Assembly: GCF_029323795.1 (NCBI RefSeq)
Contig: NZ_CP119758.1
Coordinates: 4,092,001 to 4,156,000, forward strand
Source of the DNA: Zobellia alginiliquefaciens
Lineage (GTDB): Bacteria > Bacteroidota > Bacteroidia > Flavobacteriales > Flavobacteriaceae
DNA length: 64,000 nucleotides
Reading direction: 5' to 3'
Part shown: in pieces, positions 1-64,000 of the stretch
Numbering within the stretch: the stretch's first letter is position 1
Layout: every line of letters begins with the position of its first letter
Translations under genes and position numbers: made by a program
Notes under the pieces: model-generated
What the model saw: only the letters and a program-made list of their open reading frames with translations
Databases searched by the model: none
What the model was told of the DNA's origin: nothing

Positions 1-336
1 TATGGGAATGGCATAAAGAATTGTTTCTTCATAGGCTTTGGCACCAATTTTATAATTTTCATTGGCAATAAGAGGGCGGAGGCCAAAGATATCTCCTTCA
101 TCACATAAGTCTACCACCTCGTCATTAGGTTCTTTGGTAAGGACCACGGCGCCTTTATGTACTACATAAAAATACTGATGTGCTTCTTCATCTATGGCGA
201 ATATTATTTCACCTTTAACTTTGTAAATAATACTTACTTCTTCGGATAGGCTTTCGAGCTCTTTGGTATCTACCTCGTTAAATGGAGGGTAGTTTTTAAG
301 GAAATCGGCAACGCGAGCTGAAATCGTATTCTTCAT
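1..336 (-). CDS. Cyclic-nucleotide-binding domain protein, N-terminal part (3' end outside window)
   Basis: The minus strand reads open from an ATG at 336 to the window edge, giving the first 112 residues. The translation starts MKNTISARVADFLKNYPPF and continues into a cNMP-binding beta-roll with a YFYVVHKGAV strand and a GDIFGLRPLI segment, as in Crp-type effector domains. In flavobacteria this N-terminus usually belongs to a longer protein with CBS domains and a DUF294 nucleotidyltransferase-like part. That continuation lies outside the window, so the full domain set is inference. It is divergent from the FUSC gene at 542. Confidence 0.75.
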   Translation of the reverse strand, partial: MKNTISARVADFLKNYPPFNEVDTKELESLSEEVSIIYKVKGEIIFAIDEEAHQYFYVVHKGAVVLTKEPNDEVVDLCDEGDIFGLRPLIANENYKIGAKAYEETILYAIPI

Positions 337-489
337 AGACCAAATTTAAAGCTAAAGTTAGATCAGAAGGGGCATTAAAAAAAGTAAAATTACGAAACAT
401 ATTATCTGGATACATTACCATTTTAAAGAGAAGTTGGTCGCTTTTGAGAAAGAAAGCGGGTCATTTTAAAGTACGCCAAAGTTATAGGC

Positions 490-497
490 TATCTTTG
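490..497 (+). promoter_or_regulatory. Candidate -7 promoter element (TATCTTTG)
   Basis: TATCTTTG matches the Bacteroidota sigma-A -7 consensus TAnnTTTG exactly and lies 44 nt before the start codon at 542. No convincing -33 TTG is seen at the usual distance, so this is a candidate only. Confidence 0.35.
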
Positions 498-541
498 GAC
501 TTCAAACACAAAATATATTTGGATAAAATTAGTGGGACGTA

Positions 542-2773
542 ATGGGCAATTTTAGAGAATTTCTTCAATTTTTTAAAAGCACGGATTTTTCAAAGGCTCT
601 TTTGGTGGGATTGACCGTTAGTACCCCAATTGTATTAGGACTATACTTTGATCAGTTAGAGGTTGGTCTGGCCATTTGCTTTGGTGCCTTGTGGACGGCT
701 CCCAGTAATGCAAACGGGAGTTTTAGACATAAAAGAATAGCTATACTTAGTGCTACGGTTTTGGTGGTGGTTGTTAGCTTTATTGGAGGGTATCTAGACT
801 TGCCTGCCTATATTTTGATTCCTATTCTAGGGGTGATTGCTTTTTCATTGTCTTATCTATCCGTCTTTGGGTTTAGGGCTACTTTGGTCAGTTTTTCGGG
901 GTTATTGGCATTGGTTCTCAGTTTTGCCCATGAGCCCCTATTGCTCAACACTTTTGAATATGCGTTGTTAGTGGGCGTTGGAAGTTTGTGGTATTTTTTG
1001 GCCGTAGTAGTTTGGTATTACCTAAATCCAAAAGGAGAGATTGAGGAAATATTTACGGAGACCTATCTTTTGACCTCCAAGTTTTTAAAAATAAGAGGGC
1101 AACTTGTTGAGCCGGATTCTGATCGCAAAAAATTGCTATCGGAATTAAACAAATTACAGGAACAGCTAATTGAGAAACATGAAACCTTACGGGAGATGCT
1201 TGTTCTTAATCGAAAAAAGTCTAGCCACTCCGTTTATCACGGAAAAAAACTATTGGTTCTTGCACAGTTGGTAGAAATGCTTGAAACAGCCATATCCAAA
1301 CCTGTTAACTACAGCCGAATGGATAAGGTGTTTAAAAAACATATGTCCTACAAGGATGGTTTTAAAGAGCTGATTTTTAAAATATCCGAGCAACTGGAAA
1401 AAATAGCCTACTCAAATAGAAGTAGAAATGGTCATTCTTTGAGTATTGATTTGAAACCCTATTTAGATAAGATTCTAGCAGATATAAACCAGTTAAAGAC
1501 CACACCTAAAAAAGAGAATCTTAGTCCCTATCTAATGTTACAAAACCTGTATGAATATCAAGAAAAACAGGTAGAACTACTGGGTAAGATTAATTGGATA
1601 CTTCATGAGGCCAAGACCGAAGAATTACAATTTATAGATGAGGATTATGCACGTAAGTTCATTGCTTCACAGGATTATGACCCCAAAAACCTGATTAGAA
1701 ACTTTAATTTAAAATCTTCTAGTTTTAGGCATGCATTGCGTTTGGGGGTTACTGCAATGGTAGGGTATGGTATAGGTACAATATTCGACTTTCAGAAACC
1801 CTATTGGATTTTGTTGACCATCATTATCATCTTGAGGCCCAGTTACGGACTTACCAAAACCAGGTCAAAAGATAGGATTATTGGAACGTTAATAGGAGCA
1901 ACCATTGCTTTTGTTATGGTAAGTCTTTTTCAAAATATCTATGTTTACGCAGTTTTGGGCCTTGTGTCGTTAGTTATGGCATTTTCCATGCTGCAAAGGA
2001 ATTATAAGACAGCGGCTACTTTTGTTACCCTTAGTGTTATTTTTATCTACGGCATTATGTTACCTGATATTATGCAGGTGATACAATTTAGGGTTTTAGA
2101 CACGGTATTGGGAGCTGTGTTGTCTTTTGTAGCCACAATGGTGCTATGGCCTTCATGGAGTTTTTTGAACATTAATACCAATTTAAAAAGCTGCTTGGTT
2201 GCCAATAGGAATTTTTTAGATGAAATAGCGTCTTTTTATAATCAGAAGGAAAAAGAACCGACCTCTTTACGCATAAGTCGTAAAAAGGCTTTTCAGGAGA
2301 CTTCTAACTTAAGTGCTGCTTTTCAGGAAATGGCCCAAGAACCTAAATCAAAACAAAGGAAAATAAATGAAGTTTATGAACTGGTAACCCTAAGTCATGC
2401 TTTTTTGTCTTCATTGGCATCTTTAAGTTCTTATATTCAGAACCATTGTACAACCGAAGCTTCGGAAGGTTTTAAAGCTGCAATAGCACATATTGAGGAA
2501 AATTTGGGAAGAGCAACAGATATATTGGCACATAATGGGGCGAAAGATAATTTTTCCCTTAAACACCAAGAAAAGTCCTTTGAGAGTAACCGCTCAAAGT
2601 TTAATACGATTGCGTGGGATTTTGAAAATGCGGTAAAAGTGGGGGAAGAGCGTAATCTACAAGAAGCACATTTAATACTCGGACAATTGCGATGGCTTTT
2701 TACCCTAAGTAGTAAAATGCTTAATTTGGCCCTGGAATTGGAAACAGAAGTCACTGACAAGGGCCGTCCGTGA
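542..2773 (+). CDS. FUSC-family (YccS/YhfK-like) integral membrane protein
   Basis: 743 residues with the two-block layout of FUSC/YccS proteins. An N-terminal set of hydrophobic helices covers roughly residues 18-160. A long hydrophilic, helix-rich middle spans about 170-390. A second membrane block at about 395-530 contains RHALRLGVTAMVGYGIG and a LRPSYGLTKTRSKDRIIGTLIGA-type segment, and a soluble C-terminal tail follows. The family is related to aromatic-acid efflux pumps (AaeB) and fusaric-acid resistance proteins, but a substrate cannot be assigned here. The gene stands alone and converges on the response regulator at 2791 with a 17 nt gap. Family assignment is firm; transport function is inferred. 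Confidence 0.85.
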   Translation: MGNFREFLQFFKSTDFSKALLVGLTVSTPIVLGLYFDQLEVGLAICFGALWTAPSNANGSFRHKRIAILSATVLVVVVSFIGGYLDLPAYILIPILGVIAFSLSYLSVFGFRATLVSFSGLLALVLSFAHEPLLLNTFEYALLVGVGSLWYFLAVVVWYYLNPKGEIEEIFTETYLLTSKFLKIRGQLVEPDSDRKKLLSELNKLQEQLIEKHETLREMLVLNRKKSSHSVYHGKKLLVLAQLVEMLETAISKPVNYSRMDKVFKKHMSYKDGFKELIFKISEQLEKIAYSNRSRNGHSLSIDLKPYLDKILADINQLKTTPKKENLSPYLMLQNLYEYQEKQVELLGKINWILHEAKTEELQFIDEDYARKFIASQDYDPKNLIRNFNLKSSSFRHALRLGVTAMVGYGIGTIFDFQKPYWILLTIIIILRPSYGLTKTRSKDRIIGTLIGATIAFVMVSLFQNIYVYAVLGLVSLVMAFSMLQRNYKTAATFVTLSVIFIYGIMLPDIMQVIQFRVLDTVLGAVLSFVATMVLWPSWSFLNINTNLKSCLVANRNFLDEIASFYNQKEKEPTSLRISRKKAFQETSNLSAAFQEMAQEPKSKQRKINEVYELVTLSHAFLSSLASLSSYIQNHCTTEASEGFKAAIAHIEENLGRATDILAHNGAKDNFSLKHQEKSFESNRSKFNTIAWDFENAVKVGEERNLQEAHLILGQLRWLFTLSSKMLNLALELETEVTDKGRP

Positions 2774-2790
2774 ATTGCGCTAACTTACTT

Positions 2791-3186
2791 TTACAGCGTA
2801 AGGTTAAAGTATTCGGACATAACTTCTTTAATGGCATTTTCATTTAATGGTTTGAACATAATAGCATCAATTTCACTAAATCTCCCCATTTTCTCTTTGT
2901 CCGATGGAATAATGGCCGTTGTTAATAGTATAACCCTAGTATTAATCTTTAGGGACATATCCATCTTTTCATAAACCTCCATAAATTCCCAAGCATCCAT
3001 CGTGGGCATATTTATATCAACAAATATGAGTTCTGGAAATGTTGTAAGGCTTTTTAGATATTCAATGGCTTTTTTCCCCATGGTAAAAGAGGTAACCTTC
3101 TCAGCACAATTTACTCGGCTTAAATAGGTCTCATGAATGAAATTAGTAGCAGTGTTATCGTCTACTAAAAGAATAGAATTAATCAT
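2791..3186 (-). CDS. Single-domain (CheY-like) response regulator
   Basis: 131 residues forming one receiver domain: the acidic pair D9-D10 (LLVDDN), the phospho-acceptor D57 in FVDINMPTMDAWEF, the switch threonine region LLTTA and the conserved lysine in MFKPLNE. There is no output domain. It lies 9 nt downstream of the CheB/CheR/kinase fusion gene on the same strand and is therefore very likely co-transcribed with it and its phosphorylation partner. The partner assignment is inferred from position. Confidence 0.9.
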   Translation of the reverse strand: MINSILLVDDNTATNFIHETYLSRVNCAEKVTSFTMGKKAIEYLKSLTTFPELIFVDINMPTMDAWEFMEVYEKMDMSLKINTRVILLTTAIIPSDKEKMGRFSEIDAIMFKPLNENAIKEVMSEYFNLTL

Positions 3187-3195
3187 AGTTTGGCG

Positions 3196-6100
3196 TTATA
3201 GGTTTAAACTAAAGTGAAAGGTACTTCCTTTATTAATTTTTGATTCTACCCAGATTTTTCCGTTATGTAGCTCTACTATTTTTTTACAATGCGCTAGGCC
3301 TATACCGGTTCCTTCATAATCTTCTTGGTTGTGTAACCTTTTGAATACCTCAAAAATACGATCTTGATTTTTTTTGTCAATTCCAATTCCGTTGTCCTTT
3401 ACGTAAATATGATGTCCTTTTTCAGAAGGTAGGGAACCAATTTCAATAATTGGATCACTCGTGCTATCCACAAATTTTATGGAGTTGCCAATTAGGTTAA
3501 GGAAAAGTGAGTGTAGTTCAATTTCGTGACCTGTTATTGTGGGTAGGTCTTTGATTATGATATTTGTATGGGTAGATTCAATACGGATGCGTAAATCTTT
3601 TTCTACATTTTTAACTATTGCATTAAGGTCTACAATCCCTTTTTCAGTATCGCTTCCAATCTTTGAATAGGCCAAAATTACTTTTACCAATTCTCCCATT
3701 CTTGCGGAAGCTTCCTCTATAAATTCTAAATAGGTGGCGGCTTTACTGTCAAACAACTTAATGTACTCCTCTTTAAATAGAGCTACAAAGTCCCTAATGG
3801 TACGCAATGGTTCCTGTAAGTCATGACTGGCTACATAGGCAAAGCGTTCCAATTCTTTGTTACTTTGAGAAAGTTGTCTAAGGTTGGTGATGTTTATATG
3901 ACTGCCTACCATTCGTATAGGTTCATCATTTTCTCCCCATTCTATAACTTGGCCTTTACACCAAACCCAGACAATACCTCCGTTTTTATGAAAATAGCGG
4001 ACCTCATTATCATAAGGTACTTTTCCCTTACTGGCTACATGAGCATCAAAAGTGGCTAGTACGCCAGGTAAATCTTCCGGATGAATTATTCTTTGCCAAG
4101 ATTCGGGCGTATTTTCCATTTCATGATCTTCGTACCCGAACATCCGCTTGAAGGTAGGACTTAGGTACTCTGTGTTTTCTTGTATATTCCAATCCCAAAA
4201 TCCGGCTAGGGTTATTTCCAGAACTTGTTCAAACACCATGTTTTTATCTAGGAGTTCTTTTTCAAGTTTAGACATTTTATTAAGCATAGAAACATCGGTT
4301 GTGGTACCTAGCATTCGTTTAGGTTTTCCTTCCGGGGTCCATTCAGCCAGCTTTCCTCTTACTAATAGGGTTACATAATGTCCTAATTTGTGTTTGTATC
4401 TCGTTTCAACGGTATAAGGGATTTTACCGTTACTCGACAAATGCTTTTCCATGGCAGCCTCTTGGGCTATTAAATCCTCTGGATGAGTTAACTTATCCCA
4501 AAATTCTGAAGTTTCCTCAATTTCATCCTCATCGTAACCTAGGACATGGCGGATTGAACGACTTACATAGTAAGAACTTTTCTCTATGTCATAATCCCAA
4601 AAACTGTCCGTTGTTTGCTCAAAGGCAAGTAACTGGTTCTTTAATTTCTGTTCTGCGGATTTAAGCTCGTTTATATCCACATAACTTAGGGTTGCTCCTT
4701 CAATTTTACCTGTTCCATCGCGGAAAGGAACAATTTTTTGTAAGAACCAACGTCCCTTGGCATCTTTTACCTCATTTTGTTGTGAAGTACCACTGCTGAT
4801 TACCTCTTTAATATCAGAAATAAATGTTTTGTAATTATTCTTATGAAAGGTACTGGCAAAGTGCTCTAGAGGACGGTTAATATCACTGGACATTAAATTA
4901 AAATGCTTGGCGACACTGGGTGTAAATTTCCGTATTTTTAGGTTGTTGTCTAAAAATATAGTGCCAATATCCGTGCTTTCGAAAAGATTGTCCAAATCTA
5001 AATTAAGAGTGGCAAGTTCTTCTAGTTTTTCCTGAAGTTCCGTATTGACCGTATTCAACTCTTCGTTTACACTCTGTAGTGCTTCGTTTGAGGCCAAAAG
5101 TTCTTCGTTGGTAGCTTGCAGTTCTTTATTGCTGGTCTCTACCTCTTCAATCATATTCTTTAGACTCTCCCTGGTTTCTTTTAATTCAGTTTGTAGTTCG
5201 TTTTCCCTTATATTTTTAAAAGAATCATCCTCCTCACTGCTGGATGTTTGTATTGCCTGAAGGTCCGCTGGTTTTATAATCACTAAATAATTGGAGGGGT
5301 TATTATTCAATGGGTTCCAAAAAGCAGCTACATGCATATTTGCAATGGTCGTCTTCTTTCCTGTAGAGAAATTTAAATTTTCATGTTTTAATTTTTGGGT
5401 CGTACCTCCAACTTTTTTTAGGGAGTAGCTTAAAACAGTGGCTACACTTTCAGGAACCATTTTTAACAAGTTCATGCTGAACCCTTTGTTGGGAAGACTT
5501 ATATAATTAGTAAGGTCTCCAAAAGCATCAACAATTTTAAAATTACTATCTATAACAATGGCAGCAAGATCTAGGTTGTCACTTAATGCCTCTACTATAT
5601 GTTGTCTGGTACTTCTTTCTTGACTTATATTTCTTAGTCCGAATGGGTTTTTTTGGCTATTGCCTAAACCGTACTTTTGAAGACCAAGAATTTTAGCAGG
5701 TCTAATATTGCAGTAAATTTTTTGTTTTCTGTACAGTTCGTTAAACGCGTTTTTTTGCTGACCAAGAGATTCACTACTGCCTAAAACCAATATACCGTTT
5801 ATGTTAAGCGAATAATGCAGAACATCTAGGGCTCTATTTTGTGCTACCGGTTGTAGGTATATAAGCATGTTTCTGCACATGGATAGATCCATTTTATTAA
5901 AGGGCGGGTCTTTAAGAACGTTATGCTTACTGAATATCACCATGCGTCTTATGTTTTCATTGACTTGGTAATAATCTCCTTTTTTGGTAAAATTCAAAAG
6001 CAGCCTTTTTTCGGAAATATTGGCGATGGTACTTTCATTATACATCCCTTTTGAAGCATCGTTCAGGTGATTTTTTTCAATATCCGTGGCAAAAATTTTA

Positions 6101-7152
6101 ACTAGGTTCTTCTTATTGAGCTTTGTGAGTATCTCGTTAATAATTATGGCTAATGAATAGGCTTCTTCACCACTGCTTACCCCAACGCACCAGCACTTTA
6201 TGGTATCGTCTTTTTTCTTACTGGATATTATTTTGGGGATAACCTCATTGGTCAAGACCTCCCATACAAGATCATCCCTAAAGAAGCTGGTAACGCCTAC
6301 TAGAAATTCCCTAACTAAAACATGGGCTTCTTCAGGTCTTTCAAATAGATAGTCTTTGTATTCCTGGAGCGTGTCCAAACGATTGATGCCTATTCTCCTG
6401 GCAATCATCCGAACCAAGGTAGGCCTTTTGTAATATTCAAAATCTAATTTAGTCTGACTGTTTAGAAAGTTTAGGATTTTAACAAGTGTTTCTTCGTCAC
6501 TAAGAATATTTTCTTCCAAAGATCCATAAACAGCGGGGTGATGAATAAACCTTTTAAGTTCATCTCCCATTTGTTCCGTGGGAAGAACGTAATCTACAAG
6601 ATTGGTGTTGATAGCGTTTTGAGGCATACTATCAAATTCTGCTTGGTCTGGGCTTTGCACCATAACCATACCGCCATATTCTTTAATATCTCGGGTGCCA
6701 GAGGTGCCATCACTTCCTGTACCGCTAAGGATGATAGCAACGGCCTTATTTGTCATTTCCTTAGCCAGTGATTTAAAAAATAAATCAATAGGTAAATTTA
6801 TGGTTCGGGTGGTGGGTTTATCCTCTAAAAGTAAATACCCGTCCTTTATAAAAATGTTTTTTTTGGGAGTCAGAAGGTATACTGTACTAGGCTTTATTTT
6901 GGTCTTTTCCTTGACTTCAACTATGGGCATGTCCGTATTCTTAGACAATAGTTCGCTCATAAGACTTTTGTAGTCCGGGCTTAAATGTTGGACCACAACA
7001 AAACTATGTGCAAATTTAAGAGGAAGATTGTCAAAAAAAGACTTTAAAGCTTCTAAGCCGCCCACACTAAAACCGATTCCAATAATTGAAAATTTGATTT
7101 CAACCTTGATATTTTGCGTTGGTTTTTTATTAATTGAGCGGATTTCCTCCAT
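3196..7152 (-). CDS. CheB-CheR-PAS hybrid sensor histidine kinase
   Basis: 1318 residues with an unusual full set of domains. The CheB methylesterase domain (about 20-205) retains the catalytic residues S29 (FSVGG), H56 (VVQHL) and D148 (GTGSDG). The CheR methyltransferase domain (about 220-490) has REFLVGVTSFFRD and a SAM-site WCVGVSSGEEAYSLA. A coiled coil of repeated NEEL/NxEL units lies at about 655-725. At least three PAS domains follow (about 725-1085). The HisKA domain has H1110 in SHDLQEP, and the HATPase_c domain has N1223 and the DNGIGI and GTGIGLAH boxes. Such CheB/R-PAS-kinase proteins are known in Bacteroidota and others and typically act outside chemotaxis. No chemoreceptor or flagellar gene is nearby. 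The downstream CheY-like gene at 2791 is its likely target. Confidence 0.92.
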   Translation of the reverse strand: MEEIRSINKKPTQNIKVEIKFSIIGIGFSVGGLEALKSFFDNLPLKFAHSFVVVQHLSPDYKSLMSELLSKNTDMPIVEVKEKTKIKPSTVYLLTPKKNIFIKDGYLLLEDKPTTRTINLPIDLFFKSLAKEMTNKAVAIILSGTGSDGTSGTRDIKEYGGMVMVQSPDQAEFDSMPQNAINTNLVDYVLPTEQMGDELKRFIHHPAVYGSLEENILSDEETLVKILNFLNSQTKLDFEYYKRPTLVRMIARRIGINRLDTLQEYKDYLFERPEEAHVLVREFLVGVTSFFRDDLVWEVLTNEVIPKIISSKKKDDTIKCWCVGVSSGEEAYSLAIIINEILTKLNKKNLVKIFATDIEKNHLNDASKGMYNESTIANISEKRLLLNFTKKGDYYQVNENIRRMVIFSKHNVLKDPPFNKMDLSMCRNMLIYLQPVAQNRALDVLHYSLNINGILVLGSSESLGQQKNAFNELYRKQKIYCNIRPAKILGLQKYGLGNSQKNPFGLRNISQERSTRQHIVEALSDNLDLAAIVIDSNFKIVDAFGDLTNYISLPNKGFSMNLLKMVPESVATVLSYSLKKVGGTTQKLKHENLNFSTGKKTTIANMHVAAFWNPLNNNPSNYLVIIKPADLQAIQTSSSEEDDSFKNIRENELQTELKETRESLKNMIEEVETSNKELQATNEELLASNEALQSVNEELNTVNTELQEKLEELATLNLDLDNLFESTDIGTIFLDNNLKIRKFTPSVAKHFNLMSSDINRPLEHFASTFHKNNYKTFISDIKEVISSGTSQQNEVKDAKGRWFLQKIVPFRDGTGKIEGATLSYVDINELKSAEQKLKNQLLAFEQTTDSFWDYDIEKSSYYVSRSIRHVLGYDEDEIEETSEFWDKLTHPEDLIAQEAAMEKHLSSNGKIPYTVETRYKHKLGHYVTLLVRGKLAEWTPEGKPKRMLGTTTDVSMLNKMSKLEKELLDKNMVFEQVLEITLAGFWDWNIQENTEYLSPTFKRMFGYEDHEMENTPESWQRIIHPEDLPGVLATFDAHVASKGKVPYDNEVRYFHKNGGIVWVWCKGQVIEWGENDEPIRMVGSHINITNLRQLSQSNKELERFAYVASHDLQEPLRTIRDFVALFKEEYIKLFDSKAATYLEFIEEASARMGELVKVILAYSKIGSDTEKGIVDLNAIVKNVEKDLRIRIESTHTNIIIKDLPTITGHEIELHSLFLNLIGNSIKFVDSTSDPIIEIGSLPSEKGHHIYVKDNGIGIDKKNQDRIFEVFKRLHNQEDYEGTGIGLAHCKKIVELHNGKIWVESKINKGSTFHFSLNL

Positions 7153-7198
7153 TTAAAGCTGATTTTCAACTAAATAAAAGTAATGAATATCTTACAAT

Positions 7199-7222
7199 AA
7201 TTCCTATTCGTATATAGGAATT
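7199..7222. repeat. Perfect 9-bp inverted repeat upstream of the hybrid kinase gene
   Basis: AATTCCTAT and ATAGGAATT are separated by 6 nt, 47 nt upstream of the kinase start codon at 7152. It is AT-rich and without a clear U-tract on the minus strand, so it may be a regulator-binding dyad or a weak terminator for the regulator gene ending at 7354. Function is unknown. Confidence 0.35.
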
Positions 7223-7353
7223 TTGTTCTATTGCATGAACTGTTTAATGTTTTGTTTTAACCCTAAAACAAAACAAGGCAAATAGTGAGTGATCCGTAGG
7301 ATGTTTCCAATAGTTTGAGTATTTGGTGGTTTAAAAGAGGAGTGGAGGAAATG

Positions 7354-7989
7354 TCAAATCAACTTTTTCTCAACAGCAACTTTAACAAGAGAAGCAGCAT
7401 TGCTAACTTCTAGCTTTTGCATAAGATTACGTCTGTGTGTTTCAACAGTAAGGGGACTGATGAAAAGTTCTTCTGCAATGTTGTTAGTCGTCTTCCCGTC
7501 CGCTATCAATGTCAGGATATGTTTTTCCCTGCGAGTAAGTTTAGGGAGGTTGTTGCTATCTTGTGATACCGAATCCGCTAGTATCTTTTGGACCTCTGAG
7601 CCAAAATAGAAATTACCTTGGTGTACTTGAGAAATAGCATTCACCAACTCATCTGCCGTAGCGTTTTTAAGTAAATACCCTTTTACACCATTTCTAATCA
7701 TCTGGTTTATGATGCTGGGCTCACTATAGGTGCTAAGCCCTATAATACCCACTGTTGCCCGGATATTTAAAATTTTGGTTACCATTTCTACGCCGTTTAT
7801 ATCCGGTAGGTTTACATCTAGCAAAATAACATCTGCCGTATCTTTTTCTAAATAGGAAAGGGTATCCGTTCCGTTTATGAAATGGGTTTTAACAGAGACT
7901 CTCTCATCATCACTAAGTAAGGTTTTAAGTCCCTCAATTACCATAGGGTGGTCATCAACTATTAAAATTTGTATTGGTTTACGCTGCAT
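7354..7989 (-). CDS. NarL/LuxR-family response regulator
   Basis: 211 residues. The receiver domain has D12-D13 and phospho-acceptor D58 (LLDVNLPDINGVEM). The C-terminal LuxR-type HTH (about 145-208) contains LTRREKHILTLIADGKTTNNIAEELF and a recognition helix SPLTVETHRRNLMQKL. Its start overlaps the stop of the sensor kinase gene by 11 nt, so the two are translationally coupled as a two-component pair. Candidate DNA targets are the dyad elements at 10056 and 16669 (inference from position and symmetry). Confidence 0.93.
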   Translation of the reverse strand: MQRKPIQILIVDDHPMVIEGLKTLLSDDERVSVKTHFINGTDTLSYLEKDTADVILLDVNLPDINGVEMVTKILNIRATVGIIGLSTYSEPSIINQMIRNGVKGYLLKNATADELVNAISQVHQGNFYFGSEVQKILADSVSQDSNNLPKLTRREKHILTLIADGKTTNNIAEELFISPLTVETHRRNLMQKLEVSNAASLVKVAVEKKLI

Positions 7990-9976
7990 CTACATTAATT
8001 TGAACATTAACTGTTGTTCCTTCATTTTCTTCTGAGTGAAATTCTAGATCCCCTTTTAAATAGGCTACCCTTGTTTTAAGGTTAGAAAGTCCCATGCCGC
8101 CTTCTGTAACATTTACTTTATTAAAGCCTATACCATTATCTTCTACGGTAATATCTACTTTATTGCCATCTCTCATATATTGCACAAGAACATCTGAAGC
8201 TTTGGCATGCTTTACAGCGTTATTGATCAATTCTTGTATAACACGGTATATGGTAACTTGTTGATTTAGGCTTATGCCTTTTTCAGTACCGTAAAATTGT
8301 AGCGTTACTTTAGTACCGCTACCCGTCATGCTACTACAATAATCTTTGAGCGCGGCCTGTAGACCAAATTTTACTAAAGTTTCTGGCATCATATTACGGG
8401 CAATAGAGCGCAGTTCCGTTAGCGAGTCATCAAGGTCTTTCATTATCTTTTGTAATTGGGCCTTAGGGTATTCTTTTGGTTCGTCTTTGTTGAGTTTAGA
8501 GAGGTTTAGGCTAATGCCGGATAACCTTCCGCCTAGACCATCATGTAAATCTATAGCCAGCCTTTTTCGTTCTTTTTCCTGACCTTCTATCATGGCCGAA
8601 AACACTTCGTTCTCTTGCCGCTGTTTTAAGAGGGCTACTTCTTTTTCTTGTTCGCGTTCCTTTTTTCTTGCCCTTCTAAGCTTACTGTTATAGGCATAGA
8701 AACCAACAAAGAGGAGTAGGGCCAAAATACTTGCGGTTGCTCCCAAAAGATAGGTTTGTGATTTCTTTATTTGAAGCGCTAATGCTGCTTCATTTTTTTC
8801 GTTTTTTAACGCTAGGATTTCTTTTTCTTTGGTAGCAGTTTTGTATCGTATTTCGAGCTGCTGCATTTCGTTACCCAGTTCTCCAACTCTGGCACTATCT
8901 AGTGCAGCTACGTAGTCTTTTAAGTAGTTGTACGCCGACTTGTAGTTGCCCAGTTTGGCATCGTATTTTGCTAGGGAATAGTACGACCCTAGCTTATCAT
9001 TAAAAGAATGATTATCATCACTAAAGTTAATATACCTCAATGTGTATTCTTTTGCCTTTTTAAAATTACCCATTCCACTATAGGTTTCGGCATACCTTTG
9101 ATATATTAATTTTATATAGAAACTAGAAGATTGTTCCTTATAATATGTATAGGATTTATCTAATGCATTAAGCGCTTCAACATACTCTCCTATTTTTGCA
9201 TAATAAAGCCCAAGTTCCATATAATAATGGCCTTCGTAGAAAGAATTTGGAATCTTATCTAGGTTTTTTTTGGCGATATCTAATGTAGATTTCATTAGTT
9301 CCAAAGAGTCCATAGAGGCCAAAGCGGTAGAAAAAGATAAGCTATGGTAAATCATATCTTCAGTGGAGCCTACTTCTTCATATTGCTTTTGACTTATTAA
9401 AAAGATATCGTAGGCATTATCAAATAGTGATAAAGAACTATATTTAATGCCCAGACTGGTATTGGCATTGGCTACAAACATTTTATCGCCCATTTGCTGT
9501 GCGTAGGGTATGGTTTCTGCAATAAGTTCTATTTCCTTTTCTATATTACCCTCGTAACCATAAGCTACACCTATATTATACTTGCCTCGTAACCATATTC
9601 TCATGTTACGTGTAGAAGAATCTTTTGCTACCAATTTATCGGCAAAATTATTACCTATTGTAAAGTACTTCTTTGCATTCTCCGCATCAAAGTAATCTAG
9701 ATAACAACCAGCTACATTAATATTGGCATCTGTCATACCTCTTAGGTAGTTAATTTTCTTGGCTAGGGCAATGGCGGCAAAACCCTTTTCAAAGGCTTTT
9801 AAGGAGTCTACGCCACCGTAGGAGCGTGCCAACTCGCTAAGAATATTCACCCGTGTGGTATCTTGATCCGCTATGTTTAAAGCATTTTCTAGACTATCTA
9901 TACGTGCTTCGCGTCCGGTTTGGGCGCTACTTAAGAACGATAGGGATAATGTAAAAACAAATACAAGAGAGCGCAT
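7979..9976 (-). CDS. TPR-domain sensor histidine kinase (HisKA_3 type)
   Basis: 665 residues. The N-terminal signal peptide ends near SSAQTG, and a long run of tetratricopeptide-like helices (about 30-390) lies on the periplasmic side. A coiled stretch and one transmembrane helix (about 405-428, TYLLGATASILALLLFVGFYA-like) follow. The cytoplasmic HisKA_3 domain has H478 in AIDLHDGLGG, and the HATPase_c domain has DNGIGF and GGMGLSNL boxes. TPR sensor kinases paired with LuxR-type regulators are common in Bacteroidota. The gene is divergent from the protease operon at 10224, which makes that operon a likely target. Confidence 0.92.
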   Translation of the reverse strand: MRSLVFVFTLSLSFLSSAQTGREARIDSLENALNIADQDTTRVNILSELARSYGGVDSLKAFEKGFAAIALAKKINYLRGMTDANINVAGCYLDYFDAENAKKYFTIGNNFADKLVAKDSSTRNMRIWLRGKYNIGVAYGYEGNIEKEIELIAETIPYAQQMGDKMFVANANTSLGIKYSSLSLFDNAYDIFLISQKQYEEVGSTEDMIYHSLSFSTALASMDSLELMKSTLDIAKKNLDKIPNSFYEGHYYMELGLYYAKIGEYVEALNALDKSYTYYKEQSSSFYIKLIYQRYAETYSGMGNFKKAKEYTLRYINFSDDNHSFNDKLGSYYSLAKYDAKLGNYKSAYNYLKDYVAALDSARVGELGNEMQQLEIRYKTATKEKEILALKNEKNEAALALQIKKSQTYLLGATASILALLLFVGFYAYNSKLRRARKKEREQEKEVALLKQRQENEVFSAMIEGQEKERKRLAIDLHDGLGGRLSGISLNLSKLNKDEPKEYPKAQLQKIMKDLDDSLTELRSIARNMMPETLVKFGLQAALKDYCSSMTGSGTKVTLQFYGTEKGISLNQQVTIYRVIQELINNAVKHAKASDVLVQYMRDGNKVDITVEDNGIGFNKVNVTEGGMGLSNLKTRVAYLKGDLEFHSEENEGTTVNVQINVDAA

Positions 9977-10055
9977 TTAGGTATCAGCTTTTTTTTGATT
10001 GTTTACTGCCAAGATACTACAACTATACGGCACTATAATTACCCTGTTATCAATA

Positions 10056-10107
10056 TACTGGAAAACCAGTAGAAAAAAATACAATCAATGGGGTATTTCA
10101 GAAACAA
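10056..10107 (+). promoter_or_regulatory. Dyad-plus-A-tract element, copy 1
   Basis: A perfect inverted repeat TACTGG-AAAA-CCAGTA (10056-10071) is followed directly by GTAGAAAAAAATACAAT and, after a few variable bases, GGTATTTCA. A nearly identical block lies at 16669. This copy sits between the divergent TPR kinase and the lipoprotein/protease operon, about 115-165 nt before the start at 10224. Its symmetry and repeated use upstream of two genes suggest an operator or activator site. The identity of the regulator is inference. Confidence 0.6.
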
Positions 10108-10223
10108 GCATTTAAAAATACCTTGCCATCAGCAATTTACATGAAGTGTTTAATACCCACCAAGCTAATTTAAAGGAGCATTCTTACCGCAAAAACCTTT
10201 AAAAAATCAATACATAAGTAAAG

Positions 10224-10646
10224 ATGAAAAAAACACTCTTATTCTACGGTTTACTCTTCTTAACACTGTTAGCTTGTAAATCTCAACAATACACCCCAAA
10301 TGCATTACCCGCTAAACAATTGATTTTTGGATATGGCGGCGGCATGGCCGGAACAGTTGACACTTATATACTTCTAGAAAACGGACAGTTATTCCATACG
10401 AATTCACTAACCCAACAAACAGAGGAGCTAGAGTCGCTATCAAAAAAAGAAGCGAGTGCGTGCTTTTTAAAATTTGAAGCATTATCAATTTCTGAAACGG
10501 ATTTTGACCATCCTGGTAGCCGTTATTATTTTTTAGAAGAAGTGAACAAAGATGCAAAGCATAAAGTTGTTTGGGGAGCTGCTGGTCAAAAACCTGCTGA
10601 ACGCTTTTTGGATTTCTACGAGGAGATGAAAAACCATATTAAATAA
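10224..10646 (+). CDS. Small conserved lipoprotein of unknown function
   Basis: 140 residues. The signal peptide has lipobox LLAC (Cys18), followed by KSQQ. The mature part has a short LIFGYGGGMAGTVDTYILLENGQLF strand-rich segment and an aromatic HPGSRYYF motif. I do not recognise a named family. It is the first gene of an operon, 6 nt before the M4 protease, and lies downstream of the dyad element at 10056. It could be an envelope inhibitor, chaperone or accessory factor of the protease, but nothing in the sequence shows this. Confidence 0.75.
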   Translation: MKKTLLFYGLLFLTLLACKSQQYTPNALPAKQLIFGYGGGMAGTVDTYILLENGQLFHTNSLTQQTEELESLSKKEASACFLKFEALSISETDFDHPGSRYYFLEEVNKDAKHKVVWGAAGQKPAERFLDFYEEMKNHIK

Positions 10647-10652
10647 ACAACT

Positions 10653-13600
10653 ATGAGACGGACATTACATCTATTCACTTTTGCCTTTGCTTTTTTTATG
10701 GCTATGTCCATTACGGCCCAAGATACTTTTGACGATAAAAGGCATAGAAAAGGTACGACCGCCAAATCAGGTAGACCAAACAAGTTTGCGCCACTAAAAA
10801 TGGCTATAGGTAAAAAGAGGTCTACCGCTACAGGGCGTACTAATTTTCAAATACCATCTATTTTTAATATGTCCACTAATAATGGTAAATACAAGCATCG
10901 TATAACTGCGAAATCCGAAAATGGCAATCCTTTATTTATAGAAAGTGACGCTAATAAGGAAGTAGCCTTATTAGCGTCAAAACAATCTTCAGAAGATGTA
11001 GTAAAGGATTACTTGATAGATGTTAAGGACCTTATCCAGATTAAAAATCCAGAAGATGAGTTTGTTGAAATTTCTAACAAGAGTGACAACTTAGGACAGA
11101 AGCATATTAAAATGCAGCAGGTATTTAAAGGGATTAAAGTGTATGGTAGTGAGGTAATCTTACATTTTGATAAAAGTAATAAGATAAGTGCTTTAAACGG
11201 TAGAAATAAACCAACACCCCATATTGAAAGTACAGAGCCAAAACTAACGCCACAAGATGCCTTAAAACAGGCAGAAAGAGATTTAGGGGTTACGCTTTCC
11301 AATAAATCTGAAAATGGCAGTATCCTTACGGAACCTGCAAATTTTGAGGAAGAACTTTTGATTTACCCCATTGAGGGGAACAATTTTCTAGCGTGGCATC
11401 TAACGGTATACCCAGATATAAAAGACAGATGGGAATATTTTATTGATGCTCAAACAGGGCGTATACTTGATAAACGTTACCACACCTGCACCCTATATCA
11501 TAACTATGGAGAAGAAAAGGAGGGTCATAAGCACTCTGCTATCTTGGCTCCACCAACCACAGGTTCTGGAATAGATTTAAATGGAGTCAACCGGCAAATA
11601 AAAACGCATGAAGTAGATGGTATTCATTATATGCTTAACACTTCAGAGTCTATGTTTAATGCTGCTCAATCACAGCTGCCGGACAATCCTGTTGGCGCCA
11701 TTCTTACGCTAGACCTCAGGAATAAAGCTCCTAACGAAGGTGTAAAAGTATATCATGTTACCTCTACAGGAACCAATTGGAACAATCCTACTGCAGTTTC
11801 TGCACATTACAATGCGGAGGTGTCCTATAACTATTTTAAAAACACCTTCAATCGAAATTCAATAAATGGGCAAGGCGGTACAATAATTTCTTTTATAAAT
11901 GTAGCGGATGAAAACGATGAGGATTATGATAACGCATTTTGGAATGGGAAAGCCATATTTTATGGAAATGGAAAGAACGCATTTGCCCCGTTTGCAGGTG
12001 CTTTAGATGTATCCGGTCATGAAATGTCCCATGGTGTTATTGAGGTTACGGCAAATTTAGAATATAAGAATCAGTCCGGCGCAATCAATGAATCCTTTGC
12101 AGATATTTTTGGTACAATGATCGATCGGGAAGATTGGTTGTTGGGAGAGGATATTGTGAACAGAAATTATTTTGCTTCAGGGGCAATGCGTAATCTTCAG
12201 GACCCGAACAATGGAGTCAATCCTGGAGAGAACGGTTGGCAGCCAAAAGATATGACGGAGTATTATTCCGGTTCGGAAGATAACGGTGGGGTTCATAGAA
12301 ATAGTGGAATCTTAAATAGAGCCTATTACTTAATGGCTACCCAAATTGGCAAGAACAAAGCAGAGCAAATCTATTACCGTGCCTTAGAAACGTATTTGAC
12401 GGTATCTTCTCAATTTATTGATCTTAGGTTAGCGGTTATAAAATCTGCAACAGATTTGCATGGAGACAATTCACAAGAAGTGCTAGCGGCAAAGACAGCT
12501 TTTGATACGGTAGGTATTACGGATGGAGAAGCTTCGGATACGGACAATGATATTCCCACAGTAGCTGGAGAGGAGTTTATTTTAAGTATAGACATAAGGG
12601 ATATGGACCCTTATACTTTATATGCTTCGGATACGAAGGCAACTGAATATTTTCCTTTGGCACAAACAGGCGTTTATAAAAAACCTAGCGTTGCGGATGA
12701 CGGTAGTTTTGCTTTGTTCGTTACTGATGAAAATAAAGTAAATTCAGTTATTCTAGATTTGAATTCACCAGTAGAAGATGTAGTGTCGGATGATGCAGTT
12801 TGGGGGGGTGTAGCACTTTCGAAAGATGGGACCAAACTGGCATCGATATTTAATGATGAGACCAATATCATCTATATTTCGGATTTGGTAAGTGGTGAAT
12901 TTAAAGAGTTTAAATTGTATAACCCAACCTCTGCAGATGGTATAACCACGGGAGAGGTACTATACCCGGATGCACTTGAGTGGGATTATTCCGGACAATA
13001 TCTCATATATGATGCGCTAAACAGACTGGATAATGCAGAAGGCGAAGCAATAGAGTATTGGGACGTAGGGGCTTTGCGAGTTTGGGACAATGCATCCAAC
13101 ACATTTGGAGATGGTGATATCCAAAAAATATTCTCCAATCTACCGGAAGGTGTCAATATAGGCAATCCTTCTTTTTCTAAAACCTCGGGTAACATTTTAG
13201 CGTTTGATTATTTTGATAACCTAAAAGGCGAATATCAAATAATTACCGCCAATATAGAGACGGGTGAGGTAAATGTAGTTTATGAAAATAATAAGCTAGG
13301 CTTTCCCAACTATTCCAAAACTGACGACAAGATTATTTTCGATACAAATAATGGAAGCGATAAAGATATCATGTCTATTGATATGGCATCTGATAAAATG
13401 ACGTCAACCGGTAATTTGGTAGAATTGATTCCAAATGGTAAATGGGGAATTTGGTACACGGTTGGATCTAGAAGTACACTCAGTAGCGAAAAGGAAATCA
13501 CCGATTTTAGATTTAATGTTACTTCACCACCGGCAGTTGGGGTTATATCTGGTAGTACTATTTCAGTAGAACTTCCGGGCAACATCAACCCTGAAAACTT

Positions 13601-14591
13601 AATAGCCACGTTCACTACTTCTAATAATGCTAGGGTCTCTGTGTTGGGGGTAAACCAAATTAGTGGTGTAAATGTCAATGATTTCACTAACTCGGTAGTT
13701 TATACGGTTACGGCAGAAGACGGATCTACAAAAGATTTTATCATAAGCCTAGGAGAAAGTACACCTGTTCACCCTAATGATAGTGATGATGATGGGGTAG
13801 TAAATGCAGATGACTTATGCCCAAACACCCCTTATGGTGCAACGGTAGACCTTACAGGTTGTGAAATTTTCTCTCTGCCAAGTTCTAATTTCACGGTGTC
13901 CGCCAAAGGCGAATCTTGTGTAGGAAGCAATAATGGGAGTATCAATATTAATGCAAACACTGGCTATGACTATATAGCAACCCTGGCCGGAAACGGAGTG
14001 AGTAAAACAAATAATTTCACAAGCTCTGTTTCTTTTTTCGATTTGGAAAGCGGTTCATATACCGTCTGTATTACGGTGCAAGGAGAACCAGGCTATAAGA
14101 GCTGTTATGATGTAAAGGTTTCTGAGCCAGAAGCGCTTGCGGTAACGTCTAAAGTGAACCTGAGTGCCAAATCGGTGACACTTAATTTAGCCGGAGCCGA
14201 AGAATATACGATTTCACTTAACGAAGAAACGATAGTTACTGCGGAATCTGAGATAACTCTACCCGTCTATGAGGCAACAGCAAAACTTTCGGTTACTACA
14301 GATAAGAATTGCCAAGGGGTTCATGAGGAAATCCTGGATTTTGAAGAGCAAGTAATTATCTACCCCAACCCTGTAAAAGGTGGTGAGATTTCCGTTGCAC
14401 TGGGTAAAACGTCTGAAGAACCCGTTCCCATTCAATTAAACACGTTTGATGGTAAAATGGTTTTACAAAAAGTAATAAAACCCAATGCAAACACTTTAAA
14501 AATCGATGCAAACAGTCTTACAACAGGGGTTTATGTGTTGACAGTTCAAATTAATGGAGGTACAAGAACATTTAAAATCATAAAACAATGA
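10653..14591 (+). CDS. Secreted M4-family (thermolysin-like) metalloprotease with propeller region and T9SS tail
   Basis: 1312 residues. The signal peptide ends at SITAQ (about 23). The FTP/PepSY propeptide spans about 70-280 and the M4 catalytic domain about 320-640. The latter has the zinc site H456-E-M-S-H460, the catalytic E457 and third ligand E480 (AINESFADIFG), plus the downstream HRNSGILNRAYYL segment. WD40/TolB-like propeller repeats follow (about 645-950). Next are a DUF5018-like Ig-type segment, a thrombospondin type 3 calcium motif (DSDDDGVVNADDLCP), a cysteine-containing beta domain and a C-terminal type A sorting domain (VIIYPNPV ... TFKIIKQ). The export route through SecYEG then T9SS follows from family knowledge. 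The stop overlaps the next gene start by 4 nt. Confidence 0.93.
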   Translation: MRRTLHLFTFAFAFFMAMSITAQDTFDDKRHRKGTTAKSGRPNKFAPLKMAIGKKRSTATGRTNFQIPSIFNMSTNNGKYKHRITAKSENGNPLFIESDANKEVALLASKQSSEDVVKDYLIDVKDLIQIKNPEDEFVEISNKSDNLGQKHIKMQQVFKGIKVYGSEVILHFDKSNKISALNGRNKPTPHIESTEPKLTPQDALKQAERDLGVTLSNKSENGSILTEPANFEEELLIYPIEGNNFLAWHLTVYPDIKDRWEYFIDAQTGRILDKRYHTCTLYHNYGEEKEGHKHSAILAPPTTGSGIDLNGVNRQIKTHEVDGIHYMLNTSESMFNAAQSQLPDNPVGAILTLDLRNKAPNEGVKVYHVTSTGTNWNNPTAVSAHYNAEVSYNYFKNTFNRNSINGQGGTIISFINVADENDEDYDNAFWNGKAIFYGNGKNAFAPFAGALDVSGHEMSHGVIEVTANLEYKNQSGAINESFADIFGTMIDREDWLLGEDIVNRNYFASGAMRNLQDPNNGVNPGENGWQPKDMTEYYSGSEDNGGVHRNSGILNRAYYLMATQIGKNKAEQIYYRALETYLTVSSQFIDLRLAVIKSATDLHGDNSQEVLAAKTAFDTVGITDGEASDTDNDIPTVAGEEFILSIDIRDMDPYTLYASDTKATEYFPLAQTGVYKKPSVADDGSFALFVTDENKVNSVILDLNSPVEDVVSDDAVWGGVALSKDGTKLASIFNDETNIIYISDLVSGEFKEFKLYNPTSADGITTGEVLYPDALEWDYSGQYLIYDALNRLDNAEGEAIEYWDVGALRVWDNASNTFGDGDIQKIFSNLPEGVNIGNPSFSKTSGNILAFDYFDNLKGEYQIITANIETGEVNVVYENNKLGFPNYSKTDDKIIFDTNNGSDKDIMSIDMASDKMTSTGNLVELIPNGKWGIWYTVGSRSTLSSEKEITDFRFNVTSPPAVGVISGSTISVELPGNINPENLIATFTTSNNARVSVLGVNQISGVNVNDFTNSVVYTVTAEDGSTKDFIISLGESTPVHPNDSDDDGVVNADDLCPNTPYGATVDLTGCEIFSLPSSNFTVSAKGESCVGSNNGSININANTGYDYIATLAGNGVSKTNNFTSSVSFFDLESGSYTVCITVQGEPGYKSCYDVKVSEPEALAVTSKVNLSAKSVTLNLAGAEEYTISLNEETIVTAESEITLPVYEATAKLSVTTDKNCQGVHEEILDFEEQVIIYPNPVKGGEISVALGKTSEEPVPIQLNTFDGKMVLQKVIKPNANTLKIDANSLTTGVYVLTVQINGGTRTFKIIKQ

Positions 14592-15289
14592 GAATATTAA
14601 AATCAACACTGTTTTTGCTATTACTATTAGTTATGACGGCATGCCCGGGTAGTAAAGACGAAGGTCCTGATATGGATGAAATGGGAGAACCTGGTAGTGT
14701 AAGTTTGGTTTTTCCGGAGAACAATTCTGAGTGTACGGAAGGAGAAACTGTAAACGATTTACAAAGTGCTATTACTTTTCAATGGCAAACTTCTGAAAGC
14801 GCTGCTCGTTATGAATTAAACCTGAAGAACCTTGCAAATGGAAAAACTCAGGTAACGGAAACCTTAAGTAATGAGGCAATCTTAACACTTAATAGCAATA
14901 CACCTTATGAGTGGTATGTGATAACTAGAAACGATGATTCCGAAACGGCTCCCGAAAGTGCTACTTGGAAGTTCTATAACGCCGGAGAAGGGATCGTGAA
15001 TTATGCGCCATTTCCAGCAGAAGCTTTTTATCCCAATAGAGGAGGGTCTATCTCGGTAAATACAAGTGTTGAACTGGAGTGGCAGGGAAATGATGTTGAT
15101 AATGATATTATAGAATATGAGGTATTCTTTGGTACTGAAGAAACCCCCGCGGTTTCATTAGGTACAACGGATCAGAACACTATGATAACAAATGTAGTTT
15201 CAGGTCAGGCGTATTATTGGCAGGTAAAAACTAAAGATAATATAGGTAATACCTCCCTTTCGGAAATTTTCAACTTTAATGTGCAATAA
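14588..15289 (+). CDS. Lipoprotein with fibronectin type III-like repeats
   Basis: 233 residues. The signal peptide has lipobox MTAC, followed by an acidic linker (DEGPDMDEMGEPG), which fits a surface-exposed lipoprotein. Two Ig/FN3-like units follow, each with a VSLxFP/ALYPNRGG start and a YYWQVKTKD / YEWYVITRND strand. The start codon overlaps the protease stop (ATGA), so translation is coupled. It probably binds proteins or glycans at the cell surface as part of the protease operon. No enzymatic motif is present. Confidence 0.8.
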   Translation: MRILKSTLFLLLLLVMTACPGSKDEGPDMDEMGEPGSVSLVFPENNSECTEGETVNDLQSAITFQWQTSESAARYELNLKNLANGKTQVTETLSNEAILTLNSNTPYEWYVITRNDDSETAPESATWKFYNAGEGIVNYAPFPAEAFYPNRGGSISVNTSVELEWQGNDVDNDIIEYEVFFGTEETPAVSLGTTDQNTMITNVVSGQAYYWQVKTKDNIGNTSLSEIFNFNVQ

Positions 15290-15299
15290 CTATATACAA

Positions 15300-16586
15300 A
15301 TGGAAAACAGAATATTAATTAAAGGCCTGCTTCTATCTTTTTTCATCCTTATAACGGTTAGCTGTGAAAAAGGCGATGGAGTAGAACTAGATGAAAATGG
15401 AGAGGTAATCAATCCTCAAAAAGGGAATCAAATTGTATCTGGTAACCCAGCATTAAATACTTTTCTAATAGCTTCACAAGATGAAACCCTATATACGGTT
15501 GATGCTCAAACGGGAGAAGAAACGGCAATTTATGAATTCCCGTACCAAACGGACTTTGAGTTGATTCCAAGTTACAAGGACGGTATTATTTATGTAACCG
15601 CAGATGATAACTCTATCAATGCAGTTGATGTGAATACCAAGAGTTTTGTTTGGGAACAGTATTTACTAGAAAGCGATTTTAGTAGTTATGGTGTTACACC
15701 TCCCACCTGTGTGGATGGCGTGTGTTATGCTTCCGGTACCACTGGAGTGTTGACGGCGGTTAATCAGATTACGGGGGATCTTAAATGGTATTATACTTCC
15801 GATCCGTCGGGTGAGTTAGATAATATATTGCATGGCAACAGTTCGCAAATAATCCACGGAGATAAGATATATGTTTTCTCCGAAGAAAGTTTCATAAGCG
15901 ATTTTCCTCCTTATATGCACATTCTGGATAAGGAAACCGGTAAGTTCATTCAAAAGGTGAAGTTACCCTATGAATTAACAGGTACCCCTTTGGTTGTTGA
16001 TAATATCATGTATTTGCCAGCTAAAAATCTTTACGCAATAAATTTAGATACTATGGATGTATTATGGGAATTTGAAGCAAATGGTGCCGGTACGCCCTAT
16101 ATTTCTGGAGATAGATTAATTGTGAATGCCATACCTCCGGGACAAGGTTTAAGGTCTGCTTTGTATTGTATAGACATGAGTACTACGTCTATTGTTTGGC
16201 AAAAAGATACTGGAGTAGATACGCTGTGGAATCCCTTAATAGTGGAAAATGTAGTGTATAGTAATTATGATAAAGGCTCAAGTTTTCCTGGTGCAACTAA
16301 TGCTAAACCTTTTGCTGTGGATCTTGAAAGTGGTGAAGAATTGTGGTATAACGCAGATGTAAGTGTAGACCATAGTCCCGTATATGCAAATGGTATTTTG
16401 TTTTCTTATGGGCACGATTTGTATCGTACGGATGATACAGATAATAATGTGGGGCTATTGACAATAGATGCGAATACGGGCAAGACCTTATGGTTAAATT
16501 CTTTCTTTAGATATGGTGCCCGTCTAAATCCTTTAGTAATAGCTGAAAACGGCGTCTTTGGTCCTTCGTACTATCGTGGGGAGTAA
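15300..16586 (+). CDS. PQQ-like beta-propeller lipoprotein
   Basis: 428 residues from the ATG at 15300. A longer reading from 15279 adds seven residues before the signal peptide and overlaps the upstream gene, so I chose the internal start. Lipobox TVSC is followed by acidic residues. The rest is made of propeller blades with the repeated pattern of a DAxTG turn then W-x-(F/Y) (for example VDAQTGEE, VNQITGDLKWYY, LDKETGKF, IDANTGKTLW). Propellers of this kind (PQQ_2/BamB-like) are usually scaffolds. A catalytic quinoprotein role is unlikely because it lacks the size and ligands. It is the last gene of the operon, followed by a terminator. Confidence 0.85.
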   Translation: MENRILIKGLLLSFFILITVSCEKGDGVELDENGEVINPQKGNQIVSGNPALNTFLIASQDETLYTVDAQTGEETAIYEFPYQTDFELIPSYKDGIIYVTADDNSINAVDVNTKSFVWEQYLLESDFSSYGVTPPTCVDGVCYASGTTGVLTAVNQITGDLKWYYTSDPSGELDNILHGNSSQIIHGDKIYVFSEESFISDFPPYMHILDKETGKFIQKVKLPYELTGTPLVVDNIMYLPAKNLYAINLDTMDVLWEFEANGAGTPYISGDRLIVNAIPPGQGLRSALYCIDMSTTSIVWQKDTGVDTLWNPLIVENVVYSNYDKGSSFPGATNAKPFAVDLESGEELWYNADVSVDHSPVYANGILFSYGHDLYRTDDTDNNVGLLTIDANTGKTLWLNSFFRYGARLNPLVIAENGVFGPSYYRGE

Positions 16587-16614
16587 GTTGTATTTTAAGT
16601 TTAATTTATTGTTT

Positions 16615-16647
16615 AGAGCCCTATTTAATTATGATAGGGCTCTTTTT
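16615..16647 (+). terminator. Intrinsic terminator after the protease operon
   Basis: AGAGCCCTAT (16615-16624) pairs perfectly with ATAGGGCTCT (16634-16643) over a 9 nt loop and runs into TTTTT. It lies 29 nt after the propeller gene stop. Confidence 0.85.
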
Positions 16648-16668
16648 AGTTTTAAAGCTCTCTACATT

Positions 16669-16721
16669 CTACTGGTAATCCGGTAGAAAAAAATACAATT
16701 AACATGGTATTTCAAAAAACA
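16669..16721 (+). promoter_or_regulatory. Dyad-plus-A-tract element, copy 2
   Basis: CTACTGG-TAAT-CCGGTAG (16669-16686, one mismatch between arms) is followed by the same GTAGAAAAAAATACAAT and GGTATTTCA blocks found at 10056. It lies between the operon terminator and the outer-membrane barrel gene, about 80-130 nt before the start at 16802. Two near-identical copies at equivalent positions argue for a shared regulator. Confidence 0.6.
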
Positions 16722-16801
16722 GCTTGTTCGGTTACCTTTCAACCATAAAATAAATGGAGTTTTCGAGAACCCGAATATCCACAAACTTTAAAATTTATAT
16801 T

Positions 16802-17398
16802 ATGAACAAGTCGGTAAAAGTACTTATGATTTTATTAATGGTGTCATCAGGTTTCTCTGCTAATGCCCAAATTTTTGGTGTAAAAGCAGGAATAGGTTTG
16901 GCAAATATAACGTCTCCGGATGAAGGAGGTAATAACCTATTCGGGCGAACTTTAGGAGTCAAGATAGGAGGTACTATTGAGTTTGATATAACCGATGATT
17001 TATATATAGGTTCGGGTCTAGGATTTGCCAAGAAGGGTGCTTCTACAGTTGGGGACACTTTCAATACGTTTTACATAGAGATGCCTCTTAGCGCACGTTA
17101 TGATATTGTTGCAATTGGGGGTTCTGGTTATCTTTATGGGCTTTCTGGTTTTAATTTGGGTTATATGTTATCTGCTAATAGAAACGACACAAAAATTAAC
17201 ATAGGTTCTGACCCGGTCAATGATTACTTTAAAACATTTGATTTTGGACTTAATTTTGGTGTTGGCGTTATTTTGGACGAAAGATTTGAGATAGGTTTAG
17301 TTACTGAGTTTGGACTGGTTAATATTTATGCTAATGATTTGTCTACTCTTAGAAATACTACGTTGCTAGTTTCTTTTGGATACAAGTTTGGAATGTAG
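16802..17398 (+). CDS. Outer-membrane beta-barrel protein (PorT-like small barrel)
   Basis: 198 residues from the ATG at 16802, which begins MNKSVKVLMI and gives a clean signal peptide ending SANAQ. The longer reading from 16754 would put 16 residues before it. The mature protein alternates hydrophobic and polar residues in eight-strand barrel fashion, starts FGVKAGIGLANI and ends in an aromatic-rich strand (LLVSFGYKFGM), as in outer_membrane_beta-barrel (PF13568) proteins. It is preceded by the second dyad element, so it is probably co-regulated with the protease operon. Its function is unknown. Confidence 0.8.
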   Translation: MNKSVKVLMILLMVSSGFSANAQIFGVKAGIGLANITSPDEGGNNLFGRTLGVKIGGTIEFDITDDLYIGSGLGFAKKGASTVGDTFNTFYIEMPLSARYDIVAIGGSGYLYGLSGFNLGYMLSANRNDTKINIGSDPVNDYFKTFDFGLNFGVGVILDERFEIGLVTEFGLVNIYANDLSTLRNTTLLVSFGYKFGM

Positions 17399-17635
17399 GT
17401 TTATATGATTATTCATTGGTTAGTTGAAGTGAAGTGTAAGGTTTTTTTCGATTCAGTTTTTTCTTGGTGTTATTGAAATAGTTGAATTGTAAGGTGAATT
17501 TCATAGAATGTAGATGGATAAGCATTGAAAATTTGGAAGCATGAAAACCAAAGGGTATATGTTTTTTAGGTAGTTCGGGAATAACGATATTTTACAAAAT
17601 GCCCTGTTGCTGCGTAAGGGTATTTCTATAAAAGT

Positions 17636-17668
17636 AAAACCCGCCAACTAGAGTTGGCGGGTTTCTAC
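17636..17668. terminator. Bidirectional terminator between barrel gene and susD-like gene
   Basis: CCGCCAACT (17641-17649), a 2 nt centre and AGTTGGCGG (17652-17660) form a perfect 9-bp stem, with A-rich sequence on the left and GTTTCT on the right. It serves the two convergent genes; it is nearest the minus-strand stop at 17685. The 240 nt between 17398 and here show nothing else. Confidence 0.8.
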
Positions 17669-17684
17669 ATAAATGGCTGTTTGG

Positions 17685-19259
17685 TTAATAGCCGTTGTTG
17701 TCACTTCCTAAACTCGGATTTCTCTGAAGTTCAGGCCCTGGTAAGGGTAACAACATATGTTTCTGTTCAATTTGTTTACCTTGTTCGGTCGTATGGCCCA
17801 CTGCGTTTACAAATGAGATGGAACCAGGAGCATCTGAAATGGGGAATTTACCTGTGCGAACAATATCGAACCAGTTTCTGAATTCGAAAACCAATTCCCT
17901 GTGTCTTTCTTTCCAAACTTCTTCGACAAATGCATCAGTTCCCAGTCCAGATAATTCTGAACTTATGTTCGCGGCATCCCTCATCCAATAGGCCCTGCTT
18001 CTTACTTGGGTCAAATAATCTACGGCATTAGAGTTATTGCCACTGCTCATTGCAATTGCTTCCGCCGCAATTAACAAAACATCCGTATAGCTATAAACGG
18101 CAAAATCTTTACCAGAATTTGCTGTTTCAAAAATAGCGGTATCATCATGCCAAAAGAAGGGAGCAGTATCAAAGGTTTGTCCATTGGGTAGATAAGTACT
18201 GTGGAAATACTGTCTTTCTTGAGCTCTTAAATCCTCATTTGGATGATAAAAATCCACGAATTGACTTGAAGGTTGATATGCTCCGTTGGTAATATCATAC
18301 AATACTTCGGAGGCCAAGGCAACGGGATATGAGTATCTTGGATAAATGGAAGTACTTATTTCTGGGTCATACTCTTTAATGTATATATGTTCTGTATCCG
18401 AAGCATCACCTTTTCTAATTTTGTTATATGCTGAGTTTTCAAAATCAATAGTTCCATCTGTCTCGTCATGTTGAGCCAAAGCATAAGCACCATATTCTCC
18501 GTTGATAATTTCTTGCGCTAGTGCAGCAGCATCTGCATATCTATCCGCATTGAGTGGATTTCCGCTCATAGTTAGATACACATCCGAAAGTAGAGTAGCG
18601 ACCGCACCTGCCGTAATTCTCTTTCCGTTGTCCACCATACTTAATTTTGGTAAATTACCTTGCTCTAGAGCTTCGGTAAGGTCTGATTCTATCAAGGCAT
18701 AAACATCGGCAACGGGACTTCGCTCTAAATAAAGATCATCTAATGATTCATATGGTTCGGTCGTTAACGGTACCGGACCAAACCATCTTACCAAATAGTA
18801 ATAGGCAAAGGCTCTGAAAAATTTGGCTTCGGCCAATAGTTGATTTTGTTGTGCGTCAGTTAATTCTGGAGTTTCAGGTATATACTTAATGGCATTGTTG
18901 GCCCTAGAAATACCTAGGTACAATTCTCTCCATCTATCTTGTAGGTAACCTCCGATATTCTCTCCATTTAATGTAAGCTGTTGGGTATTGCTAACATGTA
19001 ATTCCTGCCCAGCATATTCATTGGTAAAGAACCCGCTCATGTAAGCACCCAACATCAGTGGTGTACCACTATAAACACCACCATCTGTCATATTGGGTGC
19101 TCCATTTCTATAAAGTGAGTTAACTGCGCTATAAGCGTGATCCGGTTCAGAAAAGAATTGGTCTGAGCTTAATTCGCTCAGGGGTTCTTCTTCTAAAAAA
19201 TCGTCACAAGAACCGAGTAAAACAAGTCCGATTAAACAAGCTATATATTTAATTTTCAT
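17685..19259 (-). CDS. SusD/RagB-family outer-membrane nutrient-binding lipoprotein
   Basis: 524 residues. The signal peptide has lipobox LLGSC, then DDFLEEEPLSELSSDQFF, the standard SusD N-terminus. TPR-like helices with LLAEAKFFRAFAYYYLVRWFGPVPL (the conserved RAFAYYxLVxxFGxVPL signature) and the C-terminal WKERHRELVFEFRNWFDIVRTGKF motif are typical of RagB/SusD. It pairs with the SusC-like transporter encoded 19 nt upstream and caps it on the cell surface. The ligand is unknown, and no glycosidase, lyase or sulfatase lies in the same operon. Confidence 0.95.
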   Translation of the reverse strand: MKIKYIACLIGLVLLGSCDDFLEEEPLSELSSDQFFSEPDHAYSAVNSLYRNGAPNMTDGGVYSGTPLMLGAYMSGFFTNEYAGQELHVSNTQQLTLNGENIGGYLQDRWRELYLGISRANNAIKYIPETPELTDAQQNQLLAEAKFFRAFAYYYLVRWFGPVPLTTEPYESLDDLYLERSPVADVYALIESDLTEALEQGNLPKLSMVDNGKRITAGAVATLLSDVYLTMSGNPLNADRYADAAALAQEIINGEYGAYALAQHDETDGTIDFENSAYNKIRKGDASDTEHIYIKEYDPEISTSIYPRYSYPVALASEVLYDITNGAYQPSSQFVDFYHPNEDLRAQERQYFHSTYLPNGQTFDTAPFFWHDDTAIFETANSGKDFAVYSYTDVLLIAAEAIAMSSGNNSNAVDYLTQVRSRAYWMRDAANISSELSGLGTDAFVEEVWKERHRELVFEFRNWFDIVRTGKFPISDAPGSISFVNAVGHTTEQGKQIEQKHMLLPLPGPELQRNPSLGSDNNGY

Positions 19260-19278
19260 GATTTTCTTTTTTTAAGCA

Positions 19279-22200
19279 TTAAAATTTAAGGCTACAACCT
19301 AGGGTGAATGTTCTAGGTTTTGGGTACTGGAAGAAGAAAATATTTTGTCCCCATTGATTACCTTCCCAAGAAGTGGCTTCAGGGTCATACCCTTGGAAAT
19401 CTTTGGAGTGTATGACAAATACATTTTCAGCACTTGCATATACCCTAAGACTGTTAAGCCCGATAAGGTCTAAAAATTGCTCATTGAAACTATAGCCCAA
19501 AGAGAAAAGATTTCCCCTTATATAAGAACCGTCAACGACCCATCTGCTATCTACTTGACTATTCTGACCAGCATATGCCTGGTTTCTGATTTCTTGAACC
19601 ATGGTGTTTTGGTTGTTCTCTGTCCAGCCGTCATAAAGAATAGTTGCCAAGCCATTGGCAATACCGCTACGATCTTCCGTAGAGTGATAGAATTGTTGCA
19701 TAATTTCTACACCTGCTACAAATTGAATATCTGCAGTAAAATCAAAATTCTTATATCTAAAGTTGTTGATAAAACTTCCGGTAACATCGGGTAAACCTTT
19801 ACCAAGGATTTTTTTATCGGCAGAGCGCTTGGCTTCGCCTGGCACTGCGCCTACCAAAGCGGCTTCTGCAGCTTCATCAGTCCCCCAAGTACCCAATCTT
19901 TCATAGCCATAGAATGAGCTTAATGATTCGCCCACACGAAGGATAGTCTGGCTGCCGGATACCCAGAAAGGACCTGGTTCAATATCTTCATCGTTCTCGC
20001 CCAAACTTTCAATGGTGTTCTTATTGTAATTCATGTTGATAGAAGATTCCCATCCAAAATCAGCACCACGAATAATTTCTCCACTTATCATTGCCTCGAT
20101 TCCTTTATTGGATACCGAACCGATATTATCTCTCACAGAAGTAAACCCGGAGGTATAAGGTACAGGTCTATCTAACAACAAGTCCTTGGTAAGTTTATCA
20201 TAGTAATCGAACTCAAAACGCAGTCGGTGATCAAATGCTGCCAAATCAAGTCCGATATCAAATTGACTGGTCTTTTCCCATTCTAGACCAGGGTTGGCCA
20301 AGCGGTTTACGGAACTTGCGCTTACACGTGAACCGTTCATTAAGACAGTTCCAGAAGAGACAGTTGCCAATGAACTATATGGTGGAATTTCAGTATTACC
20401 GGTAATACCATAGCTGCCACGTAGTTTTAAACGGTTAATAAAATTTACATTTTCCATGAATGATTCCTCACTGATATTCCACCCAAGACCTATAGAAGGG
20501 AAGAAGCCATATTTGTTGTCTTTTCCAAATCTAGACGATCCATCTGCTCGTGCAGTTAACGTAACTAAGTATTTGTCATCAAAAGTATAACCGGCCCGAA
20601 CGAAATAAGAATTAAGAGACCATTCTTCGAATTCCGATTCAGGAGCGCTAGGATTACTGGCGGAACCAATATTGTTATATCGAAAGAAATCATCACTGAA
20701 CCCTCTTGCAAAAATGGTAGAAGATTCATAATCTCGTTCTTGCCAACTAAGACCCAACATGGTATTAATTCTGTGTTTACCAAATTCTTTATTGTAGGTC
20801 AGATAGTTTTCTTGTTGCCAGTACAGGCTTTTTTCATTAAAAATCCTGGCATAGCCATCAGGGGATGATATATTTACCAAGTCTCTAGGCGAGTATTCTT
20901 TTTTGTTCCTGATGTTCTTGTCGAAGCCAAATTGAGTTCTAAAATCTAGACCTGGAAGAATGCTAAAATTCATATAAAAGTTTCCGAACATTTGATTTCT
21001 TTCCCAAAAACGTTCTTGAGTCTCCAAAACATGAACCGGGTTGGACATTGATTCCAAGTTGTAAGCATCAGAAATCATTTGGCTATTGCTCCAAGTTCCA
21101 TCTGGAAATTTTACAGGGAAGATAGGAGGCATCTCAATCATTGTCCTACGTGGAGATTGACCACCGCCACCTTCTTCAAATTCAGTGTCCTTAACATCGT
21201 TCACCAAAAGGTTTACACCAATTTTTAACCAATCTTTAGGAGTAACGTCATATGCAATTTTACCACTAATACGGTCTAATTTGTTGTTTAGCATAATACC
21301 TTCTACATGAGAGTAGTTAAGGAAAACACCCACAGAAGATTTTTCGTTTCCTTGCTGAACTGAAAGTTGATGGTTGGTTGAGAAAGCCGTTCTCGTAGCT
21401 TCATCTTGCCAATCTGTATGGTATAATGGATTTCCGTTTTCATCGAATAAGTTAGGGTCATTCGCTGTGAAAACCGGAGGAGTGGCGTCCGGTCTGTATT
21501 TTGGGGTGTTTTCCATACCTGTTCTGACCACTTCTAACCATTCATCGGAATCTAGTAAGTCCATTTTCTTTCGGATACTTCCCATGCTAATGAATCCATC
21601 ATAGCCAATAGTAATCTTGCCCTCTTTACCTCCTCTTTTGGTTGTAATCAGCACTACGCCATTGGCACCTCTTGCACCGTAAATGGCGGCTGAAGAAGCA
21701 TCTTTTAAAACTTCCATTCGCTCAATGTCGTTTGGATTTATGAACTTTATATCGTCCATTACCACACCATCTACTACGTAAAGTGGGTCTGAAGAGGAGT
21801 TAATGGTGCCAACTCCACGGATAACAATTCTTGGTGAACCAGTAGGTGAACCAGAATTCAAGAAAACATTAACGCCGGCAACCTTACCTCTCATGCCTTG
21901 CAAGGCATTACTTACCGGAGCCTTCAATAAGTCTTCACTGCTAACTGCACTAACAGCACCTGTTAGATCTGATTTTCTTTGGGTACCGTAACCGACTACT
22001 ACTACCTCTTCAAGTGCGTCTACGTTTTCTTCTAAGGTTACATTTATTGTTTGTTGTTCGTTGACAGCAACATCTTTTTTAGTGAAACCTATATAACTAA
22101 AGGATAATACGTCACCGGTATCGGCCATGATACTATAGTTTCCATCAAAATCGGAGGCAGTACCTTTAGACGTACCTTTGACTAATACGGTAACTCCAGG

Positions 22201-22701
22201 TATGGGCATTCCGGCTTTATCCGTTATAACGCCCTGAACTGTAAATTGCACATTGGATTTAATAAGCTCATTGATTTTTTGGGGACTTAAGACCGAAGGC
22301 ATTTTATCTACTTGCTTGTTGAGAAGACTTTCTATTTTATACTTAATCTCTGGGTTATTCTTAGGAAACAGAATAATTTGATCGCGAACAAAACTGAAGT
22401 CTATATCCGAATCTTCAAAGAGAGTTTCCAAAACTTCGGTAACGTTTTTTTCCTCTACGTTTAACGACTTTCTTTTGTAGACATCGATAATGCTGTTGTT
22501 GTAGAAAAAACTGTAGTTACTTTTACGTTCAATTTCGTTTAGGATCTTTTTCAACTTTACGTTGTTCAAGTCTAACGAAATATTCTGAGCATTAACTTCA
22601 GAGGCAAATAGTTTGCTTAATGTGAGTGTCAATAAGATGACATAAATTTTCATTATCCGGACTATAGGGATTTTTGAAAAAAAAGGATATTTTTTTTTCA
22701 T
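19279..22701 (-). CDS. SusC/RagA-family TonB-dependent outer-membrane transporter with STN signalling domain
   Basis: 1140 residues. A possible internal start at residue 17 (MKIYVILL) would give a tidier signal peptide ending SEVNAQ (39). An STN domain (about 40-115) is followed by a CarboxypepD_reg-like domain (about 155-230, GVITDKAGMPIPGVTVLVKG). Next comes the SusC signature LEEVVVVGYGTQRKSDLTGAVSAV, a plug domain with the DPLYVVDGVV and ASSAAIYGARGANGVVLITTK motifs, then a 22-strand-type barrel ending in LKF. The STN domain fits regulation by the upstream FecR/sigma pair through cell-surface signalling. It imports an unknown oligomer together with the SusD-like partner. Confidence 0.96.
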   Translation of the reverse strand: MKKKYPFFSKIPIVRIMKIYVILLTLTLSKLFASEVNAQNISLDLNNVKLKKILNEIERKSNYSFFYNNSIIDVYKRKSLNVEEKNVTEVLETLFEDSDIDFSFVRDQIILFPKNNPEIKYKIESLLNKQVDKMPSVLSPQKINELIKSNVQFTVQGVITDKAGMPIPGVTVLVKGTSKGTASDFDGNYSIMADTGDVLSFSYIGFTKKDVAVNEQQTINVTLEENVDALEEVVVVGYGTQRKSDLTGAVSAVSSEDLLKAPVSNALQGMRGKVAGVNVFLNSGSPTGSPRIVIRGVGTINSSSDPLYVVDGVVMDDIKFINPNDIERMEVLKDASSAAIYGARGANGVVLITTKRGGKEGKITIGYDGFISMGSIRKKMDLLDSDEWLEVVRTGMENTPKYRPDATPPVFTANDPNLFDENGNPLYHTDWQDEATRTAFSTNHQLSVQQGNEKSSVGVFLNYSHVEGIMLNNKLDRISGKIAYDVTPKDWLKIGVNLLVNDVKDTEFEEGGGGQSPRRTMIEMPPIFPVKFPDGTWSNSQMISDAYNLESMSNPVHVLETQERFWERNQMFGNFYMNFSILPGLDFRTQFGFDKNIRNKKEYSPRDLVNISSPDGYARIFNEKSLYWQQENYLTYNKEFGKHRINTMLGLSWQERDYESSTIFARGFSDDFFRYNNIGSASNPSAPESEFEEWSLNSYFVRAGYTFDDKYLVTLTARADGSSRFGKDNKYGFFPSIGLGWNISEESFMENVNFINRLKLRGSYGITGNTEIPPYSSLATVSSGTVLMNGSRVSASSVNRLANPGLEWEKTSQFDIGLDLAAFDHRLRFEFDYYDKLTKDLLLDRPVPYTSGFTSVRDNIGSVSNKGIEAMISGEIIRGADFGWESSINMNYNKNTIESLGENDEDIEPGPFWVSGSQTILRVGESLSSFYGYERLGTWGTDEAAEAALVGAVPGEAKRSADKKILGKGLPDVTGSFINNFRYKNFDFTADIQFVAGVEIMQQFYHSTEDRSGIANGLATILYDGWTENNQNTMVQEIRNQAYAGQNSQVDSRWVVDGSYIRGNLFSLGYSFNEQFLDLIGLNSLRVYASAENVFVIHSKDFQGYDPEATSWEGNQWGQNIFFFQYPKPRTFTLGCSLKF

Positions 22702-22755
22702 AATTTTGAGTAGTTTAAGTTGTTTAATTACTAAGTAGTTAAATAATTTTTTAAA

Positions 22756-22780
22756 GGGGAAAGTGTTGCCGCACTTTCCT
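22756..22780 (-). promoter_or_regulatory. Stem-loop in the fecR-susC leader (copy A)
   Basis: In gene orientation GGAAAGTG-CGGCAA-CACTTTCC forms a perfect 8-bp stem 56 nt before the susC start. A stem of similar sequence and position lies in the second system at 57668. It could be an attenuator, an mRNA processing site or a target for an antisense RNA; the minus-strand U-tract is short (CCTTT). Confidence 0.5.
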
Positions 22781-22795
22781 CTTCTTTTTTCTTTT

Positions 22796-23734
22796 TTATT
22801 CTGTCATATGTAGTGTGATTTTGTTTTGCGTTAGTTTGTAGTTTATAGGTGATGATACCTCAAAAAGGTCTAAAATTTCTTCTATAGTGAGATTGTCGAA
22901 AGTACCTGTGTACTTATAGTTCATGATTTCAGGAGAAGCAACAGCTATTGACACCTTATACTTTCTTTTTAGGTCAGCAATTACCTCACGAATAGGGGTC
23001 TCGTCATAAACAAGTTTGCCTTCTCGCCATGCGGTAAAGGTTTTTGTATCTACTTTATCTATGATAATCTTATCTTCTTTCTTTACATAAGTGGCTCTTT
23101 GCGATGGGTTTAGAACTACTGTTTTATTATCTTTTTCCTCTATAACCCGTACTTTGCCGGATATTAAAGTAGTCTCCATATTGGAATCTTCCGGATAGGA
23201 TTTTACATTAAAAGTAGTTCCTAGTACATGAATTTTCATTCCATCGTCCGTCTTGACTATAAAAGGTCTGTGGGCATTGTGGGTGACATCAAAAAAAGCT
23301 TCGCCCCGTAAAATCACTTCTCTAGTATCAGCAGTAAATGTAGACGGATATGAAAGTGAAGTGTTTGCGTTTAGTGTTATAACGGTACCATCAGGAAGTT
23401 TAACAGTTCTGTTTTCTCCTATAGAAGTTGATACCATGAGCGCCGTAGTACCTTCCGTTTCTACTGAATTGTCAGATGTTTTATACAAGAATGCCAGTGA
23501 CAACAAAACTGTTATACAAGCGACGTAACCCAAATACTTATAAATATTGGAAGCTGTAAGATTACCACTAGGCACGTTTTGAGATTCCTTTAATCTATCA
23601 ACAACGTATTTAGCTTTTATGGTATGGTACTGTTGCTGTCGTTTAGGGTTTTTAAGCATCCATTTGAGTACTTCCTGCTTTCTTTTTTCAGAAAGACGGC
23701 CTTCCGCTAAAGCTATAATATCTCTTTTGTTCAT
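22796..23734 (-). CDS. FecR-family anti-sigma factor
   Basis: 312 residues. The cytoplasmic N-terminal helix bundle (about 1-60) is followed by one transmembrane helix (about 67-85, YLGYVACITVLLSLAFLY). The periplasmic FecR domain (about 105-205) contains RTVKLPDGTVITLNANTSL and EAFFDVTHNAHRPFIVKT. The DUF4974 C-terminal domain starts near TPIREVIADLKRKYKV. It holds the sigma factor encoded just upstream and is relieved through the STN domain of the SusC-like transporter, as known for FecIRA-type systems. It lies 70 nt after the sigma gene and 94 nt before susC. Confidence 0.94.
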   Translation of the reverse strand: MNKRDIIALAEGRLSEKRKQEVLKWMLKNPKRQQQYHTIKAKYVVDRLKESQNVPSGNLTASNIYKYLGYVACITVLLSLAFLYKTSDNSVETEGTTALMVSTSIGENRTVKLPDGTVITLNANTSLSYPSTFTADTREVILRGEAFFDVTHNAHRPFIVKTDDGMKIHVLGTTFNVKSYPEDSNMETTLISGKVRVIEEKDNKTVVLNPSQRATYVKKEDKIIIDKVDTKTFTAWREGKLVYDETPIREVIADLKRKYKVSIAVASPEIMNYKYTGTFDNLTIEEILDLFEVSSPINYKLTQNKITLHMTE

Positions 23735-23804
23735 CTTGTAATGGAGCAGTGTTTAATTACAAGACGTAAATAGTAGAAGTATCCCCTAGTCCAATTAAAT
23801 AAAT

Positions 23805-24380
23805 TTAGATAAAAAAGATAGGCAAGTACTCTCGTAACACAACTCTTAATTCTTTGAGAGCCCTCGTGATATGGTTTTCAACTGTTTTGGGGGAAATTTG
23901 AAATTCTTGGGAAATTTCTTTGTGGCCCAGACCATCTATTCTACTTTTCATGAAAACCTTTCGGCATTTTTCAGGTAGTTCAGAAATGGCACCGTCGACT
24001 AAATTTTGTAATTCCTCAACAATAATTTTGGAAGCAGTTTCATCCGATAATGCACTGTAATTAAGCCAATATTCTTGCTGGTCGCTAATAATCTCTTTTG
24101 AAAGCCTATTTTTACGGGCTCTTAAGTAATCCAGACAAGCATTGCGGGTCATGCTGTAAATGTATGCTGTGTAGTTAGATTTTATATCTATTTTTTCACG
24201 TTTTTCCCAAAGTTTAATAAGAATGTCATGTACAATTTCCTCAGCGTCTTCTTTAGAAGGAATATAACTGTTGGCAATTATAAAAAGTTTGGGTTTAAAG
24301 AAATTGTATATCACATTGAAATCATCTAAACTGTTAGATGAAGTTCTTGTTTTTGCATTATACAAATATTCTTGCTCCAT
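23805..24380 (-). CDS. ECF-type RNA polymerase sigma factor (FecI/Bacteroidota sigma-70 family)
   Basis: 191 residues. Region 2 includes IPSKEDAEEIVHDILIKLWEKRE and the -10 binding segment YSMTRNACLDYLRARKNR. Region 4 has SRIDGLGHKEISQEFQISPKTVENHITRALKELR. It is the first gene of the sigma-FecR-SusC-SusD operon and presumably directs transcription of susCD in response to ligand. A perfect palindrome lies 17 nt upstream of its start codon (24397), which could affect its expression. Confidence 0.94.
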   Translation of the reverse strand: MEQEYLYNAKTRTSSNSLDDFNVIYNFFKPKLFIIANSYIPSKEDAEEIVHDILIKLWEKREKIDIKSNYTAYIYSMTRNACLDYLRARKNRLSKEIISDQQEYWLNYSALSDETASKIIVEELQNLVDGAISELPEKCRKVFMKSRIDGLGHKEISQEFQISPKTVENHITRALKELRVVLREYLPIFFI

Positions 24381-24396
24381 AAATATGGTAATGATA

Positions 24397-24416
24397 TAAA
24401 TTACACCTGTAATTTA
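24397..24416. promoter_or_regulatory. Perfect palindrome in the sigma-factor leader
   Basis: TAAATTAC-ACCT-GTAATTTA has perfect 8-bp arms and ends 17 nt before the ECF sigma ATG. In RNA it would be a weak hairpin just above the ribosome binding region; in DNA it could be an operator. The rest of the gap to 24767 (about 350 nt, very AT-rich) shows no gene, RNA or clear promoter that I can support. Confidence 0.4.
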
Positions 24417-24767
24417 CAAATTCTTTATGAACGGTATATTTTCATTTTATGATTCAATCAACAAAAAAGTAAATATTAGGTTTTGTAAATTGTTGAATTT
24501 TTGTACAAAACAATGCTGTGATTATAAAATAATCCTTGAGAAATCAATTTTTAAAATGAGTTTTATATCATTAAGTTTTTTAACGACGTAGTCCTTACAC
24601 AATATTGATGTCTAAATATTAGCCTGTAAACCCTTATCGTATGCTAATTTTTAATACATATAGTAAAACCTTAAGGTAACTTTACCAGTATTTTAAGAAT
24701 GATATGTCAAATGCTCTTTTATAGAATTCACTATATTACGGCTGCTAACACAAATCATTAACAATTA

Positions 24768-25097
24768 ATGCATCAAGAAACAAACGCCTTTACCTTGGCA
24801 GAGAAATTGGCCATGGTACATGTTGTAAATTCTGTAATTCTTGCAGATGGGCAGATTCATAATGGTGAAATCAATGCCGTAACACAACTAATGGAACAGA
24901 TTGACTTTGATAGTAATTTCATTATGCAAGCTAGAAATATTGAAAGTGAGCAAGCTATTTCTATTCTGAAACAAATGTCCCCAGAAAATAAAAATAAGTT
25001 AGAAGGCATTTTGGAAATGACAGCAATTTCCGATGGTTTTAAACATGCAAAGGAAAATAGCTTGATGACCTATATTTTTGAATCTATGAACAAGTGA
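24768..25097 (+). CDS. TerB-like helical protein, copy 1
   Basis: 109 residues, all alpha-helical. It carries the signature of the TerB/DjlA N-terminal fold: an acidic ILADGQIHNGEINAV segment near residue 24-38 (LxADGxIxxxE), then a helix pair and ISDGFKHAKE at about 85-94. TerB-fold proteins bind metal ions or membranes and occur in stress-associated systems, but no tellurite-resistance gene is nearby. It is followed after 18 nt by a second TerB-like gene, so the two were probably duplicated and are co-transcribed. Confidence 0.65.
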   Translation: MHQETNAFTLAEKLAMVHVVNSVILADGQIHNGEINAVTQLMEQIDFDSNFIMQARNIESEQAISILKQMSPENKNKLEGILEMTAISDGFKHAKENSLMTYIFESMNK

Positions 25098-25115
25098 AGT
25101 TGATAAACACAAACT

Positions 25116-25469
25116 ATGAAAACTAAAAAACTGGAAAAAGCACAATTTGATAAAGAGGAAAAAAAGGCTATTTATGTGATGACCAATCAGGTTGTTTTGG
25201 CTGATGGAAAAGTTCACCCTAGCGAGCTAAAGGCCATGGACCAGCTCCAGGAAGATATTGCCATGAATGCGGATTTGGTAAGTGAGGCTCAGGAAACAAC
25301 GGTTGAAGAAGCTTTGATTTCTCTTCACAATATGACATATCCTAAAAAGAAGGTTTTGGCTCAAATTTTAGAAGATATGGCTGTTTCGGATAACCATTTA
25401 CACGAAAAAGAAATGAATCTGATTATTCAAACATTTAAGAATATTGGGATAGGAGGGGAGACCGAGTAG
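25116..25469 (+). CDS. TerB-like helical protein, copy 2
   Basis: 117 residues. It repeats the plan of its upstream neighbour: a lysine/glutamate-rich start, then VVLADGKVHPSELKAMDQL (about 27-45) and MAVSDNHLHEKEMNLI (about 89-104), the two acidic LADG/SDxxxxxxE sites typical of TerB. The acidic clusters could bind Ca2+ or Mg2+ (inference). It converges on the HD-domain gene with a 16 nt gap. Confidence 0.65.
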   Translation: MKTKKLEKAQFDKEEKKAIYVMTNQVVLADGKVHPSELKAMDQLQEDIAMNADLVSEAQETTVEEALISLHNMTYPKKKVLAQILEDMAVSDNHLHEKEMNLIIQTFKNIGIGGETE

Positions 25470-25485
25470 GGAAAGAACCTTATAA

Positions 25486-26073
25486 TTATATGCCGTTTCG
25501 TTTTAACTGTGCTAAGTTTTTCTGTTTTATGGGTTCCAATATTTCTTTTCCATATTTGGAGAAAAACCTGTGATTTTCCAAAAACTCAACATTCATGGAG
25601 CGCCAGTCAACATCCGAGAATTCTGTATGTGAAAATTTGGCCAATTCATTTCTTAAAAGTTTGATTTTTGATTGATACTGGTCCGTACCTAAGTAAAACA
25701 GGTCGGCATCGCAAATTATCTCTTCATAAATACCATGCGGATTTTGTGGCATTCGTGTGGACTGTATACAACCGGTCACTAATTCTATTATTTCTTTGGA
25801 GCAGTTTTGAGCCAATAGAAAATTACTGGCCTCTATACTACTGTAACTTTCATGGTCCGCAAAAACCGTTGCCATACCAGTATCGTGAAAAAGTGCCGCT
25901 AATAAAACGGAATGCAATTCTTCCAAGTCTCTATTCTCGTACATTCCTATTTTCAAGACACTTTCATAAACTTCCATGGTGTGTTCCATGTTATGAAAAG
26001 GCAAAGAATTGCAACGACTTCTAGACAGAAGCCCCATGCAGTAAATTTTAGCTTTTCCAATAATTTTTTTCAT
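25486..26073 (-). CDS. HD-domain metal-dependent phosphohydrolase
   Basis: 195 residues. The HD superfamily ligands are present: H27-N-x-E-H31 in FHNMEHTMEVY, HD at about 63-64 in LLAALFHDTGM, H in FADHESYSSIEAS, and D in EIICDADLFYLG. This set suits hydrolysis of a phosphate ester such as a nucleotide, but the substrate cannot be told from sequence. The gene is not in an evident operon. Confidence 0.8.
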   Translation of the reverse strand: MKKIIGKAKIYCMGLLSRSRCNSLPFHNMEHTMEVYESVLKIGMYENRDLEELHSVLLAALFHDTGMATVFADHESYSSIEASNFLLAQNCSKEIIELVTGCIQSTRMPQNPHGIYEEIICDADLFYLGTDQYQSKIKLLRNELAKFSHTEFSDVDWRSMNVEFLENHRFFSKYGKEILEPIKQKNLAQLKRNGI

Positions 26074-26534
26074 TGTACTTAGAATGTTTTAGAAAAATAA
26101 AGTCCCACTTATGCCAACCTGATATTTGTAATTCACACACATTTGAGCTGTTTGGTATGACCTTATGAATACCTTGTTTTGCCTTGCTAAGTACACTTTT
26201 TAAATTGAAGACACAGGATTTTTCTTTGTTCGGTCAAACTAATCGCTATTAGGTTAAATACCAGTCATATCTAAAATGAATAACGTTGTAATGGGTACAA
26301 ATCTTATGTGACTTTTTAACGGTCATTAAAAATGATTACCTAATACTTTTTGGAGGAGGTATTTTGCACCCTTGTCTGGTATTATCTTCTGTTCAACCAA
26401 AGGACTTGTAGCGCATAAATCATTGGGTAAGATACGTATGAACGTTATTTGTAACAATAGTTTATTCAAATTCTTTTGGAATAAGCATCTATTATTTCTT
26501 TCACAATGGGTATTTTTAGGCTTAAAATTTGGGT
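26074..26534. other. 461-nt intergenic gap, no gene found
   Basis: This AT-rich stretch between the divergent HD-domain gene and the sugar kinase gene holds only short reading frames without recognisable protein features. I see no tRNA, terminator hairpin or convincing promoter box. It presumably carries both promoters. Confidence 0.5.
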
Positions 26535-27539
26535 ATGGGTCAGATTATAACATTTGGAGAAGTATTAATGCGTATTTCGCCAAGAGGCAACAAGAAATTC
26601 ATTCAATCTAACATTGTTGAATTTTATTTTGGAGGCACAGAGCTTAATGTGGGTATTTCAATTTCTAATTTTGGTGGAGATGTAAAGCACATAAGTATGG
26701 TTTCGGATGATTCTATTGGAGAAACCGCCATAGCCTATATTCGTAAATTTGGTGTAGACACCTCTTCAATTACGCTATCAAAACGTCCTTTGGGCGTTTA
26801 TTTTTTAGAAGTGGGGGCTGTGATTAGACCCAGTATGATTTCATATAACAGATCTCATTCTGCTTTTTCAGAGATTGAGCCTACAACGGTGAATTGGGAA
26901 AATGCATTGCAGGACGGGGAGTGGGTACATTGGACCGGAATAACTCCTGCCTTATCAAAAGGAGCTTATGAGACCCTAAGGGAAGGACTTAAGTTAGCTA
27001 GGCAAAAAGGCTTAGCGGTTTCTGCTGACCCAACATACCGCAGTGGTTTATGGAAATATGAACAAGACCCAAAAGAAGCATTATCGGAACTTCTTAATTA
27101 CTCTACTATTTTTATTGGCGGTGTAAATGAGATTAATGAAGTGCTAGGCACTGATTTTGGTTACGAAAACGATGATTTTATTGAAGCCAGCAAGCAATTA
27201 ATGTTGGCCTTCCCAACCATTGAAAAGGTATTTGATAAGATTAGAACTTCATTGAACTCTTCTTGGCATAAAATAAGGGCTAGAATGTGGAACGGCACGG
27301 ATTTTAGAGAAACCGAAGATTTGGATATTACCCATGTTGTTGATAGAATAGGAACCGGAGATGCTTTTGCGGCAGGCTTAATTTATGGCTTACAAAAGTA
27401 TGACGATTATAAAGCTATGGAATTTGCAAGTGCCGCCTGCGCACTAAAACATACCTATGAAGGCGATGTGAATCTGGCTACGGTAAAAGAAGTTACTAGT
27501 ATTTTAGGTGGTAATATTACTGGGCGGTTGGTCAGGTAA
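26535..27539 (+). CDS. PfkB-family sugar kinase, 2-keto-3-deoxygluconate kinase-like
   Basis: 334 residues from the ATG at 26535; a TTG six bases earlier only adds two residues. The N-terminal motif GQIITFGEVLMRISP, the YFGGTELNVGISISNFG substrate-binding segment and RIGTGDAFAAGLIYG with catalytic base D276 mark a ribokinase/PfkB fold of the KdgK subgroup. It would phosphorylate KDG or a related deoxy-keto acid, for instance from alginate or pectin breakdown, feeding an aldolase. No aldolase or lyase is encoded next to it, so the exact substrate is inference. Confidence 0.8.
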   Translation: MGQIITFGEVLMRISPRGNKKFIQSNIVEFYFGGTELNVGISISNFGGDVKHISMVSDDSIGETAIAYIRKFGVDTSSITLSKRPLGVYFLEVGAVIRPSMISYNRSHSAFSEIEPTTVNWENALQDGEWVHWTGITPALSKGAYETLREGLKLARQKGLAVSADPTYRSGLWKYEQDPKEALSELLNYSTIFIGGVNEINEVLGTDFGYENDDFIEASKQLMLAFPTIEKVFDKIRTSLNSSWHKIRARMWNGTDFRETEDLDITHVVDRIGTGDAFAAGLIYGLQKYDDYKAMEFASAACALKHTYEGDVNLATVKEVTSILGGNITGRLVR

Positions 27540-27550
27540 ATAGGTTACGG

Positions 27551-28135
27551 TTATTTTACTTTTGGAGCGCTATGATTTGTATTTTTAACCTGAAGATGTT
27601 CTAGTACCTTTCCTGTAAGTATTTTGTCTCCAATACTTTCAAAACCTGTTTTTAGGTATAAATTTTTGGCATTAGGATTGTCTTTTTCCACCAATAAACC
27701 AAGGTTTCCGTTTTGTTCGGTAACATATTCATGAATTAAAAAGCGCAATATTTTAGAACCGATACCTTTGCCTTGCTGGTCGGGACGTACGGCTAAACTA
27801 TCAATATAAAATTCTCCGCTGCTGGTCTCATCTTCAGGAGTAAAGTCTCTTTTAAACCACGATTTTATGAGTGCTGTTACGGGAGCTCTCAACTTATGTA
27901 AGTCCGCTCCGTCATAGACATTGGCTACGGCTATTACTCCATCTTCATTTTCAAGTATCCAGCAGTTCTCATAAGAGTACTGATTTCCAGGTTCGCTAAT
28001 TAGTCTTTCTAAGAACTGAGTTGCTTTAGAGATGGACTTTTCACCAATAAACGTAAATACAAAGTCTTTAGTTGCCAACAACATAAGTGCGGCTATGGGT
28101 TTCGCATCTTCAGGTTTTGCTAGTCTAATGGACAT
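27551..28135 (-). CDS. GNAT-family N-acetyltransferase
   Basis: 194 residues. The GNAT core includes a beta4 strand FYIDSLAVRP followed by the acetyl-CoA loop DQQGKGIGSKILRF and a C-terminal NPNAKNLYLKTGFESIGDK segment (the AxxLYxxxGF signature). The substrate is unknown. It is convergent with the sugar kinase (11 nt gap) and could be co-transcribed with nothing else on its strand. Confidence 0.85.
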   Translation of the reverse strand: MSIRLAKPEDAKPIAALMLLATKDFVFTFIGEKSISKATQFLERLISEPGNQYSYENCWILENEDGVIAVANVYDGADLHKLRAPVTALIKSWFKRDFTPEDETSSGEFYIDSLAVRPDQQGKGIGSKILRFLIHEYVTEQNGNLGLLVEKDNPNAKNLYLKTGFESIGDKILTGKVLEHLQVKNTNHSAPKVK

Positions 28136-28244
28136 ACTTTTTGCATTTTTAAACTAGGGCTGTTTTCTAATTTTCCCTGTCATTTTTTTTAACTACAGGA
28201 AGTATAGGAATAAAAACAAATTCCAGATTCAATAAGGTGTTATA

Positions 28245-29606
28245 TCACCATTTTTTCTTGCGACTTTTTTTATTTTGAATTTTGTCTCCCCGTTTCTGCG
28301 GTTTTTTGTATTTCTGTTTTAAGGTCTTTTCGTAGCTTTTTACCTTATTTTTTTGTTTACTGTTCTTTGCCGATTTTTCGTGAAATGAAGGGCCTCTTTC
28401 AACCGTTTTTGTATTGACGGATTCTTCTTCTAGATCTATAGGTTTGTCTTGTTCTTCAGGAATGAGCTCAGAACTAATTTCTACCGTTTCAGGAAATTCA
28501 TTTTGTGGTATCTGGTAATTCATCAAGCTTTCAATTGCAGCTTTTAAATCGTTTTCTTTTTCGCCATAAAAAAGAATAGACCTTCCCTTTTCACCGGCTC
28601 TACCGGTTCTTCCTATTCGGTGGATATAGTTTTCCGGGTAGAAAGGTGTTTCAAAACTAATAACTGTACTAATTTTATCTATATCAATACCACGTGCAAT
28701 AACATCGGTTGCAATTAGAATCCGGCTTGTACCACTTTCAAATTTATCAATAGATTTTGTACGGTGGTTTTGCTCTTTACTGGAGTGAATAACGGAAATT
28801 TCATCTTCAAAATCCAGCGTCTCGGATAATCTGTCGGCAATAGATTTACTGGCTACAAAAATCAATACTTTATTAAACTCTTCTTTATCCTGCAAAAGAT
28901 GATTCAATAAGTTGACCTTAGTATAAAAATTAGGGACGGCATAGGATTCTTGACGAATTGTAACTAAAGGCGTACCACTTATAGAAATTGTTTTTTTGAC
29001 CGGATTGACCAAAAAATCATCCATCAATTGGTCAACATAACTCGTCATAGTTGCCGAAAATAGAATGTTTTGGCGTTTGGTAGGCAAGTATTCAAAGATG
29101 TGCCTTAGCTGCGTTTTATATCCAAAATCTAGCATGACATCTACTTCATCGATCACCAGCTTTTTAATGGCCTTTAATCGTAAGACATTTGCCAAAACAA
29201 GGTCATACGTCCTTCTAGGTGTACCTACAATAATATCTTGGCCTTCTGCAACTGCTCTCTTTTGACGATTTATATTATTAGAACCTCCGTAAACACCCAG
29301 TGCTCTCACACTAAGGTAGGGAGTTAGTTTTTCAATCTGTTCTACTATTTGAATAACAAGCTCCCTGGTAGGCGCGAGAATTAATACCCTAGGGTGCATC
29401 TGGTCAGAATACTTTAGGTCTTGTAAAATAGGCAGGAGATATGCCATTGTTTTTCCCGTACCCGTCTGTGCAATCCCAACAAAATCAGAACCGCCCATAA
29501 TGGTGGAGTAAGACGCTTCTTGAATAGGAGTAGGATTATCGAACCCTAGATCAACAATAGCATTTTGCAATTGCTTTTTGATTTTAAAATCTTGGAAAGT
29601 ATTCAT
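28245..29606 (-). CDS. DEAD-box-family ATP-dependent RNA helicase
   Basis: 453 residues with the full set of helicase motifs: Q motif (NPTPIQEAS), Walker A AQTGTGKT (46-53), LAPTRELV, GTPRR, motif II DEVD (153-156, in place of DEAD), SAT (184-186), and in domain 2 ATDVIARGIDID and HRIGRTGRAG. A lysine-rich C-terminal tail (about 385-453) is typical of RNA-binding extensions in small bacterial helicases. The role is likely in RNA remodelling or ribosome assembly at low temperature (family knowledge). DEVD is a tolerated variant. Confidence 0.93.
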   Translation of the reverse strand: MNTFQDFKIKKQLQNAIVDLGFDNPTPIQEASYSTIMGGSDFVGIAQTGTGKTMAYLLPILQDLKYSDQMHPRVLILAPTRELVIQIVEQIEKLTPYLSVRALGVYGGSNNINRQKRAVAEGQDIIVGTPRRTYDLVLANVLRLKAIKKLVIDEVDVMLDFGYKTQLRHIFEYLPTKRQNILFSATMTSYVDQLMDDFLVNPVKKTISISGTPLVTIRQESYAVPNFYTKVNLLNHLLQDKEEFNKVLIFVASKSIADRLSETLDFEDEISVIHSSKEQNHRTKSIDKFESGTSRILIATDVIARGIDIDKISTVISFETPFYPENYIHRIGRTGRAGEKGRSILFYGEKENDLKAAIESLMNYQIPQNEFPETVEISSELIPEEQDKPIDLEEESVNTKTVERGPSFHEKSAKNSKQKNKVKSYEKTLKQKYKKPQKRGDKIQNKKSRKKKW

Positions 29607-29844
29607 TTTGCAAAGTAATCAAGAAAAATCGTATGGTAAGGGTATTTGGGCCAATTATAATTGATTATTTACAATCGCACTGATTTTTTCACTTGAATTC
29701 TCCCAGTTCCATGCCAAATGCGTCTTTTCTAGAATAACAAAACAAAGTTTCCCAAGATTCTTTGTAATTGATTCGGAGGTAAGGAATTGAATTATTAGTA
29801 TTAGTTTTGATCTGTGATAAGTCCGCTTAATTGAAATTTTATTT

Positions 29845-30237
29845 ATGCCGTATCAAGATGTGTTTGTTCTTTTTTGGAATCAGGTAGAAGAGAGTGTCCA
29901 AGAAGGTAGCTTTGCCAAGCTGACTATGGCAAAGACCATAGGGAATCCAAATTTGAGAAATATCTTTGTTAGACCGGTGTATTCTGAAGACGACTTTAAA
30001 GTCCTTCTAAAATTACGCTATAGATCAAAGGAGACCGAGGACGAGGAAGATGAACTTACATTAGAAGAGGCTTTTATTGTCTTGAAATCTCATTTAAAGA
30101 CCCATTTTTCATCAGTTCTGTTATTTACTACCAAAAAGGACCTTATTTTTAAAGTTAACAAAAAGGGAGCAGGTAGTATTACTGAAAATCCCCCTTCATT
30201 TAGTGCCGTTACCCAGGCTAGAAGAGATGAAGAATAG
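29845..30237 (+). CDS. Conserved hypothetical protein
   Basis: 130 residues without signal peptide or membrane segment. It starts MPYQDVFVLFWNQVEESV and has an acidic stretch KETEDEEDELTLEEAF (about 74-90), with mixed alpha/beta character. I do not recognise a family. It stands alone on the plus strand between the helicase and a convergent SDR gene. Confidence 0.6.
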   Translation: MPYQDVFVLFWNQVEESVQEGSFAKLTMAKTIGNPNLRNIFVRPVYSEDDFKVLLKLRYRSKETEDEEDELTLEEAFIVLKSHLKTHFSSVLLFTTKKDLIFKVNKKGAGSITENPPSFSAVTQARRDEE

Positions 30238-30304
30238 GTTAGTGCCAGTGCAATTTTTCTTTACGGTCTGTGGATGAAGTTAAATCCCTGATATTTAGAA
30301 ACTT

Positions 30305-30337
30305 TTAAAATCACCCTACATTTTTAGTGCAGGGTGA
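30305..30337 (-). terminator. Terminator after the SDR gene
   Basis: TCACCCTACA (30311-30320) and TGCAGGGTGA (30328-30337) form a 10-bp stem with one mismatch. On the minus strand it is followed by TTTT. It lies 4 nt past the SDR stop and may also stop the convergent gene ending at 30237. Confidence 0.65.
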
Positions 30338-30341
30338 ATAG

Positions 30342-30950
30342 TTAAGCGTCTACGAAAATTACTTGACCCGTTATAAATCCATCTACAGAACGTTCAAAAG
30401 CTTTTCCTACTAAGGCTCCTGGAACAGGTTGGAAACCGGGCATCATTTCTCCATATACTTCCCAAGCTTCTTCCAAAACAGTTGGGTTTATTGAGTTTAC
30501 CCGTATACCTCGTGGCATTTCAAATGCAACACATTTAACAAAGGTGTCAATAGCTCCACTTGTAGTTGCATCAGCAATAGCGAAGGGAATAGGTTTGACA
30601 TTTAGAATTCCCGTAATTAATGTAAACGAACCATTATCTGTAATATATTCCTGACCTATACGAACTATATTGATTTGTCCCATCATTTTGCTTAAAATGG
30701 TATTCATCCATTGTTCTTCGGTCATTTCGGTGAAATTTGCATATTCACAAACACCGACCGTGTTTACAACAGCATCAAAATGCCCAACCTCTTTAAATAA
30801 TTTCCGTAAAGATTCTATGCTGGTAATATCTACTTGATAATCATAACCGTCAGACGAACGTCCGGCAGTAATAACTTTGTGTTTGCCAAGACCGGATAAA
30901 GCGGCTTGCCCCATTTTTCCGTTTGCTCCAATTAAAATGATTGTTTTCAT
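30342..30950 (-). CDS. Short-chain dehydrogenase/reductase-like protein (lacks catalytic Tyr)
   Basis: 202 residues from the ATG at 30950 (MKTIILIGANGKMG); the longer reading from 30983 puts 11 residues before the Rossmann strand. The GANGKMG nucleotide loop, TAGRSSD and VVNTVGV (NNAG-like) segments are present. At the usual YxxxK site it has TSGAIDTFVK, so the tyrosine is replaced. A similar subgroup of short SDRs with this feature is known (PRK07578-like). Nucleotide binding is probable and redox activity uncertain. It follows the Crp/Fnr gene after 72 nt and is probably under the same promoter. Confidence 0.8.
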   Translation of the reverse strand: MKTIILIGANGKMGQAALSGLGKHKVITAGRSSDGYDYQVDITSIESLRKLFKEVGHFDAVVNTVGVCEYANFTEMTEEQWMNTILSKMMGQINIVRIGQEYITDNGSFTLITGILNVKPIPFAIADATTSGAIDTFVKCVAFEMPRGIRVNSINPTVLEEAWEVYGEMMPGFQPVPGALVGKAFERSVDGFITGQVIFVDA

Positions 30951-31022
30951 ATGATATATTGTTTTGTTTAAAATCATATGCAAATTTATTTAGAGGTTAA
31001 GGCTTAAGAGCAGGACATTTGT

Positions 31023-31586
31023 CTAATAAGAAATATTTGCTCTAATTCTACTAAGGTGTCGTTGGGTAACGCCTAGGTATGATGCAATATAGTGGAGTGG
31101 AATCTCTTTGATATACTCAGGTTGTTTGGTGATTAAGTCCAAATACCGTTGGGGAGCTTTATCTTTTTGATGGTTGAATATCCATTTTTCTAACTCTATA
31201 TACTCTTTTTCAGCTATAATTTTTAAAAATTTCAACCAGTTCGTATTGGATTCCGCTAAGGTTTCCAAAGTTAATTTAGGTATTGAGATTATTTCAGCAT
31301 CCGTTAGAGCTTGAATATTCTCTTCAGATTTTTTTTGTGAAATAAACGAAGAGTAAGCCATTAGCAGATGATTTGGAAAAGTAAAACAATATGTAATTTC
31401 ATCATCATTATTCGAAAAATAAAAGGAACGAAAAATTCCACTTTTAACGAAGGCTAGAGATTCACAAATTTCATTTTGATTAATATAGAAGTCTCCTTTT
31501 TTTAATTCAACATTTTGAGATAATTTCAAGAAATCATTAATTTCTAATTCTGTAAATAGATTAAATGATTTTAGGTATTCTTTCAT
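31023..31586 (-). CDS. Crp/Fnr-family transcriptional regulator
   Basis: 187 residues. A cNMP-binding beta-roll (about 15-110, KGDFYINQNEICESLAFVKSGIFRSFYF) is followed by a long dimer helix and a short C-terminal HTH (HYIASYLGVTQRHLSRIRANI). It lacks the FNR cysteine cluster. Such regulators in Bacteroidota often control a neighbouring oxidoreductase; here the SDR gene is immediately downstream. Confidence 0.85.
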   Translation of the reverse strand: MKEYLKSFNLFTELEINDFLKLSQNVELKKGDFYINQNEICESLAFVKSGIFRSFYFSNNDDEITYCFTFPNHLLMAYSSFISQKKSEENIQALTDAEIISIPKLTLETLAESNTNWLKFLKIIAEKEYIELEKWIFNHQKDKAPQRYLDLITKQPEYIKEIPLHYIASYLGVTQRHLSRIRANISY

Positions 31587-31888
31587 TGCTTTGCTTGATG
31601 AGGAGTGTTATACTCAAATGTGAGTTAAGGCCCATAGTTTATACTATATTCTGACTTAACCTTATCTACTGCTAAGTCTTTTCGCTTTAATATTTTTTGA
31701 ATAAAGTCATTTTTATCGGTACCCTATCTTAATTTAGGATTTAAATTTAAGTCCGTTTACTTCTCTTTACGAATACTAATCTATAGATTTTTTCAGCATT
31801 AAAAAGTTCTTGAGACACTATGGGCACATATTTTAAAGAAGTGTCTGTCGCAATAGACAATCAAATTATAGAAATATAAAAAATCAAC

Positions 31889-31912
31889 CGTTATGTTTGA
31901 ACGGAAATAACG
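31889..31912 (+). promoter_or_regulatory. Probable ModE operator upstream of moeA
   Basis: CGTTAT (31889-31894), 12 nt, ATAACG (31907-31912) forms a dyad with the same half-sites and 12-nt spacing as the molybdate-responsive ModE site I recall from the E. coli modA promoter. It lies 73 nt before the MoeA start, and a ModE-type DNA-binding domain is encoded in the same operon. The rest of the 399-nt gap from 31587 shows no gene. Confidence 0.6.
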
Positions 31913-31985
31913 ATTTTGTATATTCATCGCTTATTGGAAAAGTGGAATTCCAAAGACAGGAACAGATAAATAGAAATCAAGGCTA

Positions 31986-33518
31986 ATGATAGATACCGCT
32001 ACGGCTTTGGAACTAGTCACGATACATGGTTCTACCAGTACAATAGTACAGGAAATGGAACTTGAAAATGCATTGGACTATGTTTTGGCCAAAGATGTAA
32101 CTTCTGAAATAGATATGCCTCCTTTTAGGCAATCTGCTATGGACGGTTATGCACTGCATCTTAATGATGGTGTTACCTATTCTTTGGAGGAAGAGATAAA
32201 GGCCGGAGCTGATACAAACCCAAGGTTGCAGAAAGGGCAGGCGGCACGGATTTTTACAGGCGCTCCTGTTCCCAATACGGCCAATGCAGTGGTAATGCAG
32301 GAGAAGGTACGAGTTAATGGTAATGAAATTACTTTAGACGGACCTGTATATCTAGGAGCTAATATCCGACCTCAAGGGGAGCAAATTAGAGCAGGTGCCT
32401 TAGCAATAACAAAAGGAACTACACTAAAGGGAACCCATATTGGGTTTTTGGCCAGTCTTGGGGTTACCAAGGTTTCGGTCCGTGCAAAGCCGTCCATAGC
32501 CATAGTGGTTACTGGTAACGAACTGGTGGATTCCGGTAAAAAGTTGGCTTACGGCCAAATATACCAATCCAATGGCTATATGTTAACGGCTGTACTGAAG
32601 GAATTGGGGTATGCAAATACATCGGTAGTTACTATTAAAGATAATTTTCAGCATACTAAAACGGTATTGAAATCTAGTTTAGCAAGTCATGATATAGTTT
32701 TCGTAACCGGAGGTATATCTGTTGGTGATTATGATTTTGTTGGAAAAGCATTTGCTGAAATTGGTGTAAAAGAGATTTTCTATAAAGTGAAGCAAAAGCC
32801 GGGAAAACCCTTGTATTATGGAAAAAAAGGTGATACGTCAATATTCGGATTACCGGGAAACCCAGCTGCGGCACTGAGTTGTTTTTATGTATATGTATAT
32901 CCTCTTTTGAAAAAATGGGAAGGAGCGGAGCAGTTGAACCTTCCTCGTATCTCTTTACCCTTGTTAGCGGATTATACGGTAAAAGGCACACAGGCACAAT
33001 TTTTAAAGGCAAGGATAGAAGGAACTGGTGCTATTATTTTAGGCGGACAAAGCTCAGCTATGGTAAAAGCTTTTGGAGATGCCAATGCATTAGTATATTT
33101 ACCTCAAAATTCCGCTGAAAAAAAAAAGGACAAATGGTGGAAGCCATACTATTGCCCTTTAAATAAGAAGTCTTCTATGAGCGATTATAAAATTAAAAGT
33201 AGGATTTGGATAGAAGTAGGGGATAACGTTTTAGTGGGAGAAGGAAGAGTACGGCTATTAAAAGAAATTGAAGCCCAGGGTTCCTTATCCAAGGCTGCCA
33301 AAAATATAGGAATGTCTTATAAGAAAGCCTGGACATTGGTAGATGCCGTAAACAAATCTGCAAAAGAAGCAGTAGTAAATACATCGGTTGGTGGGCAAAA
33401 AGGAGGTGGAACGGTTATTACTCCGTATGGGAAGAGTCTAATAGAAGCCTTTGAACAGATCAATAAAAAGTGTTGGGATTTTTTAGACCAAGAATTTGAA
33501 ACCCTAAACGGAATTTAA
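31986..33518 (+). CDS. moeA: MoeA molybdopterin molybdotransferase read in one frame with a ModE-type HTH domain
   Basis: 510 residues as read. Residues 1-390 are MoeA: DMPPFRQSAMDGYAL, RIFTGAPVPNTANAVVMQE, GNELVDSGKKL, FVTGGISVGDYDFV and GLPGNPAAALSCFY are all family signatures. MoeA inserts molybdate into adenylated molybdopterin in the cytoplasm. Residues 398-510 are a ModE N-terminal HTH domain. The junction is suspicious: after an A10 run (33118-33127) the -1 frame reads GQMVEAILLPFK then TAA at 33164, a normal MoeA ending, while frame 0 gives an odd linker. So either a frameshift or sequencing difference fuses two genes, or slippage yields both forms. The true MoeA probably ends at 33166 (393 residues). 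Confidence 0.8.
   Translation: MIDTATALELVTIHGSTSTIVQEMELENALDYVLAKDVTSEIDMPPFRQSAMDGYALHLNDGVTYSLEEEIKAGADTNPRLQKGQAARIFTGAPVPNTANAVVMQEKVRVNGNEITLDGPVYLGANIRPQGEQIRAGALAITKGTTLKGTHIGFLASLGVTKVSVRAKPSIAIVVTGNELVDSGKKLAYGQIYQSNGYMLTAVLKELGYANTSVVTIKDNFQHTKTVLKSSLASHDIVFVTGGISVGDYDFVGKAFAEIGVKEIFYKVKQKPGKPLYYGKKGDTSIFGLPGNPAAALSCFYVYVYPLLKKWEGAEQLNLPRISLPLLADYTVKGTQAQFLKARIEGTGAIILGGQSSAMVKAFGDANALVYLPQNSAEKKKDKWWKPYYCPLNKKSSMSDYKIKSRIWIEVGDNVLVGEGRVRLLKEIEAQGSLSKAAKNIGMSYKKAWTLVDAVNKSAKEAVVNTSVGGQKGGGTVITPYGKSLIEAFEQINKKCWDFLDQEFETLNGI
33118..33127 (+). other. A10 homopolymer at the moeA-modE junction (slippage or frameshift site)
   Basis: Ten consecutive A bases within GAA-AAA-AAA-AAG. One extra A in the transcript, or a -1 ribosomal shift, moves reading into the frame that gives a conventional MoeA C-terminus. 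Such A-runs are known sites of polymerase slippage and also of assembly errors. Confidence 0.7.
33177..33518 (+). CDS. ModE-type molybdate-responsive HTH domain (possible separate gene)
   Basis: Read from its own ATG at 33177 this is a 113-residue protein, MSDYKIKSRIWIEVGDNV..., starting 10 nt after the -1 frame TAA of moeA. It matches the ModE N-terminal winged helix: GRVRLLKEIEAQGSLSKAAK, the MSYKKAWTLVDAVN recognition region and GGQKGGGTVITPYGKSLI. The C-terminal Mop/TOBE molybdate-binding domains of E. coli ModE are absent, as in many short ModE-like regulators, so how it senses molybdate is unclear. It probably acts on the dyad at 31889. Confidence 0.7.
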   Translation: MSDYKIKSRIWIEVGDNVLVGEGRVRLLKEIEAQGSLSKAAKNIGMSYKKAWTLVDAVNKSAKEAVVNTSVGGQKGGGTVITPYGKSLIEAFEQINKKCWDFLDQEFETLNGI

Positions 33519-33563
33519 GAAACGAAATAAGATAATAAACAAGAGCAAAAAAAGCATTAGAAA

Positions 33564-34004
33564 ATGAGTACTACTTATAAAAACGTATTTAAACAAGGAG
33601 CAATTTCTTCGGAATTTATAGGGGAGTCAATTGCCAAACACCAATCTAAAACTACAATTGGCGCTCATAATATTTTCTTAGGTCAAGTGCGGGCAGATGT
33701 TATAGAGGATAAAAAAGTGACCGCCATTGAATATACCGCATATGAAGATATGGCAAATAAAAAATTCCATGATATTAGGGAGGCTACTTTTGATAAATTT
33801 AACCTTACCTGTATGCATATCTATCATAGTTTGGGAGAGGTGAAATCAGGAGAAATATGTCTTTTTGTTTTCGTGTCATCGCCCAGGAGGAAAGAAGTAT
33901 TTAAAGCATTGGAATATGTTGTAGAGGCCATAAAAGCAGAGGTGCCTGTTTTTGGAAAGGAAATTTTTGAAGACCAATCAACACAATGGAAAGTAAATAG
34001 TTGA
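33564..34004 (+). CDS. moaE: Molybdopterin synthase catalytic subunit MoaE
   Basis: 146 residues with the MoaE signatures GAHNIFLGQVRAD, AIEYTAYEDMANKKF, HSLGEVKSGEICLFVFVSSPRRKEVF and the catalytic-lysine region VPVFGKEIFEDQSTQWKVN. With MoaD it transfers sulfur to precursor Z (cPMP) to form molybdopterin. The gene lies 45 nt after the moeA/modE frame and is likely the last gene of a short Moco operon. MoaA, MoaC, MoaD and MobA are not encoded in the window. Confidence 0.95.
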   Translation: MSTTYKNVFKQGAISSEFIGESIAKHQSKTTIGAHNIFLGQVRADVIEDKKVTAIEYTAYEDMANKKFHDIREATFDKFNLTCMHIYHSLGEVKSGEICLFVFVSSPRRKEVFKALEYVVEAIKAEVPVFGKEIFEDQSTQWKVNS

Positions 34005-34033
34005 TTTTGAATAAATTCCATGATACGCAGAAT

Positions 34034-36535
34034 CTAATGTTTGGGTAGGTAAAGTTTAAATACAGCCCCTTTGTTCAATTCTCCACTAGCTATAATAGTT
34101 CCATTGTGATTAAGCGCAATTTTTTTAACAATAGCAAGCCCTATACCGGTGCCATTGTATTCAAATTTGCCGTGTAGCCTTTTGAATATTTCAAAAATCT
34201 GCTCTCCGTGTTCAGGTGCGAATCCTATACCTTTATCTACAAAACTAATTTCATAATAGGTGTTTTTTATATCTAATGGAAGATGAGATAGCTCGCTACC
34301 TTCAACTGTTGTTGTAATTACCTTTATAGTTGGCAGTTTGTCCGCTTTGGCAAATTTTATGGAATTTTCAATTAAGTTCTGAAAGACCTGCCTAATTTGA
34401 AAAGGTATGACTTTAGTCTCACAGAGGTTGTCATAGACAATACTTGTGCCCGTAGCTTCTATTTTTTCCGATAAATTTTCAATAACCTGTTCGAGTAATT
34501 CACGCAGGTCTCGTTGTTCAAGCTCTTTTTCCCCCTTTGTGGTTCTGGAGAAAGCCAAAAGGTCTTCAATCAGGGTGCGCATTCTTTCTGCGGCAGATAC
34601 TACACGATCAAAGTATTGACGACCCTTATCACTAAAATTTTGATTTTCTTGATCTAAGATTCTGCTGGTCATCATTTGAATTTTTCGCAGAGGTTCTTGA
34701 AGGTCATGACTAGAAACATAAGCAAATGACTCAAGCTCATCATTACTCTTTTCTAATTCGCGAACGGACTCTTTTAATTTTACATTCGCTTTTTTTAGTA
34801 ACTCGGTTCTTTCATGAACTTGCTGTTCCAGTTCTTTAGAGAAATTCTCAAGTTTTTGTCTGGCCAATACTTTGTTGGTACTATCGGTAACCGTCATCAT
34901 AATTCCTGACACGGAACCGTCTAGCTCTCTTAGAGGTACATAATTATAGTCCACATAAAACGCTTTGCTACCGTCATTACCATCAATTATAGCCATGGAT
35001 TCTATTTCGGATATTGACTCACCGGTTTCCATTACTGAGTACAGGAACTCGGGATACTTCTGATTTTCCAACTCGGGAAAAACATCAAGTAATTTCTTAC
35101 CGAGTACTTCGGTTTCTGTTTTTCGCCAAAAATGGCTCAACAACTCGTTATTTGCCATTTCAATTCGTAATTCAGGTCCTCTTAGGATACCCATAGCAAT
35201 TGGTGATTGCAATACCAAGTTGCGAAACTCTTCTTCGTTTTCTAATAGGTGATGACGAGCAACTACAGACTCGGTAACTTCTGAGGCAACACAAAGAATT
35301 TCTGCAACCTCGCCTTTATCGTTTAACGAAGGACTAAAGATAAAATTAAAATATGCAGTTTCTGTTTTACCATTTCTTTTTAATAAGAAAGGATATTCCA
35401 TACCTCTTTCTGAAGTTTTGGTCTGCACCACGTTCTCAAAAATAGGACGCAGGCCTGCTTCAATTTCCGTTAAAACATCAAAAATGGAGTACCCTTCGGT
35501 TTCCGATCTTTTAGTGTTCCATATCTCTAAGGCCATATCGTTTATTAGATGTACCTTATAATCGCCCACACCAATAATTGCAATACCCACAGGAGCATTT
35601 TTTACGAGGTTCCGAAACTTTTTTTCACTCTTTTGGATTTTGAGTTCCGCATTCCTGTCGTCCGTTATGTCCTGTAGAATACCATTGAACCGGTAAGCTA
35701 CACGATCATCGTTAAACCAACTTCTTCCTACCGCACGAACTACGCGGTCACGACCTGTTGTTTTATTGCGGATGGTATAGGTAATATCATATTTTCCACC
35801 CGTTTTATAATGTAGAGCTTTTTCAATTGCGGTAACCACCCTATCTCTATCTTCTGGAATGATGACCTCTATAGCCTCTTGAAGATCAATTACTTGTTTT
35901 GGTGGCAAACCGAACCATTTTTTAAGTCTATCGTTACTTGTGAATTGATGTGTAGCCGTATAATAGTCCCACGTGCAAAGGTCGGCTGCGTCAATAGCGA
36001 ATTTTAGTTCACTTTCGCTATTTTTTAGCTTTTCAAGGTTTGATACACTCTCATTCGTTTCAGAACAGGTAACGAATACACCGTTTATTTTTCCAGATTC
36101 ATCTTTTACTGGACTATAACTAAATGTCCAATATACATCTTCTATCTGCCCATTTCTATAAATAGGAATTAATTGGTTTTCGCTCCAGGTTGCTCCTTTG
36201 CCTGATAGAACATGATCAATTAATGGTCCAACTGTGTCCCAGAGTTCATACCACGCTTCTTTACCTTTCATACCCAAAATATTTGGGTGTTTACCGTCAT
36301 TACCCAAGCTTGCACGAAAAGCATCATTATAAAAACTAATTAGGTCTGGTCCCCAGAAAAGAAACATTGGAAATCTTGAATCCAGAACTATGCTTAGCGT
36401 TGTTCTTAGACTCTGAGGCCAAGTTATAGGGCTGCCAAGTAAAGTGGTTTCCCAATTTTTTTCACGCATTATTTTTCCCATTTCTCCTCCGCCCTCTAAA
36501 AACGGAAAGCGGTTTCCATCAAATTTGTTATGCAT
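34034..36535 (-). CDS. Multi-PAS sensor histidine kinase
   Basis: 833 residues, no membrane segment. The N-terminal atypical PAS starts with FLEGGGEMGKIMREKNWETTLLG and PQSLRTTLSIVLDSRFPMFLFWGP. Three further PAS/PAC units follow (about 170-570), with ENSIAIG-like and TDSTNK ends. A coiled segment precedes HisKA with H610 (SSHDLQEPLRKI), and HATPase_c has NSIKF, DKGIGF and GTGIGLAI. This soluble architecture suits sensing of light, redox or small ligands. It is 6 nt downstream of the receiver gene at 36542, forming an operon. Confidence 0.93.
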   Translation of the reverse strand: MHNKFDGNRFPFLEGGGEMGKIMREKNWETTLLGSPITWPQSLRTTLSIVLDSRFPMFLFWGPDLISFYNDAFRASLGNDGKHPNILGMKGKEAWYELWDTVGPLIDHVLSGKGATWSENQLIPIYRNGQIEDVYWTFSYSPVKDESGKINGVFVTCSETNESVSNLEKLKNSESELKFAIDAADLCTWDYYTATHQFTSNDRLKKWFGLPPKQVIDLQEAIEVIIPEDRDRVVTAIEKALHYKTGGKYDITYTIRNKTTGRDRVVRAVGRSWFNDDRVAYRFNGILQDITDDRNAELKIQKSEKKFRNLVKNAPVGIAIIGVGDYKVHLINDMALEIWNTKRSETEGYSIFDVLTEIEAGLRPIFENVVQTKTSERGMEYPFLLKRNGKTETAYFNFIFSPSLNDKGEVAEILCVASEVTESVVARHHLLENEEEFRNLVLQSPIAMGILRGPELRIEMANNELLSHFWRKTETEVLGKKLLDVFPELENQKYPEFLYSVMETGESISEIESMAIIDGNDGSKAFYVDYNYVPLRELDGSVSGIMMTVTDSTNKVLARQKLENFSKELEQQVHERTELLKKANVKLKESVRELEKSNDELESFAYVSSHDLQEPLRKIQMMTSRILDQENQNFSDKGRQYFDRVVSAAERMRTLIEDLLAFSRTTKGEKELEQRDLRELLEQVIENLSEKIEATGTSIVYDNLCETKVIPFQIRQVFQNLIENSIKFAKADKLPTIKVITTTVEGSELSHLPLDIKNTYYEISFVDKGIGFAPEHGEQIFEIFKRLHGKFEYNGTGIGLAIVKKIALNHNGTIIASGELNKGAVFKLYLPKH

Positions 36536-36541
36536 AGGCTT

Positions 36542-36988
36542 CTAATATTGCAGAATAAAATCTGAGGGTGGAATAGGTTCTTTTGATTGCGTCTTAATAT
36601 TTGCAATACAATCTTCAATAGCTCTTTTCAACAATGAAAATGAATTAGGTTTTTTAAGGTATAGGTTGGCTCCATTTAATCGCAACACTTCAAGTTTTAT
36701 ACTATCAATAAATGTAGAATAAATAATGATCGGAATTTTAGAAAATTTCGGCTCATCTCTAATGTCGTTCAAACACTCTTCACCATTCATTAAAGGCATG
36801 TTTAAATCCAGAAAAATATAATCTGGTAAGGGCTGAATTGGATCGAGAAGATTTTTCATTAAATCCACACCGTTCTCAAATGATCTAAATTCAACTTGTA
36901 TGTCTAGCTCTAATAATGCTTCTTCAAAGAGCATTCTATCATCTGCATCGTCATCGGTCAAGAAAATATTGAAAACCTTATCTTTCAT
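36542..36988 (-). CDS. Single-domain response regulator (Rcp1-like)
   Basis: 148 residues. The receiver has an acidic cluster TDDDADDRMLFEEA, D61 (FLDLNMPLMNGEECL), IIIYST and K113-P (LYLKKPNSF). It is the first gene before the multi-PAS kinase on the minus strand. It closely resembles the receiver at 38007 (same DDRMLFEEA and FLDLNMPL segments), so the two probably arose by duplication around the YciF-like gene. Confidence 0.9.
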   Translation of the reverse strand: MKDKVFNIFLTDDDADDRMLFEEALLELDIQVEFRSFENGVDLMKNLLDPIQPLPDYIFLDLNMPLMNGEECLNDIRDEPKFSKIPIIIYSTFIDSIKLEVLRLNGANLYLKKPNSFSLLKRAIEDCIANIKTQSKEPIPPSDFILQY

Positions 36989-37211
36989 GGTGGGTGGGGT
37001 TGGTAATAAATGTGAAGCTCATATGACGGTTATTTATTAAATAAGGTCTACCTGTAATAGACACAAGATCAAATGTATTCTTGAGATGTTAATGGCATGG
37101 TGTCGAAAAGATGTTTTTTTAACCTAATCGCATTTTACAGGTCTAATTTCAATAATAAATTATTTTTTCTGTATAGAGTAATTAGGTTATGTTAAAACCG
37201 ATAAATATAGA

Positions 37212-37237
37212 AAAAGCGCTTTGGTTAAAGCGCTTTT
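37212..37237 (-). terminator. Terminator after the YciF-like gene
   Basis: AAAAGCGCTTT (37212-37222) and AAAGCGCTTTT (37227-37237) form a perfect 11-bp stem over a 4-nt loop, and the T-rich 3' arm works on either strand. It lies 27 nt past the minus-strand stop at 37265. Confidence 0.8.
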
Positions 37238-37264
37238 AATTAATGAGTTAATGTGTCGGAACAA

Positions 37265-37750
37265 TTAGGCTATTGCCTCTTCGTTCAAACGACCTTCGGC
37301 CAACTTGTCAAGTTTATTATCGGCATTGTATTCTTCGTCTAAAGTTTCCTGAAGTTTTTTTGCAATATCTCCTTTGCCCAATTCTTTAGCATAACGTACA
37401 GCAGTACCGTAGCCAGAGATTTCGTAATGTTCTACACGTTGGGCTTCTGCAATAAGACCTGCATCCATAACGTCATCTGTTTCGGCCTCGCCCATAAAAC
37501 TCTTAGCTTCTTCAATAAGGCCTTTCATAGCTTTACACGTTTCGCCAGTAGGTTTAATATCCAGCTCATCGCATATTTCCTCTAGACGTTTCTTCTGGTT
37601 TTTTGTTTCTTCCAGATGGTTTTTAAACACCTCTTTTAACTTACTATCATTTGCCTTTTCTGCCATTTTAGGCAGCGCATCTATAAGTTGGGTTTCCGCA
37701 CTATACAAATCTTTTAATTGATGTTCAAAAAGTTCATTTAAATTTTTCAT
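37265..37750 (-). CDS. YciE/YciF-type ferritin-like stress protein (DUF892)
   Basis: 161 residues. The motif order of the DUF892 four-helix bundle is clear: LFEHQLKDLYSAETQLIDALPKMA, HLEETKNQKKRLEEIC, then AGLIAEAQRVEHYEISGYGTAVRYAKELG and LDEEYNADNKLDKLAEGRLNEEA. The family forms rubrerythrin/ferritin-like di-metal bundles and is induced by osmotic, oxidative or general stress. It is transcribed alone, divergent from a receiver gene, at the edge of the stress-type island. Confidence 0.93.
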   Translation of the reverse strand: MKNLNELFEHQLKDLYSAETQLIDALPKMAEKANDSKLKEVFKNHLEETKNQKKRLEEICDELDIKPTGETCKAMKGLIEEAKSFMGEAETDDVMDAGLIAEAQRVEHYEISGYGTAVRYAKELGKGDIAKKLQETLDEEYNADNKLDKLAEGRLNEEAIA

Positions 37751-37943
37751 GATGTTCTATTTTGGGTTAATAATTGTCATGAAATTAGGTGAGATTGATA
37801 CGCGTTATTGATCCTATAAATTGAAAAGTTAGTTCTAAAAGAAAATTTCAGAAAATATTTTTTTGAGAGGAATTGTTACCGGTTATTTAACTAATAGTTT
37901 CTTTTTCTTACGGTATTCTGTTACTTTTTGAAGTATATCCAAC

Positions 37944-37951
37944 TATCTTTG
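37944..37951 (+). promoter_or_regulatory. Candidate -7 promoter element (TATCTTTG)
   Basis: An exact TAnnTTTG match 55 nt before the receiver gene at 38007. A -33 element is not convincing at standard spacing, so support is limited. Confidence 0.35.
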
Positions 37952-38006
37952 AAAAACTCTTCGTTTACACTTCATATATCTTAGAGGCTTTTAATTTCAG
38001 CATATT

Positions 38007-38402
38007 ATGACCAACAGGCCACTTATTTATATTGATGACGATGAAGATGATAGAATGCTGTTTGAAGAAGCCATTGATGAGCTTTTCCCCAAAATGCCTC
38101 TAGAATCATACGACAACGCCGTTAAATTTTTAGAACGTCTTTCCAAAGATGTTTCAAACTTGCCTAAACTTATTTTTTTAGATCTTAATATGCCACTTCT
38201 TACAGGATTTGAATGTCTTAAAAGAATAAGGAAAAATATGCTGTTTTCAGACATACCGGTGATTATATATTCAACTTCTAACAACGTTAGCGACAAGGAG
38301 AAATGTATAGGAGCAGGTGCCAATATGTTCGTTACAAAGTCCAAGTCGTTTGACGAAATGAAACAAATGTTGACTGAAATTGTCGACAAATTTATGTATT
38401 AA
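38007..38402 (+). CDS. Single-domain response regulator (Rcp1-like)
   Basis: 131 residues with receiver motifs IDDDEDDRMLFEEA, D59 (FLDLNMPLLTGFECL), VIIYSTSN and K111 (FVTKSKSF). It is a paralogue of the 36542 receiver. There is no kinase in the same transcript; it may take phosphate from the multi-PAS kinase at 34034 or a remote one (inference). It lies upstream of an AraC-type regulator gene (189 nt gap). Confidence 0.9.
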   Translation: MTNRPLIYIDDDEDDRMLFEEAIDELFPKMPLESYDNAVKFLERLSKDVSNLPKLIFLDLNMPLLTGFECLKRIRKNMLFSDIPVIIYSTSNNVSDKEKCIGAGANMFVTKSKSFDEMKQMLTEIVDKFMY

Positions 38403-38590
38403 TGGTTCTAGTTTAGTTCGTAACAGATAACGGTCTTTTTTGTACACGAAGGTGTATTTAGGATACGCACAAGAAAATTATGAATATTTAAAAATGCTTT
38501 ATATTTATCTTAGAAATACGATGCTGAAGACTCTTCGTTCTCTATAAGTCGGTAATTAAGCAAAGGATTGATAGTAAAGCAAACTACAAT

Positions 38591-39628
38591 ATGAAGATTA
38601 AGGTTAACTCTTTACCCCTAAAAGAAGTAATTACCGATTTGGCAGATGCCTTTGGAACCGGATACACTGAAAATTGCGATCAATACATTGTAGAAATACC
38701 GGAACATATAGGAAGTGGAATTATACGAGGTATCAATTTTGAAAGTGGATTGGGTATCATACAATATGATTGTAATTTTATTGAAGATACTGAAATACAG
38801 TTTGTAGTTAATGAAGTTCATCCGCTGAAGTTTATTTATTGTTTAAAGGGAACCTTAAAACATAGGTTTGGAAATGAAGCGGAATTTCATATCGTAGACC
38901 AATACAAGAATGCCATTGTAGCCAGTAAAAACAGAAATGGGCATGTGCTATTGTTTGAGGCAAACACCAATACGGTAATAAGTAGCCTAGAAATTGTAAG
39001 AGCCCGTTTTCTCACCAAGATTCAATGTGAACTTAACTCTACTGATAATCGTATTAAAACCTTGTTTAATGATGTCAATGCCGAAGAGGAATTTTTCTAT
39101 GACGGTTTTTACAGTCTTCAACTTGCCGATAATATAAAGGAGATTCACGAATTTGAAGAGACCGATTTTCTGACAAAGATTTTCCTAGAGGGTAAAGCCT
39201 ATCAGATTCTGACCAAACAGATTCTAGCTTTTAAAGATGATTTAAAGGAAGCTGGGCAGAGAAACGTTTTGAGACAGTCAGAAATAAGGTTGATCGAAGA
39301 AGCGGCGGCAATTATGAGAGAAGAACTCTCAACTTCAGATAATATTGAGACCATAGCCCGTCGTGTAGGGCTGAACGTAAATAAATTACAACAAGGTTTT
39401 CAACGCCTTTATCATACCACGGCCAACCAATATGTTCATAATATTCGCTTAGAGACCGCGGTGGTTCATTTAAAGAATCCTGACTTTGCAATTTCTGATA
39501 TTGCCGGGGAATTGGGCCTGGCTAGTGGTAGTTATTTTTCTAAAATTTTTAAGGAGAAGTATGGTGTAACTCCATTACAATTTAGAAAATCCTATATGTT
39601 AGGTAACGACTCTAAAAGCATAGAGTAA
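38591..39628 (+). CDS. AraC-family transcriptional regulator
   Basis: 345 residues. An N-terminal ligand/oligomerisation part of beta character (about 1-215) is followed by a two-HTH AraC domain (about 235-335): LSTSDNIETIARRVGLNVNKLQQGFQRLYHTTANQYV and LKNPDFAISDIAGELGLASGSYFSKIFKEKYGVTPLQFRK. It is placed between a receiver gene and the run of small stress-type genes and may control them. The effector is unknown. Confidence 0.92.
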   Translation: MKIKVNSLPLKEVITDLADAFGTGYTENCDQYIVEIPEHIGSGIIRGINFESGLGIIQYDCNFIEDTEIQFVVNEVHPLKFIYCLKGTLKHRFGNEAEFHIVDQYKNAIVASKNRNGHVLLFEANTNTVISSLEIVRARFLTKIQCELNSTDNRIKTLFNDVNAEEEFFYDGFYSLQLADNIKEIHEFEETDFLTKIFLEGKAYQILTKQILAFKDDLKEAGQRNVLRQSEIRLIEEAAAIMREELSTSDNIETIARRVGLNVNKLQQGFQRLYHTTANQYVHNIRLETAVVHLKNPDFAISDIAGELGLASGSYFSKIFKEKYGVTPLQFRKSYMLGNDSKSIE

Positions 39629-39830
39629 CTTAATTTTTTACAGTTTTTTCAATCTTTATTTCTAAAACTCAAAAGCTATATAGGTTTTGTTTTTGAGCTA
39701 AGATTTCATTGAAATAAGATATTTCATTCCCTGTTTATTTCTCAACTTTATGAAGTTGATGGACTATTCTATTTACAACAGTTTGTATGGTCCGGTACCT
39801 ATTAGGTATGTAACTATTAAAAAATGAGAT

Positions 39831-40034
39831 ATGAGTACAGGAGTAAACAAAGAGCAATTAAAAGCAAGTGAAAGTGCGCCAATGCCTACCAAACAAGTAG
39901 ATGACGGTACTGTAAATAATCAAACCACCAATGTACCTAAAAATCGTTTTCCTTGGGCGACCATTATTATGGTAGTTGCTTTTGTGGTATTTCTGGCCAT
40001 AGTGTTCTTGGTTCTGAATACAGGTTCGCAATAG
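39831..40034 (+). CDS. Small single-pass membrane protein
   Basis: 67 residues. A polar, threonine/asparagine-rich N-terminal half precedes one transmembrane helix (about 43-62, PWATIIMVVAFVVFLAIVFL) and a short tail. No family is recognised. It begins a series of small plus-strand genes (39831-41509) with short spacing that are probably co-regulated. Confidence 0.6.
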   Translation: MSTGVNKEQLKASESAPMPTKQVDDGTVNNQTTNVPKNRFPWATIIMVVAFVVFLAIVFLVLNTGSQ

Positions 40035-40135
40035 TCGTGTACAGCATCTTTTTAAAGATAATTTTTCTATCGATGCGACCCATTACTTTTCTGCCGGTAG
40101 TATAATTTCATACAGAACTATAAAAAGAAAAATTA

Positions 40136-40381
40136 ATGAAGAAAGCAAGTATACATAAACGGTTATTGGCATTGGTATGTTTTGTATTGGTTATGTCCTG
40201 CGGTGAAAGTCCTGAAGATTCCGCAACAAAGAGAACTCCAATGGATGGTGTAAAAGAAACACAAGTGGAGGCTATGGATAGAGCAGAAGAATGGGCCAGA
40301 GATGAAGAGGTAGACACGACAGCAATTGATAGCACAAGAAATCCAAATGAAACAGAAATTGATAGTACAGAGATAAATTAA
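40136..40381 (+). CDS. Small acidic lipoprotein
   Basis: 81 residues. The signal peptide has lipobox VMSC (about Cys22), then a strongly acidic, low-complexity tail rich in D, E, T and S (DEEVDTTAIDSTRN, EIDSTEIN). No domain is recognised. It ends 5 nt before the 35-residue membrane protein gene, which indicates one transcript. Confidence 0.6.
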   Translation: MKKASIHKRLLALVCFVLVMSCGESPEDSATKRTPMDGVKETQVEAMDRAEEWARDEEVDTTAIDSTRNPNETEIDSTEIN

Positions 40382-40386
40382 CAGAA

Positions 40387-40494
40387 ATGGCAGAAATTAA
40401 AATACGTAAAAAACGTCCCATCTGGCCTTGGTTGGTTTTAATACTAGTTATAGCCGTGGTGCTGTATTTTATATATGCAGGTAATATGGGGTAA
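40387..40494 (+). CDS. 35-residue single-pass membrane miniprotein
   Basis: The reading frame MAEIKIRKKRPIWPWLVLIL... runs 35 codons to TAA. A basic start (KIRKKRP) precedes one hydrophobic helix (about 13-30), a classic positive-inside miniprotein. It begins 5 nt after the lipoprotein stop and precedes the PRC-barrel gene by 63 nt. The tight spacing and membrane pattern support it as a real gene; function is unknown. Confidence 0.6.
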   Translation: MAEIKIRKKRPIWPWLVLILVIAVVLYFIYAGNMG

Positions 40495-40557
40495 GAACAG
40501 GTAGAAAGGCAACTGCTATTTTATGAACCGGGCTATGTGTCCAATAAACTATGTGTA

Positions 40558-41247
40558 ATGGGAACTAAAGAAAAACATTTATACTATCTCAACGAGCTTT
40601 CAGAATATAAAATTGAAGATGGTTACCCGGATATTCGTGGCTGGGTCGTTAAGGATGCAAACTTAAGAAACGTAGGGAGTGTCAAAAATCTACTCGTAAA
40701 CAAAAAGGTAGAGAAGGTGGTGTACTTGGATATTGAGGTAGATGCCACAATTATTGATGCCGAACACGACCCTTATTATGATAATACGGACACGAGATTA
40801 AAAGAATTCGTTAATGAAAAAGGAGAGAACCATGTTATAATTCCAATAGGTCTGGTAGATATTAATATGGCGGAAGACTACATTTTTTCAAAGACCATTG
40901 ACCATAACACCTTCGCCAGTACCAAACGTATTCGGGAAAATAGCGCTATAGACCGCTCTTATGAAAACGCTATTTTAGACTCGTATAACAGGAGGTTTGT
41001 ACATCAGCCAAAAACAGAAAATGTAGAGCGTGAGATGGAAAATGCAGAACTCTATAAGCAAGAAAGAAGAGAAAACTTTACGGAGCCCATTACTGATAAC
41101 GATGCAACCATTGTGTCTTCAGAGAAAAATGAAGTCGACTGGTTTAATGCGCAGAACGAAACAATAGATGGCGAGGGAAATTTAGAAGAAGATGAGTTTT
41201 TCTATGGAAGAAAGGAGTTTGACGATTCCAGATTTCGAAAAAAATAA
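40558..41247 (+). CDS. PRC-barrel domain protein
   Basis: 229 residues from the ATG at 40558; the GTG at 40537 would add seven residues with no clear purpose. The PRC-barrel (about 8-115) has LSEYKIEDGYPDIRGWVVKDANLRNVGSVKNLLVN and VVYLDIEVDA, then HVIIPIGLVDIN. A charged, probably disordered C-terminal tail follows. PRC-barrels occur in photosynthetic reaction centres, RimM and stress proteins. This long-tailed type is found in Bacteroidota stress islands (family knowledge). Confidence 0.8.
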   Translation: MGTKEKHLYYLNELSEYKIEDGYPDIRGWVVKDANLRNVGSVKNLLVNKKVEKVVYLDIEVDATIIDAEHDPYYDNTDTRLKEFVNEKGENHVIIPIGLVDINMAEDYIFSKTIDHNTFASTKRIRENSAIDRSYENAILDSYNRRFVHQPKTENVEREMENAELYKQERRENFTEPITDNDATIVSSEKNEVDWFNAQNETIDGEGNLEEDEFFYGRKEFDDSRFRKK

Positions 41248-41260
41248 ATAGTGCAATATT

Positions 41261-41509
41261 ATGGATGAAGAAAATATAAACCGAGAGAGTAATGTTGACT
41301 GGAAAGATCCTCAATCCAGAAAACATAACTATGAAAGCCTACGCGATAAGTGGAACGACATTCAAGAGGAATATTTAAAAGAACACCCCAATGTAGAGTT
41401 GGGGGATTTGTATTTTGAAACTGGCGGTTTTGAAAGGGTATTGGAAAAAATAAGTGAAGTAACACATAAGACCGTTCCAGAAATTCGCTCCGAAATTGAG
41501 AATTGGTAA
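41261..41509 (+). CDS. CsbD-like small stress protein, paralogue A
   Basis: 82 residues. The C-terminal ~55 residues follow the CsbD plan: LRDKWNDIQEEYLKEHPNVEL, a GGFERVLEKISE helix and PEIRSEIENW at the end, with tryptophans near both ends of the domain. It shares the EYL..(H/Y)P, G.F..(V/L)(I/L) and EI..EI.NW pattern with the protein at 47100. CsbD proteins are general-stress proteins of unknown activity. It begins 13 nt after the PRC-barrel gene. Confidence 0.6.
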   Translation: MDEENINRESNVDWKDPQSRKHNYESLRDKWNDIQEEYLKEHPNVELGDLYFETGGFERVLEKISEVTHKTVPEIRSEIENW

Positions 41510-41510
41510 A

Positions 41511-42107
41511 CTATAATTCTTTTCTTTTTAAAAATTCGGCGTATCCCATAGACTGGTTCAGGGTTAGCTTTGAATCACCAAGAATAGCACTTAATAAGGC
41601 GTTGTCAAGAAAAACTTTTTCTTTGCCAAACCACTCAAAACCGAAAGTATAGCTGATTTTATTTTTAACGGTTACCTTGCTATATTCAATTTGGCAGCCA
41701 GATTCTTCGCCCTCAGTGGTCTGTCTAATTTCCAACTTTCCATTAACATCAACAACATTTACGGTTAGCCTATTTTTTGTTACATCTACCCATTCATTAT
41801 TTTCAAGGCCCGATAATATGCCATATTCGGCCTGGGCGTCTTGTAAAGAAAAACTCCATTTCATCCATTTTTCAGAATAACCAAATGCAGTATAAAGGTT
41901 GGTGCGGCCAACAGGGCACGATTCCCGTTGTTTAATTTCTATTCTATTGTCCCTAAGTTTAATGTTAAAGCTCTTGCTCTCTGTATTCAAGTAAAGATCA
42001 CGTCTCTCCTCGCTACAATCAAAATTTAAATTCTGTTGCTTAAACCATTCTCTAATATGTTGATTGTCATTGTCAAAAAACCATCTTATTTCTTTTGTTC
42101 TATACAT
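41511..42107 (-). CDS. Conserved hypothetical protein, possibly CYTH-like
   Basis: 198 residues, soluble. It starts MYRTKEIRWFFDNDNQHIREWF and contains RRDLYLNTESKSFNIKLRDNRIEIKQR. That pattern of E-x-R at the N-terminus, paired with a KLR...EIKQR strand, recalls the CYTH/triphosphate tunnel fold. The match is loose and the function is not established. It is convergent with the CsbD-like gene (1 nt apart). Confidence 0.5.
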   Translation of the reverse strand: MYRTKEIRWFFDNDNQHIREWFKQQNLNFDCSEERRDLYLNTESKSFNIKLRDNRIEIKQRESCPVGRTNLYTAFGYSEKWMKWSFSLQDAQAEYGILSGLENNEWVDVTKNRLTVNVVDVNGKLEIRQTTEGEESGCQIEYSKVTVKNKISYTFGFEWFGKEKVFLDNALLSAILGDSKLTLNQSMGYAEFLKRKEL

Positions 42108-42182
42108 AATCCAGTGATTTTACATAAACGAAAGGCTCCACCTGGGAACCTTTCGAGCTAAATTTATTCAAATTGTTATTGG

Positions 42183-42326
42183 TTAACCCTTGTTTTGCTG
42201 ATCACGAATCGTATCCTCTTCAATGTTGAATTCATTGGTTTCTTGATTAACGTTTCCTGTTGGGTTAGTAGGGTTAACTTGTTCTTTTTTTCTTTTAAAT
42301 TTTCGTTTATCACTTGTATTAGCCAT
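42183..42326 (-). CDS. 47-residue basic/acidic small protein
   Basis: The reading frame MANTSDKRKFKRKKEQV... has a lysine-rich start and an Asn/Thr/Glu-rich remainder ending DQQNKG. It lies on the same strand as, and 75 nt upstream of, the gene starting at 42107. It has no membrane segment and no known family. Its clean start and composition, like those of other small stress-island proteins, make it plausible. Confidence 0.45.
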   Translation of the reverse strand: MANTSDKRKFKRKKEQVNPTNPTGNVNQETNEFNIEEDTIRDQQNKG

Positions 42327-42537
42327 ATCCTTATTTTTTATAATTCAGATATTTAAAATACTTCATAAAACTAATTGGCATTGATTCGTTAAAACAATAT
42401 GTTGACCCAATTCACCACTTTGGTTTTGTTGCCGTGAGCCATATACGTGATATCATTAACGTTGATTTTTTTAGGGGTAAGCTTGGCTAAAGCATTTCTT
42501 TATTTTCAAGTAAAATATTCACCTAAAACCCAATATC

Positions 42538-43095
42538 ATGAAATTAAAAGATAAAAAAGTAGCGATTTTGGCTACCGATGGCTTTGAGCAATCAGAACTT
42601 TTTGCTCCCCTAGAGGCGCTAAAAATTGAAGGAGCAACTGTAGAAATTATCTCAATAAAAGAAGGCGAAATCAAAGGCTGGGATAAGACCGATTGGGGCA
42701 AGAGCATAAAAGTCGATAGAAATGTTGATTCTGCTCCCGTACACGATTATGATGCTCTGGTTCTGCCAGGAGGAGTCATGAATCCTGATACGTTAAGAAC
42801 TCATACCGTAGCTCTCAATTTTATAAAAGCATTTTTTGAGAGAAGTAAACCTGTAGCGGCTATTTGTCATGCACCATGGCTTCTTATAAATGCAGGCGTA
42901 ATTGATGGAAGAAAAGTTACCTCCTACAAAAGTATAAAAGAAGATGTTATTAATGCTGGAGGAAAATGGGTAGATGAGCCTGTAGTTGTAGATAATGGAT
43001 TGGTAACCAGTAGAAACCCTGATGATTTACCTGCTTTTTGCAACAAACTTATTGAGGAAGTTAAAGAAGGTAAACACGAGAAACAAAATGCTTAA
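42538..43095 (+). CDS. DJ-1/PfpI-family (type 1 glutamine amidotransferase-like) protein
   Basis: 185 residues with the PfpI/YhbO fold: KVAILATDGFEQSEL, DALVLPGGVMNPD, the nucleophile elbow C110 in AAICHAPWLLI and an end region GLVTSRNPDDLPAFCNKLI. Members act as deglycases or chaperones or are of debated activity. It is followed after 63 nt by the cysteine-rich copper-binding protein gene, which fits a stress-defence transcript. Confidence 0.92.
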   Translation: MKLKDKKVAILATDGFEQSELFAPLEALKIEGATVEIISIKEGEIKGWDKTDWGKSIKVDRNVDSAPVHDYDALVLPGGVMNPDTLRTHTVALNFIKAFFERSKPVAAICHAPWLLINAGVIDGRKVTSYKSIKEDVINAGGKWVDEPVVVDNGLVTSRNPDDLPAFCNKLIEEVKEGKHEKQNA

Positions 43096-43158
43096 TACGC
43101 ATTAAGGAGCGTATTATTATTTACGCTCAATTAATAAAGAACCTTAAAAATATAGAAG

Positions 43159-43476
43159 ATGATATCTAATTATGAAAGTTGTATAAAAGCCTGTCAGCAG
43201 TGTTTGATAGATTGCCAGAATTGCCTTGTGCAAATGGCAGGAATGGAAAGTACCAATGATTGTCCAAAGTGCTGTTTAGAGTGTGTAGATGCTTGTTTAA
43301 TATGCATTAAGTCTATGGTAGCCGATAGCCGGTTTACGAAAGATTATGCAAGAATATGTGCCGAAATCTGTGAGTGGTGTGCTGAACAATGTCAGCAACA
43401 CGAACATGGACACTGTAAAGTATGTGCAGCCTCATGTTTGGTATGCGCGGAAGAGTGTCGTAAACTTGCTGCTTAA
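43159..43476 (+). CDS. Cysteine-rich four-helix-bundle copper-binding protein (DUF326/Csp-like)
   Basis: 105 residues with 20 cysteines spaced as C-x3-C-x2-C-x3-C-x2-C along predicted helices (C8, C12, C15, C19, C22, C35 and so on to C100). This is the pattern of Csp1/Csp3-type copper storage proteins and DUF326. No signal peptide is seen, so it would be cytoplasmic (Csp3-like). It likely binds many Cu(I) ions inside the bundle. A strong terminator follows. Confidence 0.9.
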   Translation: MISNYESCIKACQQCLIDCQNCLVQMAGMESTNDCPKCCLECVDACLICIKSMVADSRFTKDYARICAEICEWCAEQCQQHEHGHCKVCAASCLVCAEECRKLAA

Positions 43477-43482
43477 CATAAT

Positions 43483-43512
43483 AAAACCGCCACTTTGTAG
43501 TGGCGGTTTTTT
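43483..43512 (+). terminator. Intrinsic terminator after the copper-binding protein gene
   Basis: AAAACCGCCACT (43483-43494) pairs perfectly with AGTGGCGGTTTT (43499-43510) over a 4-nt loop and ends in TT. Confidence 0.9.
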
Positions 43513-43579
43513 AAAATAGGTGAATTTTATAGTTTTATGGATGTTGAATCACTGAGATGAAATATCTAAAGTAGAAAAA

Positions 43580-44254
43580 TCAATTGTAATCTTCAATTAT
43601 AATTCTATCATCTGCGGCACCTAATTTCTTCAGGTCCTCAACCACCTTATCCGTCATTTCAGGAGGTCCACAAACATAGAAATACTGTGAGTAATCAGAA
43701 ATTGTAGATCTCATAAAATTTTCATCAATATGACCGTGAGCGTATTTGGCTATGTTTTCTTCGGATAGCACATTCACGTATTTTCGTCCCAATAAGTTTT
43801 CGAATTCATCGCGAAGAAAAATGTCTTTCTCCTCTTTGTTGGCAAATATCAAGGCATTTTTTTCAAGGTCGTTTTGCATTTCCAGAGACCGTAAAATAGA
43901 AATAAACGGTGTTACACCGGCACCTCCCGCTAAAAACGTTCCCTTTCCTTGGTATTGAATAGCTCCAAAAACATCCCTTAAAATAAGTTTATCGCCTTCT
44001 TTTAGCCTAGAGAGTTGTTCGGTCATTCCGTTATGGTCTGGGTACACTTTTATTGTGAATTCTAGGAAATCGTCTTGGGGTAGACTTGTAAAGGTAAACG
44101 GACTTGTCTCTTCTTTCCACTGTTCCGTATTTATAGACATTTCTGTTGCTTGACCAGGCTTAAAATCATAACCTTCAGGTCTTTCCGTCTCTATTTCTAA
44201 GACGTTATAATTAATGAATTTTATTGATTTGATTTTAACTATATGTTTTTCCAT
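43580..44254 (-). CDS. FAD-binding ferredoxin/flavodoxin reductase-like protein
   Basis: 224 residues. The FAD domain has FKPGQATEMSI and SPFTFTS in place of the common RxYS; the NAD(P) domain has FLAGGAGVTPFISILRSL and YVCGPPEMTDKVVEDL. The size and motifs match ferredoxin-NADP reductase-type electron carriers without an attached iron-sulfur domain. The electron partner is not evident. It is transcribed alone on the minus strand in the stress island. Confidence 0.9.
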   Translation of the reverse strand: MEKHIVKIKSIKFINYNVLEIETERPEGYDFKPGQATEMSINTEQWKEETSPFTFTSLPQDDFLEFTIKVYPDHNGMTEQLSRLKEGDKLILRDVFGAIQYQGKGTFLAGGAGVTPFISILRSLEMQNDLEKNALIFANKEEKDIFLRDEFENLLGRKYVNVLSEENIAKYAHGHIDENFMRSTISDYSQYFYVCGPPEMTDKVVEDLKKLGAADDRIIIEDYN

Positions 44255-44441
44255 TTTTGCTCTATTTTGTAAATTGATTTATTCTTGGAATTGGAAATAG
44301 GGGAGTAGTGTTGACTTTGAATAACTGGATGAAAAGGTATTGAATGAAAAACGGATAGACGATCGGTATACCTATATTTTTTGACTCAAGAATTTTAGCT
44401 CCTTTGGAAGTATTGACTCGAAATAGTAAATCACAATGATT

Positions 44442-45128
44442 CTACAAGTCTATATTAAGCGAGCTGAGCAAAAACAAACTATGAGCTGCCTGATTTGTAT
44501 AATTTTCCAATCGATATTCCAAACCGTTAGTAAAGGTCAATTTTTTGTTCAGTAATAATCCTAGGGATATGGTGTAACGCTGATCGTATTCTGGCATTTG
44601 GGTTTTAGCTACGGTCAGTAAGTTTTCAATGGAAGAAGTGAAGAATATTTCCCCAACATCTAGCCTTGTTCCCTGAAGAGGAAAATCTATAGTTAATCGA
44701 TATCGAAATCTGTGATTTACGGGAGTACCTGAAAATTGTTGCTCTGCCCTAAAACGATGCCCTAACCTATAATTAATGTGGGTGGTGGTAAGGTTGTACT
44801 GTTCCGTTAACCGAAACTCATCGCGCTCGTCAGAGAAAACCGATTCGAAGCGGTACATGAGCCCAAGAGCAATACTTTGATTGTCTAGCAACTTATAGTT
44901 TGAGAAATGCGAAACATCAATTTGTTCCACATCAAAAACGGTGTTTTCCTCATACCAAAGTGTTCTTTTTTCTATGGAAAATTTATGTGAATATAAGGGG
45001 GCTACCTTATAAGAGATACCTATTTCTGGCTCCCAATACCCCATGAAAGTTTCTTGGCCCTGTAATTTAAATGAAGAGGCCAAAAGTGAAAAAACGAATA
45101 ATAACGATTTAATAGAGTATGTGGTCAT
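44442..45128 (-). CDS. DUF2490-type outer-membrane barrel protein
   Basis: 228 residues from the ATG at 45128 (MTTYSIKSLL); the upstream TTG adds two residues. A signal peptide ends near KLQGQ. The mature part has the DUF2490 pattern of alternating strands with FSIEKRTLWYEE, INYRLGHRFRAEQQF and RFRYRLTIDF, and a C-terminal hydrophobic/aromatic strand (LFLLSSLNIDL). Its start overlaps the stop of the upstream PepSY-like gene, so the two are coupled. Confidence 0.75.
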   Translation of the reverse strand: MTTYSIKSLLFVFSLLASSFKLQGQETFMGYWEPEIGISYKVAPLYSHKFSIEKRTLWYEENTVFDVEQIDVSHFSNYKLLDNQSIALGLMYRFESVFSDERDEFRLTEQYNLTTTHINYRLGHRFRAEQQFSGTPVNHRFRYRLTIDFPLQGTRLDVGEIFFTSSIENLLTVAKTQMPEYDQRYTISLGLLLNKKLTFTNGLEYRLENYTNQAAHSLFLLSSLNIDL

Positions 45129-45711
45129 ATCCAATAGATGTGAATTTTCGTTTATTGATTAAGGTACCTTCCGGAGAGAATAACAGCTCAAAATTTTCAA
45201 AATCACCTTGATTCCTGCCTGCAATAACTATCTCATAATTCTCGCCAATATTCTTATCCTTGTTAAAAGCATGTTGGAACAATGTTTCTGGAGCGTTAGT
45301 TATTTCCAGTGTATATTGGCGTTGTATTTTTATGATTCTGTAGGTGTTAAATTCTTCGTCCAAATAGTTATTGACCTTTTGTAAAATGGGCTCGGGTATA
45401 TCTTTTTCTTCTATGTAGGTTTCTATGTCTTCAAGCTGTCCTATAGAATCAAATTCCACGCTGTGGTATACTTTCTTAAGTTTAAATTTTACCTCATAGC
45501 CTATTTGAGTGTTATCGTATTCTTTAAAGTATCGTATTCTTTTTGCAGAGCTCAGTTTGTTTTCTAGTTGCGATAATGCTGCTTCTGGGAAATTTTCTTT
45601 TGAGATTCTATATTCTTTTTCGTTTTTAGTTTGTGCCACAACAGAGATGTAGGGAAGAACAACGATTAGGAAAAATAAATAAATGGACGGATTACGACGG
45701 TATGAATACAT
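45109..45711 (-). CDS. Secreted PepSY-like domain protein
   Basis: 200 residues. A signal peptide ends near SVVAQ. The mature part has the A-A-L-x-x-L / YEVKF strand pattern of PepSY-like (putative beta-lactamase-inhibitor-like) domains: FPEAALSQLENKLSSAKRIRYFKEYD, then IGYEVKFKLKKVYHSVEFDSIGQL. It probably acts in the periplasm together with the DUF2490 barrel encoded next. Exact function is unknown. Confidence 0.65.
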   Translation of the reverse strand: MYSYRRNPSIYLFFLIVVLPYISVVAQTKNEKEYRISKENFPEAALSQLENKLSSAKRIRYFKEYDNTQIGYEVKFKLKKVYHSVEFDSIGQLEDIETYIEEKDIPEPILQKVNNYLDEEFNTYRIIKIQRQYTLEITNAPETLFQHAFNKDKNIGENYEIVIAGRNQGDFENFELLFSPEGTLINKRKFTSIGYDHILY

Positions 45712-45734
45712 TTTTTTGACTTTCTAGGCTCTTG

Positions 45735-46223
45735 TTATATTTTTTTGTCTAGTAGACCGAATACTATGTTTACAGCAACGACCGCTGCTGTAAATAGCAT
45801 TAAGTTGGTAACCATGTATAGTGCGGCAATACAACCGGCAGCAGCACTGCACCAGACCGTAGCGGCTGTTGTTAGGCCTTGAATGGTGTCTTCTCTTTTC
45901 AAAATTACACCTGCACCCAAAAAACCTATACCAGTAACAACCTGGCTTAAGACACGGGTTACATCTGTGAATTCGCTTCCTAAAAATTGTAAGGATAAAA
46001 TCACGTAAGCACAAGATCCTGCCGAAACCAGCATGTTGGTCTTTAACCCTGCATCTTTCCCCTTATACTCCCTTTCTACGCCTATAAAGAAACCAGCTAG
46101 AATGGCAAGTAAAATTTTGAATAGAAACTCGGAGTGAAAGGTCCAGTCAGGTTCGATTCCTATTTCTGAAAAGTCTTTTTGAACCCTCACTAACAAGTGG
46201 TTGACCCTTGCTAACAAAATCAT
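45735..46223 (-). CDS. MgtC/SapB-family membrane protein
   Basis: 162 residues with four to five membrane helices. It carries the MgtC signatures FFIGVEREYKGKDAGLKTNMLV, VTGIGFLGAGVILKR and GLTTAATVWCSAAAGCIAAL. MgtC proteins modulate ATP synthase or cation balance under low Mg2+ or acid (family knowledge). There is no long cytoplasmic C-terminal domain. It is 23 nt upstream of the PepSY-like gene on the same strand. Confidence 0.92.
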   Translation of the reverse strand: MILLARVNHLLVRVQKDFSEIGIEPDWTFHSEFLFKILLAILAGFFIGVEREYKGKDAGLKTNMLVSAGSCAYVILSLQFLGSEFTDVTRVLSQVVTGIGFLGAGVILKREDTIQGLTTAATVWCSAAAGCIAALYMVTNLMLFTAAVVAVNIVFGLLDKKI

Positions 46224-46347
46224 CAGATATTATATTAGTTTGTTTAAAATTGGTGTTATGAATTACAAGTGGCCTATACTATTTGTACAATTGGATTATT
46301 GTGGCCTGCTGAAACAATAATCTTGGTCTTCAGAAGAGCTAGGGAAG

Positions 46348-46385
46348 AAAAGACAAGGCCGCAAACTGCTGTTATGGGCCTTGTC
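46348..46385 (-). terminator. Terminator after the small lipoprotein gene
   Basis: GACAAGGCC (46352-46360) pairs perfectly with GGCCTTGTC (46377-46385) over a 16-nt loop. On the minus strand it continues into TTTTCTT. It lies 26 nt past the stop at 46412. Confidence 0.75.
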
Positions 46386-46411
46386 AATTTTACATTGCTA
46401 TTAAAAATATA

Positions 46412-46888
46412 TTATTGGTTTTCTGATTCCCAATTTTGATACGTTTCAAACTGGTCTTCAGAAAGAATGCTTTTCATTTGCCTTGTACGTTCACTCTCTA
46501 TACTACCTAACATCTCACCATTAGGCGCATTACGTTTTTTATTTTCAAAGTTTTCCATGGCAGCTTCATAAGCGGTGATTTGGTCTTCGGTCATACCTAT
46601 TTCTTCGTAAATACTACTGCTCATCATAGCACTATTGTAACTACTATTACCAGTGCTAGTTGCTTGAACATTGTTCATAGCCCCTGTTGAGCCATTGGTC
46701 TTGGCAGCAACGCCACCGGAGACATTATCTATTTCCGTTGAAGAATTTTCTATGGATGAAACTGTTGGTCTGCTCGTTTGTTGTGCGGTCATTTCATCAT
46801 CCGTCTTATTCATAGTTGCTTTTTTTGTTCCGGTGCAGGCAGTTAACGCAAATGCTAAAACTGCTGCTGTTAATATGTGTTTTTTCAT
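46412..46888 (-). CDS. Small lipoprotein of unknown function
   Basis: 158 residues from the ATG at 46888 (MKKHILTAAVLAFALTAC); the longer frame to 46987 adds 33 residues before the signal peptide and is rejected. The lipobox is LTAC. After a Ser/Thr/Asn-rich linker, the C-terminal 60 residues form two helices with MTEDQITAYEAAMENFENKK and LSEDQFETYQNWE, recalling Spy/CpxP-like stress proteins (loose resemblance only). Confidence 0.65.
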   Translation of the reverse strand: MKKHILTAAVLAFALTACTGTKKATMNKTDDEMTAQQTSRPTVSSIENSSTEIDNVSGGVAAKTNGSTGAMNNVQATSTGNSSYNSAMMSSSIYEEIGMTEDQITAYEAAMENFENKKRNAPNGEMLGSIESERTRQMKSILSEDQFETYQNWESENQ

Positions 46889-47099
46889 AATTTTTACTTT
46901 TAGTTTAATTCTTATTCTTATGTATGAATGTATAGTAAAATTTATGCGCCAAAAGATGCTATCAAAAAGAAAATTAACTCGGAACATAAATGATGTGGAT
47001 TTATTTTTATGGTCACATAAATTACCTATTGAGTTAAATAGGTAAGCGGTGCATCTGTACCTTTACACCACTATAAGTGTTAGATAAAAAGAAGACGAT

Positions 47100-47465
47100 A
47101 TGATAACGGAAAACAAGCATAGAGATAATAAGAGAAATCACGGAGGCTTACAGAATGATGTGCAGCAAAACCGAGGTATGGATGCAGATTATCCAGAGAA
47201 CAGTTCGGAAGAAAAGCCTAATGATTTTGTAAAACCTGTTGATAACGGTGGCGTAAAATCTAGTGAACTAGAACCTCACTTAGAAGAAGAGTGGCACGCT
47301 GTGCGCGATGAGTATCTTTCTCATTATCCAGGTTTGGAAGATGTGAACACCAATTATGAAGATGGAAGTTTTAGTGCTTTGATCGACCGCTTGGCCGAAA
47401 AACATCAACGTACCCCACAAGAAATTCAGCACGAAATTTTAAACTGGAATTCAATAAAAAATTAG
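47100..47465 (+). CDS. CsbD-like small stress protein, paralogue B
   Basis: 121 residues. A disordered N-terminal half (NKHRDNKRNHGG, ENSSEEKPNDF) precedes a C-terminal CsbD-like unit with EEEWHAVRDEYLSHYPGLEDV, SALIDRLAEKHQRT and PQEIQHEILNW. It matches the 41261 protein at the W...EYL..(H/Y)P, G.F, EI..EI.NW positions. It is monocistronic and followed by a terminator. Function unknown beyond general-stress association of the family. Confidence 0.6.
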   Translation: MITENKHRDNKRNHGGLQNDVQQNRGMDADYPENSSEEKPNDFVKPVDNGGVKSSELEPHLEEEWHAVRDEYLSHYPGLEDVNTNYEDGSFSALIDRLAEKHQRTPQEIQHEILNWNSIKN

Positions 47466-47499
47466 AAATTAAAATCAAATAAGAGAGATATTATAATTG

Positions 47500-47530
47500 A
47501 AATCCGAATTGCTCATGATTCGGATTTTTG
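47500..47530 (+). terminator. Intrinsic terminator after paralogue B
   Basis: AAATCCGAAT (47500-47509) and ATTCGGATTT (47518-47527) form a perfect 10-bp stem over 8 nt, ending in TTTTTG. Confidence 0.85.
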
Positions 47531-47615
47531 TTGTGATTTAAACATCAAATTTTTCTTTTCGACTATTAGAATTTATTCGACCATTTTAAGCCATCCGTGT
47601 CGTTCAAACCGCTAC

Positions 47616-50600
47616 ATGACAGACAAACACAAATACATGCGTTCACTAGCTTTAACATTATCATTTCTTTTCTATTGTACAACTCTGCTTTCACAAGTAT
47701 CAGAGCCGCAAGATTCTAATTCCGATAAGGAAGTATCCCATTCGTTCTATATAACCTCAAATGTTGGAAATGTCTCTTTTGAAGAAGCAAAAGTAATATT
47801 GGACGAAATCAATTCGGCTTCTAAAAATGATACGGATGCTACATTGCTGTTATTGGGCAATGTTATAAACAAGGAAGGATTTCCTTCAAAAGAAGAAAAA
47901 CAAGATAAGGCAAAGAAATACTTAAAGCCTTTAATGCAATTATGGGATGAATTTAACGGCAATGTAATTTTAACACCAGGAAAGAACGAATGGCTAACGG
48001 GAGCTCCACAAAGTATAGATGATTTAGAATCGTTTTTACAGGATAATAGTAAGGCTAAATTCTGGCCTAATGATGGTTGTCCTGTTGAGCGGGAAACTAT
48101 TAATGACGATGTAGTTTTGGAGATGGTAGATTCTCAGTGGTTTTTAGAAGATTGGGACGAGCATCCGTACATCAATGAAAAGTGTGAGCATAAAACAAGA
48201 GACCAGTTTTTGGCGGAGTTTAAAGATGATTTAAAGGATAGTCAAGGTAAAACGGTTATTGTTGCGGTCTACCAGCCGGTTATGAGCAATAGTAAGATTT
48301 CTGTAATAGATAAGATGGGCGGGTTTCAACCGGAATCATATCAAAATAAACAGAATAGACTTTTCCGCGGTAGAATGGAGACTATTGCCAGTCAGTTTGA
48401 GGATGTGATATTCGTATCGGGAAAAGACCGTAACCTACAATATTTAGAAGATGATGGTATTCCGCAGATTATTAGTGGAGCCGTGGGTAAAACAGAAAAA
48501 GCAAGAGCGCCCAAAGATGAACATTTTGAATCTGGAAACAATGGATATGCAAAATTAAAGGTGTTTAAAGATGGTAGCTCAGAAGTAGATTTTATAGAAA
48601 TAAAGAGTGGTAATTCAAGAGTTACTTACACCCAGATAATTAAAAGAGACCGACTTTCTATAGACGATATTTCGTATCCCCAAAAAACATACGGGCCCAC
48701 AGAAAAAGCCTCAATATACACCAAGGAAGAAACAGATAAAAGCGGATTTTATAAATGGGTTTGGGGAGACCATTATAGAAACCTTTATAGCAAAGAAATA
48801 GAGGCTCCGGTATTAGAATTAGATGAGTTGCCGGGTAATGTACGGCCAATTTCTGAGGGTGGTGGTACACAATCTAGATCACTAAGGTTAATAGATGATA
48901 ATGAACATGAATATACTTTAAGGGCATTGCGTAAAAGTGCTTTACGCTTTCTGCAGACCAATGCTATAGATAATCACTATGTGGAAGATTACCTTAGAAA
49001 CACCGTGGCCGAGCGTTATATGATGGATTTTTATACCACTGCACATCCTTACGCACAATTTGCTATGAATGAACTGTCCGAAACCTTGGAGGTGCTCCAT
49101 GCAAATCCAAATATATATTATGTACCCAAGCAAGAAGCTTTAGGTATTTATAATGAAGATTATGGGAACGCCCTTTTTATGTTGGAGGAACATGTGGGAG
49201 ATGAAAACAAAAGCTTTGAAACATTTGGAAAACCAGATGACATTTTAAGTACAACGGATTTACGTTTAGAGTTGATGGAGTCTAAGGATTCCTACGTAGA
49301 TGAACCAAGCTTTATCCGTGCACGATTGTTTGATATGCTAGTTGGTAATTGGGACCGTCATCAAGACCAATGGCGATGGGCGCAGTTTAAAACCGAAGAT
49401 GGTAAAAAAAGGTATGAAGCCATACCGAGGGACTGGGACCAGGCTTTTCCCAAATACGACGGACCTATTATTGCCATGCTAAAATATTCTTTCCCCTTGC
49501 TTCGTAAAATGGAAAGTTTTGATGCGGATATAAAAAATGTTAAATGGTTTAATCTCTCTGGCTATCCGTTGGATAAGGCTTTTATAAAAACAGCAAATTG
49601 GGATGATTGGAAAAAGCAAGTAGATTTTATTCAGGAAAACTTATCAGATGAAGAAATAGACATTGCTTTTAATTCTCTACCAGAAGCGGCGCAGGACAGT
49701 AGTATCAATGAAATTAAAAAGAATCTTCGGTCAAGACGTGATGGTTTACAGGCTATCGCCCAATCGTATTATGATTACTTAAATAATTTTGAAGTCGTAA
49801 TTGGAACGGAAAAGGATGATGATTTCTTGATAACTAGAGAACCAAATGGGGCAACCAACATTTCCATTTCAAAAGATAGTATAGTTTTTAATAATAGCTA
49901 TAATTCTAAACAAACCAAGGAAATTTGGGTGTATGGGCTAGACGGGAACGATACCTTTACTGTTACGGGAGAGGGAAATAAGCTTATAGACCTTAAAATA
50001 ATAGGAGGCAAGAAAAACGACACCTATGATTTTAAATCCACTAAAAAGGTAAAGTTATATGATTATAAAAGCAAGAATAATACCATAGTAAACCCAAAGT
50101 CCAAAAAATGGCTCACAGATTCCTATGATGTCAATACTTATGACTATCAAAAAAGGAAGTATCATGAAAATATCATATTTCCAAGTTTAGGATATGATGG
50201 GGATACAGGTTTTAGGATTGGGCTAAAAGACCGTTTTACTACATACGGTTTAGCTAACAATCCGTTTAAATCACAGCACACCATAGGAGCGGAGTATTTT
50301 TTTGCTACTAACGGTTTCGCAATAGATTATAATGCCGAATTTGGGCACGTTTTTCACAATTGGAACCTTGGTTTTGATGTTCGATACGCTAGCCCCAATT
50401 TTACCATGAACTATTTTGGAGCAGGCAATGATTCTCAATATGACAATGACTTAGACTTTGATTACAACCGCGTACGTATTAGACAATGGAAATTCTCTCC
50501 TTATCTGGTACATAAAAGTGCGGGAAGTAAATACTACTTAAGAGCTGCATTGGAATCTTTTGATGTATCTAATGACGATGACCGTTTTGTAGGACAATCA

Positions 50601-51200
50601 TTTACTGCCGATGATGACGTTTATGAACAACAATTATACACTACAGCAGAAGTAGGTTACAATTACCACAATCAAAATGACCCCGCATTTCCTAATCGGG
50701 CTATGGATGCAGAGGTGGTAGCGGGTTATAAATCGAACATAAATGGCTACGATAATAACTTTGGGTATGTAAAACCGTCGTTGTCATTAACCTACCCATT
50801 GCATCCAAGCGGTATTGCCGTAATTGCAACTAAAATAGCGGGAGAAGCGATTATAGGAGATAACTATGAGTTTTATAATGGTGCCGTTTTGGGCGGAAAC
50901 CAAAGTTTGCGAGGGTACAGAAATGAAAGGTTTAATGGGAAATCCGCCTTTTATCAAAGTACAGATTTAAGAGTAGGAATTACTAGATTTAAAACTAATT
51001 TCATACCTATTCAAATGGGAGTAAGTGCCGGTTTTGATTATGGCCGCGTTTGGACGGATAATGATAATTCTTCCCAATGGCACAATGACTACGGAGGCTC
51101 TATATGGATATCCGGTTTTAGTGCATTAACAGGAAATCTAGGTTTCTATCACGGAGGAGATGGAAATAGATTCATATTCAGTGTGGGGTTTAATTTTTAG
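47616..51200 (+). CDS. Outer-membrane protein: degenerate metallophosphoesterase + kinase-like fold + beta-barrel
   Basis: 1194 residues; an alternative ATG at 47637 also precedes the signal peptide (ends near LLSQ). Residues 40-345 keep the skeleton of calcineurin-like phosphoesterases, but the metal ligands are replaced: SNVG at 48-51 for GDAG, GNVIN (81-85) for GDNIY, PGKNEW (121-126) for PGNHEW, VYQP for GHHP and SGKDRNLQY (268-276) for SGHEHNLQY. Residues about 400-720 look like an atypical kinase: GGGTQSRSLRL (415-425), K440, GNWDRH (577-582) and PRDWDQAF (604-611). From about 860 on is a BamA/surface-antigen-like barrel ending FIFSVGFNF. The domain call for the kinase part is inference from motif similarity. 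Confidence 0.8.
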   Translation: MTDKHKYMRSLALTLSFLFYCTTLLSQVSEPQDSNSDKEVSHSFYITSNVGNVSFEEAKVILDEINSASKNDTDATLLLLGNVINKEGFPSKEEKQDKAKKYLKPLMQLWDEFNGNVILTPGKNEWLTGAPQSIDDLESFLQDNSKAKFWPNDGCPVERETINDDVVLEMVDSQWFLEDWDEHPYINEKCEHKTRDQFLAEFKDDLKDSQGKTVIVAVYQPVMSNSKISVIDKMGGFQPESYQNKQNRLFRGRMETIASQFEDVIFVSGKDRNLQYLEDDGIPQIISGAVGKTEKARAPKDEHFESGNNGYAKLKVFKDGSSEVDFIEIKSGNSRVTYTQIIKRDRLSIDDISYPQKTYGPTEKASIYTKEETDKSGFYKWVWGDHYRNLYSKEIEAPVLELDELPGNVRPISEGGGTQSRSLRLIDDNEHEYTLRALRKSALRFLQTNAIDNHYVEDYLRNTVAERYMMDFYTTAHPYAQFAMNELSETLEVLHANPNIYYVPKQEALGIYNEDYGNALFMLEEHVGDENKSFETFGKPDDILSTTDLRLELMESKDSYVDEPSFIRARLFDMLVGNWDRHQDQWRWAQFKTEDGKKRYEAIPRDWDQAFPKYDGPIIAMLKYSFPLLRKMESFDADIKNVKWFNLSGYPLDKAFIKTANWDDWKKQVDFIQENLSDEEIDIAFNSLPEAAQDSSINEIKKNLRSRRDGLQAIAQSYYDYLNNFEVVIGTEKDDDFLITREPNGATNISISKDSIVFNNSYNSKQTKEIWVYGLDGNDTFTVTGEGNKLIDLKIIGGKKNDTYDFKSTKKVKLYDYKSKNNTIVNPKSKKWLTDSYDVNTYDYQKRKYHENIIFPSLGYDGDTGFRIGLKDRFTTYGLANNPFKSQHTIGAEYFFATNGFAIDYNAEFGHVFHNWNLGFDVRYASPNFTMNYFGAGNDSQYDNDLDFDYNRVRIRQWKFSPYLVHKSAGSKYYLRAALESFDVSNDDDRFVGQSFTADDDVYEQQLYTTAEVGYNYHNQNDPAFPNRAMDAEVVAGYKSNINGYDNNFGYVKPSLSLTYPLHPSGIAVIATKIAGEAIIGDNYEFYNGAVLGGNQSLRGYRNERFNGKSAFYQSTDLRVGITRFKTNFIPIQMGVSAGFDYGRVWTDNDNSSQWHNDYGGSIWISGFSALTGNLGFYHGGDGNRFIFSVGFNF

Positions 51201-51435
51201 AATTGAAAAGTTGCTAATTAATTTTTTCGATTTTCTAAAGATTAAAGCTGCTTCCTACAGGTCTGTTGGTTTTTGTTCATTCGTACGTCCAGTTTAACCT
51301 TAGAGGGTAAAAATTATGGATACTGTCCTTTTTGTTTTTCGTATTCAAAAACTAAGTAAAAATCCCATTATCGTTAGTAGACTCCAATCCTTTAGTAAAC
51401 AATTAGAATAACTGTAATTCAACAGGTTTGACAAT

Positions 51436-51477
51436 AAAAAGCTGTCATTTTTTAAATCAAAAATTGGCAGCTTTTTT
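51436..51477 (+). terminator. Intrinsic terminator in the 316-nt gap before the sulfatase gene
   Basis: AAAAAGCTGTCA (51436-51447) pairs with TGGCAGCTTTTT (51465-51476) with one G-U pair and ends in a T-run. It presumably ends the transcript of the barrel gene stopping at 51200; the rest of the gap shows nothing else. It lies 40 nt before the sulfatase start, so it may also read as an attenuator. Confidence 0.7.
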
Positions 51478-51516
51478 ATAAATTACAATCCTTAAATTTA
51501 ATCAAATTTAATACCC

Positions 51517-53157
51517 TTGAAACAGAACACTATTAAAAACCTATTTACTTATTTTCTATTTGCTGTCGTAACATTTTCTTATGCTCAAACAGAATCAAAA
51601 ATAACAAAACCAAACATCCTTTTTATAATGTCAGATGACCATACTTCACAAGCTATAGGGGCTTATGGTGGTAGATTGGCACGTTTAAACCCAACTCCTA
51701 CTATTGATCGCTTGGCCAAGGAAGGTATTTTATTAGAAAACGCTTTTGTAACTAATTCCATTTGTACCCCATCACGGGCTAGCATCATGACGGGTCAATT
51801 TGGACAAGTTAATGGAGTAGTGGACTTGAGTGGTAGACTAGCTCCTGAAAATCAGTATTTACCAATAGAAATCAAGAAGCAAGGATATGAAACTGCAATG
51901 ATTGGAAAATGGCATTTAAAACATGCCCCGGAAGCATTTGATTATTATAATGTGCTTCCTGGTCAAGGAGATTATCATAATCCTACGCTTTATAGTAACG
52001 AAGGAGGAGAAAAGAAAGAAATTCGTTTTGAAGAAGACTTGGTTCGTGAAGTGAATGCTACAACGTATGACGGACATTCATCGGATGTTATTACGGATAT
52101 TTCTCTAGACTGGTTGAAAAACAAACGCGATAAGTCAAAACCCTTTTTGTTGATGCACCAATTTAAGGCACCTCATGATTTTTTTGAATTTGCACCACGT
52201 TATAAAGACTATTTAGAGGATGTAGAAATTCCTGAACCAGCCAATATGTGGTATAATGGAAATAACGGTTCAATAGCAACAAGGGGAAAGAATAATGAAT
52301 TGATGGATACGATCGGATCGTCTATTGGTCATAGAAATGTAATCCGAAACATGGGTATGCATATGGAAATAGACCCTGATATTCCCGATCCTGAGTATAA
52401 AAAAATGGCGTATCAAGAGTATCTTAAGCGATATCTACGATGTGTAAAAGGCGTGGATGATAACGTAAAACGTATTTTCGACTATCTAGAAGCTGAAGGA
52501 ATAATGGATAATACCATTATCATTTATACGGGCGATCAGGGATTTATGCTAGGGGAACATGATTATATTGATAAGAGATGGATGTATGAGGAGTCACAAC
52601 GTATGCCATTTTTAGTACGTTACCCAAAAACCATAGAAGCTGGTTCACGCACCAATGCGATGGTGAATAATACAGATTTTGCTCCAACTATGATTGAAAT
52701 GGCTGGTGGTGAAGTTCCGGATTATATGCAAGGATCAAGTTTTAAATCCATTTTAGAAACCCAAAAAGAACCTGAAGGTTGGAAACAAGATACCTACTAC
52801 CGCTACTGGATGCATATGGCGCACAAACATAATAATCCTGCCCATTTTGGGATTAGAACCAAGGATTATAAGCTGATTTTTTTCTACGGTAGGGATTATG
52901 ATACGGATAGGGATACAAGTAAACAAGAATGGGCGCACAATCCGGAATCTATGTCTGATTTTATTACGCCTGTGGCTTGGGAGTTTTATGATCTTAAAAA
53001 TGACCCAGAGGAAATGGATAATCGATATGGAGATGAAAAATACGCCACTGTTATTTCAGATTTAAAAACTAGATTGAAGGAATTAAGAAGTGAGGTAAAA
53101 GAAGACGACTCTAAATATCCACAGATAGAAAAGGTAGTTAATGAATATTGGAATTAA
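51517..53157 (+). CDS. Formylglycine-dependent (S1 family) sulfatase
   Basis: 546 residues from a TTG start, chosen because it gives a complete signal peptide (MKQNTIKNLFTYFLFAVVTF ... SYAQ) and no ATG lies upstream in frame. PNILFIMSDDHTSQAIGAYG carries the metal-binding Asp pair, and C83-T-P-S-R87 is the Cys-type sulfatase signature matured to formylglycine by an anaerobic or aerobic FGE elsewhere. GKWHLK, the DQGFMLGEHDYIDKRWMYEESQRMPF-type segment and TNTDFAPTMIEMAG-like region follow. The exact sulfate ester is unknown. No glycosidase accompanies it. Confidence 0.93.
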   Translation: MKQNTIKNLFTYFLFAVVTFSYAQTESKITKPNILFIMSDDHTSQAIGAYGGRLARLNPTPTIDRLAKEGILLENAFVTNSICTPSRASIMTGQFGQVNGVVDLSGRLAPENQYLPIEIKKQGYETAMIGKWHLKHAPEAFDYYNVLPGQGDYHNPTLYSNEGGEKKEIRFEEDLVREVNATTYDGHSSDVITDISLDWLKNKRDKSKPFLLMHQFKAPHDFFEFAPRYKDYLEDVEIPEPANMWYNGNNGSIATRGKNNELMDTIGSSIGHRNVIRNMGMHMEIDPDIPDPEYKKMAYQEYLKRYLRCVKGVDDNVKRIFDYLEAEGIMDNTIIIYTGDQGFMLGEHDYIDKRWMYEESQRMPFLVRYPKTIEAGSRTNAMVNNTDFAPTMIEMAGGEVPDYMQGSSFKSILETQKEPEGWKQDTYYRYWMHMAHKHNNPAHFGIRTKDYKLIFFYGRDYDTDRDTSKQEWAHNPESMSDFITPVAWEFYDLKNDPEEMDNRYGDEKYATVISDLKTRLKELRSEVKEDDSKYPQIEKVVNEYWN

Positions 53158-53176
53158 TTTGTAAATATAAGTTTAT

Positions 53177-53213
53177 CTCTTCCCCATAACATTCAACGTT
53201 TTATGGGGAAGAG
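53177..53213. terminator. Long perfect hairpin between convergent genes
   Basis: CTCTTCCCCATAA (53177-53189) and TTATGGGGAAGAG (53201-53213) form a 13-bp perfect stem over an 11-nt loop, 20 nt after the sulfatase stop. It has no U-tract on the plus strand, so it could be a factor-assisted terminator or 3' stabiliser for the sulfatase mRNA and a stop for the convergent flavoenzyme gene. Confidence 0.6.
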
Positions 53214-53284
53214 GTGAATAATTATATCTCACCCTAAATTCGATTAGTAGTGATAGACACGGTTTATTCATTTGTTGGAACCAC

Positions 53285-54787
53285 CTATTTTGAATATCGA
53301 TTTGGAGCCAATATATTATTGGGGTCAAGTTTGTTTTTCAATTTATAGGCTATACTATCTTCCCAATTTATTTTACTCACATATTCACTTTGAAAAACAG
53401 TTGGTATTCTATATGGGTAGATACCAAGGTCTAAACAAAAATCCAATAATGCTCTGTACAAATTATGGGCGTTGTCAATTCCGTTAGTGGTTGTCTTGTC
53501 AAACAATATGGGAATGGTTGAAGCGATTATATTTTCATTCTGAATGGTCAAGGTAACCATAGGCTCAAGGTTAAATTCTTTGAATATGTTGTAAATACCA
53601 GTCATATAATCATTTAAAACCTTCACTTTATACGGTATAACAGGGGCAAACCATATAATACCTATATTATCCTTTAACGGATTGTGGTTTTTGTTTGCAT
53701 CAGGGATGCTAGACAAGGAATAAATTAAGTTGAGGGGATATTTAGAAGGCTTTCCTTTTAAAATGGAGAACCCTTCATTTATTTTTTTTAGGTCTTCCGC
53801 ATCAATAAAAAGTTTACCTAAGGAGTTGTTTTTTAATATGATGTTGTTAGAAGAAATAAAACGTTTTTTGGTTCCAATGCCTTTTAACGCTTTTTTCATT
53901 TCTTTCCTAATGGTAGATTGGATTCCTTTAGATCCGTATATAGCACCCATAACGGTCCACTCTTCCAATTTATGTATTTTCTTTAATTCTCCTATTTTGT
54001 CTTCTGAACAGTAGCCGTTCTCTTCTGCAAGGTAGTTACTTTTCATGGCTAACATCCTTCGCGTGTTCATTAGGTTGATGCCTGAAATAAAGTTTTTATA
54101 GGTCTCTTTAATTTCTTTTAGCTTTAATAGGCAAGCGTGGCTAGCATCTTCTGAAACCGATAGCGTAAACATCATAATATTATCAGGAGTACGCTCTAGT
54201 TTTATGGTCATTTCGTACACCACCCCAAAATTCGATTGAAAAAAAATATAATCGAAATTAGGACCAACTCCCCATTTGTGGTGTTTATCCAGATTTGACA
54301 GACCTAACTGAGAAAAGGTAGATTCATAGTTGCTACCATCTGGTAAAATGGCTTTTAAAGAACGAACGGACTCTACATGGTCATGAACTGGAGTTATCCC
54401 GAACCCCCTTTCTAGTGCATTACCCATAATATTGGCTTCCGGACCTGCTCCGGTAACCGGTACCATGAACTTGTAGGAGTTAGCGGTTAGAAATTCATGA
54501 AGTTTTCCTTGTGTCAATCCTGGTCCAAAAGTCAATAAACCCTCATCTGCATCAAACTTGATAACGTTGGGCATATTTGACAGATTCATTACGATTGGAG
54601 TGTTTTCATTAGGCGGAAAACTACTTCCATAGCCCCAGTTATTCCCGGATGAGACAGGATAAAAACTGTAAGAATTCAAATTACAATATTCGATTACCTC
54701 TTTTATTTCGGATACGTTTACTGGATAAACAATCTTCTTGCTTGAAGACAGATTGTCTAGACATCTCTTAATCGTGACTTTATTCAT
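53285..54787 (-). CDS. Vanillyl-alcohol-oxidase/p-cresol-methylhydroxylase-type FAD oxidoreductase
   Basis: 500 residues. The FAD-binding PCMH domain (about 15-200) has NNWGYGSS with Y53, ALERGFGITPVHDHVESV and WGVGPNFDYIFFQSNFGVV, all aligning by eye with VAO/PCMH flavoproteins. The cap and C-terminal part has IIWFAPVIPYKVKV, PYR at 458-460 and LDPNNILAPNRY. Y53, Y459 and R460 occupy the positions of the phenolate-binding Tyr-Tyr-Arg of VAO (108/503/504), so a para-substituted phenol is the likely substrate. The start overlaps the stop of the FeeM-like gene by 8 nt. Covalent FAD attachment cannot be judged. Confidence 0.85.
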   Translation of the reverse strand: MNKVTIKRCLDNLSSSKKIVYPVNVSEIKEVIEYCNLNSYSFYPVSSGNNWGYGSSFPPNENTPIVMNLSNMPNVIKFDADEGLLTFGPGLTQGKLHEFLTANSYKFMVPVTGAGPEANIMGNALERGFGITPVHDHVESVRSLKAILPDGSNYESTFSQLGLSNLDKHHKWGVGPNFDYIFFQSNFGVVYEMTIKLERTPDNIMMFTLSVSEDASHACLLKLKEIKETYKNFISGINLMNTRRMLAMKSNYLAEENGYCSEDKIGELKKIHKLEEWTVMGAIYGSKGIQSTIRKEMKKALKGIGTKKRFISSNNIILKNNSLGKLFIDAEDLKKINEGFSILKGKPSKYPLNLIYSLSSIPDANKNHNPLKDNIGIIWFAPVIPYKVKVLNDYMTGIYNIFKEFNLEPMVTLTIQNENIIASTIPILFDKTTTNGIDNAHNLYRALLDFCLDLGIYPYRIPTVFQSEYVSKINWEDSIAYKLKNKLDPNNILAPNRYSK

Positions 54788-55358
54788 TATAATACTTATA
54801 GACAGTTTTTCTAAATAACTTAGGGAAGTTTTCTGAATCGATTTGTGCTAAATTTAAATACATTAATTGAGCGGGAGCTTCAGAAAGTTTCTCATATCTT
54901 TTTTCGCTCCCCAGTTTTTTGCAATTAAAAAATACTTCATAGAAACTACATGATTTTGGGTTTACGGAAAGGATTACATCCGTAACACCTTTTTTCATAC
55001 CCTCCGCAGAGAGTAGTGAAAGTATATTCAATAGGTCGTGAAATCTGGGGATTTTTCGGCAATCGGCCAACAGGCAAACTTCGGCAACATATTTTTTAGT
55101 ATTCAGTAATTCTAATATTTCCGTGGCATAGATATCCGAACTGGGTAGCTCTTCTTTTTTAGAACTGAATATCGCCGAACAAGTTATGATCGGTTCGATC
55201 TCTTTCTTGCCGTAGGCTCTAATAGCACTAGCTTTTTTTAATCTATTTATATGTGTATAGTCACCATTGTCTATTAGTTTTTTTTGATGGTATGCTTTGT
55301 GAATAAGATTATCGGTAGATTTATATTCATCTTCCGTTAAAACTATTTTAAATTCCAT
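54780..55358 (-). CDS. FeeM-like N-acyl amino acid synthase (GNAT fold)
   Basis: 192 residues. It shows the pattern of FeeM/acyl-homoserine-lactone-synthase-like acyltransferases: RAYGKKEIEPIITCSAIF (a strand-rich substrate part), VAEVCLLADCRKIPRFHDLLNILSLL (the EVCRLAV..-like central strand and helix), GVTDVILSVNPKSCSFYEVFFNCKKLG and a last strand PAQLMYLNL. FeeM uses acyl-ACP to acylate tyrosine or other amino acids (family knowledge). It is the first gene of a two-gene operon with the VAO-type flavoenzyme. No ACP gene is nearby. Confidence 0.65.
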   Translation of the reverse strand: MEFKIVLTEDEYKSTDNLIHKAYHQKKLIDNGDYTHINRLKKASAIRAYGKKEIEPIITCSAIFSSKKEELPSSDIYATEILELLNTKKYVAEVCLLADCRKIPRFHDLLNILSLLSAEGMKKGVTDVILSVNPKSCSFYEVFFNCKKLGSEKRYEKLSEAPAQLMYLNLAQIDSENFPKLFRKTVYKYYNE

Positions 55359-55526
55359 TTACTAGTTATTTTTAAATTAAAAATGTAGCAGAATACGTAT
55401 GTATATGTTAATCTAAATAAAGAAAGGGAATATGAAAAATAATTATATTCATTACACAAGTTGACAGAAAAACTACACAAATAAAACGTATCCTTAACGT
55501 TGTTTTTTCGGCCTTATCTATACCAG

Positions 55527-55567
55527 TAAAAAAAGGAAATAGATGAGCAAAAACTTATCTGTTTCCT
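55527..55567 (-). terminator. Orphan intrinsic terminator or attenuator upstream of the FeeM-like operon
   Basis: AGGAAATAGAT (55534-55544) pairs with ATCTGTTTCCT (55557-55567) with one G-U pair over 12 nt. On the minus strand the stem is followed by a run of seven T. It lies about 170 nt upstream of the FeeM-like start, with no minus-strand gene further upstream. It would terminate a short leader or small RNA begun in 55570-55790. Otherwise the 436-nt gap 55359-55794 shows nothing. Confidence 0.55.
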
Positions 55568-55794
55568 AATTAAACAATCGTGTATTCACAAGAAGTTTCT
55601 CCAGTTAGAATATGTTTAGGACTTTTTAACTCTCCAAATGGACTACCATTTGTTTTATAGGACAATACTTAAAATGGTCTGGATACGGTCATGTCCAATT
55701 TTCGTTCTCAAAAAACTAAACATAATATTTCCTTAACCTCTAACTCTAGTATCTATTCAAATACTTTCATTTTTTTTGTTCAAAATTCTTCAGC

Positions 55795-56364
55795 TTGAAT
55801 ACTGACAACATCAAGGATTTATCAGAAGCACATCTTTTAATTTTGATCGGTAAAGGCAATCAATTGGCTTTTCGTCAGGTATATCACAAATATTGGGAAG
55901 GTCTTTACGCGTATGTTCACAATATACTTAATGACGCGTGGCTAACTGAGGATGTTCTACATGAAGTTTTTACTCAAATCTGGATAAGAAGAGAAAAATT
56001 GGAAATAACCAATTTAAAGGGCTACTTATACAATGGGGTTAGAAATAGAGCTCTTCTAAAAATTAGAGACGACAAATTTTCAGCCTTGGATGAATTTATT
56101 GTGGATAAGCTAAGACTGGAGCCTGAAATAGAACAGGAATTTAATAAGACCGCTACCGTATTAGCTATTGAGACTGCGGCCAAAAAGTTGCCGGCAAGGT
56201 GCAGGGCCATATTTTACATGAGTAAATTTCAAGATTATTCTTCTGCAGAAATAGCCAATCATTTTAATATTTCACAACGAACTGTCGAAAACCAAATCAG
56301 TTTGGCGCTAAAACATTTGCGCAAAGAGCTAGGTACGGCCTTATTCTTGACTTTCCTTTTCTAA
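55795..56364 (+). CDS. ECF-type RNA polymerase sigma factor
   Basis: 189 residues from a TTG start (LNTDNIKDLSEAHLLILIGKG as written in codons; Met on initiation). Region 2 has DAWLTEDVLHEVFTQIWIRREKLEITNLKGYLYNGVRNRALLKIR and region 4 has AARCRAIFYMSKFQDYSSAEIANHFNISQRTVENQISLALKHLR-type sequence. The N-terminal helix extends straight from the TTG; no ATG gives the full region 2. It is first in the second sigma-FecR-SusC-SusD operon. Confidence 0.93.
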   Translation: MNTDNIKDLSEAHLLILIGKGNQLAFRQVYHKYWEGLYAYVHNILNDAWLTEDVLHEVFTQIWIRREKLEITNLKGYLYNGVRNRALLKIRDDKFSALDEFIVDKLRLEPEIEQEFNKTATVLAIETAAKKLPARCRAIFYMSKFQDYSSAEIANHFNISQRTVENQISLALKHLRKELGTALFLTFLF

Positions 56365-56491
56365 AAGAATTCCTGCTTAGGTTAGCAGCTTGTATCTGAA
56401 TTGTTATCTAATCATTAAATAGGTCGTTTTTCGAATTTTGTCGTGTGAAAAGTGGTCAGGTTATGTGTCTTGGTATTCAAAGGCCCATGGC

Positions 56492-57616
56492 ATGACAAAA
56501 GATGAATTCTTTATTTTATTAAATAAGTTTGAAAAAGGAGAATGTTCTTCTAAAGAGGAAAAACTACTGTATGAATTCTGTGAAGATACTCAAGTAAAAA
56601 ATTTTGAGGGTGCCTGGAACCTTTCCGATAAAGAACAGGCACGTATACGGTTATTAAAACGAATAACCGATACCGTCGAACAAAATAAGACGGCCACATC
56701 TAAATTTTCTTTTCAGTTTGTTTGGCGTACGGCCGCAATGGTTGTAGGTATTATAGCAGCGGTTACCATTTACTATCAAAGAACTGTTGTGCAAAATGAC
56801 CGGATGGACAAAAGTGATGTTATCACTTTGCAATTACAAGATGGTTCAACCAAGATTATCAAAGAAGATAGCACCACAAATGTTTATGATAGGGAAGGAA
56901 ATATTGTTGGTCAGCAAAAGGGAAATGAATTGGTATATGAAGAGTCTGAGGCGATTCAGGAATTAATATACAACACCTTATATGTTCCCTACGGTAAAAA
57001 ATTCCAGATTCAATTATCTGATGGAACAATCGCTCATCTTAATGCCGGGTCGTCATTAAAATACCCCGTTCAATTCCTAAAGGGGCAAGACCGAAAAGTT
57101 TATATAACAGGAGAGACTTTCTTTGAAGTTGCCAAAGACTCCGCCCATCCATTTATAGCAAATGCGCGTAATCTGGATGTTCAGGTCTTAGGCACCAAAT
57201 TTAATGTACAAGCCTATCACGAAGACCAAGTTACAGAAGTTGTACTTGTAGAAGGTGCCGTTGGTCTTTATGCGGCAGATAAGAAAACTCCATCGAAGCC
57301 TGTTGTTTTAGAACCGGGATATAAAGGAAGTTTTGATAACCAAAATTCTCAAATTTCTACTACCCCTGTGATAACCTCCATTTATACTTCTTGGATGCAG
57401 GGCGAGTTGGTTTTTAGGGATATGCCTTTTGAAAATATACTGAAAAAACTAGAAAGACACTATAACGTGGTCATCACAAATACAAACGATCAATTGGCAA
57501 AGGAAAAATTCAGTGCCAGATTTGATGCCGTACCCATAAAGAAAGTGTTGGAGACTTTAAAAGAATACCACGGAATTGATTATCAAATTGAAGGGGACCG
57601 AGTACTTATAAACTAA
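56492..57616 (+). CDS. FecR-family anti-sigma factor
   Basis: 374 residues from the ATG at 56492 (MTKDEFFILLNKFEKGECSS); an upstream TTG at 56438 adds 18 residues unlike the family. The N-terminal bundle is followed by one membrane helix (about 75-93, AAMVVGIIAAVTIYYQ). The FecR domain has KKFQIQLSDGTIAHLNAGSSLKYPVQF and ETFFEVAKDSAHPFIANA. The DUF4974 domain is at the C-terminus (FENILKKLERHYNVVI). It regulates the sigma factor encoded 128 nt upstream. Confidence 0.94.
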   Translation: MTKDEFFILLNKFEKGECSSKEEKLLYEFCEDTQVKNFEGAWNLSDKEQARIRLLKRITDTVEQNKTATSKFSFQFVWRTAAMVVGIIAAVTIYYQRTVVQNDRMDKSDVITLQLQDGSTKIIKEDSTTNVYDREGNIVGQQKGNELVYEESEAIQELIYNTLYVPYGKKFQIQLSDGTIAHLNAGSSLKYPVQFLKGQDRKVYITGETFFEVAKDSAHPFIANARNLDVQVLGTKFNVQAYHEDQVTEVVLVEGAVGLYAADKKTPSKPVVLEPGYKGSFDNQNSQISTTPVITSIYTSWMQGELVFRDMPFENILKKLERHYNVVITNTNDQLAKEKFSARFDAVPIKKVLETLKEYHGIDYQIEGDRVLIN

Positions 57617-57667
57617 CTATATGAGAATTAAAAAATAGATGTATGTGAGAAAAAAAGAGTAAAAAAA

Positions 57668-57695
57668 ATCGGAAAATGTTCCCGCATTTCCCGAT
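57668..57695 (+). promoter_or_regulatory. Stem-loop in the fecR-susC leader (copy B)
   Basis: ATCGG-AAAATG, loop TTCCCG, CATTTC-CCGAT forms an 11-bp stem with one mismatch, 50 nt before the susC ATG. It resembles copy A at 22756 in the GGAAA(A/G)TG stem, a 6-nt GC-rich loop and the distance to susC. It could serve as an attenuator or RNA-binding site. Confidence 0.5.
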
Positions 57696-57745
57696 TGTAA
57701 AATCGTGATTACTAAAAATATAACCACTATTAGCAAAACAAAAAT

Positions 57746-60700
57746 ATGAAAAATCTTCTTAAACTAGAAAGAAGGCCCAAAACCTATTTGAAAAATCTAA
57801 AAATGAAACTGAGTTTATTGTTTCTATTGGTCTTTTTTACATTACAAGCGAGCGATTCCTTGGCTCAGAGAACTAAGATTACGCTCAATTTGCAAGATGT
57901 TCCTTTACTGCAATTAATAGATGAAATCGAAAGTCAATCTGAATTTCGTTTTATTTATCGAGTTAAGAATGTCAATTTAGGTAGAAATGTATCTATAAAT
58001 GTGAATGGAAAACCTATTTCTGAAGTGTTGAAATTTGTTTTCAACAACACCAATACGTCCTACACTATTGTAGAGAAAGACAAACAGATTCATTTAACCG
58101 CAAGAAAAATTGGAGATAAAACCCAAAGTAGTTCGGGAACAAGTTCCGTTCAATATGAGGTTCGAGGTTTGGTTTTAGATGAAGCAGAAAACCCTTTGCC
58201 AGGCGCAAGTATTGTTGAAAAAGGAACAACGAACGGAACCACAACAGACTTTGATGGCAATTTTATAATTCAGGTTGCAAATACCAATGCCACGCTAGAG
58301 GTATCTTATTTAGGGTACAAGACCCAAGAAGTTGTTCTTGTCAACAGCTCCGATATTCGAGTTTCACTTAAGCCCAATGCAGGAGAATTAGATGAGGTAG
58401 TTGTTACCGCATTAGGTATGAAGAGAGATAAAAAGGCACTTGGTTATTCAGTGGGCGAAACAGATACGGAAAGGTTGAACCTTGTGCCGCAAGAGAATGC
58501 CCTTGGTGGCCTTTCAGGAAAAGTATCAGGGTTGGATGTGCGTCGTTCCGGTAATGATGTTTTTGCGGAAACGTATGTTACTATTCGTGGTAAAACTTCA
58601 TTGACGGGAAATGATCAGCCTTTGGTTGTTATCGATGGTGCACCCGTGGGTGATGCAAGTGTTATGGGAGATATCAGTTCTATGGACATTGAGACCATAA
58701 GTGTCCTTAAGGGGGCGAGCGCTGCGGCCTTGTATGGGTCTCGTGCAGGAAACGGAGTAATTCTCATTACAACAAAATCAGGTGAAGGTAAAAAGGGAAT
58801 CGGTGTGAGCCTTAACTCTACAATGACCTTGAGTTCCCCCTATAAATATATCGATTTGCAAAACAGGTTTACCAATGGTCAAAAGGGTCAGTTCAATGAA
58901 GCTACATGGCAACATTGGTATGGAGCGGAAGAAGGTACGGCTGCAGTACAATATAATAGTAACGGAGAGGCTGTTCCATTACAGTTTTATGACAATAGTT
59001 TGCAAGATTATTTTCAAACAGGACTCACCACAATTAATGATGCAACAATTTCCGGTTCATATGACAAGGGAAATTTTAGATTGGGTATTTCCCATTTAAA
59101 AGGAGAAGGGATAACTCCCGAAGCTGAGCTGCAAAGAATCGGTATGAATTTGGGTACGACCTATAAGGTTACCGATAATTTTAATGTGTCTGTGAACATC
59201 AATTTATCAAACTCTTATTCGGATAATTACCCTTCTAACCTTATCGGGGGAAATGACGAGTATTTTGATGTTTACAATATTGCTCCTCACATTAACATTA
59301 ATGACTTAAAAGGAGATTTGTGGGTAGAGAATAACGTGCAACAACGAAACGTAACGGAAGGTTATAACAACCCGTGGTGGTTTAGCAGTGAACGTCAGAA
59401 TAGGTTCGACAAGATTCGTGGCTTTGGGAACATCAAATTAGATTGGCAGATAACACCCGAATTTAGCGCTATGGGGCGAGCATCGTATAGCAGTGTAAAC
59501 AACAAAGAAGAAATTCTACGTCCGTGGTCTTATCAAGGTTTTGGTGATACACAGCCTTTTGGTTCATATTACATAAGCACAGGGTTAACACGTGAAGCGA
59601 ATTTTGAAGCTCTTTTCTCCTATACCAAACAATTAGGAGATTTTCATCTTTCTACTTCTGTAGGGGGGAATATTTTAAAGTCTAAAGGAGAAAGCCTTGA
59701 TGCTGGTGGTGATAACTTGGTTTTACCTGGATTGTTCACCTTATCAAATGTAGCCAGAGCTGGTTTATTATACGCTAGTTCCGTTTCGGAAAAAGCAATA
59801 TATAGTGCTTATGGACTACTGTCATTAAGTTACAAGGATATTGCGTTTTTAGATGTAACGGCTCGTAACGATTGGTCCAGTACTTTGCCAAAAGAAAATC
59901 GTTCTTATTTCTATCCTTCTGTTTCAGGAAGTTTTTTGGTTTCAGAGGCGTTAGATATGCCTAGCTGGGTAACTCTTGTAAAACTTAGGTCTGGTTGGGC
60001 AGAAGTAGGTAAAGATACTTCGCCCTATGCTATTCATCCCATACTTTCCCAGGGGTATTGGGGCGATGATTATACGTACTCGCTTCCTAGTAGTATGCCA
60101 AATACCAACTTAAAACCAGAAATAGCTACATCTTATGAATTTGGTACGGACTTAAAGTTTTTTGAAGGTAGGTTGGGCTTTGATGGTACTTACTATAAGA
60201 ATCAAAACAAAAATCAAATTCTTAATGTAGATGCTACGCCACTTTCCGGTTATACCAGTACCACCATTAATGCCGGTAATGTTGAGAATTACGGTGTAGA
60301 ATTGGGTATGCAAATTGTTCCTATTCGCACAAAGGATGTAGAGTGGAATATGGATTTCAATTTCACTACACAAAAGAGCAAATTAGTAGAGTTGGTTGAT
60401 GGTATAGACAGAATATCCTTTGGAGGAGGTACGGACATGGGGTCTTTTACTAGAGTAGGGGGAGAAATAGGTGATTTGTATTCTCCGTACATTCAAAAAG
60501 TAGAAGACGGTCCATACGCGGGGTGGAATCTCTTAGATGCTAATGGTAGATGGGTGGTAGACCGTACAAAAGAGAACCAAATAAAAGTAGGCAACTTCAA
60601 CAACGACTTTACGTTGGGGATGACCACATCGTTCAAGTATAAGAATTTTACGGTTTCTGCAAGTTTTGATTGGCGTCAGGGAGGTGAGTTTTTCTCAGAG

Positions 60701-61309
60701 TCTATGAAACGTATGGCCCGATCCGGTAAAATAGAAGATTGGCAAAATGGCGTAAGTTCTAGCACATTTTCCGGGATATTGGATGCTAATTCTTTTGGAG
60801 GGGACAGAGATGCATTGGCGGAAGAAATTAAGAACAATCCTGTTTACCGAGATAATGATGTTTGGGTTGGTGGTAGAACTCAAGAACTTGGCGGTTTTGA
60901 TTACAATGGTAATTATAACGGTGCATTTTTTCCGGGCGTGATTGATAATGGTGATGGTACGTACACAGAAAATTTTGGTGCAGAAGGTACCCAGATGTTC
61001 GATGCTTATCGTGTGGTTGAATCTAGCGGAAGTTTCTGGCGTACCGGTTATGCATTTATGTACGATGCTTCCTTTGTGAAACTTAGAGATATCACATTTA
61101 CCTATGATTTTCCTAAAAAGGTTGCTCAAATGATATCGGCAAATAATGTTTCACTATCCCTTTATTCCAAAAACATAATGTTATGGACCGCAGCAGGTAT
61201 CGGTATTGATCCTGAGTTAGCTTACGATGGTGGTGATCAAGGGCATGAAAAATGGAATTTAGCCCCGTGGACAGCTCCAATCGGATTTAAACTTAATGTT
61301 GGTTTCTAA
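57746..61309 (+). CDS. SusC/RagA-family TonB-dependent transporter with STN domain
   Basis: 1187 residues. A long leader precedes the signal peptide (KLSLLFLLVFFTL ... SLAQ, ends about 41). An STN domain follows (about 42-128). A CarboxypepD_reg-like domain (about 135-215) has AENPLPGASIVEKGTTNGTTTDFDGNF. Next are the SusC signature GELDEVVVTALGMKRDKKALGYSV, a plug with QPLVVIDGAPVG and GASAAALYGSRAGNGVILITTK, and a barrel ending KLNVGF. The STN domain couples it to the FecR/sigma pair. The ligand is unknown; the phosphatase downstream suggests a phosphorylated compound (inference). Confidence 0.96.
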   Translation: MKNLLKLERRPKTYLKNLKMKLSLLFLLVFFTLQASDSLAQRTKITLNLQDVPLLQLIDEIESQSEFRFIYRVKNVNLGRNVSINVNGKPISEVLKFVFNNTNTSYTIVEKDKQIHLTARKIGDKTQSSSGTSSVQYEVRGLVLDEAENPLPGASIVEKGTTNGTTTDFDGNFIIQVANTNATLEVSYLGYKTQEVVLVNSSDIRVSLKPNAGELDEVVVTALGMKRDKKALGYSVGETDTERLNLVPQENALGGLSGKVSGLDVRRSGNDVFAETYVTIRGKTSLTGNDQPLVVIDGAPVGDASVMGDISSMDIETISVLKGASAAALYGSRAGNGVILITTKSGEGKKGIGVSLNSTMTLSSPYKYIDLQNRFTNGQKGQFNEATWQHWYGAEEGTAAVQYNSNGEAVPLQFYDNSLQDYFQTGLTTINDATISGSYDKGNFRLGISHLKGEGITPEAELQRIGMNLGTTYKVTDNFNVSVNINLSNSYSDNYPSNLIGGNDEYFDVYNIAPHININDLKGDLWVENNVQQRNVTEGYNNPWWFSSERQNRFDKIRGFGNIKLDWQITPEFSAMGRASYSSVNNKEEILRPWSYQGFGDTQPFGSYYISTGLTREANFEALFSYTKQLGDFHLSTSVGGNILKSKGESLDAGGDNLVLPGLFTLSNVARAGLLYASSVSEKAIYSAYGLLSLSYKDIAFLDVTARNDWSSTLPKENRSYFYPSVSGSFLVSEALDMPSWVTLVKLRSGWAEVGKDTSPYAIHPILSQGYWGDDYTYSLPSSMPNTNLKPEIATSYEFGTDLKFFEGRLGFDGTYYKNQNKNQILNVDATPLSGYTSTTINAGNVENYGVELGMQIVPIRTKDVEWNMDFNFTTQKSKLVELVDGIDRISFGGGTDMGSFTRVGGEIGDLYSPYIQKVEDGPYAGWNLLDANGRWVVDRTKENQIKVGNFNNDFTLGMTTSFKYKNFTVSASFDWRQGGEFFSESMKRMARSGKIEDWQNGVSSSTFSGILDANSFGGDRDALAEEIKNNPVYRDNDVWVGGRTQELGGFDYNGNYNGAFFPGVIDNGDGTYTENFGAEGTQMFDAYRVVESSGSFWRTGYAFMYDASFVKLRDITFTYDFPKKVAQMISANNVSLSLYSKNIMLWTAAGIGIDPELAYDGGDQGHEKWNLAPWTAPIGFKLNVGF

Positions 61310-61320
61310 AAAATACAATA

Positions 61321-63045
61321 ATGAAGACTATAAAATATAACATATTAAAACTTGCTTTTTTTGGGCTTATTATCATAAATGGCGCCTGCACAAAGTCATT
61401 GACGGAAATAAATGTTAGCCCTAACAGCTTAGCGGAAACTGAGGTGGATATTAAGTTTGTGCTGACTGGTATTTTAAGTGAAACGGCTCAAATTCAATCT
61501 TCGGTGTGCTACGAATGGGTAGAGGTATCCGCTGCTTCACAGTACCTGCAAAGAGATTTTACCAGTTATGAGGAAAATAATTATCAATGGTCACCTATAG
61601 ATTTTAGTTCTTATTACAAACCACTTAAAAACTCCGATTATATTTACGAGCGTGCCGAGACCGAAAAAGAAGGTGAGGTTAAAAACTATTACCAAGCGGT
61701 ATCGCTTATAATTAAATCCTACGGCTATGAATTCTTAACTTCTGTGTACGGAGATGTGCCGTACAGCGAAGCGTTAAATGCAGAAGAAGGTGGTGCAGCG
61801 TTTCAACCGGCGTATGACAATCAACAGGATATTTACCAAGGCATTTTGGCTGATTTAGAAAAAGCTGTAGAATTACTTCGTACGGCTGGTACAATATCAG
61901 AAGTAGCCGATGCGGATATTGTATATCAAGGAGACAGTCAAAAATGGCGTCAATTCGCTAATTCTTTAAGGCTTAGGATATACATGCGCCTTTCTGAGAA
62001 AACTGAGGTTGATGCTCGCGGCGGTTTTGCCGCAATCATTGATAGTGGAGCACCTATAATTCTTTCAAATGATGCTAACGCCACTATTTCATATGTTGGG
62101 ACTGCTGACGATAATAGTTGGCCTGGCGGACCTCTTAATTATAGTAACAGATCGGAATATTATAGACGTAAACCTTCTTCTACGATTGTAAACGACCTTA
62201 TTGAACTTAATGACCCTAGGTTAACAAAATGGGTAGCGCCGGTAGACGTGCAATTAGTACCGGGTACAGAGAATAAAGTGGAGGAAGAAGACGGTCGTTT
62301 AAAACGTTATGTTGATGTGGATATTGACGCGATTAACTCAGATGGCAATCCTGAGAACGATTTAAACACTTCTCTTTTTGTTGGTCTCCCAATAGCATTG
62401 AACGCACCGAACGATTTTAATTTGGGTGCATCTACCTTAACTGATTTTGGTGATGCAATTGCGGCCTTGGACCCCAATATTTATTTAGCGGCAGCGGCTA
62501 ATCCGCATACCTCTTATCTAACATCAATGTATTCAGAAGACAGCAATGAATTGGTAAAAGCTGTATTCATGCATGCAGCAGAGATAGAGTTTTTGTTAGC
62601 GGAAGCAAGTATTAGAGGTTGGATCGGCGATGATGCCAAGTCTCACTACGAGAAAGGAATAGAGTTATCCTTTGAGCAGTATGAGATACAAGATGGCGAT
62701 GCGGAAGCTGTTTATGATGAGCAGAACAATGAGTTAGTGGCTTTTGACAAGGCTTCTTATTTGGCTAACGCCAATACAATATATGACACGGCAAGCGATC
62801 CATTGGAACCGGTCATACATCAAAAGTGGATTTCACTTTGGTTTACTTATGAAGCTTGGTTCGATTTTAGAAGAACGGGGTATCCTAATTTGGATAAGAA
62901 TATTATATCCGGCACCAAAGGGCAAATTACTCCAGTGCGTTTTATCTATTCAGATCCAAATAATGAAGGTAATATGGTTGATGCCGTTTCTAGATTAAAT
63001 CCGGCGGAGAATGACCAGTGGGCCAAAATGTGGCTGCTACAGTAA
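61321..63045 (+). CDS. SusD-like_2 family outer-membrane nutrient-binding lipoprotein
   Basis: 574 residues. Lipobox NGAC is followed by TKSLTEINVSPNSLAETEVD, the mark of the SusD-like_2 subfamily, then YYQAVSLIIKSYGYEFLTSVYGDVPYSEAL, WRQFANSLRLRIYMRLSE and the C-terminal QKWISLWFTYEAWFDFRRTGYP motif. It differs in subfamily from the RagB-type protein at 17685. It forms the surface lid of the SusC-like transporter encoded 11 nt upstream. Confidence 0.94.
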   Translation: MKTIKYNILKLAFFGLIIINGACTKSLTEINVSPNSLAETEVDIKFVLTGILSETAQIQSSVCYEWVEVSAASQYLQRDFTSYEENNYQWSPIDFSSYYKPLKNSDYIYERAETEKEGEVKNYYQAVSLIIKSYGYEFLTSVYGDVPYSEALNAEEGGAAFQPAYDNQQDIYQGILADLEKAVELLRTAGTISEVADADIVYQGDSQKWRQFANSLRLRIYMRLSEKTEVDARGGFAAIIDSGAPIILSNDANATISYVGTADDNSWPGGPLNYSNRSEYYRRKPSSTIVNDLIELNDPRLTKWVAPVDVQLVPGTENKVEEEDGRLKRYVDVDIDAINSDGNPENDLNTSLFVGLPIALNAPNDFNLGASTLTDFGDAIAALDPNIYLAAAANPHTSYLTSMYSEDSNELVKAVFMHAAEIEFLLAEASIRGWIGDDAKSHYEKGIELSFEQYEIQDGDAEAVYDEQNNELVAFDKASYLANANTIYDTASDPLEPVIHQKWISLWFTYEAWFDFRRTGYPNLDKNIISGTKGQITPVRFIYSDPNNEGNMVDAVSRLNPAENDQWAKMWLLQ

Positions 63046-63075
63046 GGCTTTTATGATAATAAAACGATAAAAGGA

Positions 63076-63104
63076 ATAGGGCGGACCACATAGGGCCGTC
63101 CTAT
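63076..63104 (+). promoter_or_regulatory. GC-rich hairpin between susD-like and phosphatase genes
   Basis: ATAGGGCGGACC (63076-63087) pairs with GGGCCGTCCTAT (63093-63104) over a 5-nt loop, with one G-U pair and one mismatch. It lacks a U-tract. Its position in the 93-nt gap suits an mRNA stabilising or processing element that gives susCD and the phosphatase different levels. Confidence 0.5.
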
Positions 63105-63138
63105 ATTAAAAGTAAACTTGAATCCTAATTATATTTCT

Positions 63139-64000
63139 ATGAAGTCAATATTTAAATCTAATTCTAGTTGTTGCAAGCTTGTTATGGCACTAGGGCTTAT
63201 TCTTTTTGTTTCTTGTAAACAAAGTAGCAACGAAGGCCATATGCATGGTTTAGGACAAGATGAACACCACCACACCCACTATCAAAAGCACGATACGGTA
63301 TTATCGCATAAACTTATCTACCCAAGTAAAGTTCCCGATAGAATTATTGCAAATTTACCAGAAGATGCCGCCACTATGTTAGCGGTTAACTGGCGAACGA
63401 ACCAGCAAATAGACACAGCTTATTTGGAAGTGGCACTGGCTACAGACGGCCCTGAATTTAGATTGGGGAATATTATGAGAACCAAAGCCATTACTGAAAG
63501 ATTTGAAAACAAGCACGAGAAAAATCCGGAACCCTTGGTTAAAGCAAGTTTTCATTCAGCTACGGCAACCGGTTTAGTGCCAGACACAACCTATGTTTAT
63601 CGAGTTGGAACCGATGCTGGTGAAATCAAAGGCGATATTTTATGGAGCGAATGGTTTCAGTATAGAACCGCATCTGACAAAAGCGGAAAAGAATTTAGTT
63701 TTATCTATTTTGGGGATGCTCAGAATGATGTAAAATCTATGTGGAGCCGTGTGATACGAAATTCCTATAAACAATTCCCTTCTGTGGATTTTATGCTTCA
63801 TGCCGGGGATTTGATAAACAGTCAGGATTCTAATCTTGAATGGGGCGAATGGTTTCATGCAGGGAGTTTTATTCATGCTACCATACCGAGCATAATGACA
63901 CCTGGAAACCATGAGTACAGAGATGCTGATCTTACGCCATTATGGAGACCTCAATTTAACCTACCTAAAAACGGGCCTGAAGGAATAGATGGGGTAGTAG
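63139..64000 (+). CDS. Purple-acid-phosphatase-like metallophosphoesterase lipoprotein (C-terminus outside window)
   Basis: The first 287 codons are present. The signal peptide has lipobox FVSC (Cys26), followed by a His-rich stretch (residues 34-51, seven His). An FN3-like PAP N-terminal domain has AVNWRTNQQIDTAYLEVAL and TATGLVPDTTYVYRVGTD. The metallophosphoesterase domain shows D193 in YFGDAQND, D224 in HAGDLIN and N257-H258-E259 in PGNHEYRD, all metal ligands intact. It would release phosphate from organophosphates at the cell surface. It follows susD by 93 nt and is probably in the same operon. Confidence 0.88.
   Translation, partial: MKSIFKSNSSCCKLVMALGLILFVSCKQSSNEGHMHGLGQDEHHHTHYQKHDTVLSHKLIYPSKVPDRIIANLPEDAATMLAVNWRTNQQIDTAYLEVALATDGPEFRLGNIMRTKAITERFENKHEKNPEPLVKASFHSATATGLVPDTTYVYRVGTDAGEIKGDILWSEWFQYRTASDKSGKEFSFIYFGDAQNDVKSMWSRVIRNSYKQFPSVDFMLHAGDLINSQDSNLEWGEWFHAGSFIHATIPSIMTPGNHEYRDADLTPLWRPQFNLPKNGPEGIDGVV

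Follow-up and report, generated by a model that had tools for sequence, protein, structure and literature searches.

The locus and its domain layout

In the window, i.e., the whole stretch of 64,000 nucleotides analysed here from the Zobellia alginiliquefaciens genome (one 5.07 Mb contig), a single open reading frame of 1194 aa with an ATG start occupies positions 47616-51200 of the forward strand, and these coordinates match those in an earlier note made from the sequence alone. That note had read the product as a dead phosphoesterase, an atypical kinase fold and a beta-barrel fused in one chain. All the motifs it cited were found (LLLGNVI, PGKNEW, SGKDRNLQY, GGGTQSRSLRL, K440, GNWDRH at residues 577-582 and PRDWDQAF), and the folds obtained for all three domains by structure prediction and fold search agree with it. 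The features are as follows.

47616..51200, + strand: complete gene for 1194 aa, which runs from a signal peptide through the pseudo purple acid phosphatase, the kinase fold and a small beta region to the Omp85 barrel
47616..47693, + strand: likely N-terminal signal peptide, about residues 1-26 (sequence judged by eye; lipobox regular expression negative)
47733..48635, + strand: pseudo purple acid phosphatase domain, residues 40-340
47760..48431, + strand: former metal/active-site stretch, with NNNKNYKR for DDYNHHHH at residues 49, 82, 85, 123, 124, 219, 270 and 272
48648..49790, + strand: predicted kinase-fold domain, residues 345-725 (model, fold matches, CtkA profile match)
48858..48890, + strand: glycine-rich loop GGGTQSRSLRL, residues 415-425 (alignment conservation)
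48921..48935, + strand: R436 to K440, candidate donor-contacting basic residues
49344..49379, + strand: catalytic-loop-like motif GNWDRHQDQWRW, residues 577-588, with candidate base D580 (conservation; CtkA alignment)
49425..49448, + strand: metal-loop-like motif PRDWDQAF, residues 604-611, with D606 and D608
49791..50165, + strand: small beta-rich linker before the barrel, about residues 726-850 (model strands)
50166..51197, + strand: Omp85 beta-barrel, about residues 851-1194 (NF047779, ShlB, Foldseek BamA/TamA)

The same genome also holds two paralogues, L002 (46% identity) and L003 (41%). Judged by the state of the phosphatase part, one of its copies is intact and two are degenerate.

A purple acid phosphatase without its metal site

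The fold search with the predicted model assigns the N-terminal domain to the purple acid phosphatase fold. The window protein itself has no Pfam match to PF00149, and its paralogue L003 does match this family. At the eight active-site positions, none of the residues present in intact relatives is kept (0/8), so the phosphoesterase recognised earlier is indeed dead, and its type can be specified as a purple acid phosphatase (TRAP). Compared with tartrate-resistant purple acid phosphatase (ACP5; 2bq8, 1war, 1ute), the window protein is without all eight residues and is fused to a kinase fold and a barrel. Another comparison can be made with GAP50 (3tgh), a protein of the Plasmodium inner membrane complex, as an analogy only.

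Whether homologues retain the ligands, a check that the earlier note had proposed, has a clear answer, since the complete set is present in many of them. Among 71 aligned rows, which are partly redundant because some named and G-handle loci are from the same genome (e.g., L006/L034), 21 have 8/8 and 50 have 0-3/8, with none between; one of the 50, L072, has gaps at all eight positions and a broken frame. In a wider collection of 129 rows, with scoring in each case from the row's own N-terminus, 60 have 8/8, 47 have 0-3, one (L131) has 5, and the phosphatase part is absent in 21. Of the 108 rows that bear a phosphatase, 60 thus have the full set, and one of these 60 (L004) is a cut copy of L003. 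L004, L016_1 and L022_1 all reach 8/8 when scored from their own sequences, and at the L016 and L022 loci a dead gene adjoins an intact one in the same genome. The combination had been considered unusual, and this calls for a correction: most of the fused relatives sampled either have an intact phosphatase or have lost it along with all of their clade. The fusion therefore belongs to the family as a whole, and what is special is the dead metal site.

A kinase-domain tree made by a quick method places the window-type and L002-type sequences together in a single group of 30 rows, with an SH-aLRT value of 93 (not starred). Separate losses of the phosphatase occurred in L016/L022 and in L078, the placement of the latter being unsure owing to its long branch. 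With L131 labelled intact and L072 omitted from the recount, the tree needs three changes between the intact and lost states, and the number is the same without two short rows.

The phosphatase part of the window protein was compared with those of its two near relatives L005 and L034, the other sequence pairs being saturated at synonymous sites. The dN values are 0.036 and 0.067 and the dS values 0.50 and 1.70, which gives dN/dS of about 0.04-0.07 for these two pairs, similar to the ratios in the kinase part and the barrel. The dead phosphatase is under purifying selection, and therefore it probably keeps a non-catalytic role. Could the gene instead be a relict, that is, a duplicated copy in decay? 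The loss of every phosphatase ligand and the lack of well-conserved neighbours in the window clade would fit such a reading. However, it is contradicted by the selection data, the long open reading frame is intact in 13/13 named loci of the window type, and we give this reading almost no weight. In the L002-type clade, the phosphatase part shows 72-73% identity versus 81-85% for the rest of the protein; it evolves faster, yet constraint remains.

A predicted atypical kinase fold in the middle region

The model of residues 345-745 has a pLDDT of 78 and a pTM of 0.79, and its fold matches lie in the neighbourhood of CotH, PI4K-II, CtkA, HipA and FAM20C, as expected from the atypical kinase fold proposed earlier. 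Only two Foldseek matches have E < 0.001, both of them to CtkA with loose superposition (TM 0.38-0.50, rmsd 8-10). A weak sequence match to CtkA (E 0.0065) was obtained with our own 37-row profile across architectures, and CtkA GNFDRHNGNWGF aligns with the catalytic-loop-like motif of the window protein. The predicted model thus has a protein-kinase-like fold with a catalytic-loop Asp and a metal-loop Asp, and from it we infer that the middle domain may act as a kinase.

The sequence searches delimit this assignment. The window protein alone gave no kinase match in Pfam, NCBIfam and PDB sequence searches, and a profile built from 40 rows of the middle region found no PDB entry. Among 40 members, none matched PF08757 (CotH) at E 1 or the HipA Pfam profiles; the Pfam profiles of FAM20C and of PI3/4-kinases were not matched, either. 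A weak test by hhalign against three CotH proteins was not significant. Scattered Pfam matches, such as EnY2 (8/40) and AbiGi (3/40), were inconsistent between members and were set aside as chance. The known kinases also differ from the window family in other respects. CotH kinases (PF08757; 5jd9) have neither barrel nor phosphatase, and CtkA/HipA kinases (3akj, 3akk, 3dnu) are without an outer-membrane tether. PI4K type II enzymes are eukaryotic lipid kinases with 9-12% identity to the window domain and no match at the sequence level, while FAM20C, also without a sequence match, is a weaker fold match than CotH and PI4K-II.

A kinase that acts on a small molecule or a lipid is an unlikely reading in our estimate; its target would be an outer-membrane lipid, glycan or inositol compound and not a protein. 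Against the resemblance to lipid kinases it has to be considered that CotH, CtkA, HipA and FAM20C, which act on proteins, match as well, and that a shared fold reveals no substrate.

Conservation of the putative catalytic residues is high. K440, D580, R581, H582, D584, D606 and D608 are identical in 71/71 rows. In a thinned set of 105 rows, from which two short rows were dropped and whose counts are independent of the phosphatase labels, K440, D606 and D608 are each present in 105/105, R436 and D471 in 104/105 and D580 in 103/105. The invariance anticipated for K440, D580 and D606/D608 therefore holds in the first set and almost entirely in the wider one, and neither of the outcomes named beforehand as refuting, i.e., a middle region without a kinase fold or motif residues varying freely among homologues, was seen. 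D580 is absent in two members, L078 and L112_936, which suggests that pseudokinases are likely to occur in the family, although rarely. In addition, D578N and R607W occur together in 16/16 members of the window clade, both positions being otherwise constant, and such changes could mean altered or lost activity in this clade.

These data also bear on the possibility of a double pseudoenzyme, in which the two soluble domains of the window protein would be non-catalytic binding modules steering an Omp85 assembly or export barrel, with roles such as nucleotide or phosphate sensing or scaffolding. We regard this as a doubtful reading, though one to be taken seriously. The near-complete retention of K440, D580, D606 and D608 is more than binding by itself would usually require, and the losses of D580 are confined to members outside the window clade.

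The barrel and the likely location

The C-terminal part, described earlier as a BamA-like barrel, is an Omp85 barrel of the BamA/TamA type. NF047779 (NCBIfam Omp85_fam) matches with E 1.5e-17 and a score of 64 bits, far short of the curated cut-off (200), ShlB matches at 2.6e-4, just under its cut-off, and Foldseek matches BamA/TamA at about 1e-4 over a stretch where the model has low confidence. Two relatives, L078 and L128, exceed the Pfam Omp85 cut-off. The block pLDDT of the barrel part, where the 16 strands and the lateral seam of an Omp85 barrel would be expected, is 27-64; that of the linker is 57-86 to about residue 835 and lower beyond. No POTRA domain was matched with Pfam.

In BamA and TamA, the part N-terminal to the Omp85 barrel lies on the periplasmic side, and in relatives of the window protein the same kinase-fold domain stands behind an N-terminal membrane helix or a lipobox. 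Forms with an N-terminal membrane helix suit a periplasmic domain. Consequently, the term 'surface kinase' used in the earlier note is unsupported, and a periplasmic location appears likelier than a surface one. A lipobox is present in L112 and L113 (by eye or regular expression) and none was found in the window protein by regular expression. Over the family the expression matched 19/58 intact, 4/49 lost, 2/9 kinase-only and 2/11 kinase-barrel rows; these counts rest on labels since corrected, miss L003 (LLASC) and L113 (LAGC), and are not taken as evidence of location.

Export of the soluble domains through or around the barrel, so that they would act outside the cell, has some precedent in Omp85/TpsB relatives such as FhaC, which move proteins outward. 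An outward option has also been raised for the PF00149 domain of the 'Metallo' Omp85 subfamily, for which, in the excerpts of that paper, the periplasmic one is favoured (PMC4104836). Set against the arguments above, a surface kinase seems very improbable.

The 'Metallo' subfamily, which carries a PF00149-type domain ahead of an Omp85 barrel, is described in excerpts of Heinz and Lithgow (2014; PMC4104836), where this domain is named a metalloprotease. The window protein shares such a domain before the barrel, with its metal site lost, and fits the subfamily by architecture, homology and fold when set beside its description. The word 'kinase' does not occur in the paper, and its excerpts describe no kinase-fold domain. 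Searches of an open-access library turned up no published account of the kinase-fold middle domain. Excerpts of the BamP and TamL papers (PMC12611786, PMC12045153) do not mention 'kinase' or 'phosphatase', and those of two glycoproteome papers (PMC10897501, PMC8729774) hold nothing attributable to the kinase-fold family. A Riemerella metallophosphoesterase is listed as a T9SS effector in the excerpt of a review (PMC10202324).

Distribution of the family and its gene neighbourhood

With a profile of the middle domain, members were found in 148 of the 392 sampled genomes of the phylum (Bacteroidota). Four architectures could be summarized: phosphatase-kinase-barrel (about 1250 aa), kinase-barrel (about 870 aa; L118, for example, has an open frame of 891 aa), kinase with the beta linker, without barrel and lipoprotein-like (about 550 aa; L112 twice, and L113), and the kinase domain alone with an N-terminal membrane anchor and a KCFxC end (about 425 aa; L073-L077). 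Members also occur on five plasmid records, where four matches are annotated as hypothetical protein and one is unannotated.

A polyphosphate kinase (PPK, PF02503) lies within 10 kb of a member in 13/55 genomes from 6 group-coded families, compared with about 0.5 expected. Related genomes are counted separately, and the Poisson figure for this comparison, which assumes independence, is not to be taken as a probability. The 55 genomes are a chosen subset of the 148 positives, mostly of the kinase-barrel and high-scoring phosphatase types, and G084 (13 kb) and G317 (40 kb) are excluded from the count. Among the named loci, for which a flank of about 5 kb was searched, PPK is near 1/39 (L070). 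An HD-PycTM gene, whose identity was checked by Pfam for two of the genes, is found in the flank of 9/12 long-flanked loci of the intact type (L121, L123-L133) and of 5/7 kinase-barrel loci (L134-L140), directly adjacent in several and with genes between in others; L131 and L133 have a partial match. In the 39 named loci, where the phosphatase is always degenerate or broken, a partial HD-PycTM match occurs in three. The order HD-PycTM, SixA, PPK, kinase-barrel, SdiA-regulated recurs in L134, L135, L142, L143 (with extra genes), L146 (with two kinase-barrel genes) and L147, and a CotH gene is also present in three of these six loci. The L144 cluster contains PPK, HD-PycTM, an SdiA-like gene, a gene with a weak GAF match and, as two distinct genes, a phosphatase (PF00149, E 5.2e-6) and a kinase-barrel. 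Neighbouring genes here and fused ones elsewhere are as expected if the phosphatase and the kinase-barrel cooperate.

The PPK neighbourhood of the relatives suggests a polyphosphate connection. For the window clade, in which none of these arrangements is seen, this link may fail, since the window genome has no PPK gene near any family member, its PPK genes being elsewhere, and no neighbour family is common to more than 6/13 named loci of the clade. L002-type loci have a different conserved neighbourhood, with a Crp-like regulator in 20/26 and a Rieske/glutamate-synthase-like protein in 19/26 (families named from L054). A sulfatase association near the window gene and the L002 paralogue was also considered, but it was seen at no more than 8 loci, several of which overlap as copies of the same stretch, and is not conserved.

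A proposed mechanism and its meaning

We consider it somewhat better than an even bet (probability about 0.55) that the window protein is an Omp85-barrel-based phosphotransferase that is tethered to the outer membrane, most probably faces the periplasm and belongs to an as yet unnamed family of atypical kinases. The barrel would anchor the protein, with both soluble domains hanging on the periplasmic side. The kinase-fold domain would bind a phosphoryl donor through the glycine-rich loop and R436/K440, with the metal held by D606/D608, and with D580 as base the phosphate would be passed to a protein, lipid or polymer of the envelope. Where a member has kept its purple acid phosphatase intact, this domain would strip the phosphate, so that writer and eraser would reside on one polypeptide. 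In the window clade, the dead eraser may have been retained as a domain that binds or regulates without metal; a Lys (K270) and an Arg (R272) occupy places where histidines once bound metal. The window protein would then be a kinase-only or phosphate-sensing version of this device. No ATP is known to be present in the periplasm. A kinase there would therefore need an unusual donor, which is the weak point of the model; because ATP is scarce there, a polyphosphate-linked donor is possible.

More tentatively, the family may be an undescribed, phylum-wide one of outer-membrane-tethered envelope kinases of Bacteroidota, whose full form mounts both enzymes, kinase and purple acid phosphatase, on a single Omp85 barrel, possibly with a polyphosphate-linked donor, the eraser of the window branch being now a metal-free regulatory domain.

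For secreted kinases of eukaryotes, phosphorylation beyond the cytoplasm is well established; in bacterial envelopes, as far as we know, it is hardly documented. What is new here is that a known Omp85 architecture contains a family of atypical kinases, by predicted fold, that had gone unrecognised and has one branch with a pseudo-phosphatase. An architecture recorded since 2014 would thereby gain the middle domain it lacked. The intact and degenerate copies held together by the window, L016 and L022 genomes provide a natural comparison for the role of the phosphatase half. The Omp85-built kinase-fold family would be a concrete candidate for phosphorylation in the bacterial envelope, with a phosphatase in the same chain.

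Loss of the phosphatase site and changes in the kinase domain

In the 1194-aa protein under study, two positions of the kinase-fold domain set its own clade apart. All 16 sequences of this clade carry D578 to N and R607 to W (residues 578 and 607, window 49347-49349 and 49434-49436), replacements that are exclusive to the clade among the 71 rows of the family alignment, where both positions are otherwise constant. At two loci of relatives, L016 and L022, a family gene with a dead phosphatase adjoins an intact one, and the metal-site loss there is an independent event.

The kinase domain also occurs alone, as membrane-anchored proteins of about 425 aa with the C-terminal end KCFxC (loci L073-L077); a Pfam scan of two of these, L073 and L076, returned no family above its cut-off.

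Other genes in the window

3196-7152, minus strand: fused CheB methylesterase, CheR methyltransferase, PAS domains and histidine kinase, 1318 aa
10653-14591, plus strand: M4 protease of the thermolysin type, carrying a T9SS sorting tail
53285-55358, minus strand: adjacent genes for an FAD-binding protein and a FeeM-like N-acyl amino acid synthase

Gene neighbourhoods of the family

Around the second degenerate paralogue (L054:4369-10896 and other loci of its type), a Crp-like regulator is kept upstream and a Rieske/glutamate-synthase-like gene downstream. A gene whose product combines HD and PycTM (Pycsar effector) is often found near the phosphatase-kinase-barrel gene, as in L121:4934-6133 and many loci of the intact type, and the surroundings of such pairs do not look like a defence island.

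In one genome (G434, L144:5389-15623), the phosphatase half and the kinase-barrel half are encoded by two distinct genes of a single cluster, together with polyphosphate kinase (PPK), HD-PycTM and one gene with a weak GAF match.

The gene order HD-PycTM, SixA, PPK, kinase-barrel, SdiA-regulated is repeated in L134, L135, L142, L143, L146 and L147, and CotH, PAP2 and porin genes are also present in part of these clusters, which may represent an undescribed phosphate/polyphosphate system of the envelope.
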